A stretch of DNA of 64,000 nucleotides, taken from NCBI GenBank assembly GCA_905339155.1, contig CAJPFJ010000028.1, forward strand, positions 1 to 64,000, read 5' to 3'. How positions within the stretch are numbered: position 1 is the stretch's first letter; every line of letters begins with the position of its first letter. The translations under genes and the position numbers were made by a program. The DNA is from Methanosarcinales archaeon (GTDB taxonomy: Archaea; Halobacteriota; Methanosarcinia; Methanosarcinales; Methanoperedenaceae). Under the pieces are notes generated by a model. The model was not told the DNA's origin, ran no database searches, and was given only the letters and a program-made list of their open reading frames with translations. This document shows, one piece after another, positions 1 to 64,000 of this stretch.

Positions 1-2
1 GC

Positions 3-161
3 TTCCTGCTTCATAGAATACCTACTGGATTCTCAGACAAGCTTGAATTCCGGCGATACCCGCCGTACTATGTCACATCCCTTATCCAGTTCGGCTTTAC
101 GAAAGACAGGAATAGGATGTTACGTTTAAGTCGTTTCGACCTTGTGCGCCATAGTAGGTGA
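3..161 (+). CDS. C-terminal end of an unidentified gene (partial)
   Basis: An open frame enters from the left edge and ends at TGA 159-161. It codes for about 52 residues ending in LSRFDLVRHSR, rich in Arg, Tyr and Phe. I do not recognise the family. The composition is protein-like, but it is too short to be certain. The frames read on the other strand here look less convincing. Confidence 0.3.
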   Translation, partial: FLLHRIPTGFSDKLEFRRYPPYYVTSLIQFGFTKDRNRMLRLSRFDLVRHSR

Positions 162-345
162 ACAATATCAACAGGATTATGAAAGATATGAATGAATATA
201 TAGTTAATCGGTCTAAAAAAATACATATGCAAAGGGTCTGATTCATCCCCTTCCTGTCGGAAAGGGGTATTCTTAATCCTTTGAACCCACGGAGATAAAA
301 GATCAAAGCCAAATATTAAATATTAGATAATGGATTGAAATAATT

Positions 346-972
346 ATGGCAAAAGGTAAGCAGGGTATTGAAGAGAGACAAAATGAAGAAGTCGAACAAA
401 TTGAGATGAAAATAATCAAGTTATTAAGAATCAGTACAAATAGCGAGGTTGTGATCCTTGGAGAAAACAATAAGCAGATCATAGCACCTGTGCAGATTAC
501 TAAAAGTCTGGTGGGCAGAAGGGAATTTCGCCCCTCAGAACTTAATAACTTCCTTGTTGGTAAAATAAATTCAGTATCTCCAATTCAACCTTTCATTGCT
601 TATCCTATCATAAATAAAACTACTGGTTTATGTTATTTAATAACATTTGAAAAAATAATCCCTACAACACCTGAGTTCATTGAGGCGCAGGTTTATGGAA
701 GACCTTATTCGATACCTTCGGTGATCAGGTTTGGTTTGGGAACATATAAGATAAAGACAAAAAATGACCTGCCTATAACAGTTAATCTTGGTAATTTCAG
801 TAATAACAGCGCAATAAAGTTTGAAGGACTAAATATTAAACGAAACTTCAGTCATACGGCAAAGCCGGTCCATAGCCTCATAAAGATCCTCAGGGATATC
901 GTGGAACTTGATGCTGAAAATGATTTTAAGACACCTGAGGAACTTTTGAAGGCTTTGAATAAAAGACTTTAA
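346..972 (+). CDS. hypothetical protein, 208 aa
   Basis: I do not recognise this protein. It has a charged, probably coiled N-terminus (residues 1-30, rich in Glu, Lys and Gln). A mixed alpha/beta body follows with many Ile, Asn and Pro, and a helical Lys/Glu-rich C-terminus. There is no signal peptide, membrane segment or metal motif. The ATG at 346 is the first in frame. No clear Shine-Dalgarno site precedes it, but the upstream bases are AT-rich (promoter-like), so it may be leaderless. A strong hairpin follows the stop, so it is probably a single-gene transcript. Confidence 0.7.
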   Translation: MAKGKQGIEERQNEEVEQIEMKIIKLLRISTNSEVVILGENNKQIIAPVQITKSLVGRREFRPSELNNFLVGKINSVSPIQPFIAYPIINKTTGLCYLITFEKIIPTTPEFIEAQVYGRPYSIPSVIRFGLGTYKIKTKNDLPITVNLGNFSNNSAIKFEGLNIKRNFSHTAKPVHSLIKILRDIVELDAENDFKTPEELLKALNKRL

Positions 973-984
973 TTATTATGCAGA

Positions 985-1014
985 AAAGGTGGCAAGAGGA
1001 GCTTTGCCACCTTT
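985..1014 (+). terminator. hairpin after the 208-aa gene
   Basis: A perfect 11-bp inverted repeat (AAAGGTGGCAA at 985-995 with TTGCCACCTTT at 1004-1014) and an 8-nt loop sit 13 nt after the stop. There is no strong T-run directly behind it. It may be a terminator or an mRNA 3'-end stabiliser. Confidence 0.5.
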
Positions 1015-1349
1015 GCTGGTACACAACCTATCATTTGTTTAACAATACCTAAATGTATTTCTCAGCACATATAGATTTTTGTAAATTTAATGCTTAGTAT
1101 AATTGTTATAATTATGTTAATGTATATGATATAGATAAAATAAGCTTTCAAATCTCAGGAAAGCGATCCGGAGGGAAGAAGCCATTTTTATAAAAATCAG
1201 ACAAAGGCTATATATTCTTGAAGAACTTATTCAATGACAGGACTTGTATCATAGTTCAAGATCAAAAACGGTAGAAAGATCAGTGATGGGTGGAAAATGG
1301 TATCCGATAGATTTCATAGACATGGACTCCTATATCGAGGTGGGTCTGG
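1015..1349. other. intergenic stretch, no gene seen
   Basis: AT-rich DNA of about 335 nt without a convincing reading frame. Several TATA-like runs lie at about 1060-1140. The last 15 nt carry the GAGGTG ribosome binding site of the next gene. Confidence 0.5.
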
Positions 1350-1811
1350 ATGAAGTTATGGATGACTCTGTACATGATGGTCTGGGTTGCATTTATTGAG
1401 TTCCTTCTCGTGATGACTCCCGGGGGCTCTTCAGTTCTCGTATATCTGCACATCGTTCTCGGCGTAATCATCATCGGGCTTGCATTTTACAACTTCTCCG
1501 GTATTCGCAAGACTCGGGTTATGGGCAGGGTGAAGCGCATCGCTCAGGCAAGTTTCAATCTTTCAGGGGCTGCTGGCATATTCGGAATTCTGATATTCTT
1601 TGGTATTGGCAAGGCTTCAGTAATCCCGGTAATCAATATCTCGATTTATGGTCTCATCCTTTTTTTGCATGTCATCAGCTCGTTTGCGATAATCACCCAG
1701 GCTGCTGCGATAGCGATTGCATACGATATGTGGGAGGACAAAGAATTCTTAAAGGAGACCGAACCGGGTGTTGTTCCTCCTAACCCGATGCAGCAGGAAG
1801 GTATTCACTGA
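1350..1811 (+). CDS. four-helix integral membrane protein, 153 aa
   Basis: An unrecognised membrane protein with four predicted transmembrane helices at about residues 5-24, 28-48, 68-90 and 96-124. A short acidic, proline-rich tail (VVPPNPMQQEG) follows. His33 in helix 2 and His106 in helix 4 are candidate haem ligands, but this is only inference. The start is fixed by GAGGTG seven bases upstream. It stands alone, followed by about 230 nt of non-coding DNA that holds the promoter of the next gene. Confidence 0.75.
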   Translation: MKLWMTLYMMVWVAFIEFLLVMTPGGSSVLVYLHIVLGVIIIGLAFYNFSGIRKTRVMGRVKRIAQASFNLSGAAGIFGILIFFGIGKASVIPVINISIYGLILFLHVISSFAIITQAAAIAIAYDMWEDKEFLKETEPGVVPPNPMQQEGIH

Positions 1812-2039
1812 GTAGGGAAGATATGCCCTCTGAATTGTGGTAGTTCAGTTTTACTTTGGCATCTTAATCTCAAGAACTCCATTTTATCTGTTTAAATCAA
1901 GACATATTCTTAAGTACTGAGACCTGTTTGTATATACTAGAGGATTTTTGGGTTTTTCGTTTAATCCCAAAGATACTACATAAAAACTCAGATATATTAA
2001 ATACATTGTCTGTATAATATAATCAGTGGTGTGTGATTT

Positions 2040-3605
2040 ATGAAATCAACGAAATCGTTGTGTCCTGAATGTCTTGCTGTTATCGATGCTTCGATACTTG
2101 AAGAGAATGGAAAAATGATTCTTGAAAAAACGTGCAAAAAACACGGGCTTTACAGGGATATCTACTGGTCTGATCCAGTGCAGTTCAAGCGTTTTGAACG
2201 CTATTGGCATGATGGTGGCGGTCTATTAAATCCAAGCGGTCCGGATGGGAATTGTCCCCACTCATGCGGGATCTGTAAGTCCCATAAAACTACTACAATT
2301 CTTGCGAACATTGATGTCACAAACCGCTGCAACCAGGCATGCCCTGTATGTTTTGCCAATGCATCAGCCTCAGGTTATCTTTACGAACCAACACTATCCC
2401 AGATCAGGGCAATGATGCAGATGCTTCGAAATGAAAAGCCGGTCCCATGTCCTGCTGTTCAGTTTTCGGGAGGTGAACCCACGATGCGCGAGGATATCGT
2501 AGAGATCGTGAAGATGGCCAGCGAATTTAATTTCACACAGGTCCAGATGGCAACCAACGGGATCAAACTTTCAAGGAGCCTGGAGTTATGCCAAAGATTA
2601 AATGATGCAGGTCTTCACACCGTTTATTTGCAGTTTGACGGGGTGACTGAAGAGCCTTATATCAAGAACAGGGGTTTCAATGCGCTCCCTATCAAACTTA
2701 AAGCGATCGAGAATTGCAGAAAAGGGGGGCTTAACAGTGTTTCTCTTGTGCCCACGCTTGCAAAAGGTGTAAATGATATGCAGGTAGGCGATATTATCCG
2801 CTTTGCTGTAAAGAACATGGATACTGTAAAAGGTATCAATTTCCAGCCAATTTCCTTTGCAGGAAGGATAAATAAAGAAGAGAGGATGGAAAAAAGAATT
2901 ACTATTTCAGACTTATTTAGATTGATAGATGAACAGACAGATGGGGCTATTACTGCACAGGATTTCTATCCTGTGCCATTTGTTGTGCCCGTCTCTCATT
3001 TTGTTACCGCTGAGGAAGGTATCCCCAATATTGAATTTACAGTACATCCGCATTGCGGAGCTGGTACCTATGTTTATATCGAAAATGGAAAAATGATACC
3101 TATTACCCGCTTTATCGATGTGGAAGGACTTCTTGAAAATATTGATGACCTGGCCTTGAATGGAGAGAAATGGCTTGGCAAATCACTCGGCAAGATAAAA
3201 AGGATTGGCAGCCTTATTTCCATATTGCCTAAATATATCGATCTTGCAAAAGCTCCCAAGTCAGTAGATGTGAAAAAACTCTTTATTGATGTCCTTAAGG
3301 AAGGATCCGGGGAAGCTACAAAGGAATTCCACCGCCATACTCTCTTTATCGGTTCAATGCATTTTATGGATCTCTATAACATGGACCTTGAGAGGATCAA
3401 AAGATGTGGAGTTCATTATGCAACGCCAGACGGGAGGATCATTCCTTTCTGTACTTATAATACTATCCACAGGGCGCAGGTGGAGAAAAAGTTCTCAACA
3501 CCGTTGACAGGTGCAATTCATTGTGTTCCAATCCATAGTGTTGATTTCAGCAAGGACACGGATCCTGTGCGTGCACCTCTTATCTTAACCATTCCTCCAT
3601 TTTGA
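2040..3605 (+). CDS. tes: radical SAM enzyme, probable tetraether lipid synthase (Tes)
   Basis: A 521-aa radical SAM protein. It has an N-terminal CPxC zinc/Fe-S knuckle, further Cys pairs (CPHSCGICKSH, about residues 73-82), and the SAM-cluster motif CNQACPVC at about residue 97. The GGEPT motif follows. A C-terminal region carries Cys/His-rich segments (HRHTLFIGSMHF, IIPFCTYN). This layout, length and sequence match the MJ0619/MA_1486 family, shown to join two archaeal lipid tails into tetraether chains through several Fe-S clusters. The family was earlier annotated as a radical SAM methyltransferase. A TATA-like element lies at about 1990-2002. The radical SAM assignment is certain; the Tes role is inferred from family resemblance. 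Confidence 0.75.
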   Translation: MKSTKSLCPECLAVIDASILEENGKMILEKTCKKHGLYRDIYWSDPVQFKRFERYWHDGGGLLNPSGPDGNCPHSCGICKSHKTTTILANIDVTNRCNQACPVCFANASASGYLYEPTLSQIRAMMQMLRNEKPVPCPAVQFSGGEPTMREDIVEIVKMASEFNFTQVQMATNGIKLSRSLELCQRLNDAGLHTVYLQFDGVTEEPYIKNRGFNALPIKLKAIENCRKGGLNSVSLVPTLAKGVNDMQVGDIIRFAVKNMDTVKGINFQPISFAGRINKEERMEKRITISDLFRLIDEQTDGAITAQDFYPVPFVVPVSHFVTAEEGIPNIEFTVHPHCGAGTYVYIENGKMIPITRFIDVEGLLENIDDLALNGEKWLGKSLGKIKRIGSLISILPKYIDLAKAPKSVDVKKLFIDVLKEGSGEATKEFHRHTLFIGSMHFMDLYNMDLERIKRCGVHYATPDGRIIPFCTYNTIHRAQVEKKFSTPLTGAIHCVPIHSVDFSKDTDPVRAPLILTIPPF

Positions 3606-3612
3606 GCATAGT

Positions 3613-5277
3613 TTAATGACCACGCGCTGCCATAGGCACGCTGTACATCCACAGGGCTGTCAATCCGAACATCAGCATCAATACGATATACGGCAAAACC
3701 GATGATTTCGAATTGGGATTATTCTGCGATATCTTATATGCTGTGTAAATAGCTCCCAGAACGCCCAGTACTGAAAGAATATACTGGATTATCTGAACCG
3801 TTGGCATATTCAGGATCGATGGATCACCTGTAATATTCCATCCAACAAGAGAAGCTGAGGTATATATCACAGACAACCCTTCACCCAGGAAATGTTTTGC
3901 ATTGTGAGCAAGGTGTATTCCAAGTCCAAGGGGGATAAGAGCATATCCATAGCGAACGAAGCTGGAAAGTGTTGTTTCCGCAGGAACATCCATATCAATA
4001 TTCAATTGCGCAGACGAGTCAGATATTACATTTGTATTCTGTGTTTTTTTCGGCAAGATACTCGAAACAAAACTTGCACCCAGCATCAGAAAGACAGGTA
4101 TAATCATTGCGGCTGCAAATATTATAGTCCACGCGATTGTGAAATTGGTGATGCCGGTTGTATTTTCAAACCATTCCATGAATGGCCCCCATACTTCAAG
4201 CATAACCACAGTCTGGACTACTACTATCCCGATAAGAGCTGTTGCAAGGAAAGATTCCTCAAACCGCGGTTTTTTTATGAACCACAATTCACTTGTCGGG
4301 GGGCGCGGTGTTATCCTTATAGCATCATACTGGCATGTCTTTATGCAGTTTGAGCAGAAATTGCATGACCTGTTTGAGTCCATTGTTCTTGGATATTCGA
4401 ACATTGAGCATCCGTCAACCTTTCCATCTCCTTTAAAGCATGTCGGAGTCTTGCAGGCTTTGCATTTTTCGTTGTCAGCCCGGAGTTCAAGCGCTGAACT
4501 CATGGAATAATTACTTGACAGGCCGCCGAGGAAACAGAGATAACGGCACCAGGCTCTCCTTTCATAAACTGCGCCCATAAGGACTACTCCTGTGAACACA
4601 AAAAGCAGGAGATAGCCGGTGTTCCTTGGATTTTCCACAAGCCCAAGCACGGAATCAACCCATGTTATTATCAGGAAAGCAATTATTATGATCCAGACGC
4701 CATAAGTCTGAAGGAATTTTGGCACTTTCTTATGCATTCCCACATTTTTTTGCACTTCATCGCTCACTCGTGATAGGGGACAAACTGAACACCAGAACCT
4801 GCCAAATACAAGGAATAAGACCGGCAAGATCGGCCACAACAGTATCCATACCATTACCGAGCCGAAATTAAGAGATGTTTCTTCAGGGCCAAGAAATAGC
4901 TGGATGACAAGGATGCCAAATATTATCATTGTTGGCAAAACAAATATTAATGGATACCATTTGCTTTTTAAAAGAGCTTTAAGCTGTGGGTTGTTAAGGA
5001 AATTTATTTTCTTAAGATTCCCAGTATTGAATGCAACAAATCCTAAAGCCACAATGGCAAGAAGGAACAAAGCTATTACTAACCAGTTGACCTGTCCCCC
5101 CATGGAGTGGCCGCCTTCACTTGTTGTAGTGGCATGATCTGATGCAGGCATGTTGCCCATATCCATATTTCCCATGTCCATATTCTGTTCATTTGCAATC
5201 ACTGGCAAAATGAACACAGCCAGCAGCAAAATCGTATATAAGAAAAACAACTTTTTTAGTTTCATCTTTTTCACCAT
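3613..5277 (-). CDS. Met-rich polytopic membrane ferredoxin (NapH/NosR/CcoG-like)
   Basis: A 554-aa protein with a signal or anchor helix at 8-27, then a periplasm-facing Met/His segment with repeated MDMGNM units and HSMGG. Several transmembrane helices follow, interrupted by CSVCPLSRVSDE and a two-cluster ferredoxin region (about residues 270-320, CKACKTPTC...CNFCSNCIKTCQYDA). Such proteins pass electrons across the membrane to periplasmic metalloenzymes or assist copper-site assembly. The Met-rich stretch looks copper-binding. It sits downstream of the copA operon on the same strand, which supports a copper role. ATG at 5265 (MKLKKLFF), preceded by GGTGA, is an alternative start. Palindromic TTTAC/GTAAA sites lie just upstream. 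Confidence 0.75.
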   Translation of the reverse strand: MVKKMKLKKLFFLYTILLLAVFILPVIANEQNMDMGNMDMGNMPASDHATTTSEGGHSMGGQVNWLVIALFLLAIVALGFVAFNTGNLKKINFLNNPQLKALLKSKWYPLIFVLPTMIIFGILVIQLFLGPEETSLNFGSVMVWILLWPILPVLFLVFGRFWCSVCPLSRVSDEVQKNVGMHKKVPKFLQTYGVWIIIIAFLIITWVDSVLGLVENPRNTGYLLLFVFTGVVLMGAVYERRAWCRYLCFLGGLSSNYSMSSALELRADNEKCKACKTPTCFKGDGKVDGCSMFEYPRTMDSNRSCNFCSNCIKTCQYDAIRITPRPPTSELWFIKKPRFEESFLATALIGIVVVQTVVMLEVWGPFMEWFENTTGITNFTIAWTIIFAAAMIIPVFLMLGASFVSSILPKKTQNTNVISDSSAQLNIDMDVPAETTLSSFVRYGYALIPLGLGIHLAHNAKHFLGEGLSVIYTSASLVGWNITGDPSILNMPTVQIIQYILSVLGVLGAIYTAYKISQNNPNSKSSVLPYIVLMLMFGLTALWMYSVPMAARGH

Positions 5278-5281
5278 GTAG

Positions 5282-5318
5282 TTTACATCCCTTGTGTAAG
5301 GTTTACGACCATTGTAAA
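5282..5318. promoter_or_regulatory. paired TTTAC/GTAAA operator-like sites
   Basis: Two inverted half-site pairs lie directly upstream of the membrane ferredoxin gene: TTTAC at 5282-5286 with GTAAG at 5296-5300, and TTTAC at 5302-5306 with GTAAA at 5314-5318. A related palindrome occurs upstream of copA at 9133-9146, so one regulator, possibly copper-responsive, could serve both. The regulator itself is not identified. Confidence 0.4.
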
Positions 5319-5407
5319 CAAATCTTATTGGTCATTCCCTGTATATAAAGGAATATCAATTGAAATTTAATTATAGTGTTACAGTGTCAAAGATTTACTG
5401 ACATTTA

Positions 5408-6046
5408 TCAGGCTTTTATTGCCCTGTACAGTGAAAGAGTACCGAATATCGTCATGAATCTTGCGGTTTCTTCGGCCCGGTCAAAACCAGCCTTCTGGAA
5501 CATCTGTGGCAGCAACCCATCTATGTTATCTCTTGTTTCCTCAAGATGCCGGAATACCAGGGAGATCAAATACATCAGTGCATTATGAGGCTTCCCAAAG
5601 TCAGCGACATGCAATTCTCCCCCTGGTTTTAGAACCCTGAATATTTCTTTAAATGTGCGGGCTTTGTTCTCTGTTGTCAGATGATGAAAAACAAGGCTTG
5701 AAACTACACGGTCAAAAGAGCTGTCAGGATACGGCAATTCAAATGACATCCCGGTATCAAGAAAAATGTCAAGACCTTCCTTTGCGACTTTTGCCCTTGC
5801 TATACCAAGAATTTTTGGGTCTCCGTCAAGCCCGGTCACTTCGGTGTCGGGATAAGCTTTCTTTATAAGAATAGTCAGGGTTGCAGTACCACAGCCCACG
5901 TCGAGTAGCCGGTAACCATTTTTGATATTAGCCTGCTCAACCAGAGTTCGCTTGAAGGTGGATTCGCGCATCAACAGCATCACAGGGTCGTACAGAGTGC
6001 TGAGCCATTCAAACCTGAGCGCTGGTATGTATCTATCGTAATTCAT
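5408..6046 (-). CDS. class I SAM-dependent methyltransferase (UbiE-like)
   Basis: A 212-aa Rossmann-type methyltransferase. Motif I is LLDVGCGTATLT (about residues 48-59), followed by an acidic residue in GLDGDP, motif SFDRVVSSLVFHHL, and the post-motif VLKPGGELHVADFG. The substrate is unknown; such enzymes methylate quinones, lipids or small molecules. It is the last gene of a tight operon with copA and a 72-aa membrane protein (2 and 9 nt gaps). That suggests a role tied to copper or redox stress, but the link is only positional. Confidence 0.8.
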   Translation of the reverse strand: MNYDRYIPALRFEWLSTLYDPVMLLMRESTFKRTLVEQANIKNGYRLLDVGCGTATLTILIKKAYPDTEVTGLDGDPKILGIARAKVAKEGLDIFLDTGMSFELPYPDSSFDRVVSSLVFHHLTTENKARTFKEIFRVLKPGGELHVADFGKPHNALMYLISLVFRHLEETRDNIDGLLPQMFQKAGFDRAEETARFMTIFGTLSLYRAIKA

Positions 6047-6048
6047 AT

Positions 6049-6267
6049 CTATTTCTTTAGCCTTTTTTCAATTACTCCAGGCCATATCGAAGCCGATACT
6101 ATCATCGAAAGAATGAATGCATAAACCATCCCCGCATACACATCAGTATAACTATATTGAGTGGATGGGGCAACTTTTTGGATAGCAAATATATAAAATA
6201 ATACCACGATCAAAATCGATGTTATCGTACTTGCTGCAACACTGTAAAATCCAGTTTTATTTTCCAT
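6049..6267 (-). CDS. small two-helix membrane protein, 72 aa
   Basis: An unrecognised protein with two hydrophobic helices (about residues 9-29 and 43-63) joined by a short polar loop rich in Tyr, Ser and Thr (STQYSYTDVY). It ends in a basic tail, KRLKK. It lies between copA (9 nt gap) and the methyltransferase (2 nt gap) and must be co-transcribed with them. It could be a CopA partner; nothing in the sequence shows its function. Confidence 0.7.
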   Translation of the reverse strand: MENKTGFYSVAASTITSILIVVLFYIFAIQKVAPSTQYSYTDVYAGMVYAFILSMIVSASIWPGVIEKRLKK

Positions 6268-6276
6268 AACTCACCT

Positions 6277-9024
6277 CTAAAGCTTTATCCTCTTCATCAA
6301 AAGCGTGTTCAATGTCACAGAAACAGAGCTTGTAGCCATTGCTGCTGCTGCAAGTGCGGGATTGAGCAAAAACGGCGGATTCGTGAACGGATAGAGAATT
6401 CCTGCAGCTATGGGTATTCCCACAATGTTATAGAAGAAAGCCCAGAACAGGTTCTGCTTAATCTTGTTCAATGTAAGCCTGCTGAGGCGTATGGCCTTTG
6501 CCACATCGCGCACATCGCTTTTTATCAGGACAATTTGCGCTGACTCGATCGCAACATCTGTACCGCTTCCAATAGCGATACCAACATCAGACTGCATGAG
6601 CGCTGGCGCATCATTTATGCCATCGCCTACCATCGCCACTTTTTTCCCTTGCTCCTGGAGGTTCTTTATCCGGGATGCTTTTTCCTCAGGCAGCACTTCT
6701 GATAATACAATGTCTATACCTACCTGTTTTGCGATCGCATCAGCTGTGCGCTTATTATCTCCGGTGATCATGGCGACCGTAAATCCCATGGTATGAAGTT
6801 CACTCACTGCTTCCTTTGAATGCTCTTTCAATGTATCGGCAACAGCGATAATTCCTACAATTTCATTATCGGATGACACAAGCATGGCAGTTTTCCCCTG
6901 GGTTTCGAGTTCTTCCATCCTGATATTCTGGGGCGTGATGTCCATATTGTTTTCAGTCATCAGTTTTCGCGTGCCCACAAGGACTCGCTTTCCGTCGAAT
7001 TTTACTTCTATTCCTCTTCCTGGAATTGCTTTGAAGCTTTCTGAATCAGGGATTTCAATACCCCGTTCTTTTGCGCCTTTCAATATAGCCTCTCCAAGCG
7101 GATGTTCCGACCCTTTTTCAGCAATAGCAGCAAGTTTCAGGATTTCATTCTCTGCTCCTTTTATTGCTATTACATCGGTTAGTGAAGGCTCACCTTTTGT
7201 AAGCGTTCCTGTCTTATCAAATACAATAGTATCAAGTTTCTGCGCACGCTCAAGCGCTTCACCGCCTTTTATTAGAATACCATTCTCGGCTCCTTTTCCT
7301 GTGCCCACCATTATCGCAGTAGGTGTGGCAAGCCCCACCGCACATGGGCATGAGATGATCAGGACTGTTATGGATATCAATAGCGAGAAGAGGAAGGGTG
7401 ATGTCATTCCCATCCCGAAAGTTGCGGGAACATTGAAATATTCAAAACCGATAAAGAACCAGAAAAAGAATGTTAGAAGCGCGAGCACATGGACTGCAAG
7501 AATGAAATGCCCGGCAACAATATCAGCAAGTTTCTGGATCGGTGCTTTCTGGGTCTGGGCGTCTTCCACTAATTTGATTATCTGGGCAAGCGCTGTATCT
7601 GCTCCAACTTTTGTGGCTGTGAATTTTATCATCCCTGTCTTGTTCATGGTGGCGCCTATAACTTCTGAGCCTACCGTTTTTTCTACAGGTATGCTCTCGC
7701 CTGTCAGCATTGATTCATCAATTGCAGTAAGACCATCTATGACTTTTCCATCCACAGGTATTTTTTCACCGGGTCTTACAATCACCACATCATTGACAGT
7801 GACATTTTCTACAGGTATCTCTTTTTCTTCACCGTTCACAATGATTCGGGCTGTCTTTGCACGTAAACCCATCAGCTTCCTTATTGCCTCGGAAGTTTTT
7901 CCTTTGGTAAGCGCCTCAAGATACCGCCCCAGCACTATGAACATAATAAGAAGTGCTGCTGTATCGTAATAGGTATGTTTGTATGCTTCACCAAGATCAA
8001 GGAAAGTTGCTGCTACGCTGATAATATACGCAGCTCCTGTCCCTGTAGCGATCAGGAGGTTCATGTCCGTGACGCCGTGTTTTAAACCTTTGTATGTGCC
8101 CTCGAAGAACTGACGCCCCGGGAAGAGCATTACGATGGTGGCAAGAATAAATAGCAAATAATCGTTTTTCAGTATTTCGGGAACAAATCCCCAGCCAAGG
8201 TTTCGTCCCATATCCCCAAGTGAAATAGGAACCGCAAGAACCAGCGCTATTATGAAATTGATCTTCTGTTTTTTTATCTCTGACTCTCTTGCTCTTTGCT
8301 CCCTGTCAGCTTCTGTCTTATCAATTTTTTCAGATGCCGTATAACCAACATTTTCAATGACTTTTTTTATTTCCGGGACTGAGACTATTTCGGGATCATA
8401 ATTGATCTTTGCCTGCTCAAGAGGAAAACTCACATTTGCAAAGGTTATGCCGCTTGTTTTCTTAAGAGCGGTTTCTATGTTAAGAGCACATGTTGCGCAG
8501 TGCATCCCCATAATTTTTAGCGTGATCTCTGTCTTTGCGACCCCATATCCGATGCCTGTAATAGCGTTTTCAAAAGCTGCCGGGTTCACCTTTCCTGAAT
8601 CATACTCGATCGTTGCTTTTTCAACCGAGAAATTGACCGTTGCTTTTTTTACCCCCTCTATCTTATTAAGTACCTTCTCGATATTCTGGGCACATGATGC
8701 GCAGGTCATTCCTGTAAGTTTCAAAGTGGTTTTTTGTATTCCACCGGATTTGGCTTCTTCTTTCACTAATGGCAAAGTGACAATCTGTTTAACAGGTACA
8801 GGGCAGGCTTCTTCTTCGTCGATGACGTCATACCCGGATGCTATGATCGCTTTTTTTATAGCTTCAATATCAGTAATAGAAGTATCAAACGAAACCGTAA
8901 CCTGTCCCTTTTTATGATCCGATGAGGCTTTTGTGACGCCTTTAACACTCTTTGCTGCTTCACTGACAGTTTTTTCGCAGTGCTCGCACATCATGCCTTT
9001 AATTTTTATCAAAACGTCTTCCAA
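6277..9024 (-). CDS. copA: copper-exporting P1B-type ATPase
   Basis: A 915-aa heavy-metal ATPase. It has three N-terminal HMA domains with GMMCEHC, GMTCASC and GMHCATC metal sites. Paired transmembrane helices follow, then the TGES actuator motif, the intramembrane CPC metal site (SCPCAVG), the DKTGTLT phosphorylation site, an HP motif (SEHPLGEA) and the [10 protein letters not shown] hinge. CPC together with HMA domains defines Cu(I) exporters (CopA). Translation starts at TTG 9024-9022, preceded by GGAG at 7 nt spacing; no better ATG exists. It heads an operon with a small membrane protein and a methyltransferase. Confidence 0.93.
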
Positions 9025-9132
9025 TTTAATTCTCCAGATTTTTTTTAAATATATACAATAATTAAGTAATTAATTTATCTTTATCTTTTAAGTTTGTTTT
9101 GGTTGAAATATAGGAAAATAATTGGCTTTTGG

Positions 9133-9146
9133 TTTACGTTTGTAAA
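9133..9146. promoter_or_regulatory. palindrome upstream of copA
   Basis: TTTAC-GTTT-GTAAA is a 14-bp near-palindrome about 110 nt upstream of the copA start. It resembles the half-sites in front of the Met-rich membrane ferredoxin (5282-5318). A diverged relative with the same flanks (TTTTGGTTTAAGTTTATAAA) occurs near 10055. It could be an operator or part of a repeated promoter element. Confidence 0.35.
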
Positions 9147-9208
9147 AAATCATATGAATATTTTTCCTATCTTAAACCACAAACCACTTAATACAATCCT
9201 AAAGATGA

Positions 9209-9375
9209 TGGCTGAGTGCATCCAGCTTTGCCGCGATTGTGCTGTATTGCAGGAGCGGGCGGATGAGCGCCATTGCAGCCGAGACGATGGTCAAGCTGGG
9301 ATATACAGATGTCTGGAACCTGAAGGTATGCACGAGTGTGAGCAGAAGGGTTACACCCTGCTGAACAAGCCTTAA
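9209..9375 (+). pseudogene. rhodanese-domain remnant, frameshifted and 5'-truncated
   Basis: One frame reads IVLYCRSGRMSAIAAETM and then VKLGYTDVWNLK. This is the active-site half of a rhodanese (sulfurtransferase) domain with catalytic Cys in CRSGRMS (TGC 9248-9250). Just after WNLK the reading must shift to another frame to continue GMHECEQKGYTLLNKP and the natural stop at 9373-9375, so bases have been lost near 9322. Nothing upstream encodes the first half. The ATG-initiated frame from 9094 is an artefact of the shift. Confidence 0.7.
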
Positions 9376-9427
9376 GAGCTTTAATCCTCTCAGTATCAAC
9401 AATCATTTCCTATTACAACAGCCATAA

Positions 9428-9895
9428 TCATTTTCTTACGGTCAACACAGGGATTCTCGAACCCCGTATAACTTTATCAGCCACACTTCCAAGTAGAAAT
9501 TTCTCAATCCCACTTCTGCCCAGTGTGCCCATTACTATTAAATCAACAGATTGTTCCTCTGCAAGTTTCAATATCTCCTTTGCTGGTTGGCCTTCTATGA
9601 TCCATTTCCTAACCTCCAGACCTTCTTTCTTTGCCAAATCCTCAACGTATTTTATAGCCTCATCACCTTCATGTTTCAAAATCCTTTTAAAGCCTTCGAT
9701 GGAAACATCAGTTGGGAGATATGATTTAGGATCATAATTTGTTTTTATATCCAGACTGCTGGGAGGGGATATGAGGCTTATCACAAAAACAGCATAAAGC
9801 TCTGCTTCTGAGAGCTTTGCAAGTTCAATTGCATGGGTTACTGCCTTTTTAGTATGCTCTGATCCATCAGTTGCTATTAAGATTTTTTTATACAG
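9428..9895 (-). CDS. universal stress protein (UspA family) without a normal start codon
   Basis: Homology covers a full UspA domain: KKILIATDGSEHT at the N-terminus, then the GTLGRSGIEKFLLGSVADKV nucleotide-binding loop and RIPVLTVRK at the end. These proteins bind ATP and act in stress responses. The first in-frame ATG (9784) would remove the first strand and the IATDGS motif. Homology continues upstream to CTG 9895 (LYKKILIATDGS) and slightly beyond, with no in-frame ATG, GTG or TTG before a stop near 9950. GGAGG lies about 15 nt before the CTG. Either a non-standard start is used or the start codon has been lost. Confidence 0.65.
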   Translation of the reverse strand: MYKKILIATDGSEHTKKAVTHAIELAKLSEAELYAVFVISLISPPSSLDIKTNYDPKSYLPTDVSIEGFKRILKHEGDEAIKYVEDLAKKEGLEVRKWIIEGQPAKEILKLAEEQSVDLIVMGTLGRSGIEKFLLGSVADKVIRGSRIPVLTVRK

Positions 9896-9943
9896 CTTGC
9901 TCGTAAATTTTCCTCCCGGATTTTGACTCCATGCTGTGCAGTA

Positions 9944-10009
9944 TTAAGCGCAGGAAGAATGACATTTGCATGTTCCCCTGGCGATTTTCTTTACCATTTT
10001 GATCTTCAC
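9944..10009 (-). CDS. 21-aa cysteine-containing peptide ORF
   Basis: A GTG-started ORF preceded by a near-ideal ribosome binding site (GGAGGTG, 5 nt spacing). It encodes a lysine-rich start followed by ARGTCKCHSSCA at the C-terminus, with three Cys and one His in eight residues. A TATA-like TTTATAAA lies upstream at about 10062-10070. It begins 112 nt downstream of the radical SAM/SPASM gene on the same strand and precedes the stress-protein gene. It could be a substrate peptide for that enzyme, a metal-binding peptide or a leader peptide. The strong SD argues that it is translated; function is inference. Confidence 0.5.
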   Translation of the reverse strand: MKIKMVKKIARGTCKCHSSCA

Positions 10010-10120
10010 GTTTTCACCTCCGTAAATAGATTATTTTAATTCATTAATAAGTTTTTGGTTTAAGTTTATAAAATTTTACTGGTATTTTCTTGTTGTTACC
10101 GCTAAAACGCCTCCGACATC

Positions 10121-11308
10121 TTACAGGTACGTCAGGACACCATTAGCATGACATAACAGCGGATCAGGGGCTAAAATCCCTCCATATTGCCTTGCCCTGA
10201 AACGACACCCTCCCCTGCAATCATGAATCACCTTGCAATCATGACAATCAAGCTTATCAAGCGTCCATAGATAGTCTTTGCATAGGTTTACGTATGCTGC
10301 CCTCAGATCATCAACATTCCCCACAGGTTCATCTTCAAAAAAACCACATTTACTGACCGTGCCATCAGGCGATACAGCACATAGGTGAGAGCCGCAAGTA
10401 TAATTACCCGTACTCTCATGCGCACCCGCTCCGAAGCCATAACTTAAATGCGATGCTGCTTCTTTCAGATCAAGCATGAGATCCTGATTATTTTTAAGGT
10501 TACCCACCATGCAGGGCACATCAACGCTCCATGAAATGATATTCATGTCAGAAAAAAGCTTTTGCATTTCATCGAATTCTTCCGCATTGCGTTTGTGCGC
10601 CATTGTAGCGATAGAAACAGGAATATTGAAACTCTGGAGATTAGCAACCCCACGCATGGCTTTTTCATAAGAGCCCTTCCCGCGCAAAATATCATGAGAA
10701 CTGATGCCATCGATACTGACCTGTACCTCATCCATATATTCTGAGAGTTTCTTTGCCTCTTTTTTACCGATCAAAGTCCCGTTCGAAAGAATTACTTTTC
10801 TAAGTTCATAGGAAGGCAGAATCTCCATAAGCTCCCAGAATCCAGAATGCATAAGTGGCTCCCCTCCTGAGATCATGAGCTTCAAGCCGCCCATGCTTTC
10901 AAACTGTGAAACCGTCTTCTCGAATCGGCTGACTTCAATGTCAATATTTCCTGATTTCCCAAGATAACAGTGTTTGCAGGCAAGATTGCATTTGTTCGTT
11001 ATGTTCAGTAGAAGATAGCGCAAGGAAGGAATTGGTGATCGCTCAACTTTTATTTTTCTCGGATGTGAAGAATCCTGCATCAAGATTATTCCTTCATCCA
11101 ACATGAAATCAATAGTTTCTTTATCGCTCTCAGCACCCGGGAAAGACAATGGAAAAGGAGTATTCCCATCGCATTTTTTTAAGAATTCAAATGCCTCATC
11201 ATCCAGTTCATATAACTGGTCATCAGGGATATTATAGACAAAGGGCGCCTCCAGATTTCGCAGCGTATGATCCGGCGCAAGTACCGGATAAAACTCATTT
11301 GAATGCAT
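10121..11308 (-). CDS. radical SAM/SPASM protein with PqqD-like N-terminus
   Basis: A 395-aa protein. Residues 1-75 resemble a degenerate PqqD/RRE-type peptide-binding domain. The radical SAM core has CNLACKHC (about residue 108) and the GGEPL motif. A C-terminal SPASM region has CGSHLCAVSPDGTVSKCGF, then CHDCKVIHDCRGGC and a last Cys in DPLLCHA, binding two auxiliary Fe-S clusters. This architecture is typical of enzymes that modify ribosomal peptides or make haem/PQQ-like cofactors. The start overlaps the stop of a 54-aa Cys-containing ORF. The substrate is unknown. Confidence 0.8.
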   Translation of the reverse strand: MHSNEFYPVLAPDHTLRNLEAPFVYNIPDDQLYELDDEAFEFLKKCDGNTPFPLSFPGAESDKETIDFMLDEGIILMQDSSHPRKIKVERSPIPSLRYLLLNITNKCNLACKHCYLGKSGNIDIEVSRFEKTVSQFESMGGLKLMISGGEPLMHSGFWELMEILPSYELRKVILSNGTLIGKKEAKKLSEYMDEVQVSIDGISSHDILRGKGSYEKAMRGVANLQSFNIPVSIATMAHKRNAEEFDEMQKLFSDMNIISWSVDVPCMVGNLKNNQDLMLDLKEAASHLSYGFGAGAHESTGNYTCGSHLCAVSPDGTVSKCGFFEDEPVGNVDDLRAAYVNLCKDYLWTLDKLDCHDCKVIHDCRGGCRFRARQYGGILAPDPLLCHANGVLTYL

Positions 11309-11459
11309 CTTTTATTTCTTCCTGCGTGATCATGCCTTTCTGGAGCATGCTTTTTAAGATCTTGAATGCTGCACATTCGAGTTCGATATCATCTTCCTTG
11401 AAGAACTCGCAGCGGCTGCAAATAAGCGTTATATAGGGATTTTTCTCATTTTGTTTCAT
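11295..11459 (-). CDS. 54-aa small protein coupled to the radical SAM gene
   Basis: An ORF starting at ATG 11459, just upstream of the radical SAM gene. It holds a CSRCEFFKEDDIELECAAFK segment (three Cys) followed by an amphipathic helix (KILKSMLQKGMITQEEIKDAFK). Its end overlaps the radical SAM start by 14 nt in another frame, the usual sign of translational coupling. It is either a partner subunit or a precursor peptide for the SPASM enzyme. No strong ribosome binding site is visible, so it may be leaderless. Confidence 0.6.
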   Translation of the reverse strand: MKQNEKNPYITLICSRCEFFKEDDIELECAAFKILKSMLQKGMITQEEIKDAFK

Positions 11460-11508
11460 GCTAATTCATATGGTTGATTATTGTATAATTAACATTCCAT
11501 AATGAAAA

Positions 11509-12240
11509 TCATATCCCATAAAAAGTGGTCGGGAAATATGGCGAAAGCAACCTGATCATGAGTTTATCGATCCCGAACAGCAGCATAATCCCAATCACTA
11601 TGAGGACAAGCCCTGACAATTTCTTAAGAAGCTCTCCATTCCTTGAAAACCACGGGTACCTTTTTGTCACTTTTTTCCCGTAATGTGCTATGGCCAACAT
11701 GGGAATGCTCATACCCACAGAATAAACAAAAAGCATCCAGGCGCCAAAAGGAATATTCCCGACTGATGCGACATATGCAAGAACTGCGCCAAGAATAGGC
11801 CCGACACATGGGATCCATAGGATGCCAAGTGAAAGACCAAGGAAAAATCCTCCTGCAAGAGTGCTTTCTGATCCGGTGGATGAAAATCTATTTAGAAAAC
11901 TAAAATTTTGCCTTAGATACTGCATGATCGAGCTTGAGATCTTCAAGAATTCCATGTTTATATCATCATCAAAAAGCACTGTTCCCATTCCTATTATAAA
12001 AAGGATCGCAATGTTTCGCAAATAGTCCGTGTACGCGCCAAAACTCGCTCCGAATGCTGAAACCAGAACACCCATTGTCGTGAAGCTAACTGTCAGGCCT
12101 GAAACGATAGCCAACGGACGCAGACTATGTCCTCCGGAACCTGACATTACAACCGGGACAAGGGGCAGACAGCAGGGTTTGAGTATTGTAACAAGACCTG
12201 CAATGAAAACAAGAATCAATGAGGGGGCAGAAGGTTCCAT
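11509..12240 (-). CDS. ccdA: CcdA/DsbD-type thiol-disulfide transmembrane protein
   Basis: A 243-aa six-helix membrane protein with the family signature LKPCCLPLVPVV near the N-terminus. The second Cys lies in the IPCVGPILG segment of helix 4. CcdA proteins carry electrons from cytoplasmic thiols across the membrane, for cytochrome c maturation or thiol repair. The gene is 49 nt upstream of the 54-aa ORF/radical SAM pair on the same strand and may be transcribed with it. The unusual CC in place of SPC in the first motif is worth noting. Confidence 0.82.
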   Translation of the reverse strand: MEPSAPSLILVFIAGLVTILKPCCLPLVPVVMSGSGGHSLRPLAIVSGLTVSFTTMGVLVSAFGASFGAYTDYLRNIAILFIIGMGTVLFDDDINMEFLKISSSIMQYLRQNFSFLNRFSSTGSESTLAGGFFLGLSLGILWIPCVGPILGAVLAYVASVGNIPFGAWMLFVYSVGMSIPMLAIAHYGKKVTKRYPWFSRNGELLKKLSGLVLIVIGIMLLFGIDKLMIRLLSPYFPTTFYGI

Positions 12241-12300
12241 TTTATTTATCCTTTTATTTCAACGAACATTTATTTACATACGGTGTAAAGTAATATATAA

Positions 12301-12607
12301 TTTACTGTCAGAGTTGCTCCAGATCAAATTGTCGCAATTGTTACTAATAATGCTTGAAGCTCTTGCACTTGCTCTTACTGTTTTTCTCCCTGATGATAAT
12401 ATGAAAAACCTTGGCATTGTGTGGATACCAGGGGTTATGACTGGCATGCTGCTGGGCGGCGCTGACCCGATGGAGGCTGCATCGATACAGATAGCGATTT
12501 TCACTTCGATCTTTGTGGCAGGAATGATCGCGTCAAGCTTTGTGCTGCATTACTCTACGGATAGTTTTTTTACGAAGGCAGCGCAGTTGAGGGAAGATAT
12601 GGAGTAG
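12301..12607 (+). pseudogene. 3' remnant of a FetB-like (UPF0014) permease gene
   Basis: The first frame reads VRVAPDQIVAIVTNNA to a stop at about 12354. One frame over, it continues as LEALALALTVFLPDDN, then IVWIPGVMTGMLLGGADP and HYSTDSFFTKAAQLRE. This is the C-terminal half of the UPF0014/FetB permease family (metal export ABC permease). It is broken by a one-base frameshift near 12353 and lacks the first half. A read-through frame from 12029 opposite ccdA is not genuine. Confidence 0.7.
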
Positions 12608-12623
12608 TTATTATCAACAGGAT

Positions 12624-14024
12624 TTATCTTCCCTGAAGCAAAGGAGCTAAATCCCCAAGATCAAAAACCATATAACCCATATCTCTTAATTTTTCCTTAT
12701 CCAAAATCTCCTTTGCGATAATGCCATATCTGATCTTTCGCCTGGCATTATACCAGTTCACAAGCGTTGCTTTTCTCTTTAATTCATCCAATATGATCTC
12801 TGCCTCATTTGAATCCAATGAACTCCACTTACATTCGAAAAGAGATATTTCCTTTTTCTCCTTGTTCAAAGTAATTATGTCTATCTCTTCAGTTTTATGC
12901 CACCATCTGCCAATATCCATAAATTCAAATGGCAGCAAACCTTTTCGGTTCATTTCTATCAAAAATTCGACTGCCTGTTTTTCAAATGCCTTTCCGAAAT
13001 AAGAATTTATATCTTTCATGATAAATTCAAATGCCTTCTCTGGATTGATTTCCAGCAATCGTGAATTCTTGTAAATGAACCTGAACCAGAAATTAAAAAA
13101 ATTATCCAGAAGGAAATATCTGGTGTCTCTGGTGCGACTCATTATCACAGGTTTTTCACGGATTACTATCTCATAATTATTTACAAGCTCGTTAAGGTAT
13201 TTTGATACTGCGCCCGGCTGCAAACCGGTATAATCTGAAATCTCCTTTGGGGTTACATTTCCAGATGAAACTGCTTCCAGTATCGAGAAATAGCTCCTAT
13301 GCTCGGAGCCAAACTCAAGTGTAAGAATGTTTTTTCCTTCCTCTGCCAGTATCTTTGTGTCAATAAATAATTTTTTAAAAGTCTCTACAGGGTCATCAGT
13401 CCCCATCTGCCCGGCAAGAAGAAGATATTTAGGAACACCACCGAAAATAAAATAGAACCTTGAAGCCTCCTCTATTTCTAAATCAAAAAACGCATTCAAG
13501 AACGTGAAACTATGAAAAAAGTCAAATGGTTTTATATTAAAAAGCATCGTAGCTCTTCCAAATAGCGGTTCTTTAGTATCTTGGAATATTTTCTTTATCA
13601 TACCGACATATGAACCGATTATCAGGAACATATGCTGCGATTTAGTATGATTCAAGTCCCAGTACCTCTGGAATTTTGAAAATATGCCGGGATTGACTTT
13701 ACTCAGATTCTGGAATTCATCAAACACTAGAATCAATTTCTCTTCCTGCTCAAAGATCAGATTAAAGAAATCATCCCAGCTATCAATCCGCGGTTTTATT
13801 TTGAGTATGTCTCCAAGCGACTCTTCTATGTCATTAAAAATCATGGCTTCAGGTTTTATTTCTATGAAAAAATAGACAGCTTTCTTTCCTTTTATGAATT
13901 CGCGGCTCAATTCGGTTTTTCCGACCCTGCGGCGGCCGTATACTACGACAAGAGAAGATGATTTTGATTTGTAAATATCTTCCAGTATGCGAATTTCTTT
14001 CTTTCGGTTTATGAAGCCTACCAT
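12624..14024 (-). CDS. archaeal AAA ATPase with DUF234-type C-terminus
   Basis: A 466-aa protein of the archaeal ATPase family. It opens with INRKKEIRIL and Walker A GRRRVGKTEL (about residues 30-39), has Walker B LVFDEFQ, then a winged-helix segment (TPKEISDYTGLQPGAVSKYL). The DUF234 region carries a nuclease-like IDIITLNKEKKEISLFECKW motif resembling the PD-(D/E)XK core (D...E-x-K). Many archaea have several copies, and some accompany mobile elements. It stands alone between a pseudogene and the next regulator. Its cellular role is unknown. Confidence 0.85.
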   Translation of the reverse strand: MVGFINRKKEIRILEDIYKSKSSSLVVVYGRRRVGKTELSREFIKGKKAVYFFIEIKPEAMIFNDIEESLGDILKIKPRIDSWDDFFNLIFEQEEKLILVFDEFQNLSKVNPGIFSKFQRYWDLNHTKSQHMFLIIGSYVGMIKKIFQDTKEPLFGRATMLFNIKPFDFFHSFTFLNAFFDLEIEEASRFYFIFGGVPKYLLLAGQMGTDDPVETFKKLFIDTKILAEEGKNILTLEFGSEHRSYFSILEAVSSGNVTPKEISDYTGLQPGAVSKYLNELVNNYEIVIREKPVIMSRTRDTRYFLLDNFFNFWFRFIYKNSRLLEINPEKAFEFIMKDINSYFGKAFEKQAVEFLIEMNRKGLLPFEFMDIGRWWHKTEEIDIITLNKEKKEISLFECKWSSLDSNEAEIILDELKRKATLVNWYNARRKIRYGIIAKEILDKEKLRDMGYMVFDLGDLAPLLQGR

Positions 14025-14237
14025 AGAGTAACATACTATTCAGTATGTATATATAGATTACGATTTATATGAACTTTATGATACGACATATTAATCAAGA
14101 TTGCTTGTGAAAAATGATATTTTTTGCGAGTTTGGCGAGGTAATTAAGGGGGGAAGAGAGCAAGAACAAAGGATTTTTAAAATCAATTTGAAGATGGTAC
14201 AATCAAAATATTTTTTTCGGAAGTTTGAATATAGTTT

Positions 14238-14358
14238 TCATATTGGCTTTACATCATCGTAAGTTATTATCCATTTCTGATCGCACACTTTACTTATTCC
14301 ATTTGCGATCTGTTGATGATCATTATCTTTGTATTCTTCATCAGTAAAACGTTCTTTC
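14238..14358 (-). pseudogene. fragment resembling the end of a D12-class adenine methylase
   Basis: On the minus strand a frame reads KERFTDEEYKDNDHQQIANG and then ISKVCDQKWIITYDDVKPI before a stop. This resembles the C-terminal helix and the CDQKWIITYDD strand of D12-type (Dam-like) DNA adenine methylases. No catalytic DPPY motif or start is present in the surrounding 400 nt. It is a short remnant; the family call is tentative. Confidence 0.4.
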
Positions 14359-14433
14359 CGACATTCGATACCTTTCAATCATTTCTTCCTTGGTATAATT
14401 TCCAGAACGCCGCTGCTTATATAACGTATAAAT

Positions 14434-15183
14434 TCAAGAGCTCAATAATGAATACATATCACCCATACTTCTTAAGACTTTGAATCCCTTATCTGTGATC
14501 ATGTAATCCCCCCGTTCATGGCGCTGTAAGATCATTCCGCTATCAAGAAGTTTTTGCAAATGGAAAAGTAAATTGCCGCCACGAAGTCCCGTGAGTTCGG
14601 AAAGCGCAGAAAAGGTTTTTGTCTCTATCGCTATAGCTTTCAGTATTTGCAGGCGCACCTTGTTGGATAGCGGTTCAAGTACCTCGGCTATGAAACCTTC
14701 CGGAAGAGTAGCCATATCCAGTTTTTTTTCTTCATTTGAACTATATATCTGAAGAGAACGCATTAAATCGACCTGCTTTCCGAAAAGCGTCTGGACATTT
14801 GAAAAACATTTCTCGCACTGCTTCGATGGGGCATTGTTTCTCATACCGTTTAAATCAGACTGGTTTTTCAAAATAATATCTTCATTAACTTCGTCCTGCT
14901 TTATCAGATTTGCATTCTTTTGCAGGAATCCTGTGAAGTTTGATTTACATGTCCCTCTCAGCTCACATTTTTTAACCATATTACTTTCAAGACCTCCCTC
15001 GATATCATCAAGAACATGCCCGATGATCGCGTTGGTAAAATTAGTACGGGAACCAGAAAGAACTGATTCCAGATGCTGCTGGCTTGACTTCTCAATGAAT
15101 CGTTTTATATCTTTATGGATATCCTGCAGCATTCCCTTTATTTCGAGGATTTCTTTATGTGAATCCTCTTTTTTATTAGCCAT
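14434..15183 (-). CDS. ArsR-like winged-helix regulator with Cys-containing sensor region
   Basis: A 249-aa protein. Residues 1-40 form a charged coiled helix. A middle region has Cys in KCELRGTCKS and QCEKCFS, a possible metal or Fe-S sensing site. The C-terminal winged helix reads LEPLSNKVRLQILKAI, then SALSELTGLRGGNLLFHLQK and wing GMILQRHERGDYMITDKG. It faces away from the redox operon starting at 15332 and could regulate it. The ligand is unknown. Confidence 0.75.
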   Translation of the reverse strand: MANKKEDSHKEILEIKGMLQDIHKDIKRFIEKSSQQHLESVLSGSRTNFTNAIIGHVLDDIEGGLESNMVKKCELRGTCKSNFTGFLQKNANLIKQDEVNEDIILKNQSDLNGMRNNAPSKQCEKCFSNVQTLFGKQVDLMRSLQIYSSNEEKKLDMATLPEGFIAEVLEPLSNKVRLQILKAIAIETKTFSALSELTGLRGGNLLFHLQKLLDSGMILQRHERGDYMITDKGFKVLRSMGDMYSLLSS

Positions 15184-15331
15184 ATGAAAGATATTTTGTC
15201 GTATCAGCCTAAAAAGGTTTCTATTACAACTTTAAAGGTTATGTTTGTATATTAAAATGTAGTTTGTATATTTTTATGACGGCTAAGTATATGGCAATAA
15301 CCTGCCAATATGATTATCGAGGTATAATAAA

Positions 15332-15496
15332 ATGCCAGAATGGAAATACACAAACAAAACTGTAACAAAAGAAGAAGCACAGAAGTCGCTAGATGCCGTA
15401 AAAAGCGCATGTTTCAAATGTGAAACACATGGCTCAGGCTGTCCGATCTCAAAAACAGCAGGTGAAATAAAAGCGATGATGGAGGAAAAAGCATGA
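15332..15496 (+). CDS. 54-aa Cys-containing small protein
   Basis: This short gene starts at ATG 15332 with GAGGT about 10 nt upstream. It encodes a Lys/Glu-rich helix, then [18 protein letters not shown] and a second helix. The C-x2-C...C pattern suggests metal or thiol chemistry. Its stop overlaps the next start (ATGA at 15493), so translation is coupled. I do not recognise the family. It heads a run of redox-related genes ending with two Isf-type flavoproteins. Confidence 0.6.
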
Positions 15497-15690
15497 GCGT
15501 CCGAGATGAAATACATGCACAGATCGTTGGAGGACTTGCCGGTGCAAAGTTCCCGATAAAGACGCCGGAACAACTCCTGGCGGCATTCCCAAACGGTGCA
15601 AATACAACATGCAAAGCAAGCGACCTTGAAGTTACAGCAGGTGATCAATATGACGAGGATAAAACTTATAGAAAAAGAAGATGCAAGTGA
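15493..15690 (+). CDS. MTH865-like protein, C-terminally truncated
   Basis: A 65-aa product. Its first 50 residues ([20 protein letters not shown], then [21 protein letters not shown]) match the small archaeal MTH865 family, usually about 80 aa. The expected ending is replaced by [15 protein letters not shown], read out of frame through the start of the following AhpD-like gene. The C-terminus therefore seems to have been deleted, fusing the two genes. GGAGG lies 8 nt before the start. Confidence 0.6.
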
Positions 15691-15859
15691 CCAGGTCAGA
15701 GCAGTCTATAAAGATATAGAAGCAGCTTTCGGAATGGTCCCTAACCTTTTCAAAACGTATGCCCATTTTCCTTCACTACTCAAAGTGAACTGGGAAAAGA
15801 CAAAAGTATTGCTGTTGGGCAGCGATAATAAATTGATTTTTAAGAGGTGTATGAAATGA
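15649..15859 (+). pseudogene. truncated AhpD/carboxymuconolactone-decarboxylase-like gene
   Basis: From ATG 15649 it encodes [20 protein letters not shown] and then FGMVPNLFKTYAHFPSLLKVNWEKTK. This is the N-terminal part of an AhpD-like peroxidase-related protein (normally 150-190 aa). It then ends after an unrelated tail, and the CxxC catalytic region is missing. Both this gene and its left neighbour lost their 3' parts, which suggests internal deletions. Its stop overlaps the next start as ATGA. Confidence 0.6.
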
Positions 15860-16596
15860 AAGTTATAGGAATAAGCGGCAGTCCCACAAAAGACAGCAAT
15901 ACAGACATGCTGATAAAAGCGATACTGGATGCCACAGGAGCTGAAACGGAGTTTGTCAAGCTTTCGTCCATAAAAGTAGGCCCCTGTATCGCCTGTATGA
16001 AATGCGTAAATACGAATGAGTGCATAATCAATGATGATTTCAAATGGCTTTCCAAAAAAGTAATGGAAGCAGATGCCATCGTTGTGGGTTCATCAACCTT
16101 CTATGGCGCAGCAAGCGCTTTTACAAAGGCGTTCATTGAGAGGCTTTATTCAAAGAGACATATAAAACTCCTGACCGGCGGGAAAATAGCAGCAACAGTC
16201 GCTGTAGGAGTAGCTGCTGAAAAAATGGTTGGCGAATGGTTGGGAAATGCCCTTCGCGCAGGAGGCATGGAGATCGTTGGAGGCATGACAGCAAAAGGTA
16301 CACCATGTTGTTTTGTGTGCGGGCCTGGTGAAAGCTGTGCTTTTACTGTCTGGAATGCCTACTCGAAAGAACTTACTGGTATGAATTTTGCGGTTGAAGA
16401 GGCGTATAAAGGATATCTTGAACTGCTGCCAGACAACAAACCATACCAGCATGGCTCTGCAAGGATCCTGAAAGGTTACAGGTCTGTGAAGGATGAACCC
16501 GAAGTTATGGCCGAAGCAGAAAGAATCGGGAAACTTATTAAAGAGAGAATCAAGACCAGCAAAAGAACAGCAGGCGATTCAAATTGCAAGTGTTAG
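15856..16596 (+). CDS. Isf-type iron-sulfur flavoprotein
   Basis: A 246-aa NADPH-dependent FMN reductase/Isf family protein. It has the flavodoxin-like FMN loop GISGSPTKDSNTD at the N-terminus and a compact CIACMKCVNTNEC cluster motif (about residues 45-57). The FMN-contact loop is GSSTFYGAASAF. Extra Cys occur in CCFVCGPGESC and a SNCKC tail. These proteins reduce O2, peroxide or other acceptors with ferredoxin-derived electrons in methanogens. ATG 15856 has GAGGTG at 6 nt; the GTG at 15847 is less likely. It is followed by a paralogue. Confidence 0.85.
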   Translation: MKVIGISGSPTKDSNTDMLIKAILDATGAETEFVKLSSIKVGPCIACMKCVNTNECIINDDFKWLSKKVMEADAIVVGSSTFYGAASAFTKAFIERLYSKRHIKLLTGGKIAATVAVGVAAEKMVGEWLGNALRAGGMEIVGGMTAKGTPCCFVCGPGESCAFTVWNAYSKELTGMNFAVEEAYKGYLELLPDNKPYQHGSARILKGYRSVKDEPEVMAEAERIGKLIKERIKTSKRTAGDSNCKC

Positions 16597-17219
16597 GGAT
16601 TAGTGGGAGCCCGATTAAGAATAGCAACACTGACAGGCTTATAAAAACAGTTCTTGAAGCTACGGGTCTTAATTACGAATTAATTAAACTTTCAGAATAC
16701 GATATCCATCCATGCAGGGCATGTCTTGGATGTGCCGGGGACAATATCTGCAAGCAGCAGGACGACTGGCACATTATTGAAAATAAGATTAGGGAATGTG
16801 CGGCTCTTGTTATAGGGGGCTATCCTACATACGGTACTCTTGACTCAAGAACAAAGATGCTGACCGAACGAATGTACTCCATGCATCATCAAAAAATGCT
16901 CAATAAAGGTAAAATTGGGGTAGCGGTGGCAGTCGGGATTGGACGAGGAATACAAAGTGTGGATCATGCCGTGGACCAGATTGCTGCTTTTATGGAGATG
17001 GAAGGGATTAATGTCATCGGTAAGCTTAGCGGAACCGGGAACGTTTCATGTCTTTCATGCGGGTATGGACATACCTGCAAGATAAGCGCAGTTCCGTTAT
17101 TGTTCGGTAAAAGTGCGGTGCCTTCGAAGGATAAATATACGGCAATAGAAGAACAGAAGGATGTCATTGAAAAAGCAAATGAGATCGGGCATAAAATAAG
17201 GGAGATGCTGGTAAATTAA
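16584..17219 (+). CDS. second Isf-type iron-sulfur flavoprotein
   Basis: A 211-aa paralogue of the preceding protein. It has GISGSPIKNSNTDR for FMN phosphate binding, the cluster motif CRACLGCAGDNIC, the loop GYPTYGTLDSR, and CLSCGYGHTC. It starts at TTG 16584, overlapping the previous stop by 13 nt, so it is translationally coupled. The spacing of the four Cys (C-x2-C-x2-C-x5-C) fits the Isf [4Fe-4S] site. The physiological acceptor is unknown; a tandem pair hints at a heteromer or two substrates. Confidence 0.85.
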   Translation: MQVLGISGSPIKNSNTDRLIKTVLEATGLNYELIKLSEYDIHPCRACLGCAGDNICKQQDDWHIIENKIRECAALVIGGYPTYGTLDSRTKMLTERMYSMHHQKMLNKGKIGVAVAVGIGRGIQSVDHAVDQIAAFMEMEGINVIGKLSGTGNVSCLSCGYGHTCKISAVPLLFGKSAVPSKDKYTAIEEQKDVIEKANEIGHKIREMLVN

Positions 17220-17284
17220 TAAAATAAAATCATGGCAAACTTATTAAAGAGAAAATAAAGAATTGAGATGATTTCTGGGTAGAA

Positions 17285-17749
17285 TCATTTTTTCCTAATT
17301 TTCTTAAGAAGTGTTCCGCATACAGGGCAATCATCTCCCTGCGGGAACCGCCGCTTGCATCCGATACAGAATTTTTCCCACAGAAGAACATCCTTTATCT
17401 TTTTCTGTCCTGCCGGCATGACCTTTATTCCCAAATGGATTGCAGTGTTCTGGACTGCATAATCATCGGTGATCAATATGGTATCTTCAATCCGTGTATA
17501 TTCAAGAGCCTTTGCCAGCAGGCCAATATCGGTTTTTGAGAGTTCTTCACTATCCTTTGTTGTTCTTGCTTTTGATATTACTTCCTTGATGAAGATTTGA
17601 AGCGGAGGCTCGATCCTCACATTCATCAATTCCAGAATTGTTCGGGATCTCTCATCCCTGATCTCATCTACAACTGAGGGGACGGTTATTATATTTCCTT
17701 CGATCCTTTTCCCGATAATGAACAGGGACGAATCAGCGATATAGATCAT
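17285..17749 (-). CDS. nob1: Nob1-like PIN-domain endonuclease with zinc ribbon
   Basis: A 154-aa protein. The N-terminal PIN domain has conserved acids in YIADSSLFI, VVDEIRDE, KTDIGLLA and ITDDYAVQ. A C-terminal zinc ribbon follows (CIGCKRRFP...CPVCG). Nob1 cleaves the 3' end of 16S rRNA precursor in archaea. Length and domain order match. It is convergent with the flavoprotein genes and 50 nt downstream of bioY on the same strand. Confidence 0.85.
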   Translation of the reverse strand: MIYIADSSLFIIGKRIEGNIITVPSVVDEIRDERSRTILELMNVRIEPPLQIFIKEVISKARTTKDSEELSKTDIGLLAKALEYTRIEDTILITDDYAVQNTAIHLGIKVMPAGQKKIKDVLLWEKFCIGCKRRFPQGDDCPVCGTLLKKIRKK

Positions 17750-17799
17750 TCTGATATTTCCAGGTTTATTCTGGATTTCCTTATTATATTTTTCGGGAA

Positions 17800-18438
17800 T
17801 TATTTCGCATCAAGTTCATTTCCAAATGCTTTTCCAGGTACTATTGCAGCAGCGATCGCCGAAGCTATCAATGCCTTGTATATATCGACACCAATGAATG
17901 GTAATGCTCCGAGCTCAATGGCTTTTTGTGCATTTACTCCAAGTACCAAATACAATTGGACTACACCAAAAATATAGATTATCGCAATTCCAAGAGCCAT
18001 AAGACTGATAAGGCCCGCGAAACTCCTCGATTTTATATAACTGTCTGTGAACCAGCCGATGATCAATGAAGCAAAAATAAATCCAATTATATAACCCCCA
18101 GTGACTCCTGTGAGGATTTCTAAACCTGCTTTCCCGCCGCTGAACCATGGAACTCCGGCAACGCCTAATGCTGCATATAATCCCTGGCTTATTCCGCCAT
18201 ACAATTTTCCAAGGATAATCCCTGAAAGAAGAACGGCAAAAACCTGGCCAGTGATTGGCACTGGTGTATAAGGAAGATAGAACCTGATTTGGGCAAATAT
18301 TCCTGTCAGGCATGCAAAAACAAAAGCAAGAACAAGTTTGTTTGCAAATTTTGATTCAAATCTCCATTTAAAGAAATCATATTTGGCGGATTCATATTTT
18401 ATGAGAATATCTTTAAAACCATTAGTGAATTCAGACAT
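17800..18438 (-). CDS. bioY: biotin transporter substrate-binding membrane protein BioY
   Basis: A 212-aa protein with a hydrophilic N-terminal extension of about 28 residues, then six membrane helices. Family motifs are LPYTPVPITGQVFAVLLSG, GGISQGLYAALGVAGVPWF and TGGYIIGF. BioY is the S-component of ECF biotin importers and can work with shared energising subunits; no EcfA/T genes are in the window. A BirA-like operator lies 13 nt upstream of the start codon. Confidence 0.92.
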   Translation of the reverse strand: MSEFTNGFKDILIKYESAKYDFFKWRFESKFANKLVLAFVFACLTGIFAQIRFYLPYTPVPITGQVFAVLLSGIILGKLYGGISQGLYAALGVAGVPWFSGGKAGLEILTGVTGGYIIGFIFASLIIGWFTDSYIKSRSFAGLISLMALGIAIIYIFGVVQLYLVLGVNAQKAIELGALPFIGVDIYKALIASAIAAAIVPGKAFGNELDAK

Positions 18439-18450
18439 ATTATATCACGA

Positions 18451-18481
18451 TTGTCAACTTTTTTTCCATTTAGGTTGATAA
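18451..18481. promoter_or_regulatory. BirA-like biotin operator upstream of bioY
   Basis: TTGTCAAC (18451-18458), then exactly 15 nt, then GTTGATAA (18474-18481) form an inverted repeat with one mismatch. The half-sites and 15-nt spacing match the known BirA biotin-operator pattern. A TATA-like TTTATAAA on the minus strand (about 18485-18492) places transcription initiation over the operator, as expected for biotin repression of bioY. Confidence 0.65.
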
Positions 18482-18570
18482 TGTTTATAAATTAATCGGA
18501 GGGTTTTTCCAATACTTTTTATTTTCTTCTCACAATACATCCTTATATCATCCTGCATAATATCACAAGC

Positions 18571-19356
18571 ATGGCAAGCTACAAGTTGATGGTAAAGGAT
18601 GTTATAAAAAAAGCAGATATTCTTCTTGAGGTAATAGATGCCAGGTTTCCAGACGAAACACGAAATAGCGAAGTTGAGCGAGATATAGCGCGTGCAAATA
18701 AGCCGTTCATAATTGTCATCAATAAATGCGATCTTGTATCAAAGGAAACACTTGAAAAAACTAAATCCCGATTGTCAAAGATCGCACCCACGGTCTTTGT
18801 GTCCAATCAGGAAAAGTTCGGGACAACTTTGTTAAGACATAAGATCCTTGAAATCGCCGGCATAAAAGGGCGTGACATACTGGTGGGTTCCATTGGCTAT
18901 CCCAATACGGGTAAATCATCGGTGATAAATGGCGTATCCGGCAGGCACTCGGCCAGGACGTCCCCGATATCAGGTTTCACAAGAGGAGTTCAACTTGTAG
19001 ATGCAGGTTCACGACTCATGTTCATGGATACGCCGGGTGTAATACCATTTGGTGAGAACGACGAGTATATACAGGGTCTTCTTGGAGTGAAAGATGCAAC
19101 ACACCTGCAGGATAAAATCGGAGTAGCTATGAAGATAATAGAGAAGTTATGTGCCGAGAACAAAACTGCCCTGGAATCCTTATATAAAGTCACAATAGAA
19201 GGACAGGATTGTTATGATGTACTTCTACTTATAGGAAAAAAGTGCAACTTCCTTAAGAAGAAGGGAGAAGTGGATGAAGAAAGAGCAGCTATGAAGATAA
19301 TTAATGATTGGCAAAAAGGGCTGCTTTTGATTTATAGAGTGACGCTTCTGCGGTAA
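18571..19356 (+). CDS. circularly permuted YlqF/RbgA-like GTPase
   Basis: A 261-aa GTPase with permuted motif order. G4 (NKCDL, about residue 51) comes before G1 (GYPNTGKSS, about residue 109), a switch/G2 region (SPISGFTRG) and G3 (DTPGV). Permuted GTPases of this group act in ribosome assembly. A helical C-terminal region follows. The start ATG at 18571 has no SD; a TATA-like region (TTTATTTTC) lies about 40 nt upstream. It is divergent from bioY and its end borders transposon debris. Confidence 0.85.
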   Translation: MASYKLMVKDVIKKADILLEVIDARFPDETRNSEVERDIARANKPFIIVINKCDLVSKETLEKTKSRLSKIAPTVFVSNQEKFGTTLLRHKILEIAGIKGRDILVGSIGYPNTGKSSVINGVSGRHSARTSPISGFTRGVQLVDAGSRLMFMDTPGVIPFGENDEYIQGLLGVKDATHLQDKIGVAMKIIEKLCAENKTALESLYKVTIEGQDCYDVLLLIGKKCNFLKKKGEVDEERAAMKIINDWQKGLLLIYRVTLLR

Positions 19357-19436
19357 ATCCATTTTCATTACTCTTCACCTCCTTTTATCTTATTTATTTT
19401 CAGATTCATCGATCATAGGATGGGAATCTCATTTTT

Positions 19437-19658
19437 ATGGAAGCAACCAACCATGTACCGAGCTACATGTTAACATACATTCAGCTATCGAAAGAGTTTG
19501 TTTACTTGGCCGTTATTATTGATGTTTTCAGTAGACGATGCATTGGCTGGGAACTCAGTCGTCATATCGACAAAGCCTTTAGAAAGGGTACCGCCGAGAT
19601 TCGTCCGAAAATATACTCTAAGGAAACCAATCTCAGCAAATCTTTATTGAACTCGTAA
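19437..19658 (+). pseudogene. transposase fragment (rve integrase-core type)
   Basis: The frame contains LTYIQLSKEFVYLAVIIDVF and SRRCIGWELSRHID. This is the region around the first and second catalytic segments of IS3/IS481-type DDE transposases. The sequence after HID is unrelated, and no other transposase part is present. It marks the left side of the 19.4-24 kb island. Confidence 0.7.
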
Positions 19659-20114
19659 GAGTGTATAAAACTCAGGATTATATAAAATTTGAGGCTTATT
19701 TTTATATTTAAAGGATTAATATTGCTTATTTATTAACTAATAATGGTTTTTGCCACTTTTTACACAGCCTGTCGTACTCACAATACAGAATAATGTTGTC
19801 TATTCAATCGGACTGACATAAATAAGATATAAATCCAAGCTTGCTTCTTCTTTTATGAATAAACTGCATACCTATTCTTCTTTACGATAAGCAACAGTCT
19901 CTGAACATCAGGAGAATATCTGCACATATTTAAACGTGGAAAAAGTGAGGTTTGCTTAGCGTTGTTTTTTTCTCCATTACTACCGGAAGGTCTGCTAGCT
20001 TAAAAATTCCTGCTTTACCTTTTTGGGGGATAGTCAAAAATTGCCATTGAATGTCTCATTAGTAAGAAATAGCATTATGGGCAAGCACTCTATTTTCATG
20101 TACATGAATTTAAC
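19659..20114. other. non-coding stretch left of the peptide-modification locus
   Basis: About 450 nt of AT-rich DNA with frequent stops in all frames. It contains a T-rich tract at about 19960-19980. No gene or RNA could be recognised. It is probably decayed insertion-sequence DNA. Confidence 0.4.
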
Positions 20115-20129
20115 CGAAAGGTTTATCTA
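20115..20129 (+). promoter_or_regulatory. BRE/TATA promoter of the RiPP-like locus
   Basis: CGAAAG (20115-20120) followed by TTTATCTA (20122-20129) fits an archaeal BRE/TATA pair. Initiation about 25 nt downstream would start the transcript just before ATG 20161, leaving a leader of roughly 10 nt. Confidence 0.5.
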
Positions 20130-20160
20130 TAAAAATGTTAAATATTAAATTAGTGGGAAT

Positions 20161-20295
20161 ATGGTTAAAAACGAGAAGTATGTAAAAATTTCAACTCATG
20201 TGGGTTCGATAACGTTTGTCCCTTATTTTACCACAGGCAGTTATAGTGCTATCTCAAATGTTACTGAAAGAGTGGAACCATATGGAAAGCACTGA
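20161..20295 (+). CDS. 44-aa ORF at the head of the RiPP-like locus
   Basis: The first ORF after the promoter, preceded by GTGGGA. It encodes a beta-rich peptide including YVKISTHVGSITFVPYF and ending in VEPYGKH. The family is unknown. It could be an additional precursor, a small partner or the shortened N-terminus of a lost gene. The composition is AT-rich like the surrounding genome, unlike the GC-rich enzyme genes that follow. Confidence 0.4.
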   Translation: MVKNEKYVKISTHVGSITFVPYFTTGSYSAISNVTERVEPYGKH

Positions 20296-20332
20296 GAAGA
20301 ATGAATCTAATTGCAGGGGAGAGAAAAAGTTC

Positions 20333-20452
20333 ATGGAACAAATAGAAGTAAATAAACAATCACCTGGAAAGCTCGGTGAGGTAAGCGCAGCGATTGCAAA
20401 GCCTCCCGAAGGCAGTAGCCCCGTGTACGAAAACTGGCTGTGGGAAAAATGA
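20333..20452 (+). CDS. candidate RiPP precursor peptide, 39 aa
   Basis: ATG 20333 is preceded by AGGGGAGAG at 9 nt; an in-frame ATG at 20282 would add 17 residues. The product has a hydrophilic leader-like part (KLGEVSAAIAKPPEGSS) and a short aromatic C-terminus, PVYENWLWEK. Its stop overlaps the radical SAM start (ATGA at 20449), so it is coupled to an enzyme carrying a PqqD-like leader-binding domain. YEN and WEK fit the aromatic-X-Asn/Lys pattern used by three-residue cyclophane-forming radical SAM enzymes. The precursor role is inference. Confidence 0.55.
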   Translation: MEQIEVNKQSPGKLGEVSAAIAKPPEGSSPVYENWLWEK

Positions 20453-21861
20453 CTCTCATGGCAAAAAATCAAGATTACATCTTGAAACACATAGATCCAG
20501 AAACAGGCTACGGTCTCCTCTATTCCGAGAAGAATGATAGATGCCTTTTTCTGAACACCGTAGCAACTCTACTGTGGACGATGCCCTCCGATTTTTTGGA
20601 TTCCTCCCGGGAGAGCTGCACAGTAGCTAAGAGCATGAAATCACCTAATGCTGCCGATTACGTGGCAAAAGTCGCTGATGACATGCGCCAGAGCGGGCTG
20701 TTCCGTCCCCTAGAGGATGGCGAGGCTCTCAAGGGCGCTTCGATGAATGATGAAGTATATACACTGAACCAGATATATTTTTATGCTGCGATGGAATGCA
20801 ACGCCCACTGCTATCATTGCTATCAGCCAACGACAAAAGTCGATGCTTCCACAGAGCAGAAGAGCAAACGGGTTGGGAAGGAGGTCTTCATGAATTTCAT
20901 TGAGAGCGCCCTGCCCCTTGGCTTGGAGCACGTCAAAATCACAGGGGGTGAACCACTGCTCAGAGGCGATCTCGGAGAGATCATCAGGGGAATCAGGAAG
21001 CTGGGGCCAAGCGTGGCTCTGGAGACCAACGGCTTTCTGATCGATGAAAAGGCTGCAGATATGCTCTCTCAAGGTGAGGTGGAGGTCTCTATATCCCTGG
21101 ATGGGGGGTCGGAGGTGGTGCATGACTCCCTCCGAGGGCTTCCAGGTTCCTTCCAGAGAGCCACCAGAGCGATGAAGATGCTATCTGATAGAGGATGCGA
21201 ACCCCAAGTGGTCATGTCCATCTCCCGAAGGAATCTGGGCGAGGTCGAGAAGACCATAAGCGTGGCCGCATCAAATGGCTGCAGCCTTGTGAAGATCAAC
21301 CCCCTCAGCACATTTGGCAGTGCAGAGAGGCTGAAGGGTAGCGAGATAATACTGACCATAAAAGAGCTCATAGAGATGCGTAAGCGAAGAAAGGATTTGG
21401 AGGCGAAGTATGGTGTATCGCTCTTCTTCGAGTTGCCCCCCTCCTTTGCCTCCCCTTATGAGATCGCCAGTGGCCGAACAGGCATGTGCCCATTTAAAAA
21501 TATGCTGGGTGTACTACCCGATGGATCCATCTCCTTCTGTGGCATTGGGAACATCTACCACGATCTCATCTTTGGCAGGATCGATGAAGAAGGCTTTGAT
21601 ATTCAGCGACTCTGGCAGGAAGCAGAAGCTCTGATCGAGATCCGCACCCTCCTTTCAGGCAAACTGAAAGGGGTATGCGGTCTGTGCGTCTTCGAATCAT
21701 TTTGCAAAGGCTCCTGCCGGGCCCATGCTTATGGAGAGTCAAGGTCATTTCTGGCTCCCGACCCTTTGTGTCAGCGTGCCTTTGAGGAGGGCATTTTTCC
21801 AGATTATTATTTAATTATGATCACAGAGATGATAGGAGGTGAAAAGGAATGGCTAATTTAA
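20449..21861 (+). CDS. RRE-radical SAM-SPASM peptide maturase
   Basis: A 470-aa protein. Residues about 5-90 form a PqqD-like RiPP recognition element (DRCLFLNTVATLLWTM, then VAKVADDMRQSGLF). The radical SAM core has CNAHCYHC (about residue 113) and GGEPLLRGDLGEI. The SPASM domain has CPFKNMLGVLPDGSISFCG, CGLCVFESFCKGSC and a last Cys in DPLCQRA. This architecture modifies ribosomal peptides. The start at ATG 20449 overlaps the precursor stop. Base composition is clearly more GC-rich than the neighbours, with frequent TCC, CTC and AGG codons, suggesting transfer from another lineage. Confidence 0.85.
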   Translation: MTLMAKNQDYILKHIDPETGYGLLYSEKNDRCLFLNTVATLLWTMPSDFLDSSRESCTVAKSMKSPNAADYVAKVADDMRQSGLFRPLEDGEALKGASMNDEVYTLNQIYFYAAMECNAHCYHCYQPTTKVDASTEQKSKRVGKEVFMNFIESALPLGLEHVKITGGEPLLRGDLGEIIRGIRKLGPSVALETNGFLIDEKAADMLSQGEVEVSISLDGGSEVVHDSLRGLPGSFQRATRAMKMLSDRGCEPQVVMSISRRNLGEVEKTISVAASNGCSLVKINPLSTFGSAERLKGSEIILTIKELIEMRKRRKDLEAKYGVSLFFELPPSFASPYEIASGRTGMCPFKNMLGVLPDGSISFCGIGNIYHDLIFGRIDEEGFDIQRLWQEAEALIEIRTLLSGKLKGVCGLCVFESFCKGSCRAHAYGESRSFLAPDPLCQRAFEEGIFPDYYLIMITEMIGGEKEWLI

Positions 21862-22007
21862 TCGGGTCCATGCGCGATATGCTCGATGCCCTGGAGGCAC
21901 AGCAGACACCAGGTGTGGCTGAATTGGCAAAAAAGGTAAGATGCCGATCTGGTAGCTGCAGCAGTGGCACAATCAAGAAGTTAGCAGAAGAAGAGGTCTC
22001 AGAGTAG
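21849..22007 (+). CDS. 52-aa small protein overlapping the maturase end
   Basis: A short ORF with an excellent ribosome binding site (AGGAGGTG, 8 nt spacing) that overlaps the last 13 nt of the maturase gene. It encodes a helical N-terminus (SMRDMLDALEAQQTPGVAEL) and a KVRCRSGSCSSGTIKKLAEE segment with two Cys. It could be a second precursor, a delivery protein or a FeoC-like miniature helix-turn-helix protein. Tight coupling to the maturase is the main evidence of function. A strong hairpin follows 34 nt later. Confidence 0.55.
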   Translation: MANLIGSMRDMLDALEAQQTPGVAELAKKVRCRSGSCSSGTIKKLAEEEVSE

Positions 22008-22040
22008 GTCTCTGCACAGAAAGCCAATGTCATAAATCTA

Positions 22041-22079
22041 AGAGCTTGTCTGAAAATTTAATGTATTTCGACAAGCTCT
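22041..22079. repeat. perfect 10-bp hairpin with IS-end-like sequence
   Basis: AGAGCTTGTC (22041-22050) and GACAAGCTCT (22070-22079) form a perfect stem with a 19-nt AT-rich loop. The left arm plus loop (AGAGCTTGTCTGAAAATT) nearly repeats the sequence at 23404 before the transposase fragment. It is therefore probably an insertion-sequence end that may also stop or pause transcription. Confidence 0.6.
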
Positions 22080-22151
22080 GACAGTACCAATTTACCACAA
22101 CTTATCACCAATGAGAGGAGCTGATTCATTCCAATTTTTGGGGAGCTATTT

Positions 22152-23405
22152 ATGGGACCAAGAGAAGTAGTTATTTTTTGCTCCATGGAGGAGGATCACT
22201 GGGAGCCTACCCTGATACGAGGGGCCTTATGGCATCACGGCATAAGGTCACGGGTCTTAGGTTACAAGAGCTTGGAGAAGGTCGATGAGAATGCCCTCTG
22301 CATAGTCCTCTCAACGCATAAGAAGAAGGAGGCAGCCTTAATATGTCCAGGCGACCTGGCAAAGCCAATAGTGCTGGCAGGTCATGATATCACACAGGAG
22401 TATATTATGAAGAGATTTGCTGTCTCAGAAGACGAGATAGTCGTATACGGAGAACCATACGCCCTCCTCCCGAAGCTGGCGATGGATCAAGATTTCTTGA
22501 GCCAAATGAGAGGAAAGGCGGTCCTTGGACCGCTACTCGATACCCGGGAGTACAGTACATATCCTGCTATAGAAAAAAACGAGTTTGTCTCGATCATGAC
22601 CTCGATGGGATGCATGAAGAGATGCGGTTACTGCACTTACGGCAGGACTTTTTCCGGCCTTTACTCCAAGAAATTTTCAAGAAGATCGCGCCCCTGGAAA
22701 TCGGTTCAAAAAGAACTCATCGATTTCATGGGAAAGGGCATCAACGTCTTCGCCCTGCTGGCAGATCAGTTTCTGTCAGCAGATCCGGAGGAGAACCAGG
22801 AGTTGTACGCTCTGGCCTCAAATTGGGATGTCAAGAAGTATGGGCGGCCCATGCTTACTTTTACCATTTCCCCACTGGAGGTTCTCGGCAATAGATCCCT
22901 TTTGAAGGCCATGTCCATGTTGTTCCAGATCTATCCCAGATACTCCATCGATAGCTTCGATCCGGACACGCTGGCCCTCTTGGACCTGGACTTCGATGCC
23001 TCCCAGGCACTGGAAGCTCTGGAATTCCTGACTCACTTGAGGCTCTCCTTCCGCATCAACTACATTTTCATTCGGCCCGGCATGACCCTCAGACGCATCG
23101 AGAAGGAGCTAAATCACTTCAAATCTATAGCTGCTGCCACCTCTTACATGACCCCCTATGAAAAGCTCCTGCTGGCCTTTGATCTCTTCTCCCATGATCT
23201 CCAAGCAATGAGAGGCACATCGGTATGGGAGGAGAAGAGGGTACATGAGGGATATGAAGCCTGGCTTCAGCCGGAGATATTGAGGGTAATGTCCAAGATC
23301 CAAGAAGCCATGCGGGGGGAGATGGGCCACCTGCAAACCACGAATAAAAGAGATGAACCTTTGCATGCCATCATCGATGCAGGACTGGTGGAGATAAAGT
23401 CTTAG
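22152..23405 (+). CDS. second radical SAM enzyme (class B/B12-like), 417 aa
   Basis: The N-terminal 150 residues resemble a degenerate cobalamin-binding-like Rossmann domain without the classical DxHxxG signature. The radical SAM core follows with CMKRCGYCTYG at about residue 156. The protein ends in a helical region. It starts at ATG 22152 after GGGGAG. Such enzymes methylate unreactive carbons, sometimes in peptide natural products. It follows the maturase and 52-aa ORF on the same strand with a similarly GC-rich composition. It may be a second tailoring enzyme of the same pathway or an independently acquired gene. Confidence 0.75.
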   Translation: MGPREVVIFCSMEEDHWEPTLIRGALWHHGIRSRVLGYKSLEKVDENALCIVLSTHKKKEAALICPGDLAKPIVLAGHDITQEYIMKRFAVSEDEIVVYGEPYALLPKLAMDQDFLSQMRGKAVLGPLLDTREYSTYPAIEKNEFVSIMTSMGCMKRCGYCTYGRTFSGLYSKKFSRRSRPWKSVQKELIDFMGKGINVFALLADQFLSADPEENQELYALASNWDVKKYGRPMLTFTISPLEVLGNRSLLKAMSMLFQIYPRYSIDSFDPDTLALLDLDFDASQALEALEFLTHLRLSFRINYIFIRPGMTLRRIEKELNHFKSIAAATSYMTPYEKLLLAFDLFSHDLQAMRGTSVWEEKRVHEGYEAWLQPEILRVMSKIQEAMRGEMGHLQTTNKRDEPLHAIIDAGLVEIKS

Positions 23406-23422
23406 AGCCTGTCTGAAAATTA
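23403..23422. repeat. insertion-sequence terminal repeat
   Basis: TAGAGCCTGTCTGAAAATTA overlaps the stop of the second radical SAM gene and precedes an IS5-like transposase fragment by 30 nt. Almost the same sequence occurs in the same orientation at 22040-22059. The two copies bracket the radical SAM gene. Confidence 0.55.
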
Positions 23423-23452
23423 GACATTTCTTGACGAATAGATAGTTCGTTA

Positions 23453-23620
23453 GTGTCAGAACAAAATAAACGAACATCTTATCAGATTGACCTATCTGAT
23501 AAAGAATGGCAAAAGGTTGAAAATTGTATTCTAAAACCAAAAACGAAACGAGGCAGAAAGCATAAACATCCTCTGCGGGAAATAATTAAAGGGTATCACC
23601 ACGATGTTAGATCGAGAGAG
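23453..23620 (+). pseudogene. IS5-like transposase, N-terminal fragment
   Basis: The frame reads TSYQIDLSDKEWQKVENCIL and KRGRKHKHPLREIIKGY, the N-terminal DNA-binding part of IS5-family transposases (DLTDxxWxxIxPLLP...GRPRKHPLR). After about residue 56 the homology ends, and the rest of the transposase is missing. The open frame running on to 23926 is unrelated sequence. Confidence 0.7.
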
Positions 23621-23689
23621 TCATGTCCTCCTATCGTCCTTTCTTACACAAGTTCGCCAGTAATATGTGAAACATATTATATATGTCCA

Positions 23690-23960
23690 AAACGTACTTA
23701 TTCGTGCATAAAAAGGACGAGAAGGCAACAGGTTAATTCACGGGAACGGATCCCAAACGCCGATGTTTGTTACACTCTCGACCTACTTTATGTAGGTGCA
23801 AGAATGATTAACTATTCTCGCAAGGATGTTGTATATACGAATGCCCGTCAAGGAATTCTCAATAGAGGTTCGATGCAGCAGGACGCCCAAGTCCTTAGGG
23901 TTTGGGTAGTTCACTCGTGGAGTTGAATTTCCATAGTCTGGCAGGACGAGCAGATAGCCG
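23690..23960 (+). mobile_element. probable IS200/IS605-type end remnant
   Basis: The segment ends with a short hairpin-capable motif GCCCAAGTCCTTAGGGTTTG followed by GGTAGTTCAC. It is read in frame as a peptide ending SMQQDAQVLRVWVVHSWS. This resembles the right ends of archaeal TnpB-type (IS200/IS605) elements, where the tnpB 3' end overlaps the guide-RNA scaffold. No TnpB catalytic motifs remain. The assignment rests on resemblance only. Confidence 0.4.
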
Positions 23961-24178
23961 CTTTAAATATAATGATTAATGATAAATAGTATAAATATTA
24001 TAAAAAAAACATATATGAAAGTTATTACTATATATATGAGAACGTGCAATGGTACATAGCCAGAAATGTCAAGTCGTGGGTTATAAGCATTAGAGCTCGA
24101 AATCAACAGAAACTTTTCTACTGGGTTCAAGAAAAAGACTCCTGAATCAATTCAGGGGACTAATCAAAAGGTGAAATA

Positions 24179-24397
24179 ATGGAATTTAAAGAAATAAATG
24201 TACTGGAGAGTATCGTCCAGCAAATTGGTGAAGAGCCGTTTGCTGACATCGCAGTTGATGCGGGAAAGGGGAATTTTCTCTATTCGAATGCCAATCATGT
24301 GTTATACGATAATGCTCTTGAGGAGATGGACATGGAAAGAGCGAGATATCTGCTAAATACAGACGAAATGTCAGAAGAAATATTAAAAATAAATTAA
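24179..24397 (+). CDS. 72-aa acidic protein at the head of the PHA operon
   Basis: An unrecognised acidic protein (many Glu, Asp and Asn; KEINVLESIVQQIGEEPFAD). The start is preceded by AGGTGAAATA. It lies 11 nt before the phasin-like gene and is probably co-transcribed with the PHA genes. A small granule-associated or regulatory role is possible but not shown by sequence. A short hairpin (CCTGAATCAATTCAGG) lies just upstream in the leader at about 24141-24156. Confidence 0.65.
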   Translation: MEFKEINVLESIVQQIGEEPFADIAVDAGKGNFLYSNANHVLYDNALEEMDMERARYLLNTDEMSEEILKIN

Positions 24398-24408
24398 GGT
24401 GAATTATT

Positions 24409-25494
24409 ATGGTTAAAAAAACTGAAGAAATAAAAGATATAAATGAAGAAAATAAGGATATTTTCAAAACATGGACAGACAGCCACAAAGCCGTTTCAAA
24501 AATGTGGGAAGATTCTTACTTAAATCTATACAAGCCCTGGTTTGAATCCACAGAAGCGCTTTTCGGGAAAGCGTCTCTTCTCTCAAAAGATGCTACACCA
24601 GAAAAATATAAGGAATTTTATGGTGAATGGATGAAAACGTCCCAGAACAGCTTCGGAAAATTTTATCAAATCCCGACCCTTGAATCCAGCAAGGAAACAT
24701 ATGAGAAACTCTTGAGTAGCGCAGAGGAATCGAAAAAAATCTACATGTCATGGATCGCCGAATTAGAGGAGAATTCCAGGGCGACCCGCGAAGTACTCCA
24801 GAGCGAACAAGATCCTGCAAAATCTAAAGAAGTGTATGAGATGTGGATCAAGTCATATGGAAAAATGCTTGATGATCTTCTTACACTGCCGATGCGGCAA
24901 AATATGAAAGAGATCTTTGAGAAAGCAGGAGTTCCGGATTTCTATTCAGAGACATTTGAGCAGATATCAAAACTATGGAAAGACTCATACGCAAAACTCT
25001 ATGTGCCGTATATTGATTCTATGCTGAAGCTTTCTGAGAAATCAGCACATATCTCCAGGGGTAATGCAAGCCCTGAAGCCTATAAGGAATTTTATACCTT
25101 ATGGCTGGATGCATATCAGGAGACCTATGGCAAGTTATTTGATATCCAGTCCAGGCAACCTTCAAAAGAAGTATTGGAGTATTTCTTGCACAACGCAAAC
25201 GTTAATCAAAACCTCTACAAGTCATGGATAGCAACCCTTGAAAAACTGTCATTGAAGTCTCAGGAATTATCGAAACGAACATCTGATCCGGAGGCATATA
25301 AGCAATTTTATAATCTCTGGGCAAAAACGTATGAAAAGGCATTTGATAACTTCTTTGAGAATATGCCCACCGCCAGCCCGTTTAAAGAGATTCTGGAGCC
25401 AGTAAAGAATGCTGCCAGGATATACTCTGATACATATACCAGCATATCCAGGAGTTGGGAGAAATCATATCCGTCTTCCACAGGTGCGGTTTAA
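24409..25494 (+). CDS. phasin/PhaE-like repeat protein, 361 aa
   Basis: An all-helical protein built from about five to six degenerate repeats of roughly 55-60 aa. Each contains a (S/A)xxYKEFYxxWxxxYxxxxGK(F/L)-type helix (for example PEKYKEFYGEWMK, PEAYKEFYTLWLD, PEAYKQFYNLWAK) and SAEESKKIYMSWIAELEE. The repeat resembles the PhaE subunit farther down the operon. It likely coats PHA granules or assists PHA synthase. It starts at ATG 24409 after AAGGTGAATT. It shares long nearly identical DNA segments with the next gene, pointing to recent duplication. Confidence 0.75.
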   Translation: MVKKTEEIKDINEENKDIFKTWTDSHKAVSKMWEDSYLNLYKPWFESTEALFGKASLLSKDATPEKYKEFYGEWMKTSQNSFGKFYQIPTLESSKETYEKLLSSAEESKKIYMSWIAELEENSRATREVLQSEQDPAKSKEVYEMWIKSYGKMLDDLLTLPMRQNMKEIFEKAGVPDFYSETFEQISKLWKDSYAKLYVPYIDSMLKLSEKSAHISRGNASPEAYKEFYTLWLDAYQETYGKLFDIQSRQPSKEVLEYFLHNANVNQNLYKSWIATLEKLSLKSQELSKRTSDPEAYKQFYNLWAKTYEKAFDNFFENMPTASPFKEILEPVKNAARIYSDTYTSISRSWEKSYPSSTGAV

Positions 25495-25534
25495 ATATAA
25501 ACAAATTCAAAACAAATTAAACAGAGAGAATAAT

Positions 25535-26218
25535 ATGGATAATAATATGGATAAAAAAATTGAAGAAAGAAAAGATATGAAGGAAGAAAGGAAAGGCAAT
25601 TCTCGGGTAGAGGCTCGTAAAACTGTCTCAACAACTCCATCTTCGTGGTGGGAAGATAGAAAGAAGATAGAGCAAACAGGTCCGAAAGATCAAAAGAAGA
25701 GTATATACGAACCTGAAAAACAGATGGGAGTCAACGTTGAAGAAAAGAAAGATATCTCTCAGATAATGTGCGGTAGCCACACAGCCCTTTCAAGAATGTT
25801 TGAGGATTCATATTTAAGGTTATACAAGAACTGGTTAGAAATCGGAAAATTTTATCAAATCCCGACCCTTGAATCCAGAAAGGAAACATTTGAGAAACTC
25901 TTGAGTAGCGCAGAGGAATCAAAAAGAATCTACATATCATGTATCGCCGAATTAGAGGAGAATTCCAGGGCGGCACGCGAAGTACTCCAGGGCGAAAAAG
26001 GGAATGCAAACCCCGAAGCCTATAAGGAATTTTATACTCTCTGGACAAATACATATGAAAAGTCATTTGATAACTTCTTTGAGAATATGCCCACCGCCAG
26101 CCCGTTTAAAGAGGTTCTGGAGCCTGTAAAGAATGCTGCCCGGATATACTCAGATACATTTACCAGCATATCCAGGATGTGGATTAAATCGTATCCCTGC
26201 TTCACAGGTGCAGTTTAA
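25535..26218 (+). CDS. second phasin-like protein, shortened paralogue, 227 aa
   Basis: The start is ATG 25535 after AGAGAG; an upstream frame from 25409 overlaps the previous gene and is not real. The N-terminal 70 residues are highly charged and low-complexity (EERKDMKEERKG). The rest copies parts of the 361-aa neighbour: KFYQIPTLESRKETFEKLLS, the EELEENSRA region, then the C-terminal NFFENMPTASPFKEVLEPVK block. The middle repeats of the neighbour are absent, so it arose by duplication and internal deletion. Probable granule-associated role. Confidence 0.7.
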   Translation: MDNNMDKKIEERKDMKEERKGNSRVEARKTVSTTPSSWWEDRKKIEQTGPKDQKKSIYEPEKQMGVNVEEKKDISQIMCGSHTALSRMFEDSYLRLYKNWLEIGKFYQIPTLESRKETFEKLLSSAEESKRIYISCIAELEENSRAAREVLQGEKGNANPEAYKEFYTLWTNTYEKSFDNFFENMPTASPFKEVLEPVKNAARIYSDTFTSISRMWIKSYPCFTGAV

Positions 26219-26240
26219 GATTGGAAAATCCAATCTTAAA
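26214..26240 (+). terminator. 12-bp perfect hairpin after the phasin genes
   Basis: TTTAAGATTGGA (26214-26225) and TCCAATCTTAAA (26229-26240) pair perfectly around a 3-nt loop. The left arm contains the stop codon of the second phasin gene. It could end or attenuate transcription before phaE. Confidence 0.5.
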
Positions 26241-26545
26241 TATCCTTGCAAACTTGCTTGGAAGGAAAGGATTACCTTTTATAGTTAATTATTAAAAAAA
26301 TTGCAGCAAAGTTATTTGATAATTATTAATATAGCAAGAGACATCATAGCAAGATAAGTTATATATATGCGAATGGGTATAAAACATTCAGCGAGGGTTA
26401 AGAATCACAGATATATTTTATGTTTTGATGGATATTCCAAAATTATCACATGGTGGCTTGATATTAAAAACCAGGAACAATAGAAGATTCAATCAAGCTA
26501 AACTGCCCGCGTTTTGATAAAAAATAAATTAAAAAGTGAAATATT
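26241..26545. other. gap inside the PHA locus
   Basis: About 305 nt without a gene. The stretch is AT-rich with TATA-like runs (TTATATATATG at about 26359, AAAAATAAATTAAAAA at about 26520). It could hold a second promoter for phaE-phaC. Nothing else was recognised. Confidence 0.4.
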
Positions 26546-26641
26546 ATGGTTAAGAAAACAGAAGAAAGAAAAGATACAACAGAAATAGAAATGGGTAATA
26601 TCCGATTCGCGTTCAGCTTCTGCATGCCTGGGGAAGAATAA
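26546..26641 (+). CDS. 31-aa remnant of a third phasin-like gene
   Basis: ATG 26546 is preceded by AAGTGAAAT. The product begins MVKKTEERKDTTEIE, nearly the same start as the 361-aa phasin (MVKKTEEIKDINEE). It then reads an unrelated NIRFAFSFCMPGEE tail and stops 3 nt before phaE. It looks like the surviving 5' end of a third paralogue. It may still be translated as a leader peptide for phaE. Confidence 0.5.
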   Translation: MVKKTEERKDTTEIEMGNIRFAFSFCMPGEE

Positions 26642-26644
26642 AAA

Positions 26645-27226
26645 ATGAGCTCTCAAGGTCAAAAAAAAACTGGAAATATGGAAAAATCCAGTTTTGAATC
26701 CACACAGGAATTTTATGATGAATGGCTAAAAACATACAAAGCCACAATGGGTAAATTCATTGAGATGCCTGCTGTAGGCCCGGCACGTGAGAAATCTGAG
26801 AAAATGATGAAGGGTTTCTCAACCTTTATGAACCTTTATGCAGCAGGAATGGATACCAGTTCCAACTTACAGGCCGTATTCATGGAAGCAATGAGAAAAG
26901 TCCAGGAAAAAACTGGAACGGATATGGATGGGGAGATAACTCCTGAGAAATATAAGGAATTTTACAATACCTGGATCCAGACATATAGCGATACCTTCAA
27001 AGAATATTCCAAATCAGATCATTTTGTAGCAGATATGGGGAAACTGAATTCCCATTATTTAGATTTTCAACAATACCAGAAAGATATGCTTGAGGAGAAT
27101 TACCTGAAACCAATGAATCTCCCTACAAAGACGCAGATCGACGAGATCAATAAAGAGTTGTATTTTCTCAAAAAAGCGGTAAAGGAACTGACCAGACAGA
27201 TCAAAGAACTGAAAGAGAAAAAATAG
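26645..27226 (+). CDS. phaE: PHA synthase class III subunit PhaE
   Basis: A 193-aa helical protein with PhaE-type repeats (STQEFYDEWLKTYKATMGKF, PEKYKEFYNTWIQTY) and a C-terminal coiled coil (QIDEINKELYFLKKAVKEL, ending RQIKELKEKK). PhaE pairs with PhaC in class III synthases and is needed for activity. It is shorter than bacterial PhaE (about 350 aa), as in haloarchaeal-type enzymes. It lies 19 nt upstream of phaC. Confidence 0.85.
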   Translation: MSSQGQKKTGNMEKSSFESTQEFYDEWLKTYKATMGKFIEMPAVGPAREKSEKMMKGFSTFMNLYAAGMDTSSNLQAVFMEAMRKVQEKTGTDMDGEITPEKYKEFYNTWIQTYSDTFKEYSKSDHFVADMGKLNSHYLDFQQYQKDMLEENYLKPMNLPTKTQIDEINKELYFLKKAVKELTRQIKELKEKK

Positions 27227-27245
27227 GTTTCAGTAAGGAGATAAC

Positions 27246-28352
27246 ATGAATGGACTTAATTTAATTGGAGATATTGATAAATTCAAATACGGAATGGAAG
27301 TTTTACTTAAAGCACCTGAGTTCTCGGTTGCAACAACGCCCTCAGAGATTGTTTATACCGAAGATAAGATGAGACTTATCCATTATATACCAACAGTTGA
27401 AAAGCCACATGCAGTTCCAGTACTCATAGTTTATGCACTTGTGAACCGGTATTATATTCTGGATCTACAGCCGGATAAAAGCGTAATAAAGAAACTCCTG
27501 GAAGAAGGTTTCGATGTTTATGTCATTGACTGGGGATATCCCTCGGGTTCAGACAGGTACCTCAAACTTGATGATTATGTGAACAGCTATATGAATAATT
27601 CAATTGACTGGATCAGGGAACGGTCAGGATCAGATAAGATCACCCTTCTTGGTGTATGCCAGGGCGGGACTTTTTCTGTGATGTATTCATCCCTGCATCC
27701 TGAAAAGGTAAAAAATCTTGTCACTCTTGTGGCGCCAGTGAATTTCGATACTGATAAAGGTATCCTTAATCTCTGGGCAAAAGGCCTGGATGTGGACAAG
27801 ATCGTGGATTACTACGGGATAGTGCCAGGAGATTTCCTGAATTCAGGGTTCTTGCTCCTTGATCCCTTCAGGCTTATGATCGATAAGTATGTAGGTATGT
27901 TTGACAGGATCGAATGTAATCCGGAAGATAATACCTGCAACCTTCGAAATGAAGATATCATCAAGAATTTCCTTAGAATGGAAAAATGGATTTTCGATAG
28001 TCCTGACCAGGCAGGAGAAACCTTCAGGCAGTTCATGAAAGACTGCTACCAGAAAAACCTTCTCATCAAAAATGAGATGATGCTCAATGGAAAGAAGATC
28101 AATTTAAAAAATATTACGATGCCTTTGCTCAATGTCATGGCAGAATTCGATCATCTCGTTCCTAACGATGCGAGTAAACCGTTGTCTGATGCAGTATCCA
28201 GTACAGATAAAGAAACACTTGTTTTCCCGACAGGTCACATAGGTATATTTGTGGGCTCAAAATCCCAGAAAGAAGTATGTCCCAGGATCGCAGCATGGTT
28301 GAAGCCCAGATCATTTCTGAATGGAAAAGTAGAAAAATCAAAGGTGATATAA
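27246..28352 (+). CDS. phaC: PHA synthase class III catalytic subunit PhaC
   Basis: A 368-aa alpha/beta hydrolase. It has the lipase-like box GVCQGG with nucleophile Cys at about residue 138, DWGYPS near residue 96, catalytic Asp in the AEFDHLVP segment, and His in PTGHIGIFVGS. It polymerises (R)-3-hydroxyacyl-CoA into storage polyester. The length matches class III PhaC (about 355 aa). The start at ATG 27246 is preceded by AAGGAG. The next gene starts 2 nt after its stop. Confidence 0.93.
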   Translation: MNGLNLIGDIDKFKYGMEVLLKAPEFSVATTPSEIVYTEDKMRLIHYIPTVEKPHAVPVLIVYALVNRYYILDLQPDKSVIKKLLEEGFDVYVIDWGYPSGSDRYLKLDDYVNSYMNNSIDWIRERSGSDKITLLGVCQGGTFSVMYSSLHPEKVKNLVTLVAPVNFDTDKGILNLWAKGLDVDKIVDYYGIVPGDFLNSGFLLLDPFRLMIDKYVGMFDRIECNPEDNTCNLRNEDIIKNFLRMEKWIFDSPDQAGETFRQFMKDCYQKNLLIKNEMMLNGKKINLKNITMPLLNVMAEFDHLVPNDASKPLSDAVSSTDKETLVFPTGHIGIFVGSKSQKEVCPRIAAWLKPRSFLNGKVEKSKVI

Positions 28353-28353
28353 A

Positions 28354-29091
28354 ATGAGACTTGAAAATAAAGTTGTAATTATTACAGGAGCAGGAAGCGG
28401 AATTGGTAAAGAGACCGCGCTCCTGTTCGCAAAGGAAGGCGCAAAAGTCGTTGTCGCCGATGTTAATGAAAAAGGTGGCGAGGAGACTGTTGCCCAGATC
28501 AAGAAAAATGGAGATGGATTTTTCTTCAAATTAGATGTGTCCAACAGGGAACAATCAAAACAGATGGTCAAGGCCACTCTTGAAAAATATGGTAAGATTG
28601 ACGTCCTGATAAATAATGCAGGAATTGTCCAGGATGCCTTCGTATCGAAAATGACTGAAGGACAATGGGACAAGGTTATTGACATCAATCTTAAAGGAGT
28701 TTTTAACTGTATCCAGGCTGTTGTCGAAGTTATGTTGAACCAGGGTTCAGGCGCAATAATCAATACATCCTCGATCGTAGGACTCAATGGCAACGTCGGC
28801 CAGGTCAATTATGCTGCAACCAAAGCCGGCCTGATCGGAATGACCAAGAGCCTTGCAAAGGAACTCGGAAGAAAAGGGATAAGAGTAAATGCAGTTGCCC
28901 CGGGATTTATCTCAACTCCCATGACATCAGCAGTACCTGAAAAGATCCTTGAAATGATGAAAGAAAAAACACCATTGCGAAGGCTTGGAGAACCAAAAGA
29001 TATTGCGAAAGCATATTTATACCTTGCGTCAGATGATGCGAATTTTGTAAATGGGGCAGTGCTTTGCGTTGATGGTGGATTGGTAATATAA
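28354..29091 (+). CDS. phaB: SDR-family acetoacetyl-CoA/3-oxoacyl reductase
   Basis: A 245-aa short-chain dehydrogenase. The cofactor loop is TGAGSGIGKETA, with NNAGI, catalytic Ser in NTSSIVG, YAATK (Tyr-x3-Lys) and PGFIST. In a PHA operon it supplies (R)-3-hydroxybutyryl-CoA by reducing acetoacetyl-CoA. A second, longer SDR in the same operon (30309-31160) may do the same, so which one is the main PhaB is unclear. Confidence 0.87.
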   Translation: MRLENKVVIITGAGSGIGKETALLFAKEGAKVVVADVNEKGGEETVAQIKKNGDGFFFKLDVSNREQSKQMVKATLEKYGKIDVLINNAGIVQDAFVSKMTEGQWDKVIDINLKGVFNCIQAVVEVMLNQGSGAIINTSSIVGLNGNVGQVNYAATKAGLIGMTKSLAKELGRKGIRVNAVAPGFISTPMTSAVPEKILEMMKEKTPLRRLGEPKDIAKAYLYLASDDANFVNGAVLCVDGGLVI

Positions 29092-29124
29092 TAATATTTA
29101 TATAAATTAAATAGGTGAAAAAGA

Positions 29125-30303
29125 ATGAATAATGTAGTTATTGTGTCGGCTGCCAGAACCGCTGTCGGGAAATTCGGGGGAAGTTTGAAGGATTTTAATC
29201 CCGGACAACTTGGTTCAGTGGTATTGAAAGATGCCTTGAAAAAGGGAAAAATTGAACAAAGTGAAGTTGATGAAGTTATCATGGGAAATGTTCTTGGCGC
29301 AGGCCATGGCCAGAACGTCGCAAGACAAAGTGCGATATGGGCCGGGATTCCGGAAGAAGTACCCTCCTTTACCGTGGGCAAAGTATGCGGTTCAGGTTTA
29401 AAATCAGTTGTTCTTGGAGCACAATCCATCATGCTGGGAGATGCTGATGTTGTGCTGGCAGGAGGGATGGAATCCATGTCCCAGGCTCCATACATTCTGA
29501 AAAATAATCGCTGGGGAGCAAAGATGGGAAACGGGGAAGTTGTAGATCTTATGATCCATGATGGATTATGGGATATTTTCAATAATTACCATATGGGCGT
29601 AACGGCAGAGAATGTTGCTGAAAAATATAAAATTACACGCCAAGAGCAAGATGAATTCTCAGCAAAAAGCCAGAATAAGGCAGAGGCTGCGATAAAGGCG
29701 GGGAAGTTCAAGGATGAGATCGTGCCAGTGGGCATCCCCCAGCCAAAAGGAGAGCCTGTTCTCTTTGATACTGATGAATTCCCAAGGTTCGGGACAACAA
29801 AAGAGACGCTTGGTAAATTAAAACCTGCATTTAAGAAAGACGGGACAGTAACCGCAGGCAACGCTTCAGGGATCAATGATGGGGCAGCCTGTGTTCTACT
29901 TATGTCTGAAGAAAAAGCAAGAAAAAATGGACTCACTCCAATGGCAACCATCAAAAGCTATGGATTGAGTGGGGTCGCACCTGAACTGATGGGGCTTGGT
30001 CCAGTGGGCGCTACACAAAAAGCCCTAAAACGAGCCGGAATTTTGGCAGACAAACTTGACCTTGTGGAATTGAATGAAGCTTTTGCATCCCAGAGCATAG
30101 CGGTCAGCAGGGATCTGGGCTTGAACCCGGAGCATGTCAATGTAAACGGCGGAGCCATAGCTTTAGGACATCCCATTGGAGCAAGTGGCGCAAGGATACT
30201 TGTAACGCTGCTGCATGAATTAAGAAGAAGAAACGGAACATATGGCCTTGCATCCCTCTGTATCGGAGGAGGACAGGGTATTGCCATGGTAGTAAAGAGG
30301 TAG
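29125..30303 (+). CDS. phaA: acetyl-CoA C-acetyltransferase (beta-ketothiolase)
   Basis: A 392-aa thiolase. Active-site Cys lies in [12 protein letters not shown] (about residue 87). NEAFA and [16 protein letters not shown] (His) follow, with the second Cys in SLCIGGGQG. It condenses two acetyl-CoA to acetoacetyl-CoA, the first step of PHB synthesis. It begins 33 nt after the SDR gene with an AGGTGAAAAAGA site and ends 5 nt before the next SDR. Confidence 0.93.
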
Positions 30304-30308
30304 TTTAA

Positions 30309-31160
30309 ATGGCAAAAAAGGGAAGTCTGGATGGAAAAGTCGCCCTTGTAACCGGAGGATCACGGGGGATAGGTCAGGCGATTGCGATGAGGCTGGCAGA
30401 GGATGGAGCGGATATTGCAATTAATTATCAATCCACTAAAGTACAGGCTGAAAAATTATCAAAGATGATAGACCAGATGGGCATGGCAGATGAATTTGAG
30501 AAATTATCCCTGAAGATAGACCTGATGGAAACAAAGGAGAATGCAAAGGAAGTATCAGATTTAATAGATTCTATGGGCAAGCACTCTATCATATGCCAGG
30601 CGAATGTCAATGACTTTGACCAGGTGAACAGGATGCGAGAAGAGGTGGTAAAACAATTCGGTAAAATAGATATCCTGGTCAATAACGCAGGAATAGTAAG
30701 GGATAAATCTTTTGTTAAAATGACTCCCCAGATGTGGAGCGAAGTCTTATCTGTAAACCTGGATGGAGCTTTCTATTGTACCAAAGCGGTCATAGAGGGT
30801 ATGCTGGAGAGGAAGTACGGCAGAATTGTGAATATATCCTCGGTTATCGGAAGGATGGGTAACCGCGGACAGGCGAACTATGCAGCCTCAAAGGCAGGAT
30901 TAATAGCTCTATCGCAAACGCTGGCAAAAGAATTTGCAGGTAAGGGTATAACCGTAAACGCTGTTGCGCCCGGATTTATTGAAACTGATATGCTAAAATC
31001 TGTTCCTAAAGAAATAATGGATAAGATCCTTGCCCAGATACCTCTGGGAAGACTCGGAAAGCCTTCCGAAGTGGCAGGGGCTGTGGCATACCTTGTCTCA
31101 GAAGATGGGGATTACATAACAGGACAGGTAGTGGATATTAACGGAGGATTATATATTTAA
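30309..31160 (+). CDS. second SDR reductase of the PHA operon, with insertion
   Basis: A 283-aa FabG/PhaB-like SDR. It has the GGSRGIGQAIA cofactor loop, NNAGIVRDKSF, NISSVIGRMGN and YAASKAG, ending in GGLYI. Between strands 2 and 3 (about residues 48-88) it carries a roughly 35-residue insertion (MIDQMGMADEFEKLSLKIDL region) not found in standard FabG. It is last in the operon. The NISSVIGRMGNRGQANYAASKAG stretch is closest to PhaB-type acetoacetyl-CoA reductases. Confidence 0.85.
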   Translation: MAKKGSLDGKVALVTGGSRGIGQAIAMRLAEDGADIAINYQSTKVQAEKLSKMIDQMGMADEFEKLSLKIDLMETKENAKEVSDLIDSMGKHSIICQANVNDFDQVNRMREEVVKQFGKIDILVNNAGIVRDKSFVKMTPQMWSEVLSVNLDGAFYCTKAVIEGMLERKYGRIVNISSVIGRMGNRGQANYAASKAGLIALSQTLAKEFAGKGITVNAVAPGFIETDMLKSVPKEIMDKILAQIPLGRLGKPSEVAGAVAYLVSEDGDYITGQVVDINGGLYI

Positions 31161-31184
31161 TTTGCTTCTATTATTTTCCTGGTC

Positions 31185-32360
31185 TCATGCATACTGACCC
31201 GCCACAAAACCAGATGCCCATGCCCAGTGTAAATTGTATCCGCCAAGCTGCCCTGTCACATCTATGACCTCTCCTGTGAAATAGAGACCTTTTACACTTT
31301 TTGCTTCCATCGTTTTGGATGAGAGTTCCTTCGTATCAATTCCGCCAAGTGTGGCCTCAGCTGTTTTAAAATCCTCGGTAGTATTCGGTTTGATCTCCCA
31401 GTTATGAAGTTGATTAGCGATCGTCTTTCGTTCCTTTTCATTATATTGATTTACAGGTTTTGACTGGATATTTGAGGCGCACCAGATCTTTGAAAGGCGC
31501 GAGGGCAAAAACTCTGAAAGCAAGTTATGCATATCGATTTTGCTCTTGTTAAGTTGTCTTTCAATGAAAATCCCCAATATATCAATTCCAGGCAGCAGGT
31601 CAATAACGATGGTATCGCCGTCCTTCCAGTATGAGGATATCTGGAGTATTGCAGGGCCGCTAAGTCCCCTGTGAGTGAAAAGGATGCTTCCCCGAAACTC
31701 CATTTTGTTGCATTTGATGGTGCCGTCAATTGAGATACCGCTTAATTCGCTAAATATTAACGAGTCTGTGCGGGAAAAAATAAATGGAACAAGCGCGGGT
31801 TTTAGCTCAGTGACTTTAAGCCCGAACTGCTTTGCGATATTATGCCCCATTCCGGAAGCTCCTATCTGTGGATAAGACAATGCGCCGGTTGCGATAACAA
31901 GCGACTCCGATTCAAAAATACCATGATCAGTGGATATTATGAACGAATCTTCTTTTTTCACATCCATTATATGGCAATTTAAAATAATTTCCACTGCAGC
32001 ATTGTTACTTTCCTTCTCCAGCATTCTGATTATTTCCTCAGCGCTTCCCTGGCAGAACAATTGACCAGGATCTCTTTCCTCATATTTTACACCATGTTTT
32101 TCAAGAAGGGAAATGAAATCACGAGGAGCAAAACGGGAAAGTGCAGATTTACAAAAGTGCGGATTATTTGATATAAAATTTGTAGAGTGTGTATTGATAT
32201 TTGTAAAATTGCAACTTCCTCCACCTGAAATTCTAATTTTTTTCCCGATTTTATCAGCATGGTCTATAACAAGAACAGAGCGACCTCTTTTTCCTGATTC
32301 GATTGCACACATCATGCCTGATGCGCCTGCTCCTATTATGACGACATCTTTTTTGATCAT
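31185..32360 (-). CDS. HI0933/BaiN-like FAD-dependent oxidoreductase
   Basis: A 391-aa flavoprotein. The N-terminal dinucleotide loop is VIIGAGASGMMCAIESGKRG, with KIRISGGGSCNFTN and VIATGALSYPQIGASG. The C-terminal TGEVIDVTGQLGGYNLHWAW is typical of the HI0933 family (aminoacetone oxidase/BaiN-like annotation). The physiological substrate is not established. It is convergent with the PHA operon, ending 24 nt away. Confidence 0.88.
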   Translation of the reverse strand: MIKKDVVIIGAGASGMMCAIESGKRGRSVLVIDHADKIGKKIRISGGGSCNFTNINTHSTNFISNNPHFCKSALSRFAPRDFISLLEKHGVKYEERDPGQLFCQGSAEEIIRMLEKESNNAAVEIILNCHIMDVKKEDSFIISTDHGIFESESLVIATGALSYPQIGASGMGHNIAKQFGLKVTELKPALVPFIFSRTDSLIFSELSGISIDGTIKCNKMEFRGSILFTHRGLSGPAILQISSYWKDGDTIVIDLLPGIDILGIFIERQLNKSKIDMHNLLSEFLPSRLSKIWCASNIQSKPVNQYNEKERKTIANQLHNWEIKPNTTEDFKTAEATLGGIDTKELSSKTMEAKSVKGLYFTGEVIDVTGQLGGYNLHWAWASGFVAGQYA

Positions 32361-32471
32361 ATTTTCCTGATTTTTAAGATTTGGTTGTTTTCTTTTGTAT
32401 TACCTTTAATGAAAGCGTGGGTAAAATAATTATAGTGTAAGAATCATTTTGTAATAGTTAATGAGGTTTAA

Positions 32472-32789
32472 ATGGTTACTATCGACCCATGCTCACGGCT
32501 CAAGGTTATCAAGACCCAGCTTATTCCGGCAATACTTACAAGCGCCAGGGAAAATACCACTTCTGACATCAAAAAAGCTATAGAACTCAGTCTTCCCTCT
32601 CTTGAAGAAAATTGCCATAAACTTGCTGAAAAATGTCAGGAAAAATTTCCTGAGTGCGGAAATGAAATCGAGTTATGCAGCACCGAAAATATAAAAAAAA
32701 CTTTCGCAGATACGAGGGAAAAACTTGAAAAGATATGGATTGAACGCAAGGATCTGGAAGAAAAAGAAGCAACTGGAATAGATATTTGA
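32472..32789 (+). CDS. hypothetical helical protein, 105 aa
   Basis: An unrecognised all-helical protein with scattered Cys (about residues 7, 48, 55, 62 and 68, including NCHKLAEKCQEKFPEC). It is Glu/Lys-rich towards the end. It starts at ATG 32472 after a GAGGTT site. It is divergent from the BaiN-like gene and convergent with the molybdopterin fusion gene. The Cys spacing could bind a metal, but no known motif fits. Confidence 0.65.
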   Translation: MVTIDPCSRLKVIKTQLIPAILTSARENTTSDIKKAIELSLPSLEENCHKLAEKCQEKFPECGNEIELCSTENIKKTFADTREKLEKIWIERKDLEEKEATGIDI

Positions 32790-32819
32790 TTTCAGGCCAG
32801 GATCATTTCTTTTTCAGGT

Positions 32820-33650
32820 TCATCTGCGGTTATTATGTAAATCATGCACCCACCAATCCCCTTTAACAGTATGCTCTTTCTTCCATATCGGAACTTCAAC
32901 CTTTAATCGTTCGATCGCTTCCTTTAATATTGGAAAAAGCTCTTCCCTGTGGCCTGCGGCAACAGCGATATAAACAATATCCCCACCCCCGGGGATTATT
33001 CCTGTTTTGTGATGCATCAATACATCGACTATGCCCTCTTTTTCCTTAAGCTGCTTGCATATTTCATCCATCTTTTTACGGGCAAGTGCTCCGTACGCTT
33101 CAAATTCCAGAAATTCGGTTCGGGTTTTGCCTGTCACAGCCCTGACAATTCCAGTAAAAGTACCGATAGCTCCTGCTTTTTCAAACGATTTTGAACTCTT
33201 GAGCTTTGCGAGCAGGGAATCAAGTGTATGGTATTCGGGCTGCGCCATAATTATTTCTATGAGTTCATCAATTTCTACGCTTTCCGGATTCTCCAGTCTT
33301 TTGACAATTTCTGGCGCTTGTACATCGAAAAGTGCCATTTTAGGCAGTTTGCTTTCTTTGAAACCCTCCACTACTGCAAAATCCATTCCTGCATTTGCAA
33401 GCTCATCCAGTGCGGTTGTTAGATCATTGTTGCGCGAGAATTTCACAAGCTCATTCGGAGTAATTGCGACAACAACATCGGCGCCAGCCTCTGCATGTTT
33501 CCATGTATCGGTATCTGGCACATTAATATCATGTTCATGGAGATGCTTTATCGTCCCAACTGAACCATGTTTTTTTAAAGCTTTGACCAGCTGTCCCACT
33601 AATGTTGTTTTTCCTGTTTTTTTATAACCTACGACCGATATTATTTTCAT
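32820..33650 (-). CDS. MobB-MoaE fusion for molybdopterin synthesis
   Basis: A 276-aa two-domain protein. Residues 1-150 are MobB (P-loop GYKKTGKTTL, then TIKHLHEHDI, DTDTWKHAEAGAD, VVEGFKES), a GTP-binding helper of guanine-dinucleotide cofactor synthesis. Residues about 160-276 are MoaE (GAIGTFTGIVRAVTG, EFEAYGALA, HKTGIIPGGGDIVYI, PIWKKEHT), the large subunit of molybdopterin synthase. The fusion is seen in other archaea. Moco/tungsten enzymes are likely customers. MoaC occurs elsewhere in the window. Confidence 0.9.
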   Translation of the reverse strand: MKIISVVGYKKTGKTTLVGQLVKALKKHGSVGTIKHLHEHDINVPDTDTWKHAEAGADVVVAITPNELVKFSRNNDLTTALDELANAGMDFAVVEGFKESKLPKMALFDVQAPEIVKRLENPESVEIDELIEIIMAQPEYHTLDSLLAKLKSSKSFEKAGAIGTFTGIVRAVTGKTRTEFLEFEAYGALARKKMDEICKQLKEKEGIVDVLMHHKTGIIPGGGDIVYIAVAAGHREELFPILKEAIERLKVEVPIWKKEHTVKGDWWVHDLHNNRR

Positions 33651-33668
33651 GAATATGTTAGAGATGTA

Positions 33669-35363
33669 TTACATTGATTCGGGGGCAAATATCCCGAGAG
33701 TGTTAAGGGTATTTGCAAGAACGATACGGGAACATTCAACAAGCCCGAGGCGCGCTGCCTTGAACTCAGGTTCGGCAGAGAGAACGGGTACGAACCTGTA
33801 GAATTGGTTGAAAGAATCCGCAAGTTCCCTTGCGTATATGGCAAGAAGGTTTGGTTTCAATTCCCGTGAAGCATTCTCGATCACGCTTTCAAATACGGAT
33901 AGCTTTTTGATCAGCGCTATTTCCTGTTCTTCAAGAAGTATATTGGGATCGAAATTCTCAAATGATATTCCTTCATCCTTTGCGTTCTTTATTATGCTGC
34001 ACGCTCTTGCATGGGCATACTGGATGAATGGCGCGCCCTGTTTTTCAAAATCCACGGCCTCTTTCCAATCAAACGTTGTAGCTTTCTCAGGGGATATCCG
34101 GATAATATCGTATCGTACCGCGCCGATGCTCACAAAAGCCGCTACTTTTTTCTTAAATTCCAGATCTTTGTCAGGAAGCTTTTTATCCACGACTTCAAAA
34201 GCTGCTTTTTCAACTTCGTCAATGAGTTCATCAGCTGAAATGAAAACGCCGCGTCGGGTGCTCATGGAACCTTCCGGAAGCGATACGAACTCAAAAATAA
34301 CGATCTCAGGTTCTTTATGACCCAGAATCCGAAGTAATGCTTTGAGTTGTGATGAAATAAGTTTGTGGTCGGCACCAAGGATATCGATCATCCTGTCGCA
34401 TTGGGTTGCCTTCCATTCATGGTATGAAAGGTCCCGGGTGGTATAAAGAGAAGTTCCGTCCGAACGCTGGATAACAAGTGACTTCTGTATGCCCATATCC
34501 AAAAGGTCAACCATGAACGCGCCATCCTTCAACGCAGTGCGGTCAAGCGCCTTGACTTTGTCCATGATCCTGTTCACTTCCCCGGAGCGAACAAATTGTG
34601 ATTCCCAGATGAATTTATCATGATGGATATTCATGCGCGCCAGGGATTCTTTTATCCCTTCCATGCATGTATCGATGGCATTTTTGAATTTTGCTTCTGT
34701 ATTGGGGTTGCCTATCTCGTATTTTTTCATTATGGCATCTACCTCTGGAGAGTGCTCTTTTTCATCAACGAGGGTCTTATTGGCATTAATATAAACTTGC
34801 GCGATCGCATTGTCTTTCTTTTTGGTTTTATCAAACTCGAAATTCTCAAGTCCCCATACAACCACTGCGATCTGACGCCCCATATCATTAATATAATACT
34901 GCGTCTCCACGTTATATCCGGCGCGCTTGAGGATCCGGGCAAGGGTATCGCCTATTACGGAATTCCTGATGTGACCGATATGCAACGGGCCGTCAGGATT
35001 TGCAGATGTGTGCTCCAGGATTACTTTCCCCTTCTTGTCCAGGTTCCCGAAATTCTCCCTGTCATGGAGAACGGCAAGGACGGTTTCATTCAGGAAGGTG
35101 CGGCTTATGAAAAAGTTGATATAAGGTCCGGTCATTTCGACCCGGGCAACATAAGAATCTGCTTCTATCAAGATATTTTTATAAATTTGTTCACTAATTT
35201 CTTTAGGGCTTTTCTTATATTTTGGCGCCAGCTTGAATCCTACCGATGACGCAAGGTCGGAATGAGCCGATTCAGTCAAAGCAAGGTCTTCTGCTTCGAA
35301 TCCTGCTTTTTCAACAGCGCTGGATAATATTGATGAAACTTCATCTTTGAATTTAAGGAACAT
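33669..35363 (-). CDS. argS: arginyl-tRNA synthetase
   Basis: A 564-aa class I synthetase from the likely ATG at 35363 (MFLKFKDEV); the longer TTG start at 35384 adds 7 residues and is less likely. An N-terminal ArgS additional domain precedes the HIGH motif (HTSANPDGPLHIGHIRNS). MSTRRGVF replaces KMSKS. The DALR anticodon-binding domain closes the protein. It charges tRNA-Arg; a tRNA-Arg(UCU) gene lies at 52513. The upstream region carries 12-nt direct repeats. Confidence 0.93.
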   Translation of the reverse strand: MFLKFKDEVSSILSSAVEKAGFEAEDLALTESAHSDLASSVGFKLAPKYKKSPKEISEQIYKNILIEADSYVARVEMTGPYINFFISRTFLNETVLAVLHDRENFGNLDKKGKVILEHTSANPDGPLHIGHIRNSVIGDTLARILKRAGYNVETQYYINDMGRQIAVVVWGLENFEFDKTKKKDNAIAQVYINANKTLVDEKEHSPEVDAIMKKYEIGNPNTEAKFKNAIDTCMEGIKESLARMNIHHDKFIWESQFVRSGEVNRIMDKVKALDRTALKDGAFMVDLLDMGIQKSLVIQRSDGTSLYTTRDLSYHEWKATQCDRMIDILGADHKLISSQLKALLRILGHKEPEIVIFEFVSLPEGSMSTRRGVFISADELIDEVEKAAFEVVDKKLPDKDLEFKKKVAAFVSIGAVRYDIIRISPEKATTFDWKEAVDFEKQGAPFIQYAHARACSIIKNAKDEGISFENFDPNILLEEQEIALIKKLSVFESVIENASRELKPNLLAIYARELADSFNQFYRFVPVLSAEPEFKAARLGLVECSRIVLANTLNTLGIFAPESM

Positions 35364-35459
35364 AAAATCGATGATTACACACAAGCTAAGTACATAATTT
35401 TTGCTGAAAAAGCCAGATATGTATCATTAAAGTATAATATCATATTAGTTATCTTTGTT

Positions 35460-35493
35460 GATAACAAAAATGATAACAAACATGATACGCAAA
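35460..35493. repeat. 12-nt iterons between argS and the grx-nrdD genes
   Basis: GATAACAAA occurs at 35460-35468 and 35472-35480. A variant, GATACGCAAA, follows at 35484-35493, all at a 12-nt period. A fourth related copy, GGTAACAAA, lies at 35517-35525. The array sits in the divergent promoter region and may bind a regulator of nrdD or argS. Confidence 0.5.
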
Positions 35494-35609
35494 TACTCAC
35501 ATTTGATAAAGTATATGGTAACAAATAACGACCATTAGTATCCAGATATAGTTTAAAAAACGTTATAAGCTTTGAAATTAATGGATGGATTTGCAAGGAG
35601 ATTAATAGC

Positions 35610-35873
35610 GTGCAGGGCGTTATAATATATTCAACAAAAAACTGTCCGAATTGCAGGGTACTAAAGCAATTCCTGGAAAACACAAAAGTACAATTCACAG
35701 AGGTAGATATGGCTACCCCGGCTGCATTGACAGAACTGAGGATGAACGGAGTATTCACGATGGCTGCGCCGGTGCTGCAAATAGGCAATAAATTCCATAC
35801 GTATAATGAGTTATTCACGCAAGACAGGATCAACCAGGGTAAGGTTGAGTCCCTTGTTAAAGACGTCGCATAG
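35610..35873 (+). CDS. glutaredoxin-like thiol protein (NrdH type)
   Basis: An 87-aa thioredoxin-fold protein with the redox motif CPNC (residues 12-15), a cis-Pro in AAPVLQIG and a C-terminal helix. It starts at GTG 35610 after AAGGAG. It is 79 nt upstream of nrdD in the same direction, so it probably supplies electrons to, or co-functions with, the ribonucleotide reductase. Confidence 0.8.
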   Translation: MQGVIIYSTKNCPNCRVLKQFLENTKVQFTEVDMATPAALTELRMNGVFTMAAPVLQIGNKFHTYNELFTQDRINQGKVESLVKDVA

Positions 35874-35952
35874 GGTATGACAGGAACCAGGGTACAGGTT
35901 CCCCGAAGCACCGAACAAAAACTGCATGACTGAACAAATGAGGTGAAAAAAG

Positions 35953-38352
35953 ATGGGCAAATATATAGAAGTACAGATAATGAACCTTATGGAAGAACAT
36001 AAGGAAGAAGTGTATAATGCTTTTGCAGAAGGAAATGAGCAAAAACAAGCAAATTCGGGATCGATAGCCAAACAAAAACCAAAAGAAGTCCAGACGATAC
36101 AGAAAACACTCGTGGGGTCGCTTGTTTCAACTATCCCGAAGGTCAGGACAACAGACGGTCACCTTATGGATTGGGACAGGGATACGATCGTAAAACAGCT
36201 TCTTAAAGAAACAAAGCTTTGCGAGCAGTTCTATGGGACTTCCGGGATCACCGGGGAAGAAGCAAAAGGGATCGCCAGGGAAACCGAGAAAAGGATAAAG
36301 GACATGAACTTGAAGTTCCTCTCAGGTCCTCTTGTCCGGGAACTGGTCAATATTATACTACTTGAGCATGGCCATACTGAATGGCGAAACATTTCAACCA
36401 GAGTGGGGACACCTGTTTTTGACGCTTACCGCATAGATATGGGTTCAGGTTTTGAGGCACGCGACAATGCCAACCTCCAGGAGAACGCAGAGACAAGCCA
36501 CAAGAAAAAAGCGGACAAGATGAGCAAGGAACAATACCTTCTAATGATACCGCCAAAACTTGCAGACTCACACCTTAATGGCGATATACATATTCATGAC
36601 CTGGAATATTTCGGGACGCGGGCGTTTTGCCAGGACTGGGACCTGCGGTATTTCTTCTATTACGGCCTCATGCCCGACGGAAGCGGCACAAAAGCAAGTG
36701 TAGCAGGACCCGCAAAGAAAGCCGAAGTGGCAATCCTTCATGCTGTGAAAGCCCTTGGAAGCGCACAGACGAATTTTGCTGGCGGGCAGGGCTTTTATAA
36801 TTTTCTTACATTCATGGCGCCTTATTTTGAAGGCATGAGCTACAATGAGATCGAGCAGCTCACACAGATGTTCGTTTATGAAATGACCCAGATGATGGTG
36901 GCTCGCGGGGGGCAACTGGTCTTCTCCTCAGTCCAGCTCTCCCCCGGTGTCCCTTTACTCTGGCGCGACAAACCTGTGGTCTATAAAGGAAGTGTCTGGG
37001 ATGGCGAGCAGGCTCCAAAGCGAACCTACGGCGAGTTCGAGCGCGAGGTTCGACTTGGCTTTGAAGCCATGATGAACGTGATGCTAAAGGGCGATTACTG
37101 GGGAAAACCTTTCAATTTCCCAAAACCTGAGATAAGCATCGAACCGGATTTCATGACCGAGGATGAAGAATTCAACCGCGCCCATCCTGAGCTTTTGAGC
37201 TACAATGAACTTTACACCAAGGCATTTGAGCTTGCGGCGCGCTACGGCACGCCTTATTTTGATAACCAGCTTCCCGAATACAGGGGAGCGGGAAAAGGCA
37301 TTAGCTGCTACCAGTGCTGTGCTTACAATTTCTCTTCATCGCACGATAAGGATAATGAGTTCGAAGACAAGCTCTTTTTCCGTGACGGAAAGCATTTCTC
37401 GATGGGTGCATGGCAGGTAGTGTCCCTCAACTGCCCGCGCGCAGCCTACAAAGCAAAGAAGGATGATGAAGCGCTGTTCCGGGAATTGAAGAGGATGATG
37501 GACCAGTGTATTGAGCTCTTCAAGGTGAAGAAGAAGTGGATGGATATCGTAATCGCAAATGGAAGGATGCCTTTTGTGACCCAGAGGCCAAAGGACCCAT
37601 TCACAATGACCCACGGGCAGATCGCTGTCGATACAAAGGGGCTTGTCTATACGATAGGCGTCATAGGAATTAACGAGATGGTGCAGCACCATACCGGAAA
37701 GCAGATACATGAAAGCGAAGATGGACGAAGGCTTGCTATCCGCGCCATGTTCGAGATGAAGTTCTATGCAAAGGAGCTCTCAGAGAAGTTCGGCATGGAG
37801 ATAGCGCTTGCAAGAACACCAGCCGAAACAACAGCCCAGAGGTTTGCTGTATCCGATATCCTGCACAAGGAATACAGGAAATGCGCAGAGCCAATCATAA
37901 AAGGCAATGTTCCGGAAGCATTGAAGCACATCTCGGAAACAAGAGACCTGCCGATCTATTACACAAATGGCACACATATTCCCCCCAATGCAGATGTGTC
38001 TCTCCCGCAGCGCATCAAGCTTGAAGAGACCTTTTTCCCGATAGTGGATGGAGGCAATATCCTTGATATCTGGCTTGGTGAAGCTGCGCCAGACCCGCAC
38101 GGCCTTCAGGAATTTGCAATGAACATTGCTAAGAATACGCAGGTTGGTTATTTTGCCTTCACGAAGGACATGACGGTTTGCATGGAGGATTTCCATGTGG
38201 CGTCAGGGCTGCTGGATGAGTGCCCCAACTGCGAGAGCGAGAATGTGGAGCATTTGAGCAGGGTGACAGGGTATATCCAGGCTGTCTCAGGGTGGAATGA
38301 GGGGAAGAAGCAGGAGCTCAAGGACAGGAAGAGATATGGGGTGGGGGTGTGA
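35953..38352 (+). CDS. nrdD: anaerobic ribonucleoside-triphosphate reductase
   Basis: A 799-aa class III reductase. The N-terminal ATP-cone spans about residues 55-150. The catalytic barrel has cysteines in SCYQCCAYN, zinc Cys pairs appear at the end (CPNCESEN), and the glycyl radical motif is RVTGY. It makes dNTPs without oxygen. No activating NrdG is adjacent; a 75-aa protein follows instead, overlapping by 4 nt. The start ATG 35953 has GAGGTGA at 7 nt. Confidence 0.93.
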   Translation: MGKYIEVQIMNLMEEHKEEVYNAFAEGNEQKQANSGSIAKQKPKEVQTIQKTLVGSLVSTIPKVRTTDGHLMDWDRDTIVKQLLKETKLCEQFYGTSGITGEEAKGIARETEKRIKDMNLKFLSGPLVRELVNIILLEHGHTEWRNISTRVGTPVFDAYRIDMGSGFEARDNANLQENAETSHKKKADKMSKEQYLLMIPPKLADSHLNGDIHIHDLEYFGTRAFCQDWDLRYFFYYGLMPDGSGTKASVAGPAKKAEVAILHAVKALGSAQTNFAGGQGFYNFLTFMAPYFEGMSYNEIEQLTQMFVYEMTQMMVARGGQLVFSSVQLSPGVPLLWRDKPVVYKGSVWDGEQAPKRTYGEFEREVRLGFEAMMNVMLKGDYWGKPFNFPKPEISIEPDFMTEDEEFNRAHPELLSYNELYTKAFELAARYGTPYFDNQLPEYRGAGKGISCYQCCAYNFSSSHDKDNEFEDKLFFRDGKHFSMGAWQVVSLNCPRAAYKAKKDDEALFRELKRMMDQCIELFKVKKKWMDIVIANGRMPFVTQRPKDPFTMTHGQIAVDTKGLVYTIGVIGINEMVQHHTGKQIHESEDGRRLAIRAMFEMKFYAKELSEKFGMEIALARTPAETTAQRFAVSDILHKEYRKCAEPIIKGNVPEALKHISETRDLPIYYTNGTHIPPNADVSLPQRIKLEETFFPIVDGGNILDIWLGEAAPDPHGLQEFAMNIAKNTQVGYFAFTKDMTVCMEDFHVASGLLDECPNCESENVEHLSRVTGYIQAVSGWNEGKKQELKDRKRYGVGV

Positions 38353-38576
38353 AGAGCCCCTTCATCTTTGCCAATAAAGCCGAAAATTCATGGTTATGGA
38401 AAGCCTCAAAGGAAGAACGGATAGAAATGGCAAAGCAGATAGCATCCACGGTTGAATCAACTGATGAGGAAATATATTATATCGATACGGCAAACCTGCA
38501 GGATATGCCCAGGGAAGAAAGGACATGGCTTGCGAAGAAGATCGCGTCATCTAGCGGATGGAATTGTCTCCCCTGA
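38349..38576 (+). CDS. 75-aa protein coupled to nrdD
   Basis: It starts with GTG 38349, overlapping the nrdD stop by 4 nt (GTGTGA). It is a small helical protein with aromatic SWLWKASKEER, acidic middle and KKIASSSGWNCLP end. I do not recognise it. Coupling suggests a function with the reductase, for example as an activase helper, but nothing in the sequence proves it. It is the last GC-normal gene before the AT-rich island. Confidence 0.6.
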   Translation: MKSPFIFANKAENSWLWKASKEERIEMAKQIASTVESTDEEIYYIDTANLQDMPREERTWLAKKIASSSGWNCLP

Positions 38577-38591
38577 AAGGAAAGAAGGGAT

Positions 38592-39182
38592 ATGAGCGAC
38601 TTATTCGATAAAGTTCTATCAAAAACAAATTTATGGGCTGATATTTCAATAGGTATATTTTTAATTTCTTTTTTATCTGTTCCTGAAAATAATTTGGAAT
38701 TATTCTTAACTGGAATAATAATATTTAGTGTTTTTCTATCATTTATTCTTGAAAAAATATGTAATATCGAAAGTTTATGGAAACTTCTATTTCTAAAGCA
38801 ATTGGCAGATATTGAATTTAATAACAGGAAATTTACGGAAAATCCATCTTTTTTTGATTTACAAAAAGATGCAAAAGAGGAAGTAAACAAACTTGATGAA
38901 CACATAAAAGAATTTTTTTTAGAATATATGGAAATTTTAATGCTTTTTTTCATAAATTGTTTAATATTATTATTATTATTATTCAAAGTAATTCCATTAA
39001 TAACTTTTACTTTTTTCAGTTTAAGTATTAATAACTTGTTATTGATTTTTTTGGTTTTATTATTAAATATTTTATTTCTATATAATGCAAAATCTCAAAT
39101 AGTCAAAGATTTCTCAATGTACAAAGAAATTTACAAAAAATATGGAAAGCTGAGAAATCTCAGTTTACAAGGAGAAGACTGA
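38592..39182 (+). CDS. membrane protein of an AT-rich putative defence trio, 196 aa
   Basis: Hydrophobic segments at about residues 16-34, 38-54, 112-133 and 137-158. A soluble, charged helical region lies between the pairs (about residues 60-108) and a basic tail follows. Composition is strongly AT-biased (poly-Ile/Leu/Phe/Asn/Lys codons), unlike nrdD before it. It lies 6 nt upstream of the Rad50-like ATPase. In an ATPase-based defence system such a protein could be the membrane-acting effector; this is inference. Confidence 0.7.
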   Translation: MSDLFDKVLSKTNLWADISIGIFLISFLSVPENNLELFLTGIIIFSVFLSFILEKICNIESLWKLLFLKQLADIEFNNRKFTENPSFFDLQKDAKEEVNKLDEHIKEFFLEYMEILMLFFINCLILLLLLFKVIPLITFTFFSLSINNLLLIFLVLLLNILFLYNAKSQIVKDFSMYKEIYKKYGKLRNLSLQGED

Positions 39183-39188
39183 TATATT

Positions 39189-40988
39189 ATGACATCTGAG
39201 CCATTTAAAATTCAAAAAATTAGCATAAATAAATTTTATGCTGAAGAATATATAGGTCCAAAAAAGATAATTGATGAGAAGTCATTATTCATATATGGAA
39301 CTAATAATACAGGTAAATCTACAAGTTTCGATGGAATTATTTATTCAATTTTTGGGTGGGATTTCATAGATAGAAAATCGAAAATAGCTGATACAGAAAT
39401 TGAACTCAAGAATAACGAATTTCTATTAAAAATTCAAAGAAAATATAATTCTGAGCCCCTAATGGAGATAAGAAAAATTTCTGGAGAAAGAAAAGGGGAA
39501 AGAGCTGAAATAAAAGGCAAGGACAACATTTATAATAAATTGTTGGAACTCATTGGAATCCCTAAATCTCCAACTCATGCAAAAAAATTGATTGCAGCAT
39601 TGACAATTCCACAACGTGACGACGATTCACTTTTGAGAAAATATAATGATAGAGATTTAGAATATATTATCTCTACCTATTCTAGTGGATTAGAAGCCAT
39701 TAGTCGAATAAGGGAAATTGAAAAAGAAGTTGAGATTAAGAAAAGCGATATTGAAAAAATTAAATATAAAAAACTTGACATTGAAAAGGAAATAAATGAT
39801 ATCGAACTTGAAGAGAAAAGAAATAAGCATTATATTTCAGAATTAAAAGAATTTATTCAACAATATGATTCTAAAGATCTCTTTAAAACCATAGAAATTT
39901 TAAATAAAAATAAAGAAATTAATGAAACTTTGATTGAACTCAATTCTAAAAGAACGGGGTATTATGACAAAAAGTATAAAATCAGCAAAGAAATTAGCGA
40001 TCATAAGCAATATTATAAAAAAGAATTAATTGATGCAATTAAGAGCACATTATCCGTTCTAGTTTGCCCGGTTTGTGAAGACGATTTAGATCTTAACAAA
40101 ATTGAAAATAGAAAAAATAGAGGTCTTTGTCCTTTTTGCGGTTCGAATCATAATCCTGAAAAAGTTTATAAAATTATTGAAAATGAAATCAATGTTTCTA
40201 ATAAAAAATTTGATAGCCTTGAAAAAGAGGCAAAAGAAATCGAACATAAAATCAAAGAGATTGATGAAAAAAATAAAGAAATCAGTAAAAAAATTCTTAT
40301 TTCCATTATCAATCCTGTAATAATACGAAGTACAAACGAAACAGTAGATGGAATAAGGGAAAAATATGAACAATATAAAACAAAAATAAAACAATATGAA
40401 ACAGATATAGCAGAAAACGAAGAAAAAATTATTGAAAATAAAAAATATATTAAAAAATTAGATGATGCAACTAATGAAATTTCTGAAAATATCATCAAAT
40501 TAGAAAGAGAAAGTGTCAATTTGAAAGATAAAGAAACTAAAGAAGGAGTATATAAATTTAACAAAGAACTTAATAAAAATTATTCAAAGTTGATAAGTCC
40601 TCAACCATATAATTTGGAATTAGATTCTGGAAAAATAATTTTACATAAAAATGCAATTCTAAAAGATTGTTCAGATAGAGATTCCCTTGGTTATTCTGAA
40701 AGAAAATTGATTGATTTTGCATTATGGACTACTTTTCTCTCAATTAACAAAATTAATAACAATGTCAGATTAAATTTTGGTATAGTTGATGATATATTTG
40801 AAAATATTGATAACACAGAAATAAAATGGAAGGATAATTTATTATTAATGTTAAATAATATTAAAGAAAAATGTCAGTTAATTATTTTCTCAATAGATAA
40901 GGAGATTAACAAAAGCATTAATTTAGATATTCTATATCCATTACAGTTCCAGAATTTAGGTTACTTTGTCCAAAAAGAGGAAGAATGA
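39189..40988 (+). CDS. Rad50/SMC-like ATPase with zinc-ribbon hinge, 599 aa
   Basis: Walker A is GTNNTGKSTS (about residues 37-46). A Q-loop region follows, then long coiled coils (about residues 165-260 and 325-440). Between the coils lies a four-Cys zinc ribbon, CPVC...CPFC (about residues 293-319), instead of the single CxxC hook of Rad50. The ABC signature region is LGYSERKLIDFALW, and Walker B/D-loop is FGIVDDIFENID. This architecture fits SMC-like ATPases of ABC three-component or Lamassu-type defence systems. Coding DNA is very AT-rich. Its stop overlaps the next start. Confidence 0.8.
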   Translation: MTSEPFKIQKISINKFYAEEYIGPKKIIDEKSLFIYGTNNTGKSTSFDGIIYSIFGWDFIDRKSKIADTEIELKNNEFLLKIQRKYNSEPLMEIRKISGERKGERAEIKGKDNIYNKLLELIGIPKSPTHAKKLIAALTIPQRDDDSLLRKYNDRDLEYIISTYSSGLEAISRIREIEKEVEIKKSDIEKIKYKKLDIEKEINDIELEEKRNKHYISELKEFIQQYDSKDLFKTIEILNKNKEINETLIELNSKRTGYYDKKYKISKEISDHKQYYKKELIDAIKSTLSVLVCPVCEDDLDLNKIENRKNRGLCPFCGSNHNPEKVYKIIENEINVSNKKFDSLEKEAKEIEHKIKEIDEKNKEISKKILISIINPVIIRSTNETVDGIREKYEQYKTKIKQYETDIAENEEKIIENKKYIKKLDDATNEISENIIKLERESVNLKDKETKEGVYKFNKELNKNYSKLISPQPYNLELDSGKIILHKNAILKDCSDRDSLGYSERKLIDFALWTTFLSINKINNNVRLNFGIVDDIFENIDNTEIKWKDNLLLMLNNIKEKCQLIIFSIDKEINKSINLDILYPLQFQNLGYFVQKEEE

Positions 40989-41467
40989 AAAGTTTTCAAT
41001 TATTTCAAAACAGAAATTATTGGGTTTTAGAAATCTTAAATTATTCAAATAAAACTATTGATGAGGGTATCTCAGGCAAACTCAAAATGGAAAAATTATC
41101 GGCTGAGGTCAGAGAGGGACTAATCAAACAAGGAAATGAAAATCCCTGGAGATTGATAAGAGACTTTAGAGGACCAACTGAACCGGGTCTATCGAGATTG
41201 ATGATAAGCTTTCAAAAATTAGGGTTAGTAGAGATTGAGCAGATTAAAAGTCAAGGTGTAAAATATTTAATTACAGAAAAAGGAATTAAAGTAAAAAACA
41301 GTCTTGACAAATTTTTCTCTAAAATTAATCCAATTGAAATCCAAATCAAAGAGATCATAGAAGAGGAAGTTCTAAAAAAATGGATTAAAAAAACCGGAAA
41401 TGAAATTGTAGAATCTTCCGAAATAATTCAAAATATGAAGAAAGAAAATTTAGGAAAACGATTGTAA
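40985..41467 (+). CDS. winged-helix protein coupled to the ATPase, 160 aa
   Basis: Start ATG 40985 overlaps the ATPase stop (ATGA). It has an N-terminal winged-helix-like region (FQNRNYWVLEILNYS, PGLSRLMISFQKLGLVEIEQ, YLITEKGIKV) and a helical Lys/Glu-rich tail. It resembles the small 'middle component' proteins that connect ATPase and effector in ABC three-component systems. It could also be an autoregulator. AT-rich like its two partners; the trio forms one operon. Confidence 0.7.
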   Translation: MKSFQLFQNRNYWVLEILNYSNKTIDEGISGKLKMEKLSAEVREGLIKQGNENPWRLIRDFRGPTEPGLSRLMISFQKLGLVEIEQIKSQGVKYLITEKGIKVKNSLDKFFSKINPIEIQIKEIIEEEVLKKWIKKTGNEIVESSEIIQNMKKENLGKRL

Positions 41468-41662
41468 ATTACTGTTAAGTTATATTTGCCACATATGATA
41501 TAGAAAAACTTTAGGTGGATGATATCATGCCATTCAAAGCAACATTAGAGTCTCAATTGTAGAATACTTTCAGTCTGCTCGGATATGTATTCAAATGAAC
41601 TGCACATAATGAAAGCATCCCAAGCGTATGGAAAATAATAGAAAAATAAGAGGAAAAACTAA

Positions 41663-43165
41663 ATGATTTCTCTACTACCTCAAAAAATAAAAAAAACAGT
41701 CGAAATGAACTTATTTGAATTCATCCCAAACGATAAAGTTTCTTCTCAAAATCCAAGTGAGAAACCTGAAATAGTAACCCCTGAACAACTTAATACTTTC
41801 TCAAAAATTGACGCTCTAGATTTCAAACTCTCGCAGTACTTCAATAATAAATTCATAGTGCAGCGATCTCTGACCCGGCAACTTGTCAGCTTTCAAGCAA
41901 ACAAGATGATAGCGTCATATCGCTGGTACAAATACAAGGAGGCTTTTTCTGCTCCTCTTGTGGGGTATCTGCTTTCCAGATACGGGATCGAATCCGGTAA
42001 AGTTTTAGACCCATTTGCAGGGAGCGGCACTACCCTGTTTGCGGCCAGCGCTGCTGGCATGGGTGTTGATGGTATCGAACTTCTTCCGATAGGTGAGCAG
42101 ATCATTGCCGCCAGATTGTGTTTAGAAAGAGAATTTACAGTCGATGATTTTGCAGATATCAAACGCTGGCTGAAAAAATGTCCCTGGAAGCAATCAAACG
42201 AAAGATATCCCCTACAAAAATTGAGAATAACGGATGGCGCATACTCCCCGGAAACATCCGATGCAATCGAGAGGTACATGGGCGCCATGCAGAAGGAGAA
42301 CGAGCGTGTCCGGCTTATCTTGCGTTTTGCCCTGCTATGCATTATGGAGTCCATCAGTTATACGCGTAAGGATGGCCAGTATCTTCGGTGGGATTATAGA
42401 TCAGGGCGCAGGAAAGGAGGAAAAACATTCAATAAAGGGGAGATCCTTAATTTTGACGAGGCGATATGCGCGAAGATTGAAGAGATCTTACATGACATGA
42501 AGCTTGTCAGTGGACATTTGGAGAAACACGATCAGGGTAATATCCATCTTTTTAAAGGTTCATGTCTGGATATAATGCCAGAACTATCGTGTGATTCATA
42601 CAATGCGATCGTAACATCTCCCCCCTACTGCAATCGTTATGACTACACTCGTACTTATGCTCTGGAACTGGCTTTGCTTGGAGTTAATGAGAAAGAGCTC
42701 ATAAATCTCAGGCAACAAATGCTAAGCTGTACCGTTGAAAATCGGGCCAAAGATTTGCTGGCGATCAATCCCCAATGGGCTAAAGCTGTAGAGGCGGCAG
42801 ACCAGCAAGAGTTGCTGCAGGCTATCCTGCATTACCTGGAAGACCAAAAAGCGCAGGGTAAGCTGAACAACAGTGGAATACCCCGGATGGTTCGAGGTTA
42901 CTTCTATGAAATGGCATGTATTATCGCAGAATGTTCGCGAGTTATGAAACAAAATGCATACATGTTCATGGTCAATGACAATGTTCGCTATGCAGGTGCA
43001 AGCGTCTCAGTAGATATGATACTTTCATCCATAGCGCAAAAGCTGGGACTTCAGGTTGAAAATATTCTTGTTTTGCCGAATGGAAAAGGTAACAGCAGTC
43101 AACAAATGGGAGAGCATGGGCGTGATTCTTTACGAAAATGCGTGTATATATGGAGAAAAGCATAA
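41663..43165 (+). CDS. DNA methyltransferase of a type II RM system
   Basis: A 500-aa methyltransferase. The SAM-binding motif is [14 protein letters not shown] (about residue 114) and the catalytic motif is [13 protein letters not shown] (about residue 314). TSPPY type is typical of N4-cytosine (some N6-adenine) methylases. The first 50 residues are AT-rich and charged and may be an added tail. It overlaps the start of an AvaI/BsoBI-like endonuclease (TAATG), so the two form a restriction-modification pair. Confidence 0.87.
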
Positions 43166-44121
43166 TGCCACAGGACAGACCACATCGCCAGCATTTAACA
43201 AGTAGCAGAAGCCTTGTGACAACATATGAGGAGACGCGGGCTGGTTTTGTGGCTCTTGCTCTTGAAAGGAATCGTAGAGCAACGCCATTCATTGAAGAAG
43301 CGAGGTCCCTAAAAGCGGCAGCATCTCAAGCGGCAAACCCGGCTTCATTAATCAATTTTAAAGGGATACAAGCAGCTTTGTTAACTGCGGCTGGAGTTTC
43401 AGATAAAGCTTCGGGGCATATGGAGCAACAAGACAAAGAAGAGGCGATACAAGGACTGATAGAACATTTCCTTGAACCAGCCGGATTGAACTTTGTAGAA
43501 GAACTGGTATTTCGATTCCTTTTGACAAAAGGAGACGCATTAGGTGGATCCATGCGAAATGTGGGTGGAGCAATTGCACAACGCAAGCTTACTCGCGCAA
43601 TTATTGCCACTCTTTCCATCGCAGGAATTTCATTTCAATGGCTTTCTGCCAAGAGCAATACATGGATACAAGGGTCAGGAAATGATCCAGACATAGAGTT
43701 AGATATAAAGGGGCTTAGTTGGTCAAACAATGGTCAAAATCGGACTGTCAGATACAACCTTACTGTACCTTTTCTGAGGAAAAACGTAGATCTATGCCTT
43801 TTTCAATGCAATTGTCAGGAACTTTCCGTTTGTTATACGAATCCTGCGCTTTACATTGCACTTGGAGAACTCAAAGGGGGAATTGATCCGGCAGGGGCGG
43901 ATGAGCACTGGAAAACAGCGAGAACATCCTTATCCCGCATACGCGATGCATTTGCGGATCATAGCCTTTCGCCTCATATATTCTTTGTCGGGGCTGCTAT
44001 TGAAAATAGCATGGCTGAGGAAATCTGGAATCAATTGGAAGATAACACACTTAGTAACGCTGCCAATTTGACTGATGCAAATCAGGTCGCCTCTTTGTGC
44101 CGATGGTTATGCAACCTATAG
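43165..44121 (+). CDS. AvaI/BsoBI-type restriction endonuclease
   Basis: A 318-aa protein resembling the AvaI_BsoBI family, with [20 protein letters not shown]-like central helices and the strand [20 protein letters not shown]. The latter holds the E-x-K element of the PD-(D/E)XK site, with Asp in [10 protein letters not shown] upstream. AvaI/BsoBI cut C^YCGRG; whether this enzyme shares that specificity is inference. It starts at ATG 43165, overlapping the methylase stop by 1 nt, with GGAG upstream. Confidence 0.8.
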
Positions 44122-44144
44122 CTAAATCTCATTGCGGAACTGCA

Positions 44145-44327
44145 ATGAATCAGGTAAAAAGTTCAGTGAAGCAAACGCGCGATTTGATGTTTACAAACAA
44201 GAAGGCGGTTCCTATTGTCGCAGTAGATTACGTCTTTATCAATCCTGATTATAGAGAAGATGCCGAAAAATGGTTAAAAGAAGAGCGTGAAAAAATAATT
44301 ACAAAGAAGGAGGTAGAAAAAATATGA
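44145..44327 (+). CDS. 60-aa hypothetical protein after the RM pair
   Basis: Start at ATG 44145 is a guess; a longer frame from GTG 44097 overlaps the endonuclease end. It encodes a short protein (KAVPIVAVDYVFINPDYRED) with a charged helical tail ending in KKEVEKI. It is 25 nt upstream of the SocA-like gene and may be its partner or an antitoxin-like protein. Family not recognised. Confidence 0.5.
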   Translation: MNQVKSSVKQTRDLMFTNKKAVPIVAVDYVFINPDYREDAEKWLKEEREKIITKKEVEKI

Positions 44328-44352
44328 AAAGATTACAGCGGGATGCTGTGAT

Positions 44353-44871
44353 ATGATATTATCGTTGATAGAAAATCTCAGGGCAAAGGGAAGCTGGTGC
44401 GGGGAAACCCACATTCAAAAAGCAACATATTTCGTTCAGGAATTGCTCAGGGTTCCCCTGGAATTTGAATTTGTTCTGTATAAACATGGGCCGTATTCAT
44501 TTGATTTGAGTGATGAATTGACAGCAATGCGGGCAGATGCACTCCTCAAATTACAACCCCAACAACCACCTTATGGGCCCAGCTTTATTCATAGTATTGG
44601 CAGCAAATTAATAAAAAAGCGTTATCCAAAGACTTTGAAAAAGTACAATCCTATGGTGAAATTCGTTGCAAATAAACTTGGAGATAAAGGTGTTACAGAG
44701 CTTGAACGTTTAGCTACAGCACTTTATGTGACTCGTAAAATAGAAACGGATAATAGTATTGAAGCCAGAGCGCAATGTATCCATAAGCTAAAACCACACG
44801 TTTCTCTGGATGAAGCACGGGATGCTGTCAGCGTAGTTGATAATTTCATTGAAGAATCGCGGGATGTATAA
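44353..44871 (+). CDS. SocA/GepA-like (Panacea-type) protein, 172 aa
   Basis: The pattern IQKATYFVQELLRVPLEFEF then YKHGPYSFDLSDEL is the core of the SocA/GepA (DUF4065) antitoxin-like domain: helix, Y-K-H-G-P-Y/F, helix. The rest is helical (LGDKGVTELERLATALYVT). Such domains act as antitoxins or protease adaptors next to varied toxins. Its toxin is not obvious; the 60-aa upstream ORF is a candidate. The first hairpin repeat of the island begins 27 nt after its stop. Confidence 0.65.
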   Translation: MILSLIENLRAKGSWCGETHIQKATYFVQELLRVPLEFEFVLYKHGPYSFDLSDELTAMRADALLKLQPQQPPYGPSFIHSIGSKLIKKRYPKTLKKYNPMVKFVANKLGDKGVTELERLATALYVTRKIETDNSIEARAQCIHKLKPHVSLDEARDAVSVVDNFIEESRDV

Positions 44872-44897
44872 GTTCAGCTCCCCAATTCTCGCTGAAA

Positions 44898-44954
44898 CCT
44901 CGCTCCCATTACACAAACTCCGGCGCCGCCACAGGGATGATTAGTGGGGGGAGC
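44898..44954. repeat. GGCGCC hairpin repeat, copy 1
   Basis: Core CGGCGCCGCC at 44921-44930. It is preceded by GCTCCCATTA (44902-44911) and followed by TAGTGGGGGGAGC (44942-44954), which pair with each other imperfectly. It lies between the SocA-like gene and copy 2. Confidence 0.65.
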
Positions 44955-45037
44955 TTTGATTTATACCTTTTCCGGTGCAATAAATCTGCGTTTATCGGCG
45001 TTCATCTGCGGTTTTTTTATAAAGTTATACAAAACAA

Positions 45038-45102
45038 CCTTTCTGGATCACGCGAATCCCGGCGCCGCCAAGAGGCGATGAATTGGGAGCGCCATTATGA
45101 CA
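45038..45102. repeat. GGCGCC hairpin repeat, copy 2
   Basis: CACGCGAATCC directly precedes core CGGCGCCGCC (45060-45069), followed by GGCGATGAATTGGGAGCGCC. TTTTTTTATAAAG lies about 30 nt upstream. It stands before the HicBA cassette. Confidence 0.65.
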
Positions 45103-45165
45103 TATATCAAGGTAATTTATACCATGAGATGATTTATTTATATGAAAAACAAAAGTTAGAGGTAT

Positions 45166-45378
45166 ATGAGATCATTTCTGGTATCAATTCAGAAAGAGGA
45201 CAAATTCTTTGTTGCGCGGTGTCCTGAACTCGGTGTGACTTCGCAAGGAAAAACTCTGGAAGAAGCACAAACGAACATTAAAGAAGCTATAGAACTTTAC
45301 ATTGAAAGTTTCGGTGAAGACCTGCCACGAGAAATATCAAAACCATTCTGGACCACGGTTGAAGTCGCTCATGCCTAG
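45166..45378 (+). CDS. hicB: HicB-like antitoxin
   Basis: A 70-aa protein with the partial RNase H-like HicB fold: FLVSIQKEDKFFVARCPELG, VTSQGKTLEEAQTNIKEAIE and LYIES. No extra DNA-binding domain is present. It overlaps the toxin gene by 8 nt, the usual hicB-hicA coupling for archaea. It lies between repeat copies 2 and 3. Confidence 0.85.
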   Translation: MRSFLVSIQKEDKFFVARCPELGVTSQGKTLEEAQTNIKEAIELYIESFGEDLPREISKPFWTTVEVAHA

Positions 45379-45598
45379 ACTTCCTGTTATTTCAGGAAAA
45401 GAGCTCATAATGGCTCTGAAAAAGGCAGGATTTGTCGAGGTGCGACAGAGGGGAAGCCATATATCGCTTCAAAAGGTCACTTCAGAAATAACCCACAAGA
45501 CTGTTGTTCCCTTGCATAGAGAACTCGCAAAAGGAACAATAATAGATATTCTTCATCAAACAGGATTAAGCAGAGATGATCTATTGGAATTGTTATAA
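45371..45598 (+). CDS. hicA: HicA mRNA interferase toxin
   Basis: A 75-aa protein from ATG 45371. It has LPVISGKELIMALKKAGFVEV, then RQRGSHISLQK with the catalytic His of the double-stranded RNA-binding fold, and VVPLHRELAKGTIIDILHQ. HicA cleaves mRNA when HicB is lost. The longer frame from 45302 lies inside hicB and is not used. Intact pair. Confidence 0.87.
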   Translation: MPRLPVISGKELIMALKKAGFVEVRQRGSHISLQKVTSEITHKTVVPLHRELAKGTIIDILHQTGLSRDDLLELL

Positions 45599-45630
45599 TT
45601 TCAGAATCCCGACTCCCCCGAATCTTGCTG

Positions 45631-45685
45631 CCTCCCCTCCCCCTCACGCGAATCACGGCGCCGCAGGGAAAGTGAGGGGGCATGG
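45631..45685. repeat. GGCGCC hairpin repeat, copy 3
   Basis: Core ACGGCGCCGCA (45655-45665) within CCCCCTCAC (45640-45648) and GTGAGGGGG (45672-45680). These arms form a perfect 9-bp outer stem. It follows the HicA stop by 33 nt. Confidence 0.7.
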
Positions 45686-45770
45686 CTGCTTCGGTTCATA
45701 CACAATGGGATTGTGGAGCGCCTGAAAATTTATTGTATTTTATTTATAAAACTTAGGATGTTTCGTAAAA

Positions 45771-45830
45771 CCCAGCCCCCCTCATCGACAGACCGATGGC
45801 GCCGCAGAGGGAGCGATGGGCAGGGGACGC
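45771..45830. repeat. GGCGCC hairpin repeat, copy 4
   Basis: Core TGGCGCCGCAGAGGGAG (from 45797). CCCCTCATCG upstream pairs with CGATGGG and CAGGGG downstream. The arm sequences differ from copy 3, but pairing is kept. TTTATAAAAC lies about 30 nt upstream. Confidence 0.65.
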
Positions 45831-45860
45831 TTTTGAAAACAAAGATACCATGATGAAATG

Positions 45861-46169
45861 CTAAACATCAGAGATTGACAATGCCAAAAATAAAAACGAT
45901 ATAAATGATGCAGACAATTTTTTGTAAATTCCTTTTCTATGTCCAATCTTTAGCACTCTAATTTCTTTCTCATGGATTGAATAGACTACTCTGAAATCTC
46001 CACTCCTTATGCGATAAGTATTGTTCCGACCCTTGATTTTCTTATATGGTAAACTGAATGGCCCATTTTCAAGTAACTTTAAGTTCTCAATAATCCGACT
46101 TTTGTCTTCCTTACCAAGATTTTTGAGAAATTTAGCAGCCCCAGTGCTTAAAAAAATTCCAAAACTCAT
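45861..46169 (-). CDS. RelE/ParE-family toxin
   Basis: A 102-aa RelE-fold protein. FLSTGAAKFLKNLGKEDKSRI is followed by NGPFSLPYKKIKGRNNTYRI and RSGDFRVVYSIHEKEIRVLKIGHR, the latter with the conserved Arg-rich active-site strand. The hydrophobic last 20 residues (SFISFLFLALSISDV) are unusual and may be a read-through tail. It follows its antitoxin with a 4-nt overlap. Confidence 0.82.
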   Translation of the reverse strand: MSFGIFLSTGAAKFLKNLGKEDKSRIIENLKLLENGPFSLPYKKIKGRNNTYRIRSGDFRVVYSIHEKEIRVLKIGHRKGIYKKLSASFISFLFLALSISDV

Positions 46170-46357
46170 ATAATGTCGTTCAAAGATATTTTCATGCCTT
46201 TGTGCATATCTTCTTCGATCTCATCAAGTTCTTTTAATTCCTTGACGGAGAGCTCGTCGAATCCAAGAAAATTATCTATTTTTAGATTCAATTTTGCAAG
46301 CTGATCTTCAATATTCATCAAATGTATTAGAATATCTTTGTTCATATTAACATTCAT
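46166..46357 (-). CDS. antitoxin partner of the RelE-like toxin
   Basis: A 63-aa acidic helical protein (IHLMNIEDQLAKLNLKIDNF, then ELSVKELKELDEIEEDMHKG). Upstream of and overlapping the toxin gene by 4 nt, it is the expected antitoxin. No clear DNA-binding motif is visible. An internal ATG at 46345 is an alternative start. Confidence 0.7.
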   Translation of the reverse strand: MNVNMNKDILIHLMNIEDQLAKLNLKIDNFLGFDELSVKELKELDEIEEDMHKGMKISLNDII

Positions 46358-46430
46358 ATTTTGTTATATTGTTCAAAGTTAAATAAAAGGTTTTGTAAAA
46401 AGCTCAAAAAATGCATTCAAAGATGCTTTA

Positions 46431-46513
46431 CCCTTCCCCCTCTGTCTCTCCTCCCGCCCCTCTCATCAGCAGATCGACGGCGCCGCCATAGGAGCAATGG
46501 GGTAGGGGCGCCT
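46431..46513. repeat. GGCGCC hairpin repeat, copy 5
   Basis: Core GACGGCGCCGCCATAGGAG (from 46476). The left flank is C-rich (CCCGCCCCTCTCATCAGC) and the right flank GCAATGGGGTAGGGGCGCC is complementary to it with bulges. It lies left of copy 6. Confidence 0.65.
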
Positions 46514-46603
46514 TTTTATTCTGTGAAAATGGTTGCGTGGTGTTCGTATAAGCGCAAGAAATTTATCCACATTATTTTATAAAAATCAAGGCGCTTCTCG
46601 GAA

Positions 46604-46660
46604 ACCAGCTCCAACTCACGTGAATCCCGGCGCCGCAGAGGGAGCAAGGGGCGGCTCTGA
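46604..46660. repeat. GGCGCC hairpin repeat, copy 6
   Basis: CACGTGAATCC then core CGGCGCCGCAGAGGGAGC (46628-46645), with right flank AAGGGGCGGCTCTG. TTTTATAAAA lies about 28 nt before the element. It stands before the decayed DUF4258/YgiT cassette. Confidence 0.65.
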
Positions 46661-46771
46661 TTGAGTGTTATCACGATATGAATCGGTTTGAAATGTTGAA
46701 ATTAGATTACTTTCGCCCTACTTATCAAATTATTATAAATAATGAAGTACATAATAAGTCATGGTTATTTG

Positions 46772-47071
46772 ATGGATATAAAGCAAATAAAGGACTGCAT
46801 CAAAGCTGATAAATATGAAATGTCCCAACATGCCCTCGAAAGAGCTTTAGAGCGCGATATCTGGAAAGAAGATATTGAACATGCAATAATTCATGGTGAG
46901 ATAATAGAAGAAATATGAAGAAGATAACCATATCCATCTTGCCTGATATACGGGAAAGATAAGAAAGGAGATCCAATCCATATAGTCTGTGCTTTTTCAC
47001 CGACCATTCGGATGATAACTATTTATCATCCTGATGAAAATAAATTGATAGAATACAAAAGGAGAAAATAG
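46772..47071 (+). pseudogene. DUF4258-type toxin gene, internally disrupted
   Basis: The frame from ATG 46772 reads EMSQHALERALERDIWKEDI and HAIIHGEIIEE, then meets TGA and TAA. It resumes in the same frame with PYPSCLIYGKDKKGDPIHIV and AFSPTIRMITIYHPDENK to a stop at 47069-47071. A one-base insertion (AAATAT) and a one-base loss (GATAACC) about 12 nt apart explain the damage. The intact family (DUF4258) usually pairs with YgiT-type antitoxins, as here. Confidence 0.75.
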
Positions 47072-47332
47072 ATGCAAGAGAAATGTCAATTTTGTGGCGG
47101 GACTATAGAGAAAAAAACGGTCAGCCTTGACCTATGGAGGAAGGAATAATTGTATGTTTTCAAGAATGTACCGGCCAAAGTATGCGAACAATGCGGTGAG
47201 AAATACTTTTCTTCTAAAATTTATGGTATAATTGACAAGCTTCTAAAGGAAAAATCAGAGCTTGATGAAACAATGGTTGTTCCTGTCATTTCTTTGAAGA
47301 AGTTTACAGACGAAGCAGAGGCCATTAGTTAG
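47072..47332 (+). pseudogene. YgiT/MqsA-type zinc-finger antitoxin with in-frame stop
   Basis: The frame from ATG 47072 reads KCQFCGGTIEKKTVSLDLW, then a TAA stop (47147-47149). It continues in frame as LYVFKNVPAKVCEQCGEKYF to a stop at 47332. The two CxxC pairs form the YgiT-type zinc finger. The TAA stands where this family normally has Glu or similar, so a single base change inactivated it. Both members of this toxin-antitoxin cassette are therefore broken. Confidence 0.75.
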
Positions 47333-47370
47333 TTTCGTTTTTCAAATTTCATCTTCTAATTTGCTGAATC

Positions 47371-47426
47371 CTCGCCCTTCCCATCACGCAAATCCCGGCG
47401 CCTCCAGGGGAGCGATTGTGTCCTCT
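47371..47426. repeat. GGCGCC hairpin repeat, copy 7
   Basis: ATCACGCAAATCC then CCGGCGCCTCCAGGGGAGCGAT (core 47395-47406, diverged CTCC for CGCC). The left flank CCTCGCCCTTCCC and the right GGGGAGCGA can pair. It is the last copy, beside the Nnr gene, and has no partner copy. Confidence 0.6.
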
Positions 47427-47556
47427 GTTCCTCATGACCGGGGATGTCAAGTGTGTTAGCGCAATGAGGGTAATTTCTTTGAAAAACGAATTATTTCAAT
47501 TTTTCATTCATATTCTTTTAATAAATTATAAGTGTTATTGTGCTGATTATCAGTAT

Positions 47557-49008
47557 ATGCAAGCAATCACTTCAGCCCGAATGGCTGCCATAGATGCAAA
47601 TTGTGAATATCTTGGTATAAAACGTCTCCAGCTCATGGAAAACGCCGGCGCTGCCGTTGCTTATGCTGTAAAAGAAAGAATCAGCTCCGGAAAGGTTGTG
47701 ATCGTTGCAGGCAGAGGCAATAATGGGGGTGATGCCTTCGTTGCTGCGCGTCACCTCAGTGGTTATGATGTCACAGTGATACTCATTGGAAAAAAAGAAG
47801 ATATCAAAACACCAGAAGCACTGCATAACTGGAATGCCCTTGAAAAAACATCAATTAAGCTTATCGAAGCCTCAACAGCTTTCGAACCTTCCATATTAAA
47901 AAATGCAAAGGTTATCATTGACGGGATATTTGGAACCGGCGTGCGAGGGAAAATCCATGAGCCTGAATCCATTATTATTGATCTGATAAACGGCTCCGGC
48001 GCTTTTGTGCTTTCTGTTGATGTGCCATCGGGTTTTGATCCTGATGGTGGGGAATTTGATAAATCAGTGCATGCAAGAATGACGCTTACGTTTCATAAAA
48101 TGAAAGCAGGTTTTCTTTCACAAAATACCCAACAATATACAGGTGAAGTCCGGGTTGTTGATATCGGGATACCCATAGAAGCAGAATTTTATGTTGGACC
48201 AGGCGATATCCAGCCGTTCTTAAAAAGACCTGCTATAAACCATAAAGGCGACGCAGGAAGAGTACTTGTGATCGGGGGCGGCCCATATTCAGGAGCGCCT
48301 GCACTTTCTGCACTTTCTGCACTCAGGGCTGGAGCTGATATAGTTACAGTTGCTGCCCCAAAGAATGTTTCGGATATCATTGCCTCTTTTTCTCCAAATC
48401 TCATCGTAAGAAAGCTTACCGGGGATATACTTGTTCAAGATGATTTACCAATTATTTCCAAGCTTATTGAAAAACACGATATTGTTGTAATGGGTATGGG
48501 TCTTGGAAATGCAGATGAGACCCGTTTGGCCATTGAAAAAATAGTGCCATTATGCAAGAAAGCAGTTATTGACGCAGATGCTCTATATCCACAATTTGTG
48601 CCGCTCCTGAACAAAAATATGATCCTGACGCCCCATGCTGGCGAAATGAAACGGTTGTCTGGTATTGGTGTCCCGGATGAGCAGATAGAAAGAATTGAAT
48701 TCATAAAAAATTTTGCATACAACAATGAAGTCACAATATTATTAAAAGGTGCAGTTGATCTAATATCTGATGGCACAGAAGTCAGAGCCAACAGAACAGG
48801 TAATGCAGGCATGACCGTAGGTGGAACGGGAGATGTCCTTGCTGGCCTTACAGGAGCCCTTTTTGCCAGATGCAAATCACCCCTTGAAGCCGCTGCTTGC
48901 GGAGCATTTATTAATGGCGCAGCTGGTGATATGGCGTTTCAAGAATTTGGATATGGTCTTCTGGCAACAGATATCTTTGATTTTATCCCGGCTGTGATGA
49001 AAGCATGA
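47557..49008 (+). CDS. nnr: bifunctional NAD(P)H-hydrate repair enzyme
   Basis: A 483-aa protein from ATG 47557; the upstream extension to 47416 runs into repeat DNA and is unlikely. The N-terminal epimerase domain (MENAGAAVAYAV, GRGNNGGDAFVAARHL, DGIFGTGVRG) is followed by the C-terminal ADP-dependent dehydratase domain (HKGDAGRVLVIGGGPYSGAP, LTPHAGEMKRLSG, GNAGMTVGGTGDVLAGL). It repairs damaged NADHX and NADPHX. It overlaps moaC by 4 nt. Confidence 0.92.
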   Translation: MQAITSARMAAIDANCEYLGIKRLQLMENAGAAVAYAVKERISSGKVVIVAGRGNNGGDAFVAARHLSGYDVTVILIGKKEDIKTPEALHNWNALEKTSIKLIEASTAFEPSILKNAKVIIDGIFGTGVRGKIHEPESIIIDLINGSGAFVLSVDVPSGFDPDGGEFDKSVHARMTLTFHKMKAGFLSQNTQQYTGEVRVVDIGIPIEAEFYVGPGDIQPFLKRPAINHKGDAGRVLVIGGGPYSGAPALSALSALRAGADIVTVAAPKNVSDIIASFSPNLIVRKLTGDILVQDDLPIISKLIEKHDIVVMGMGLGNADETRLAIEKIVPLCKKAVIDADALYPQFVPLLNKNMILTPHAGEMKRLSGIGVPDEQIERIEFIKNFAYNNEVTILLKGAVDLISDGTEVRANRTGNAGMTVGGTGDVLAGLTGALFARCKSPLEAAACGAFINGAAGDMAFQEFGYGLLATDIFDFIPAVMKA

Positions 49009-49475
49009 AATTCTCACATATTGAGGATGGCAGGGCTAAAATGGTTGATATCAGTGAAAAGCACGATATTTTTAGACATGCAAAAGCCATCGGTGAGATA
49101 CAATTAAAGCCGGTAACAATTGCTGCTATCAAGAATATGGAAATTGATAAAGGATCGGTGCTTGAAACTGCACGCATCGCTTCTGTTATAGCAATAAAAA
49201 CCACTTCTTCAGTGATCCCCATGTGTCATCAGATACCGATAACGGGAATTGATGTTCAATTTGATCTTGGAGTGGAAAATGTGAAAGTTACAGTTGAGGT
49301 CAAATCCATTGGAAAAACCGGGGTTGAAATGGAAGCGCTTCATGGAGTAAGTGTAGCCCTCCTGACAATTTGGGACATGGTAAAATCAGTGGAAAAAGAT
49401 AAAACGGGGAACTATCCATCTACAAGGATCAAAAATATCCTGGTAATTGAGAAAATCAAAGAAGAAATAGAATAG
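49005..49475 (+). CDS. moaC: cyclic pyranopterin monophosphate synthase MoaC
   Basis: A 156-aa protein matching MoaC, with KPVTIAAIKNMEIDKGSVLE, KTTSSVIPMCHQIPIT, TGVEMEALHGVSVALLTIWD and MVKSVEKD. It makes cyclic pyranopterin in molybdenum/tungsten cofactor synthesis. The start overlaps the Nnr stop as ATGA. The protein is followed by duplicated hairpins. Confidence 0.93.
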   Translation: MKFSHIEDGRAKMVDISEKHDIFRHAKAIGEIQLKPVTIAAIKNMEIDKGSVLETARIASVIAIKTTSSVIPMCHQIPITGIDVQFDLGVENVKVTVEVKSIGKTGVEMEALHGVSVALLTIWDMVKSVEKDKTGNYPSTRIKNILVIEKIKEEIE

Positions 49476-49482
49476 TGCAGGC

Positions 49483-49558
49483 CAGGCGCCTAATAAAAAC
49501 GATGGGTCGAAGGAGACTGAGGGTACTAAAGGCATTAGGCGCCTGATCCTACAGCAAT
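49483..49558. repeat. 76-nt hairpin element, copy 1
   Basis: A perfect 12-bp inverted repeat, CAGGCGCCTAAT (49483-49494) and ATTAGGCGCCTG (49534-49545), closes a 39-nt internal segment. ATCCTACAGCAAT follows. Identical over all 76 nt to copy 2, 214 nt downstream. It starts 7 nt after the moaC stop and could be a terminator, small RNA or miniature mobile element. Confidence 0.75.
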
Positions 49559-49696
49559 ATTAATGATGAATTTGAAAGTATTTAATATTAACTGTTATAT
49601 TCTTTCGTATGAATAATTATTATTATTATCATAATTGTTCTACAGTAATACACAAACAATCCTGAAAATTTGTTTTTAGAAAAATTGTGTAGCCAT

Positions 49697-49772
49697 CAGG
49701 CGCCTAATAAAAACGATGGGTCGAAGGAGACTGAGGGTACTAAAGGCATTAGGCGCCTGATCCTACAGCAAT
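49697..49772. repeat. 76-nt hairpin element, copy 2
   Basis: Exact second copy, with arms CAGGCGCCTAAT at 49697-49708 and ATTAGGCGCCTG at 49748-49759. The AT-rich DNA behind each copy is only partly similar (TATTTAATATT, ATATTCTTT, GAATAATTATTAT). The hairpins were therefore conserved or homogenised while the spacers drifted. It lies near the 3' end of gatD. Confidence 0.75.
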
Positions 49773-49841
49773 CCATTTAATGTTCTGCTACTATTTAATA
49801 TTTACCTATATATTCTTTGAAAGGAATAATTATTATAATAC

Positions 49842-51095
49842 TCATAATGAACGAGTACTTCGAGTTAGCTCGCCTGCGATATTGGTGTGCATCATGGCAG
49901 TTACTTTTTCGTGATCTCTCGTTTGTCCAAGTACCCACATCAGTTTTACAAGAGCTACCTCAGACAGCATATCTTCACTTTCGATCGCACCCGCTTTCAG
50001 TATATCCCTGCCCGTGTCATAAACACGATCGCATACCCTGCCGTTTATGCATTGTGAAGTCATGACCACGGGGATCCCGGCATCCGTAATTGTTCTTATA
50101 AGAGGAATCCATTCTGTGGAAACATGCCCGAGACCTGTGCCTTCAATAACAATGCCCTTATATCCGGAACCTGAATGAAATAAAAGAGATTCATTACTTG
50201 CACCAGCAACATATTTTATCAGGGCACATTTTGATTCAAGCTTATCATTTATTGCAAGTTTTTTTTCTCCTCTTTTTATAAATGAAGAAAGTATTTTAAT
50301 TTCCCTTGATGGATACTCCACGCGTCCTATGGGGCGCACGTTGATCGATTGGAAAGCATCGCGGCGCGAGGTATGCATCTTCCGCACTTTTGTTCCCCTG
50401 TGGATATAACAGAAATCATCACTCGTAGAACCATGCATCACTACGCAAACCTCGGCAATATCACTTGTTGCGACCTTTGCTGCACATATTGCATTCATGG
50501 CATTATCGCTGCTTGGCCTGTCAGCACTTCGCTGGGAGCCAACAAGCACGATAGGAACAGGGGTCTCGATCATGAAAGAAAGCGCTGCAGCAGTATACAT
50601 CATAGTATCTGTGCCATGAGTGATAATTATGCCGTCTGCGCCATTTTTTATTTCTTCATATACGGCGCGTGCAAGCTCTACCCAGTAAGAAGGTCGCATG
50701 TTCTCGCTCAGGATGCTGTAAATCATCCTGCAATTATAATTTGCTATTTCTTCAAGTTCCGGGATCGCGGCAAGGACATCATCTGCTGAGAATTGGGATG
50801 TTACAGCCCCGGTACGGTAATCTATCTTGCTTGCTATGGTGCCGCCTGTTGAAAGAATTGAGATCCTGGGAAGATTTTCTTTTTTCATTTTTTGCGCGTA
50901 ACCTGATTCAGTAAGGGAGATTTTTCCTTCTTTCTTATCAAGCAATGTTAAGGACGCTGATTCTTTTTTTATTCCGATATTATACCCATTTTTTAATTTT
51001 AAAACTATCCTGTCTGTCTGCGAGGGCATTAGAGTCCCCTCATATTTCACGCCATTGGTTTCCACACTGACTTTATCGTAAATTTCTGGTCGCAT
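49842..51095 (-). CDS. gatD: Glu-tRNA(Gln) amidotransferase subunit D
   Basis: A 417-aa archaeal GatD. The N-terminal Tudor-like domain is followed by the asparaginase core: [19 protein letters not shown] with catalytic Thr, then THGTDTM with the second Thr-Asp pair, and TSQCINGRV. It releases ammonia from glutamine for GatE, converting Glu-tRNA(Gln) to Gln-tRNA(Gln). No gatE is in the window. The start ATG 51095 is near a divergent 60-aa gene. Confidence 0.93.
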
Positions 51096-51207
51096 GATAA
51101 TCCCTGTATCTTATTTCATAATAGCCATAGATAATAAAAAACTATTGCCAGATCAACCCATAATCTTATGGCTCATCAGCGCAGAAATATACCAAAGGGA
51201 GATTTTT

Positions 51208-51390
51208 ATGTCAGTTCATAATAAAAGAAAGACAAATTCTGAAAAATGTCCGGTATGTGGTGGTGAGGATCACCCGCTGATTGATGAGACTATAAATTTT
51301 GACGAACTTGCGCCCAATGCCCCGGTGCTTGCAGAAGTCACTCCGGGTCACTGGGTAAAAGTAGTTGAAAGAAAGCCGCCAAAAACATAA
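51208..51390 (+). CDS. 60-aa zinc-knuckle protein
   Basis: A short protein from ATG 51208 (AAGGGAG upstream). It contains KCPVCGGEDHPLIDE near the N-terminus and ends in GHWVKVVERKPPK. One CxxC plus His could bind zinc or pair between subunits. The family is not recognised. It precedes the DUF1464 gene by 32 nt. Confidence 0.65.
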   Translation: MSVHNKRKTNSEKCPVCGGEDHPLIDETINFDELAPNAPVLAEVTPGHWVKVVERKPPKT

Positions 51391-51422
51391 ACATTAATTA
51401 GATAGTATGATAACTTGGGGAT

Positions 51423-52466
51423 ATGGTAAGAGCAATCGGTATAGACCCGGGAACAAAAAGTTTTGATTTTTGCGGTCTTGATGATGAAAAAATAATTCTT
51501 GATATTTCAATATCCACGAAGGACATAATCAAAGATCCTGAGTTGATTTCAAATATCATACAAGAAACAAAAGCAGATTTCGTTGTGGGGCCTTCAGGCT
51601 TTGGAATTCCCATCACTGATATCAAAGATGTAGGTGAAAGGGAATTATTTCTTATGTCGCTTATCAAGAAGGATGATAAGAAAAGTCTCCTTGGACTTCG
51701 CACATCCATAAAGCGGATGCAATACAACAAACTCCCTGTCTTTTTTATTCCGGGGGTCATCCATCTTTCCACTATTCCATCATATAGGAAGCTGAATAAG
51801 ATCGATATGGGTACAGCGGATAAATTATGCTGTACTGCGCTTGGAATACGTGACCAGGCGTTAAAGTTTAATATCGGGTACAATGAAATATCATTCATAT
51901 TGCTTGAAATGGGGTTCGGATATACTGCCGCTGTCGCGGTTAAGAATGGACAGATCGTTGACGGGGTCGGCGGAAGCACAGGTAGTATCGGTTATCTCTC
52001 ACTCGGGGGAATGGATTCGGAGCTTGCTTATCTTTTGGGGGGTTTTAATAAGGAACTTGTTTTTAAGGGAGGAGTTGAAAAATTTGCAAGAACACCGGAA
52101 GAACTGATGGATAACGATAATGCTTTGAATGCATATCTTGAAGGCGCAATTAAAGATGTCCTGCAACTTACGGCATCTGTTGATCCAAGGGAGATACTTG
52201 TATCTGGCAGGATATCAAGAGTTAAAGGTCTTTTCGAAGAATTAAAAAGCCGGCTTGATATTGCACCCATTCGAATGATCGAAGGTCTTGGGACAAAAAC
52301 AGTCAAGGAAGCTGCCCAGGGGGCTGCTATCATTGCAAACGGGATTGCAGGCGGGAACTATTCGCAGCTTATTGGAACGATGCAAATAAAGGAAGCTAAG
52401 GGAACATCACTGGATTATATTTTATTGCCTGAGATAGAAAATATCAAGAAAGATTATAATATTTGA
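51423..52466 (+). CDS. DUF1464 family protein (sugar-kinase-like fold)
   Basis: A 347-aa protein with ASKHA-type nucleotide loops: AIGIDPGTKSFDFCGLDD at the start, DMGTADKLCCTALGIRDQ, and the GGSTGSIGYLSLGGMD region. This matches the archaeal DUF1464 family, annotated as predicted butyrate-kinase-like proteins. The substrate is unknown. It lies just upstream of the tRNA genes and has no other operon partners. Confidence 0.8.
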   Translation: MVRAIGIDPGTKSFDFCGLDDEKIILDISISTKDIIKDPELISNIIQETKADFVVGPSGFGIPITDIKDVGERELFLMSLIKKDDKKSLLGLRTSIKRMQYNKLPVFFIPGVIHLSTIPSYRKLNKIDMGTADKLCCTALGIRDQALKFNIGYNEISFILLEMGFGYTAAVAVKNGQIVDGVGGSTGSIGYLSLGGMDSELAYLLGGFNKELVFKGGVEKFARTPEELMDNDNALNAYLEGAIKDVLQLTASVDPREILVSGRISRVKGLFEELKSRLDIAPIRMIEGLGTKTVKEAAQGAAIIANGIAGGNYSQLIGTMQIKEAKGTSLDYILLPEIENIKKDYNI

Positions 52467-52512
52467 TGCACAAAGCTTTTTAAATGAACAAAACATCTTG
52501 GAGTTCCGCGCT

Positions 52513-52587
52513 GGGCTCGTGGCTTAGCTTGGATATAGCGCCGGGCTTCTAACCCGGATGTCGAGGGTTCGAATCCCTCCGGGCCCG
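52513..52587 (+). tRNA. tRNA-Arg (anticodon UCU)
   Basis: Full cloverleaf. Acceptor GGGCTCG pairs with CGGGCCC, anticodon stem CCGGG/CCCGG has loop CTTCTAA (anticodon TCT, 34-36), and the T arm is GAGGG-TTCGAAT-CCCTC. Discriminator G. No CCA is encoded and no intron is seen. A TATA-like TTTTTAAAT lies about 35 nt upstream. Confidence 0.93.
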
Positions 52588-52619
52588 TAAAAATATATCC
52601 CGGCAAAAAAATCAAAAGC

Positions 52620-52691
52620 GCCTCGGTGGCTTAGAGGTATAGCGCGTCCTTGGTAAGGACGAGGTCGAGGGTTCAATTCCCTCCCGGGGCT
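52620..52691 (+). tRNA. tRNA-Thr (anticodon GGU)
   Basis: Acceptor GCCTCGG pairs with CCGGGGC (one G-U). Anticodon stem CGTCC/GGACG has loop TTGGTAA (anticodon GGT), and the T arm is GAGGG-TTCAATT-CCCTC. Discriminator U. It lies 32 nt after tRNA-Arg, so the two are probably one transcript. Confidence 0.9.
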
Positions 52692-52770
52692 TCTTGTTAT
52701 TAGTACGAATCCGATTACTTTCGTCCTTCACTCGTTATATGTTCGTACAAGAATACGGAAGGGAAAGGAC

Positions 52771-52848
52771 ATGATAGAGATAAAGCATGTCACCTTTGAT
52801 GAACTAATCCAGCTTCACGCTTTTATCATATCTTTTCGCAATTCATAA
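52771..52848 (+). CDS. 25-aa ORF, possible remnant
   Basis: A short ORF with a reasonable ribosome binding site (AAGGGAAAGGAC) encoding IEIKHVTFDELIQLHAFIIS and ending soon after. It may be the start of a lost gene. It is preceded by a 7-bp inverted repeat (GTACGAA/TTCGTAC). No function can be given. Confidence 0.25.
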   Translation: MIEIKHVTFDELIQLHAFIISFRNS

Positions 52849-53009
52849 GAAAATATACTTTTTTATCTTATTATATCTGTGTAGAGACTGATAAAAACTA
52901 AAAAATACTTTGTAGTACCTTTAAAATGTAAAATAAACTCAAATAATTGTCAGAATAATTATATTGGATTGCAAACAAAATTAAAAATGAAAAAAAGGAG
53001 ACAAAAAAT

Positions 53010-53273
53010 ATGAATAGAAAAACCATAGCTATATGCTTTTTATTAATACTGGAAATTCTAATAGGAATACCGGAATCTTTTGCATACCCACAGAATGATG
53101 GTTCATGCAGCTCCTGCCATATCATGACTCCAGTCCATACTGGAGACGCTCCCGGACAGATAATGAATCCTATGAGGTATAATTTAGGTGTTATCGGGAC
53201 TGGTCTCGTTGTGATGTCTCAATTCTACAGTCTTCATAAAAGGGTACTTCGCAAAAGGGGAAGACAGCCATGA
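53010..53273 (+). CDS. small monohaem c-type cytochrome-like membrane protein
   Basis: An 87-aa protein. Residues 1-24 are a signal/anchor helix ending SFAYP. A CSSCH haem-attachment motif lies near residue 33, with a downstream His in PVHTGD. A second hydrophobic helix (about residues 57-75) and basic tail HKRVLRKRGRQP follow. Start ATG 53010 after AAAAGGAGAC. It is followed by the wreck of a cytochrome-b-like gene, so the pair may once have formed an electron-transfer unit. Confidence 0.75.
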   Translation: MNRKTIAICFLLILEILIGIPESFAYPQNDGSCSSCHIMTPVHTGDAPGQIMNPMRYNLGVIGTGLVVMSQFYSLHKRVLRKRGRQP

Positions 53274-53289
53274 ATATAGGTTCAATTAA

Positions 53290-53427
53290 GGTAACATTAA
53301 GACTTGGCTCAATCTGCACACATATTTTGGTCTGCTCGGCTTTCTTCTAGTTATGCTTCATGCAGGCTTCCCCTTCCAGTTCCCATATACTGTTTTCAAT
53401 GCAGGGCAGGTAAGAATTGTCTATTGA
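53290..53427 (+). pseudogene. fragment of a cytochrome-b-like membrane protein
   Basis: The frame reads KTWLNLHTYFGLLGFLLVML and HAGFPFQFPYTVFNAGQV to TGA 53425-53427. It has two His spaced by one helix (HTYFG...LHAG), as in haem-ligating helices of ferric-reductase/b561-like proteins. No start codon is present, and a stop lies just upstream. It is one helix of a larger lost protein. Confidence 0.5.
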
Positions 53428-53440
53428 AAATTTTAACTTT

Positions 53441-53656
53441 CTAAAATGTGTCCTCATCTTCATCATCGAAATCTTCGGAGTTCATCCTTCCCATTAATTC
53501 AGTAAGGTCCAAAAGAAGACGCACACAATTCATACCATTCATGCCCATTATTTTTGCGTTTTCGTTAAATTCACTTGCAGCAATGTATGCTACACACCTT
53601 GGTGTGCAATCTCGATCCATATAACAGCATTTTTTTTGTATTATTGATTGTTTCAT
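53441..53656 (-). CDS. 71-aa Cys-rich hypothetical protein
   Basis: The N-terminal half holds KKCCYMDRDCTPRCVAYIAA with four Cys in about twelve residues. The C-terminal half is Met-rich then very acidic (DFDDEDEDTF). A metal-binding role is plausible. Family not recognised. It is convergent with the cytochrome fragment. Confidence 0.55.
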   Translation of the reverse strand: MKQSIIQKKCCYMDRDCTPRCVAYIAASEFNENAKIMGMNGMNCVRLLLDLTELMGRMNSEDFDDEDEDTF

Positions 53657-53880
53657 TGCCTGTTTATTGGCATTAAGTCATATAATAATTTCTCAAAACA
53701 TTGAAAATCACCTCTCTTTGACCACACTTTATTTTCAGCCTTCTCTCCCCTTCCCCCAGACCCCGAACCTCCTGCGTACCCATCTCCTGCAGAGGGATAA
53801 GCCAAATGAAAGCTGCATACGGGAAATCTGTTATGCAGTTTGATGAGGAGGTTGAAAGGCCTCTTCTTTACTCTACAAGT

Positions 53881-54822
53881 TCATGGGCTTATCGCTTCAT
53901 CCAGGTTATATAAAAATGCTTCCAGCTCTTTTTCTGGAATACGTGCTCCCGCTGCAAATGGATGACCGCCCCCTGTCCCGCCGTGATCTGGCGCCACACG
54001 GCGCAGTATTGTATTTAAATCCACATCACCGTTGCGCCTGCGGATACTTATATCATACACATGTTTATGCGACCTGTACTCGCAGGATATCCCCACATTC
54101 GCATTCCCGATAGAAGCAGCATATATTGCCGCTTTTGACATATATCCGTTAATATCCCGAACATAAGCAAGATTTCTTAATTTCACTACTTTACGCCTGA
54201 CATCGTCCTTTAGCTCCTCTTCCTTTCTTGAGGCAATGACAGCCGATTCAAGAAGACCCACAATTTCGGGAGGGGGTATATCCCCGGAAAGTGCATCTAA
54301 TATCCTCCTTTTATAATCATAATCCCTGCCCACGTGCGTTATTCCCTGGATTAGTGTCCCCGCATAGAAATACAGGGTTCTCGTATCCCAGTCGCGCTCC
54401 CATTTTTTTATGAGAGGCGTCTCACTGAAATCACCTATGGCCCCGTAAATTGCCACCCTTCTCATATCCCGGCTGAGTTTTTTCTCTAAAGTTCGGTATG
54501 CCTGTTCCGAAGATGAATAGTTGTCGTGATGAAACCAGCTTTTGTTATATTCCTTTTCAGGCAGAGGATGGTGGTCCATATATATTATATTTGATTCAGT
54601 ATCAAGCTCATTTAATTTAATTTTCAATTGAGGGAATGTTTTCTCGTCAAATGCGATATCGCATATCACAATATTGTCATAATTTCCGGCGAGATTGTTC
54701 AGTTGCCCGAGCAGGCTCACAGGGCTTGCAAAAAATACAGTGGAATCGGGAAATGCACTTTTAACAACAGCTCCAGCACAGATACCATCACAATCGCCAT
54801 GGGTAAAAATCATCGAACTCAT
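53881..54822 (-). CDS. DHH-family phosphoesterase (RecJ/nanoRNase-like)
   Basis: A 313-aa protein from ATG 54822 (AGGTG nearby); an in-frame ATG at 54852 adds 10 residues. DHH motifs are THGDCDGICAGAV, VICDIAFDE and MDHHPLP, with the DHHA1 end GGTGGGHPFAAGARI. Such enzymes cleave single-stranded DNA, oligonucleotides or cyclic dinucleotides. The exact substrate cannot be told from sequence. Confidence 0.85.
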   Translation of the reverse strand: MSSMIFTHGDCDGICAGAVVKSAFPDSTVFFASPVSLLGQLNNLAGNYDNIVICDIAFDEKTFPQLKIKLNELDTESNIIYMDHHPLPEKEYNKSWFHHDNYSSSEQAYRTLEKKLSRDMRRVAIYGAIGDFSETPLIKKWERDWDTRTLYFYAGTLIQGITHVGRDYDYKRRILDALSGDIPPPEIVGLLESAVIASRKEEELKDDVRRKVVKLRNLAYVRDINGYMSKAAIYAASIGNANVGISCEYRSHKHVYDISIRRRNGDVDLNTILRRVAPDHGGTGGGHPFAAGARIPEKELEAFLYNLDEAISP

Positions 54823-55073
54823 ATTCACCTGAAAGCCATAACTAGGGATCAATCATAGTAATTACATGTCCCTCAGAGTTTAAAACGCCTTGTCATCCAC
54901 TTATCCCTGAATAAGGATAAGTGAGATTTCAAGTTAACGTCAGGAAGATATAACCCTGGAATAAATGAGTAGCGCTCCCGATGCTTCTTTTATTTAATCA
55001 AATTGAAAATACATTCCAGCAAAAAGCAAAGATATAAGTAATGATTAAACATCGTTAATAATCCCTGATCAAT

Positions 55074-56231
55074 ATGACCAATTATTCCAAAAATAACTTA
55101 ATGAAATTCATCAATCATAAACCCGGGAACATAGAGATATGCGATGTCACTTTGAGGGATGGCGAACAGACGCCAGGCGTTGCTTTTTCGACACAGGAAA
55201 AAATCGCGATTGCCGAGAAGCTTGACAGTATTGGCGTCGATGTTATCGAGGCCGGGTTCCCGGTAGTATCGGCAGCAGAAGAATCTACGGTTCGTGAAAT
55301 CGCACATCTTGGGCTTGATGCAAAAATCTGCTGCCTTGCACGCTCCGTTGCAAGAGACATTGACACTGTGTTGAAATGTGATGTTGATTTCGTAAGCATC
55401 TTTATCGCAACATCTGATCTGCATCTGAAATACAAATACCATAAGACATTTGAAGAGGCTACATCATGCGCCCTTGATGTGCTCGATTATGCCAAAGACC
55501 ACGGCCTTGTCGTACGTTTTGCCGCTGAAGATGCAACCCGTACGGATATCGGGGTACTGAAGTCCATTTTCAAGTCAGCGGAAGATCACGGCGCGGATTA
55601 TGTCAGTATCGCCGACACGGTAGGAATATTGAATCCAAGCACAGCATTCTACCTTGTCAGTGAGATAAAGAAATCTATAAAAACCAGGTTGTGTATCCAT
55701 TGTCATAATGACCTGGGCATGGCGGTTGCGAACACGCTAAGTGGCGCCGAGGCAGGAGCATTCCAGCTGCATACTACGGTCAATGGGATCGGGGAACGCT
55801 GCGGCAATGCTGCTCTTGAAGAATTGCTGGTGAGCCTGCGCGTTCAATACGGTATTGAGAAATATGATGTAAGCAAATTGATGGAGCTTTCAAAGCTTGT
55901 TGAAGAATATGCAGAAATACCGATCCCGAAGACAAAAGCGATAGTGGGAGCAAATGCCTTTGCCCATGAGTCCGGCATTCACGTAGCCGCCGTTCTTGAG
56001 GAACCCATGACTTATGAACTGTTTGCACCAGAAATGGTTGGCGCAAAACGCGAAATAATTATCGGGAAACACACAGGTTCAAAGGCCTTGAAGGGAGTAG
56101 TGCAAAAGATGGGATATGATCTAACGCATGAGCAGATGTCCACGCTTCTGGATAAGGTCAAGAAATGCAGCCAGGCCAAGAAAAAGGTAACATGTGGACG
56201 GCTTACTGAATTTATTAAGGAGCTTGAGTAA
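55074..56231 (+). CDS. aksA: homocitrate/isopropylmalate synthase family enzyme (AksA-like)
   Basis: A 385-aa protein of the re-citrate/LeuA superfamily. It has DVTLRDGEQTPGVAFSTQEK, HCHNDLGMAVANTLSGAEAG, VNGIGERCGNAALEE and HESGIHVAAVLE. AksA condenses 2-oxoglutarate-type acids with acetyl-CoA in coenzyme B biosynthesis. The length (about 390 aa, no C-terminal leucine regulatory domain) favours AksA/homocitrate synthase over LeuA or CimA, but this remains inference. It is convergent with MBF1. Confidence 0.82.
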   Translation: MTNYSKNNLMKFINHKPGNIEICDVTLRDGEQTPGVAFSTQEKIAIAEKLDSIGVDVIEAGFPVVSAAEESTVREIAHLGLDAKICCLARSVARDIDTVLKCDVDFVSIFIATSDLHLKYKYHKTFEEATSCALDVLDYAKDHGLVVRFAAEDATRTDIGVLKSIFKSAEDHGADYVSIADTVGILNPSTAFYLVSEIKKSIKTRLCIHCHNDLGMAVANTLSGAEAGAFQLHTTVNGIGERCGNAALEELLVSLRVQYGIEKYDVSKLMELSKLVEEYAEIPIPKTKAIVGANAFAHESGIHVAAVLEEPMTYELFAPEMVGAKREIIIGKHTGSKALKGVVQKMGYDLTHEQMSTLLDKVKKCSQAKKKVTCGRLTEFIKELE

Positions 56232-56233
56232 GA

Positions 56234-56719
56234 TTATTTCCCTTTCTTCCTGATAATTGCCACATCCCCCAGCGTGGTTCCCCTGATGAACCCGCCGCCC
56301 CTCTGGTCCTGTGAAGATACTCTTTCGGTAAGTTTGATATTTAATGTAGTTTCAAGCTTCTTTCGGACTGTATCTTCGGGTACAAGCTCTTCACGTTCGA
56401 TCTTTCTGATGAGCGTAGCTTTTTCCATCATCTTTGATGCCAGATCTTCAATGGTCAATCCCTGGGATTCCCTTGCTTTTTTGATGACCCGCGCATAATC
56501 CGGTAAGATCTCATCTTCAAGTTTATCAAAAGCATCTCTTTTCGGCCTGTGTGTCACTATTACCCTTTCAGTCGGGGCCATTTTTCTTGACACTGGCGTC
56601 CACTTGTCCTGTGGCTTCCCATAATGAGCGCATTTGCTGCAGACATCCAGGACAGTCCCTTCGACTATCACACGAATAGAGTTTCCCTTTATATCAGTAC
56701 CACAAATTTCACATTCCAT
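56234..56719 (-). CDS. mbf1: multiprotein bridging factor MBF1
   Basis: A 161-aa protein from ATG 56719. The N-terminal zinc ribbon is CEICGTDI...CSKCAHYG. A helix-turn-helix domain follows at about residues 75-130 ([33 protein letters not shown]). The tail is basic (VAIIRKKGK). It links transcription factors or ribosomes to stress responses in archaea. It shares a short divergent promoter region with PAN. Confidence 0.9.
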
Positions 56720-56731
56720 CACATCATCTCG

Positions 56732-56747
56732 GCGAAAACTCTATATA
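56732..56747 (+). promoter_or_regulatory. BRE/TATA promoter of the PAN gene
   Basis: GCGAAAA (56732-56738) directly followed by CTATATA (56741-56747), 25 nt before ATG 56772. The transcript is expected to be leaderless or nearly so. Confidence 0.6.
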
Positions 56748-56771
56748 CCGTCCACGCTTAAATATCATTCG

Positions 56772-58013
56772 ATGTCAGAATCCCAGGATAATACCCAGGA
56801 AAGCCCTGTCTCGATGGGTAACAATGATTTTTCACGCTATCTGATGGACAGGATAAAAATGCTTGAGGAAAGGAATACTCTCCTCAAGGAACAGACCAAT
56901 AAGATAGAAATGGAAAAGCGTTTTACTGAAAGCCAGGTTCTTAACTACGAAAGAGAGATACGGCAGCTAAAAAGTGAGCTTGAACGAATAAAAACCCCTC
57001 CACTTGTAGTTGGTACTGTTGTGGATGTTCTTGATGGTGGGAAAGTGATAATCAGGAGCAGTACGGGCCCCCAGTTCGTTGTCGGGTCAACCCAGTTCAT
57101 CAACAACTCAGAACTTGTGCCTGGAACTTCAGTTTCATTAAATTACCAGAGCCTTGCTGTTGTCGGGATACTTCCGTCTTCACGCGACCCATTTGTACAC
57201 GGTATGGAGGTCATTGGATCCCCGAACGTTTCATATTCGGATATCGGGGGTCTTGAGGAACCGATCCGTGAACTTCGGGAGACTGTTGAACTGCCGCTTA
57301 CAAAACCAGAGGTATTCGAACGTATCGGAATTGAGCCCCCCAAGGGCATATTGTTATATGGGGCCCCCGGAACAGGAAAATCGCTACTTGCAAAAGCCGT
57401 TGCAAGCCAGACAAAAGCAACATTTATCAGGATAGTGGGTTCGGAACTCGTACAAAAATATATTGGTGAAGGTGCGCGGCTTGTAAGGGATCTTTTCAAA
57501 ATGGCAAAAGAAAAATCACCCAGCATTATATTTATAGACGAGCTTGATTCCATAGGAGCAAAAAGAATTGATTCGTCTACATCGGGAGACCGTGAAGTCC
57601 ATCGCACTTTGATGCAGCTATTATCAGAAATGGATGGATTTAACCCCAGGGGAAATGTCAGGATCATCGCTGCGACGAACAGGCCGGATATTCTTGATCT
57701 TGCTCTTCTTCGCCCTGGAAGATTTGATCGGTTCATCTCTATCCCGATGCCTAACAAGGATGCCAGGAAAATGATACTTAAGATTCATTCCAGGAAAATG
57801 AAGCTATCAGAAGAAGTTGATTTTGATGAGCTTTCCTCACTCACCGATGGTGCGAATGGTTCAGATCTAAAGGCGATCGCAATGGAAGCAGGAATGTTCG
57901 CAGTAAGGGATGAGCGTTTTAGTGTTGGAATGGAAGACTTCCAAAAAGCCATCAGGAAGTTATTGATTACACCCACCAAGCTCAATCTTCATTCAGAAGG
58001 CATGTTCGCCTGA
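56772..58013 (+). CDS. pan: proteasome-activating nucleotidase (PAN)
   Basis: A 413-aa AAA ATPase. It has an N-terminal coiled coil (about residues 20-75), an OB domain, Walker A GAPGTGKS, Walker [15 protein letters not shown], Arg-finger LRPGRFDR and a C-terminal helical domain. It unfolds proteins for the 20S proteasome. Its end is GMFA rather than a classic hydrophobic-Tyr-X tail; Phe replaces Tyr. The start follows the promoter; longer upstream frames are not used. Confidence 0.94.
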
Positions 58014-58172
58014 TTTATTTTATGCCTGGATTTCTCTTATGAGCATGATAATAATTTATATCATCATTACAAAAATAAAACGCAAGTGTTTTATACTAAA
58101 TTCAATTATTAACCATTATGATTATTTGGACATGATACAGGGATGAGATAAAATTCATATTTTGGGGATTTA

Positions 58173-58541
58173 ATGGAAACGATCGCGAATATGCTTGAAA
58201 AGATCCTTGAAGATCTGCAATCAGCCGGGGGTGTAGAACTTTGCGCTATAGTTTCAAAACAGGGGTTGCTGATGGTTTCCAGAGAAGCAAGTCCGGGACT
58301 TGATAGTGAAGCGTTTGCTGCTTTAACTGCCACTTTATATATGTCGGCTGAATCTACCACAATGCGATTGAGTAAACAGAAACCCAGATCCATAATTGTC
58401 CAAACTGATGATAAGCAGCTCATAACATATGCATCCGGCCCGGATGCGTTGATAGTTGTCCTTGTGGGGAACGAGGGTTATATTGGCCTGATCCTGGGCG
58501 AAATGAAAAAAGCCGCAGAAAAAGTTATCAATATCATTTAG
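58173..58541 (+). CDS. Roadblock/LC7-domain protein
   Basis: A 122-aa protein with the Roadblock fold: MLEKILEDLQSAGGVELCAI, VSKQGLLMVS and the strand DALIVVLVGNEGYIGLILGE. Such proteins regulate small GTPases (MglB-like). No partner GTPase is adjacent. It starts at ATG 58173 after TTTGGGGATT. Confidence 0.82.
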   Translation: METIANMLEKILEDLQSAGGVELCAIVSKQGLLMVSREASPGLDSEAFAALTATLYMSAESTTMRLSKQKPRSIIVQTDDKQLITYASGPDALIVVLVGNEGYIGLILGEMKKAAEKVINII

Positions 58542-58588
58542 CTCGAAAACTATATTATTGAATGCGCCATACATTAACAGGGAGTACA

Positions 58589-59128
58589 ATGAATGTCAAG
58601 CTTATATTATTATGTCTAATAATTCTGCTTTCGGCGGGATGCATAACAAAGGAGGATAACAACATGGAAAATATTTCAATTTCATCAGATGGATTTAAAG
58701 AGGGGGATATGATACCTGACAAATTTACATGTGAGGGCAAGGATATTTCACCTTCGGTTTCCTGGAAAGGTATACCTGCAGGAACAAAGAGCATTGCATT
58801 GATAATGGATGACCCTGATGCTCCTGGAGGGACATTCGTGCACTGGGTGCTGTATAACATGCCTGCAAAGACTCTGAAGCTGCCAGAGGGCATGCCACAT
58901 AACCAGACGCTTACGGATGGAAGCATGCAGGGTATGACAGATTTTGGGCGGGCAGGTTATGGCGGCCCCTGTCCTCCTCCTGGAAAACCACACAGGTATT
59001 ATTTTAAAGTGAATGCTCTTGATATAAAAATCAACCTGCCGCCAGGGGCTTCAAAGAATCAGCTTGAGAGCTCCATGAAGGGCCATGTACTGGCCAGCGG
59101 TGAACTGATAGGGAAATACCAGAGATAG
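58589..59128 (+). CDS. lipoprotein of the YbhB/YbcL (PEBP) family
   Basis: A 179-aa protein from ATG 58589 (AGGGAGT upstream). It has a signal peptide with lipobox-like LLSAGCITK. The PEBP core shows DKFTCEGKDISPSVSWKGIP, DDPDAPGGTFVHWVLYNMP and GYGGPCPPPGKPHRY. The ligand is unknown; the secreted form is common in archaea and bacteria. Confidence 0.88.
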   Translation: MNVKLILLCLIILLSAGCITKEDNNMENISISSDGFKEGDMIPDKFTCEGKDISPSVSWKGIPAGTKSIALIMDDPDAPGGTFVHWVLYNMPAKTLKLPEGMPHNQTLTDGSMQGMTDFGRAGYGGPCPPPGKPHRYYFKVNALDIKINLPPGASKNQLESSMKGHVLASGELIGKYQR

Positions 59129-59196
59129 GTTCACAGGAAAATATATCATCTATACTGGTAAATTAACAGGTACGGGTTAAAACAAAAGGTGAGATC

Positions 59197-59691
59197 ATGA
59201 CTACACAGGATAATCTGAAAGAAGCTTTTGCTGGAGAATCACAGGCGAACAGGAAATACCTTGCTTTTGCAGATAAAGCCGAACAGGAAGGCTATAGACA
59301 GGTAGCGAAGCTATTTCGCGCAGCTGCTGACGCAGAAACAGTGCATGCAAAAAACCATCTGCGGGTAATGGGTGACGTCGGTAAAACAATAGATAATCTA
59401 AAAAGTGCCGTCTCAGGTGAAACCGCAGAATTCAAGGATATGTATCCTAAATTCATCGAGCAGGCAAAAAAGGAGATGGCATCGGATGCGGCAATCCTTA
59501 GTTTTGATGTTGCAAACCAGGTGGAAAAGATCCATGCAGGTCTTTACCAGAAAGCTCTTGATAATCTTGGAAAGAACAAGGAGACTGAGTATCATGTTTG
59601 CCAGATATGCGGCAATACGGTAGAAGGAGACGCTCCGGATAAATGCCCCATATGCAATGCTCCAAAATCGATGTTCAAAAAGGTAGATTGA
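59197..59691 (+). CDS. rbr: rubrerythrin
   Basis: A 164-aa protein. A ferritin-like diiron domain (EAFAGESQANRKYLAFADKA, DAETVHAKNHL) is followed by a rubredoxin-like C-terminus (CQICGNTVEGDAPDKCPICN). It reduces hydrogen peroxide in anaerobes. It is 10 nt upstream of a flavodoxin gene, a likely electron donor. AGGTGAGATC precedes the start. Confidence 0.93.
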   Translation: MTTQDNLKEAFAGESQANRKYLAFADKAEQEGYRQVAKLFRAAADAETVHAKNHLRVMGDVGKTIDNLKSAVSGETAEFKDMYPKFIEQAKKEMASDAAILSFDVANQVEKIHAGLYQKALDNLGKNKETEYHVCQICGNTVEGDAPDKCPICNAPKSMFKKVD

Positions 59692-59701
59692 GGCGATAAT
59701 A

Positions 59702-60136
59702 ATGGCAAAGAAACTTGCGATAATATACGGCACAGGCTTTGGCAATACCGGGTTGATGGCAAAAGCGATCGAGGAAGGGGCAAAGGCTGCAGGTCTTGAT
59801 GTTTTGATCAAGAAAGTGGATGCAGCAACTCCGGCTGATGTTGAAAATGCAGATGCGATAGCAATAGGCCTGGCAACCTATAAGGGCGCAGGAATGCCAT
59901 CGGTTATAAAATATGTGGAAAGCCTGGCTAAAGTTCCCCTCAAGAACAAGATTGGAACAGCCTTCGGATCATACGGATGGAGCGGAGAAGGACCACTTAT
60001 CATAACCAAAACACTTTCAAGCTATGGGATGACGGTAATTGACCCACCTCTTCGGATAAAGCGTATCCCTGAAGAAGAGGGGCTTGAGGAATGCAGGAAG
60101 CTTGGAAGATTGCTTGCTGAAAAGCTTAAGAAATAA
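59702..60136 (+). CDS. flavodoxin-domain protein
   Basis: A 144-aa protein with the FMN phosphate loop YGTGFGNTGLMA and GSYGWSGEG near the flavin. It resembles the flavodoxin half of FprA-type flavoproteins without the diiron beta-lactamase domain. Adjacent to rubrerythrin; the two probably serve the same peroxide-reducing chain. Confidence 0.87.
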   Translation: MAKKLAIIYGTGFGNTGLMAKAIEEGAKAAGLDVLIKKVDAATPADVENADAIAIGLATYKGAGMPSVIKYVESLAKVPLKNKIGTAFGSYGWSGEGPLIITKTLSSYGMTVIDPPLRIKRIPEEEGLEECRKLGRLLAEKLKK

Positions 60137-60190
60137 GAAAGGAATTCCATAGTTAAAGGGTCCGGGATATTTGCAATCAAGGAACTATTT

Positions 60191-61033
60191 ATGATATCCC
60201 AAACCTTAAAAAAAGAACTGAAGAACAAATGTAGCACCCTGGGAATACCTCTTGTAGGTTTTGCACCTGTTGGAAGATGGAAAAATCCACCTGATGAGCT
60301 TCCGAACGTTCTCTTACCATGGATCCCTGAAGATTTCTGGCCGCAATCCATTTATCCTGAAGCTAAAACCATAATAGTGATCGGGCTGCCGGTGTCATTA
60401 CCTATCGTGGAGACTGCGCCTTCTATTTATTACCATGAACTTTACAAAACAGTGAATTCATTGCTTGATTCTAAAGCTTATGAAATCGCGAATTTCCTGA
60501 ATGAAAAAGGATTCGGTTCTATATATCTCCCAAGAGATGGATATGGTGATATAAAAATTTTGATAGACAAACCCTTCGCATTTTTTTCTCATAAACACGC
60601 TGCATATCTTGCAGGGTTGGGTTCTTTCGGTCACAATAATGTGCTGCTTACTCCTGAATATGGACCAAGGGTCAGGTTCACATCGATTTTCACCCCGGCA
60701 GAAATAGAACCCGATCCCATAAAGATCAAGGATATTTGCATCCACTGCCTTCTATGTGCGAAAAATTGCCCTGTGGAAGCGATTCCTGCAAAAGGGGATT
60801 TTCCACCTCCTGTTGATAAGAGAGCCTGTGCAATACGAAGCGCCCAGCTCAGGGACGAATTCAGGTCGCCATGTGGGATTTGTATCAAAGTTTGTCCTGT
60901 TGGGAAGGACAGGGAATTGTTCGACAGGAAGAACATGTCAATATATTCCAAAAATAAAAAATTCGAGAAATATCACAGTGCCTGGGAGCATGTCAGGAAA
61001 TATGGAAGTAAACCTGCAAAACATTTATCATAA
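60191..61033 (+). CDS. QueG-like ferredoxin protein (epoxyqueuosine reductase family)
   Basis: A 280-aa protein. The N-terminal part resembles the cobalamin-binding region of QueG-like reductases (YLAGLGSFGHNNVLLTPEYG). Two ferredoxin motifs follow, CIHCLLCAKNCPVEA and CGICIKVCPVGKD. In archaea lacking bacterial queuosine such proteins have unknown substrates. It ends 22 nt before the U32 gene, possibly one operon. Confidence 0.75.
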   Translation: MISQTLKKELKNKCSTLGIPLVGFAPVGRWKNPPDELPNVLLPWIPEDFWPQSIYPEAKTIIVIGLPVSLPIVETAPSIYYHELYKTVNSLLDSKAYEIANFLNEKGFGSIYLPRDGYGDIKILIDKPFAFFSHKHAAYLAGLGSFGHNNVLLTPEYGPRVRFTSIFTPAEIEPDPIKIKDICIHCLLCAKNCPVEAIPAKGDFPPPVDKRACAIRSAQLRDEFRSPCGICIKVCPVGKDRELFDRKNMSIYSKNKKFEKYHSAWEHVRKYGSKPAKHLS

Positions 61034-61054
61034 TTGGAACTAAGAGAGAAAATT

Positions 61055-62095
61055 ATGAAGCTTTTCGTCCCATCCCCCGGACATATCGACAGCCTCAAGG
61101 AATTATTGACCCAGAAGGAGAAGATATACTCTATTTTCATGGCAGGTTCCCCCGATTATATAGGCACGGGAAGAAGCAATCTTGCATCTCCCCAGCTTGA
61201 GGATATAAAGGAACAGACTGAATTCGCCCATAAGAACGGGGTTAAGATGGAACTTGTGCTGAATTCAAGCTGCATGGGAGGGCGCCAGCTTACACCTGAG
61301 GGATATAGGACAAACCACTGGTATGTTGAAAAACTTGTGGATATCGGGATCGATTCAATAGTCGTGGCCGATCCTTATCTTGTTGAGACCATTTCAAGGG
61401 ATTTTGATGTGGATGTTGTAGTATCGGTTCTTGCTTTTGTGGATTCCCCGCAAAAGGCCGAGTTCTTCGAAGACCTTGGCGCGAAATCAATAGTAATTGA
61501 TTCAAATGTAAACCGGCATTTCGATGTTCTTCATGCCATCAGGGATTCCGTGGATTGCGAATTAAAGCTCCTTGTGAATGAAGGATGCCTTTACCGCTGT
61601 CCATTCAGGTATGCACATTTTAACTTCTTCTCTCATGCTTTCGGACCTGAACCAAGACCCAATGTGCTTGATGATTATTATTATTTTAAATGCCTTGAAT
61701 TAAGGATCGAAAACCCGGAATTGATCATAAAATCCCCCTGGATAAGACCTGAGGATATCAAGCTCTACAAAGATATCACTGATGTTTATAAGATCGGGGG
61801 CAGGACGCATTTTGTGGACTGGATCCTGAATTGTGTGGACGCATACTATAATGAAAGTTATGAAGGGAATCTCATGGACCTGCTTGATTGCCCCAAGGAT
61901 TTGAAAGACCTGTATAATATTCCAAACAAAAGCCTGGATGGTATCTTGGAAAAACAGTGGACTAACTGTAAAAAAGTATGCAAGAAATGCGGTTATTGCA
62001 AAACACTTACAAAGAAAGTAACCCTGGTTTATTCAAATGGGGGAACAGAACTGGAGAAGTGTTTGCCATGGGAAAAAGGGGCGGTGAAAACATGA
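61055..62095 (+). CDS. U32-family protein
   Basis: A 346-aa protein from ATG 61055; an upstream in-frame start at 61034 overlaps the previous stop. It has the TIM-barrel U32 pattern (LVLNSSCMGG, LVNEGCLYRCPFRYAHF) and a C-terminal Cys cluster (NCKKVCKKCGYCKTL). Members labelled peptidases include tRNA/quinone hydroxylation proteins with Fe-S clusters, so a hydroxylase role is possible. It overlaps the next start as ATGA. Confidence 0.8.
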   Translation: MKLFVPSPGHIDSLKELLTQKEKIYSIFMAGSPDYIGTGRSNLASPQLEDIKEQTEFAHKNGVKMELVLNSSCMGGRQLTPEGYRTNHWYVEKLVDIGIDSIVVADPYLVETISRDFDVDVVVSVLAFVDSPQKAEFFEDLGAKSIVIDSNVNRHFDVLHAIRDSVDCELKLLVNEGCLYRCPFRYAHFNFFSHAFGPEPRPNVLDDYYYFKCLELRIENPELIIKSPWIRPEDIKLYKDITDVYKIGGRTHFVDWILNCVDAYYNESYEGNLMDLLDCPKDLKDLYNIPNKSLDGILEKQWTNCKKVCKKCGYCKTLTKKVTLVYSNGGTELEKCLPWEKGAVKT

Positions 62096-62475
62096 TTTTA
62101 GAAGAAATTTTAAAAAATAGGGCAAGTTTTGAAGAAAAGATTAGAAAACTGATAGGCAGACCGGTACTTTTAATAGAGCTTGATATGTTTGCCCTGCCCT
62201 GCGGATGTTCGGGTATTACAGCAAATATGAGAGGTCTTGAAGTTGATGATCTTGATGTTTTTGAACCTCAAATCCTGCCATTGGTCAAAGAAATGGCCGA
62301 AAGTCTCGGGGTCAAGCCAACGGTTACTTTCGCCCGCCTTGTGCCAGGAAGCTCCATCGTTGCATCGCTTAACTGGCGCACGCTATGCCAGCGATGCTAT
62401 CCGGAATTCGCAAGAGGGACGGGGAAAATGCCAAGGCCTGATCTGTATATGCTGCTGTTTGAGAGGCGAAAATAG
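62092..62475 (+). CDS. conserved-looking 127-aa protein, function unknown
   Basis: It starts at ATG 62092, overlapping the U32 stop (ATGA) with GGTGAAAA upstream. It has FALPCGCSGITANMRGLEVD and a second Cys pair in LCQRCYPEFARG, giving a possible metal site. The coupling to the U32 gene suggests joint function. I do not recognise the family. Confidence 0.7.
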   Translation: MILEEILKNRASFEEKIRKLIGRPVLLIELDMFALPCGCSGITANMRGLEVDDLDVFEPQILPLVKEMAESLGVKPTVTFARLVPGSSIVASLNWRTLCQRCYPEFARGTGKMPRPDLYMLLFERRK

Positions 62476-62503
62476 TATTTTTCCGGTTCCTGAAATTTTT
62501 CTC

Positions 62504-62746
62504 CTAATTCTCTTTGGAATTGGAATATTCTCTTACTACTTTTATTGATGTTTGAAAAGATATTTCAGATGATAATCTTGCTACAATAAATGTGAGAACG
62601 GCCATCACAATACCAAGTGTTGTATCGTTTTTTCCGAAAGATACACCTACAAGAACCAATAAAATGTTATAGGTCCCCCCGACGATATGCTGGATATTCT
62701 GAAGTCCTCTTGAGTTATCAGGTAACTTTGTTTTTTTTGCATTCAT
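62504..62746 (-). CDS. small two-helix membrane protein, 80 aa
   Basis: Two hydrophobic segments (about residues 22-37 and 43-60) lie between a charged N-terminus (NAKKTKLPDN) and a polar tail. Unrecognised. It is convergent with the U32/127-aa gene pair. Confidence 0.6.
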   Translation of the reverse strand: MNAKKTKLPDNSRGLQNIQHIVGGTYNILLVLVGVSFGKNDTTLGIVMAVLTFIVARLSSEISFQTSIKVVREYSNSKEN

Positions 62747-62813
62747 ATTGATCTCTTTTATTTGCCTTTAATATTGATGACGAAAAAGTATATGGGAACA
62801 ATGATATCTATTG

Positions 62814-62945
62814 CTATAACAGGAGAGTAGTAACAGGTGCATATACTCCATTTCCGCATTCAGAACACATTTTTCTCTTTGAAGAATCACTCTTAATATG
62901 GTGTCCGCATACCAAACATTCATATTCGATCATTTCTTTTATCAT
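62814..62945 (-). CDS. 43-aa rubrerythrin-like zinc-ribbon protein
   Basis: A short ORF whose product has two knuckles: ECLVCGHHIKSD and CSECGNGVYAP (C-x2-C...C-x2-C). Such mini zinc-ribbon or rubredoxin-like proteins are common in methanogen relatives. An in-frame ATG at 62957 is an alternative start. It overlaps the non-coding leader region of the GDT1 gene on the other strand. Confidence 0.6.
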   Translation of the reverse strand: MIKEMIEYECLVCGHHIKSDSSKRKMCSECGNGVYAPVTTLLL

Positions 62946-63104
62946 AATAATTACCATAATGATGTCATTGGATATAAGCATTATTATTCGCGCATTAAGA
63001 GAAAAAAATCAATGAATGCAAAAATATTTAGTAGTTCACTGCGAATAGCGGCAAGAAGAAGTTTAAAAAATATGATCAAAACGTATATGATAAGAGATAT
63101 AATC

Positions 63105-63665
63105 ATGGACCTTACACCCCTTTTAACAACATTTGGCCTTATCGCTCTGGCTGAACTTGGCGATAAAACTCAACTCACAGTGATAGCTCTGTCGGCAAGA
63201 TATGACAGGAAGAAGATTTTTGCAGGCGTCCTACTTGCTTTTATTGTTGTAACGGGGCTGGGCGTTCTTGTCGGGGAAGGACTATTGCGATTGATCCCGG
63301 AAAATATTATCAAGATGATCGCCGGTTTCATGTTCATTGTTTTTGGGATAATGATGCTAAGATCAAAGGAAGATTGCGAAGAGGCCAATAATTCTCCAGT
63401 GATCAACCCTTTTATTTCCACTTTCAGCATGATAGCCCTTGCCGAGATGGGAGATAAAACCCAGCTTTCGGCTATCACACTCTCGGCGAAATACAATTCA
63501 CCTTATCTGGTTTTTACAGGCGCGGTCATTGCTCTTGCGGTAATTAGCCTTCTGGGGATACTTGCCGGTAAAAAACTATGCGAAATAGTGCCGCTATCAA
63601 AAATAAAGCTGGGCGCAGGTGCGTTGTTTATCCTGTTCGGGATAATGTTTATAGCAGGATTTTAG
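63105..63665 (+). CDS. GDT1/TMEM165-family cation transporter
   Basis: A 186-aa protein from ATG 63105; the longer frame from 62898 has no membrane homology and overlaps the zinc-ribbon ORF. Two repeats each carry E-x-G-D-K-T (ALAELGDKTQLTVIALSARY and ALAEMGDKTQLSAITLSAKY) and three membrane helices. The family exchanges Mn2+/Ca2+ for protons. AGAGATAT precedes the start. Confidence 0.87.
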   Translation: MDLTPLLTTFGLIALAELGDKTQLTVIALSARYDRKKIFAGVLLAFIVVTGLGVLVGEGLLRLIPENIIKMIAGFMFIVFGIMMLRSKEDCEEANNSPVINPFISTFSMIALAEMGDKTQLSAITLSAKYNSPYLVFTGAVIALAVISLLGILAGKKLCEIVPLSKIKLGAGALFILFGIMFIAGF

Positions 63666-63688
63666 AAAAAAAGAAAAATGAATGCGGG

Positions 63689-64000
63689 TCAGAAACCCAG
63701 CTTTTCATTTACGAAAATTAAATTTATCTTTCTGTTCTCATTTATTTCCCTTTCAAAGATCAGGTATTTCCCGATCGTAGTGCCCGAATAACCAATGCTT
63801 TTCATTCGTTTATCTTCGAGAGGAAAGCAATATTCACGAATACGTTTGAATCCTTCTTCCAGTGTGGGTACGATCTTTTGGGTTCCCACGATCCAGATAA
63901 CATTGTCCGAAGAGAATGCATATGAAGGAAGAGAGCTGCCTGTCGCATTCACGATCAATACTTCACCGGTTTGTGCAACTGCATGAACACTTCCAAGGAA
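63689..64000 (-). CDS. LUD-domain protein (LutC/YkgG-like), partial
   Basis: The C-terminal part of a gene that continues past the right edge. It reads GSVHAVAQTGEVLIVNATGS, LPSYAFSSDNVIWIVGTQKI and LEEGFKRIREYCFPLEDKR. This is the LUD fold of lactate-utilisation and quinone-related proteins; many archaea have stand-alone copies. The reading frame is open to base 64000. Confidence 0.82.
   Translation of the reverse strand, partial: FLGSVHAVAQTGEVLIVNATGSSLPSYAFSSDNVIWIVGTQKIVPTLEEGFKRIREYCFPLEDKRMKSIGYSGTTIGKYLIFEREINENRKINLIFVNEKLGF

Follow-up and report, generated by a model that had tools for sequence, protein, structure and literature searches.

Among the described maturases of ribosomal peptides, SkfB, SuiB and CteB all bear an RRE, followed in the same chain by a radical SAM and a SPASM domain, CteB being a sactipeptide enzyme; a classically spaced SPASM domain has a pattern of seven cysteines. 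The SynChlorMet type has a separate ScmD. In nine Halobacteriota neighbourhoods (L021-L029), genes for ScmE-like proteins, PqqD-like proteins or cysteine-rich peptides were found to varying degrees, and checking two of them against the family models placed ScmF, ScmE, ScmD and ScmC of L022 and ScmA of L027 above their cut-offs. Radical SAM peptide pathways of archaea are poorly known, and a search by title and abstract found no paper on RiPPs, peptides made by the ribosome and modified by enzymes, in Methanoperedens.

The window analysed here is a stretch of 64,000 nt at the start of contig CAJPFJ010000028.1, belonging to a draft assembly (79 contigs, 5.4% contamination) of a Methanoperedenaceae archaeon, probably a methane oxidiser; kinship tallies and PHA-type genes suggest that the host is a Candidatus Methanoperedens. 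The first-pass annotation had described a promoter, short ORFs and genes for 470-aa, 52-aa and 417-aa proteins as a candidate RiPP pathway in an archaeon, and all of them were recovered where it had placed them, all on the + strand (Table 1). The 470-aa gene starts with the ATG at 20449, within an ATGA (20449-20452) that also contains the stop codon of the 39-aa ORF; the 52-aa ORF in turn shares its first 13 nt with the 3' end of the 470-aa gene (21849-21861) and is preceded by a GGAGGTG ribosome-binding site. These two overlaps suggest coupled translation. The 417-aa ORF has a signal of its own, GGGGAG, and the downstream transposase fragment begins at 23453.

Table 1. Features of the island and its borders in the 64,000-nt window
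Feature	Position	Strand	Remarks
Integrase-core (rve) transposase fragment, upstream side	19437-19658	+	PF00665 1.6e-7
AT-rich host-type promoter and leader	20051-20384	+	74% identity to G009:C177 over 350 columns
TATA-like promoter TTTATCTATAAAAA	20122-20135	+	CGAAAGG just before
39-aa leader ORF, ends VYENWLWEK	20333-20452	+	First ~17 codons host-type, remainder foreign DNA
470-aa radical SAM/SPASM enzyme, ScmF relative	20449-21861	+	N-terminal RRE-like domain, residues 1-100
52-aa ORF, best precursor candidate	21849-22007	+	CRSG and CSSG motifs
Hairpin with 10-bp arms, probable IS end remnant	22041-22079	.	Between 52-aa ORF and 417-aa gene
417-aa radical SAM enzyme, divergent B12-binding-type relative	22152-23405	+	PF04055 and hhalign
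IS end and IS4/5-type transposase fragment, closes the island	23405-23926	+	PF13340 6.8e-5, below cut-off; shared 17-mer

The 470-aa protein matched PF04055 at 6.7e-23, and its top NCBIfam model was that of ScmF (TIGR04251), on which it scored 246 bits, below the cut-off of 400. Alignment with 14 ScmF-like proteins of Halobacteriota (27-36% identity) revealed that the catalytic cysteines were all retained: C117, C121 and C124 of the radical SAM CX3CX2C motif were invariant, as were seven of the seven SPASM cysteines (C347, C364, C410, C413, C419, C423 and C441), which had the classical spacing, and the Pfam SPASM model scored 16.5 bits, below its cut-off of 21.5. In a maximum-likelihood tree, the protein, ScmF and a Rhizobium relative formed one group (100/98), to which neither ScmE nor the AhbD-like proteins, the host's own included, belonged; because the protein has a long branch, it is less sure where exactly it sits outside the archaeal ScmF clade. 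Heme b synthase (131 bits) and NirJ2 (104 bits) ranked next after ScmF, which would suit an enzyme acting on a non-peptide such as a tetrapyrrole, like AhbD and NirJ, with the 52-aa ORF encoding an accessory protein; however, ScmF scored 115 bits higher than heme b synthase, the tree set the protein apart from the AhbD-like proteins, and an RRE-like domain stands at its N-terminus, so that a non-peptide substrate appears very improbable. A peptide-modifying role is quite probable for the 470-aa enzyme. ScmF-related proteins were also sought on plasmids, where a Rhizobium p42d protein had 28% identity over the ScmF region; it was set aside, as it has no RRE-like domain and other neighbours.

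Relative to ScmF, the 470-aa protein has an extra N-terminal domain of 100 aa. No family model matched residues 1-100, and profile comparison of this domain with ScmD-like (PqqD-like) proteins gave a weak match. An RRE is a winged helix; PMC12710340 defines it by the order βββ-ααα. The AlphaFold model of the protein was confident in its core but poorly determined at the N-terminus (pLDDT 33-52), and the N-terminal domain was modelled, within this low-confidence region, in the order βββ-ααα. When the model was compared with known structures by Foldseek, the nine best chains were those of SkfB, SuiB and CteB, with which the protein, given its likely RRE, shares the order of RRE, radical SAM and SPASM domains, although identity was just 13-17% in the Foldseek alignments, their substrates differ from the 52-aa candidate, and the domain at issue is the poorly determined part of the model. 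As modelled, the N-terminal domain is likely an RRE. The earlier inference that the locus makes a modified peptide has thus gained from the RRE-like/radical SAM/SPASM architecture, the structural neighbours and the ScmF kinship, its substrate and chemistry being presumptive, and the reading of the locus as a RiPP-type cassette is well supported.

SynChlorMet systems, suggested earlier as the obvious comparison, proved apt: ScmF is the best family for the 470-aa enzyme, and a CxxG peptide lies nearby in both. Membership was nevertheless rejected, as the ScmF cut-off was missed and no match to ScmA, ScmC, ScmD or ScmE was found. With TIGR04251, the ScmF of L022 scored 539 bits as a control. The ScmE model (TIGR04250) did not match the 417-aa protein and gave the 470-aa protein 92 bits against 400; the model of a separate ScmD (TIGR04248; control, 107 bits) had no match, the N-terminal domain of the 470-aa protein included, and that of ScmC (TIGR04249; control, 248 bits) had none among the six island ORFs scanned. 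The ScmA model (TIGR04252) did not match the 39-aa, 44-aa or 52-aa ORFs at E values up to 1, a weak test since it missed or scored below cut-off two of three putative ScmA peptides, the remaining one being above cut-off. In contrast to the separate ScmD of SynChlorMet, the RRE-like domain of the island is fused to the 470-aa enzyme, and where ScmE, ScmC and ScmA would be expected by comparison, a B12-type radical SAM gene stands instead.

This second enzyme scored 28.5 bits with PF04055, whose cut-off is 29.5, and its CX3CX2C motif is intact (CMKRCGYC). Its NCBIfam matches were weak, mostly to B12-type enzymes and far under every family cut-off. Within the host genome, its closest relative was a protein of 528 aa that clearly has a B12-binding domain, and hhalign of the 417-aa protein against three B12-binding radical SAM proteins gave an E value of 2.2e-9 over residues 18-341. 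Residues 1-143 did not match PF02310, but the alignment to the PF02310-bearing family still crosses that region. These alignments make the 417-aa protein a divergent relative of the B12-binding-type radical SAM enzymes, sharing the CX3CX2C motif with them and differing in a shorter N-terminal region in which a B12-binding domain is not recognised. No homologue was found at 1e-20 in 294 other genomes of the phylum, and 231 genomes from another class gave none at 1e-8; its own class gave weak matches only, and plasmids and solved structures gave no match and no credible match, respectively. The AlphaFold model (pLDDT 40) was too poor for use. Viperin was also rejected, as its models matched weakly and solely via the common radical SAM core.

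Examination of the 52-aa ORF revealed only two cysteines, each in a CxxG motif (CRSG and CSSG, in the segment RCRSGSCSSG). The window contains 219 ORFs of 30-110 aa that have two or more cysteines, and in this one alone every cysteine has glycine at +3, an arrangement that had a probability of 0.004 when its residues were shuffled. Eight putative ScmA peptides had glycine at +3 of 27 of their 43 cysteines and at +3 or +4 of 36, these peptides having been chosen by eye from the L021-L029 neighbourhoods and the comparison being post hoc, with the motif already seen. A search for homologues of the 52-aa ORF found none. Of the short ORFs pointed out in the first-pass annotation, the one at 21849 is thus the best candidate for the precursor of the cassette, as far as the sequence can tell, and the one at 20333 was weakened, its 5' part recurring elsewhere without a radical SAM gene, as described below.

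The region 20051-20384 has a GC content of 33.5%, which jumps to 55.9% at 20385. Only one of the family's 33 other genomes (G009, a congener) gave a real match to this promoter-leader, spanning the TATA box, the ribosome-binding site and the MEQIEVNKQ of the 39-aa ORF, which is conserved there over about its first 17 codons only; the 44-aa ORF (20161) is frameshifted in G009, the sole relative found. Both ORFs are therefore poorly supported as precursor genes. In G009, the promoter-leader is followed by a HEAT-repeat gene rich in GC (58.5%), and the ORFs of 16 kb there included no evident radical SAM gene. It follows from the G009 match and the GC jump that the 39-aa ORF opens in host-type sequence, which is joined to foreign DNA. 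This makes the ORF a weaker candidate for a precursor that brings its own leader; its foreign end, YENWLWEK, might still form the tail of some precursor. Short stretches shared with the promoter-leader in G015 and G002 looked like chance upon inspection, and searches of plasmids, phages and viral contigs gave no match to it. Rfam had no match in the leader and one sub-threshold chance match elsewhere.

The same aromatic end bears on an alternative in which the 39-aa ORF is the precursor and the maturase links an aromatic ring to the third residue of aromatic-X-X triplets (YEN, WEK). The triplets of VYENWLWEK resemble substrates of radical SAM cyclophane-forming enzymes and lie in the foreign GC-rich part, the ORF is coupled to the 470-aa gene through the ATGA, and Aro-Xaa-Asn motifs have been reported for strained cyclophane RiPPs (PMC9062424). 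On the other hand, the host-type N-terminal half recurs in G009 before unrelated genes, so that the leader is not tied to the 470-aa enzyme, and this enzyme is nearest ScmF and not the known cyclophane synthases. We regard the 39-aa precursor as unlikely.

Both enzyme genes and the 52-aa ORF have a GC content of 50%, compared with 41% in the window, and a GC3 of 0.53-0.62, compared with about 0.40 in most host genes. The flanking DNA is common to many genomes of the same family, with up to 91% identity among the matches listed, whereas 19342-23603 had no counterpart, among the matches listed, in congeners whose flanks do match. No homologue of the 470-aa protein was found at 1e-40 in the 33 other family genomes, and its strong matches in Halobacteriota cover the radical SAM/SPASM part only; the combination of such an enzyme with a 52-aa ORF and a second enzyme was not found in the related genomes searched. 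Scans of 84,980 genome species and of viral contigs by exact 8-residue seeds found no close relative of either enzyme, which excludes only close kin, so that moderately diverged bacterial relatives could be missed. Matches in phages were weak, and so were those of viral sequences to the ScmF alignment. A 17-mer, GAGCYTGTCTGAAAATT, is common to the hairpin (22042) and to 23405-23421 and occurs nowhere else in the window, 0.02 matches being expected. A terminator was considered for the hairpin and rejected, as it has no T run and a 144-nt stretch folded no better than shuffles (z-score -0.54); it is a probable IS end remnant. With their foreign GC, the transposase fragments on either side and their absence from relatives, the enzyme genes look laterally acquired, and the description of the pathway as one in an archaeon holds for the host rather than for the origin of these genes. 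Host-type sequence on either side argues that the island is truly part of the host genome.

These borders would also fit a decaying or silent island, its genes gained by transposition and its product no longer made: transposase fragments flank both sides, an IS-like hairpin lies within, neither protease nor transporter is encoded, and the island was seen in one genome only. However, all three genes remain intact and keep their catalytic motifs and ribosome-binding sites, and the promoter is conserved with a congener, which makes loss of function a decidedly unlikely account.

We lean slightly towards a working cassette, small and laterally acquired, in which a host-type promoter drives the genes, the RRE-fused maturase cross-links the 52-mer and the 417-aa enzyme tailors it. 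The foreign genes would be transcribed from the host-type archaeal promoter; ribosomes would begin on the leader ORF at 20333, stop at the ATGA and, as the overlap suggests, re-initiate on the maturase gene. The RRE-like domain of the maturase may then bind the 52-aa peptide encoded directly 3', and the radical SAM/SPASM core would modify RCRSGSCSSG, a cross-link centred on cysteine, for example a thioether, being the most likely change, since the CxxG motif is common to putative SynChlorMet precursors. The 417-aa enzyme might add a further change, conceivably methylation. As no protease or exporter was found in the island, trimming and export, if any, would rely on host proteins. A bolder and rather doubtful proposal is that of a new RiPP class, in which the tailoring of the RCRSGSCSSG peptide is shared between an RRE-fused ScmF relative and a B12-type radical SAM enzyme, the whole having passed to a Methanoperedens-type archaeon and come under a host promoter-leader, which also stands before other foreign genes in a relative. 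If real, so compact a cassette would be an easy system for learning ScmF-type chemistry on CxxG peptides, and the occurrence of one promoter-leader before unrelated foreign genes gives a hint of how these archaea come to express the genes that they acquire.

The AT-rich promoter, ribosome-binding site and leader-ORF start ahead of the radical SAM cassette are shared by two genomes of the genus, the counterpart in the congener genome G009 being contained in the extracted regions L085 and L086. The genes downstream are GC-rich, foreign and unrelated between the two, with the radical SAM cassette following the promoter-leader in the window, and a HEAT-repeat gene and an HESRH-motif protein following it in G009. 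The shared segment may have come to precede unrelated foreign genes by capture of the promoter or through a hot spot for insertion. The same G009 contig also carries an ATPase-like protein (MVGFINRK...) whose start is near-identical to that of a protein in the window.

Two direct copies of a 17-bp sequence, GAGCYTGTCTGAAAATT, flank the second enzyme; one adjoins an IS4/5-type transposase fragment, and the other forms a hairpin in the gap separating the 52-aa ORF from the second enzyme. A 240-bp stretch 3′ of the island, probably a mobile-element remnant, had 88-89% identity to stretches in three congeners among the matches listed, where the counterparts are distant from the remainder of the locus.

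Coordinates of the features (window unless another sequence is named)
Feature	Window	Counterpart or other sequence
Promoter-leader	20051-20384	G009:C177:14885-15230
ATPase-like protein	12624-14024	L086 3547-4959
17-bp repeat	22042-22058, 23405-23421	
Hairpin	22041-22079	
Stretch 3′ of island	23604-23844	
Phasin-like ORFs, PHA-synthase-like gene	24409-27226	
Low-GC ORFs	38592-41467	
ScmF-like gene		L030 6007-7275

Elsewhere in the window, three successive phasin-like ORFs with common repeats precede a PHA-synthase-like gene, and related stretches were found many times in congeners among the matches listed. Three ORFs of very low GC content (22-29% versus 41% for the window), one of which looked by eye like an SMC-like ATPase, are probably a further acquired island.

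A ScmF-like radical SAM gene is present on Rhizobium etli plasmid p42d (neighbourhood L030) and on other Rhizobium plasmids. The p42d gene scored 169 bits to TIGR04251, the ScmF model, versus a cut-off of 400, and has no SynChlorMet-type neighbours; an adenine phosphoribosyltransferase gene is located nearby.
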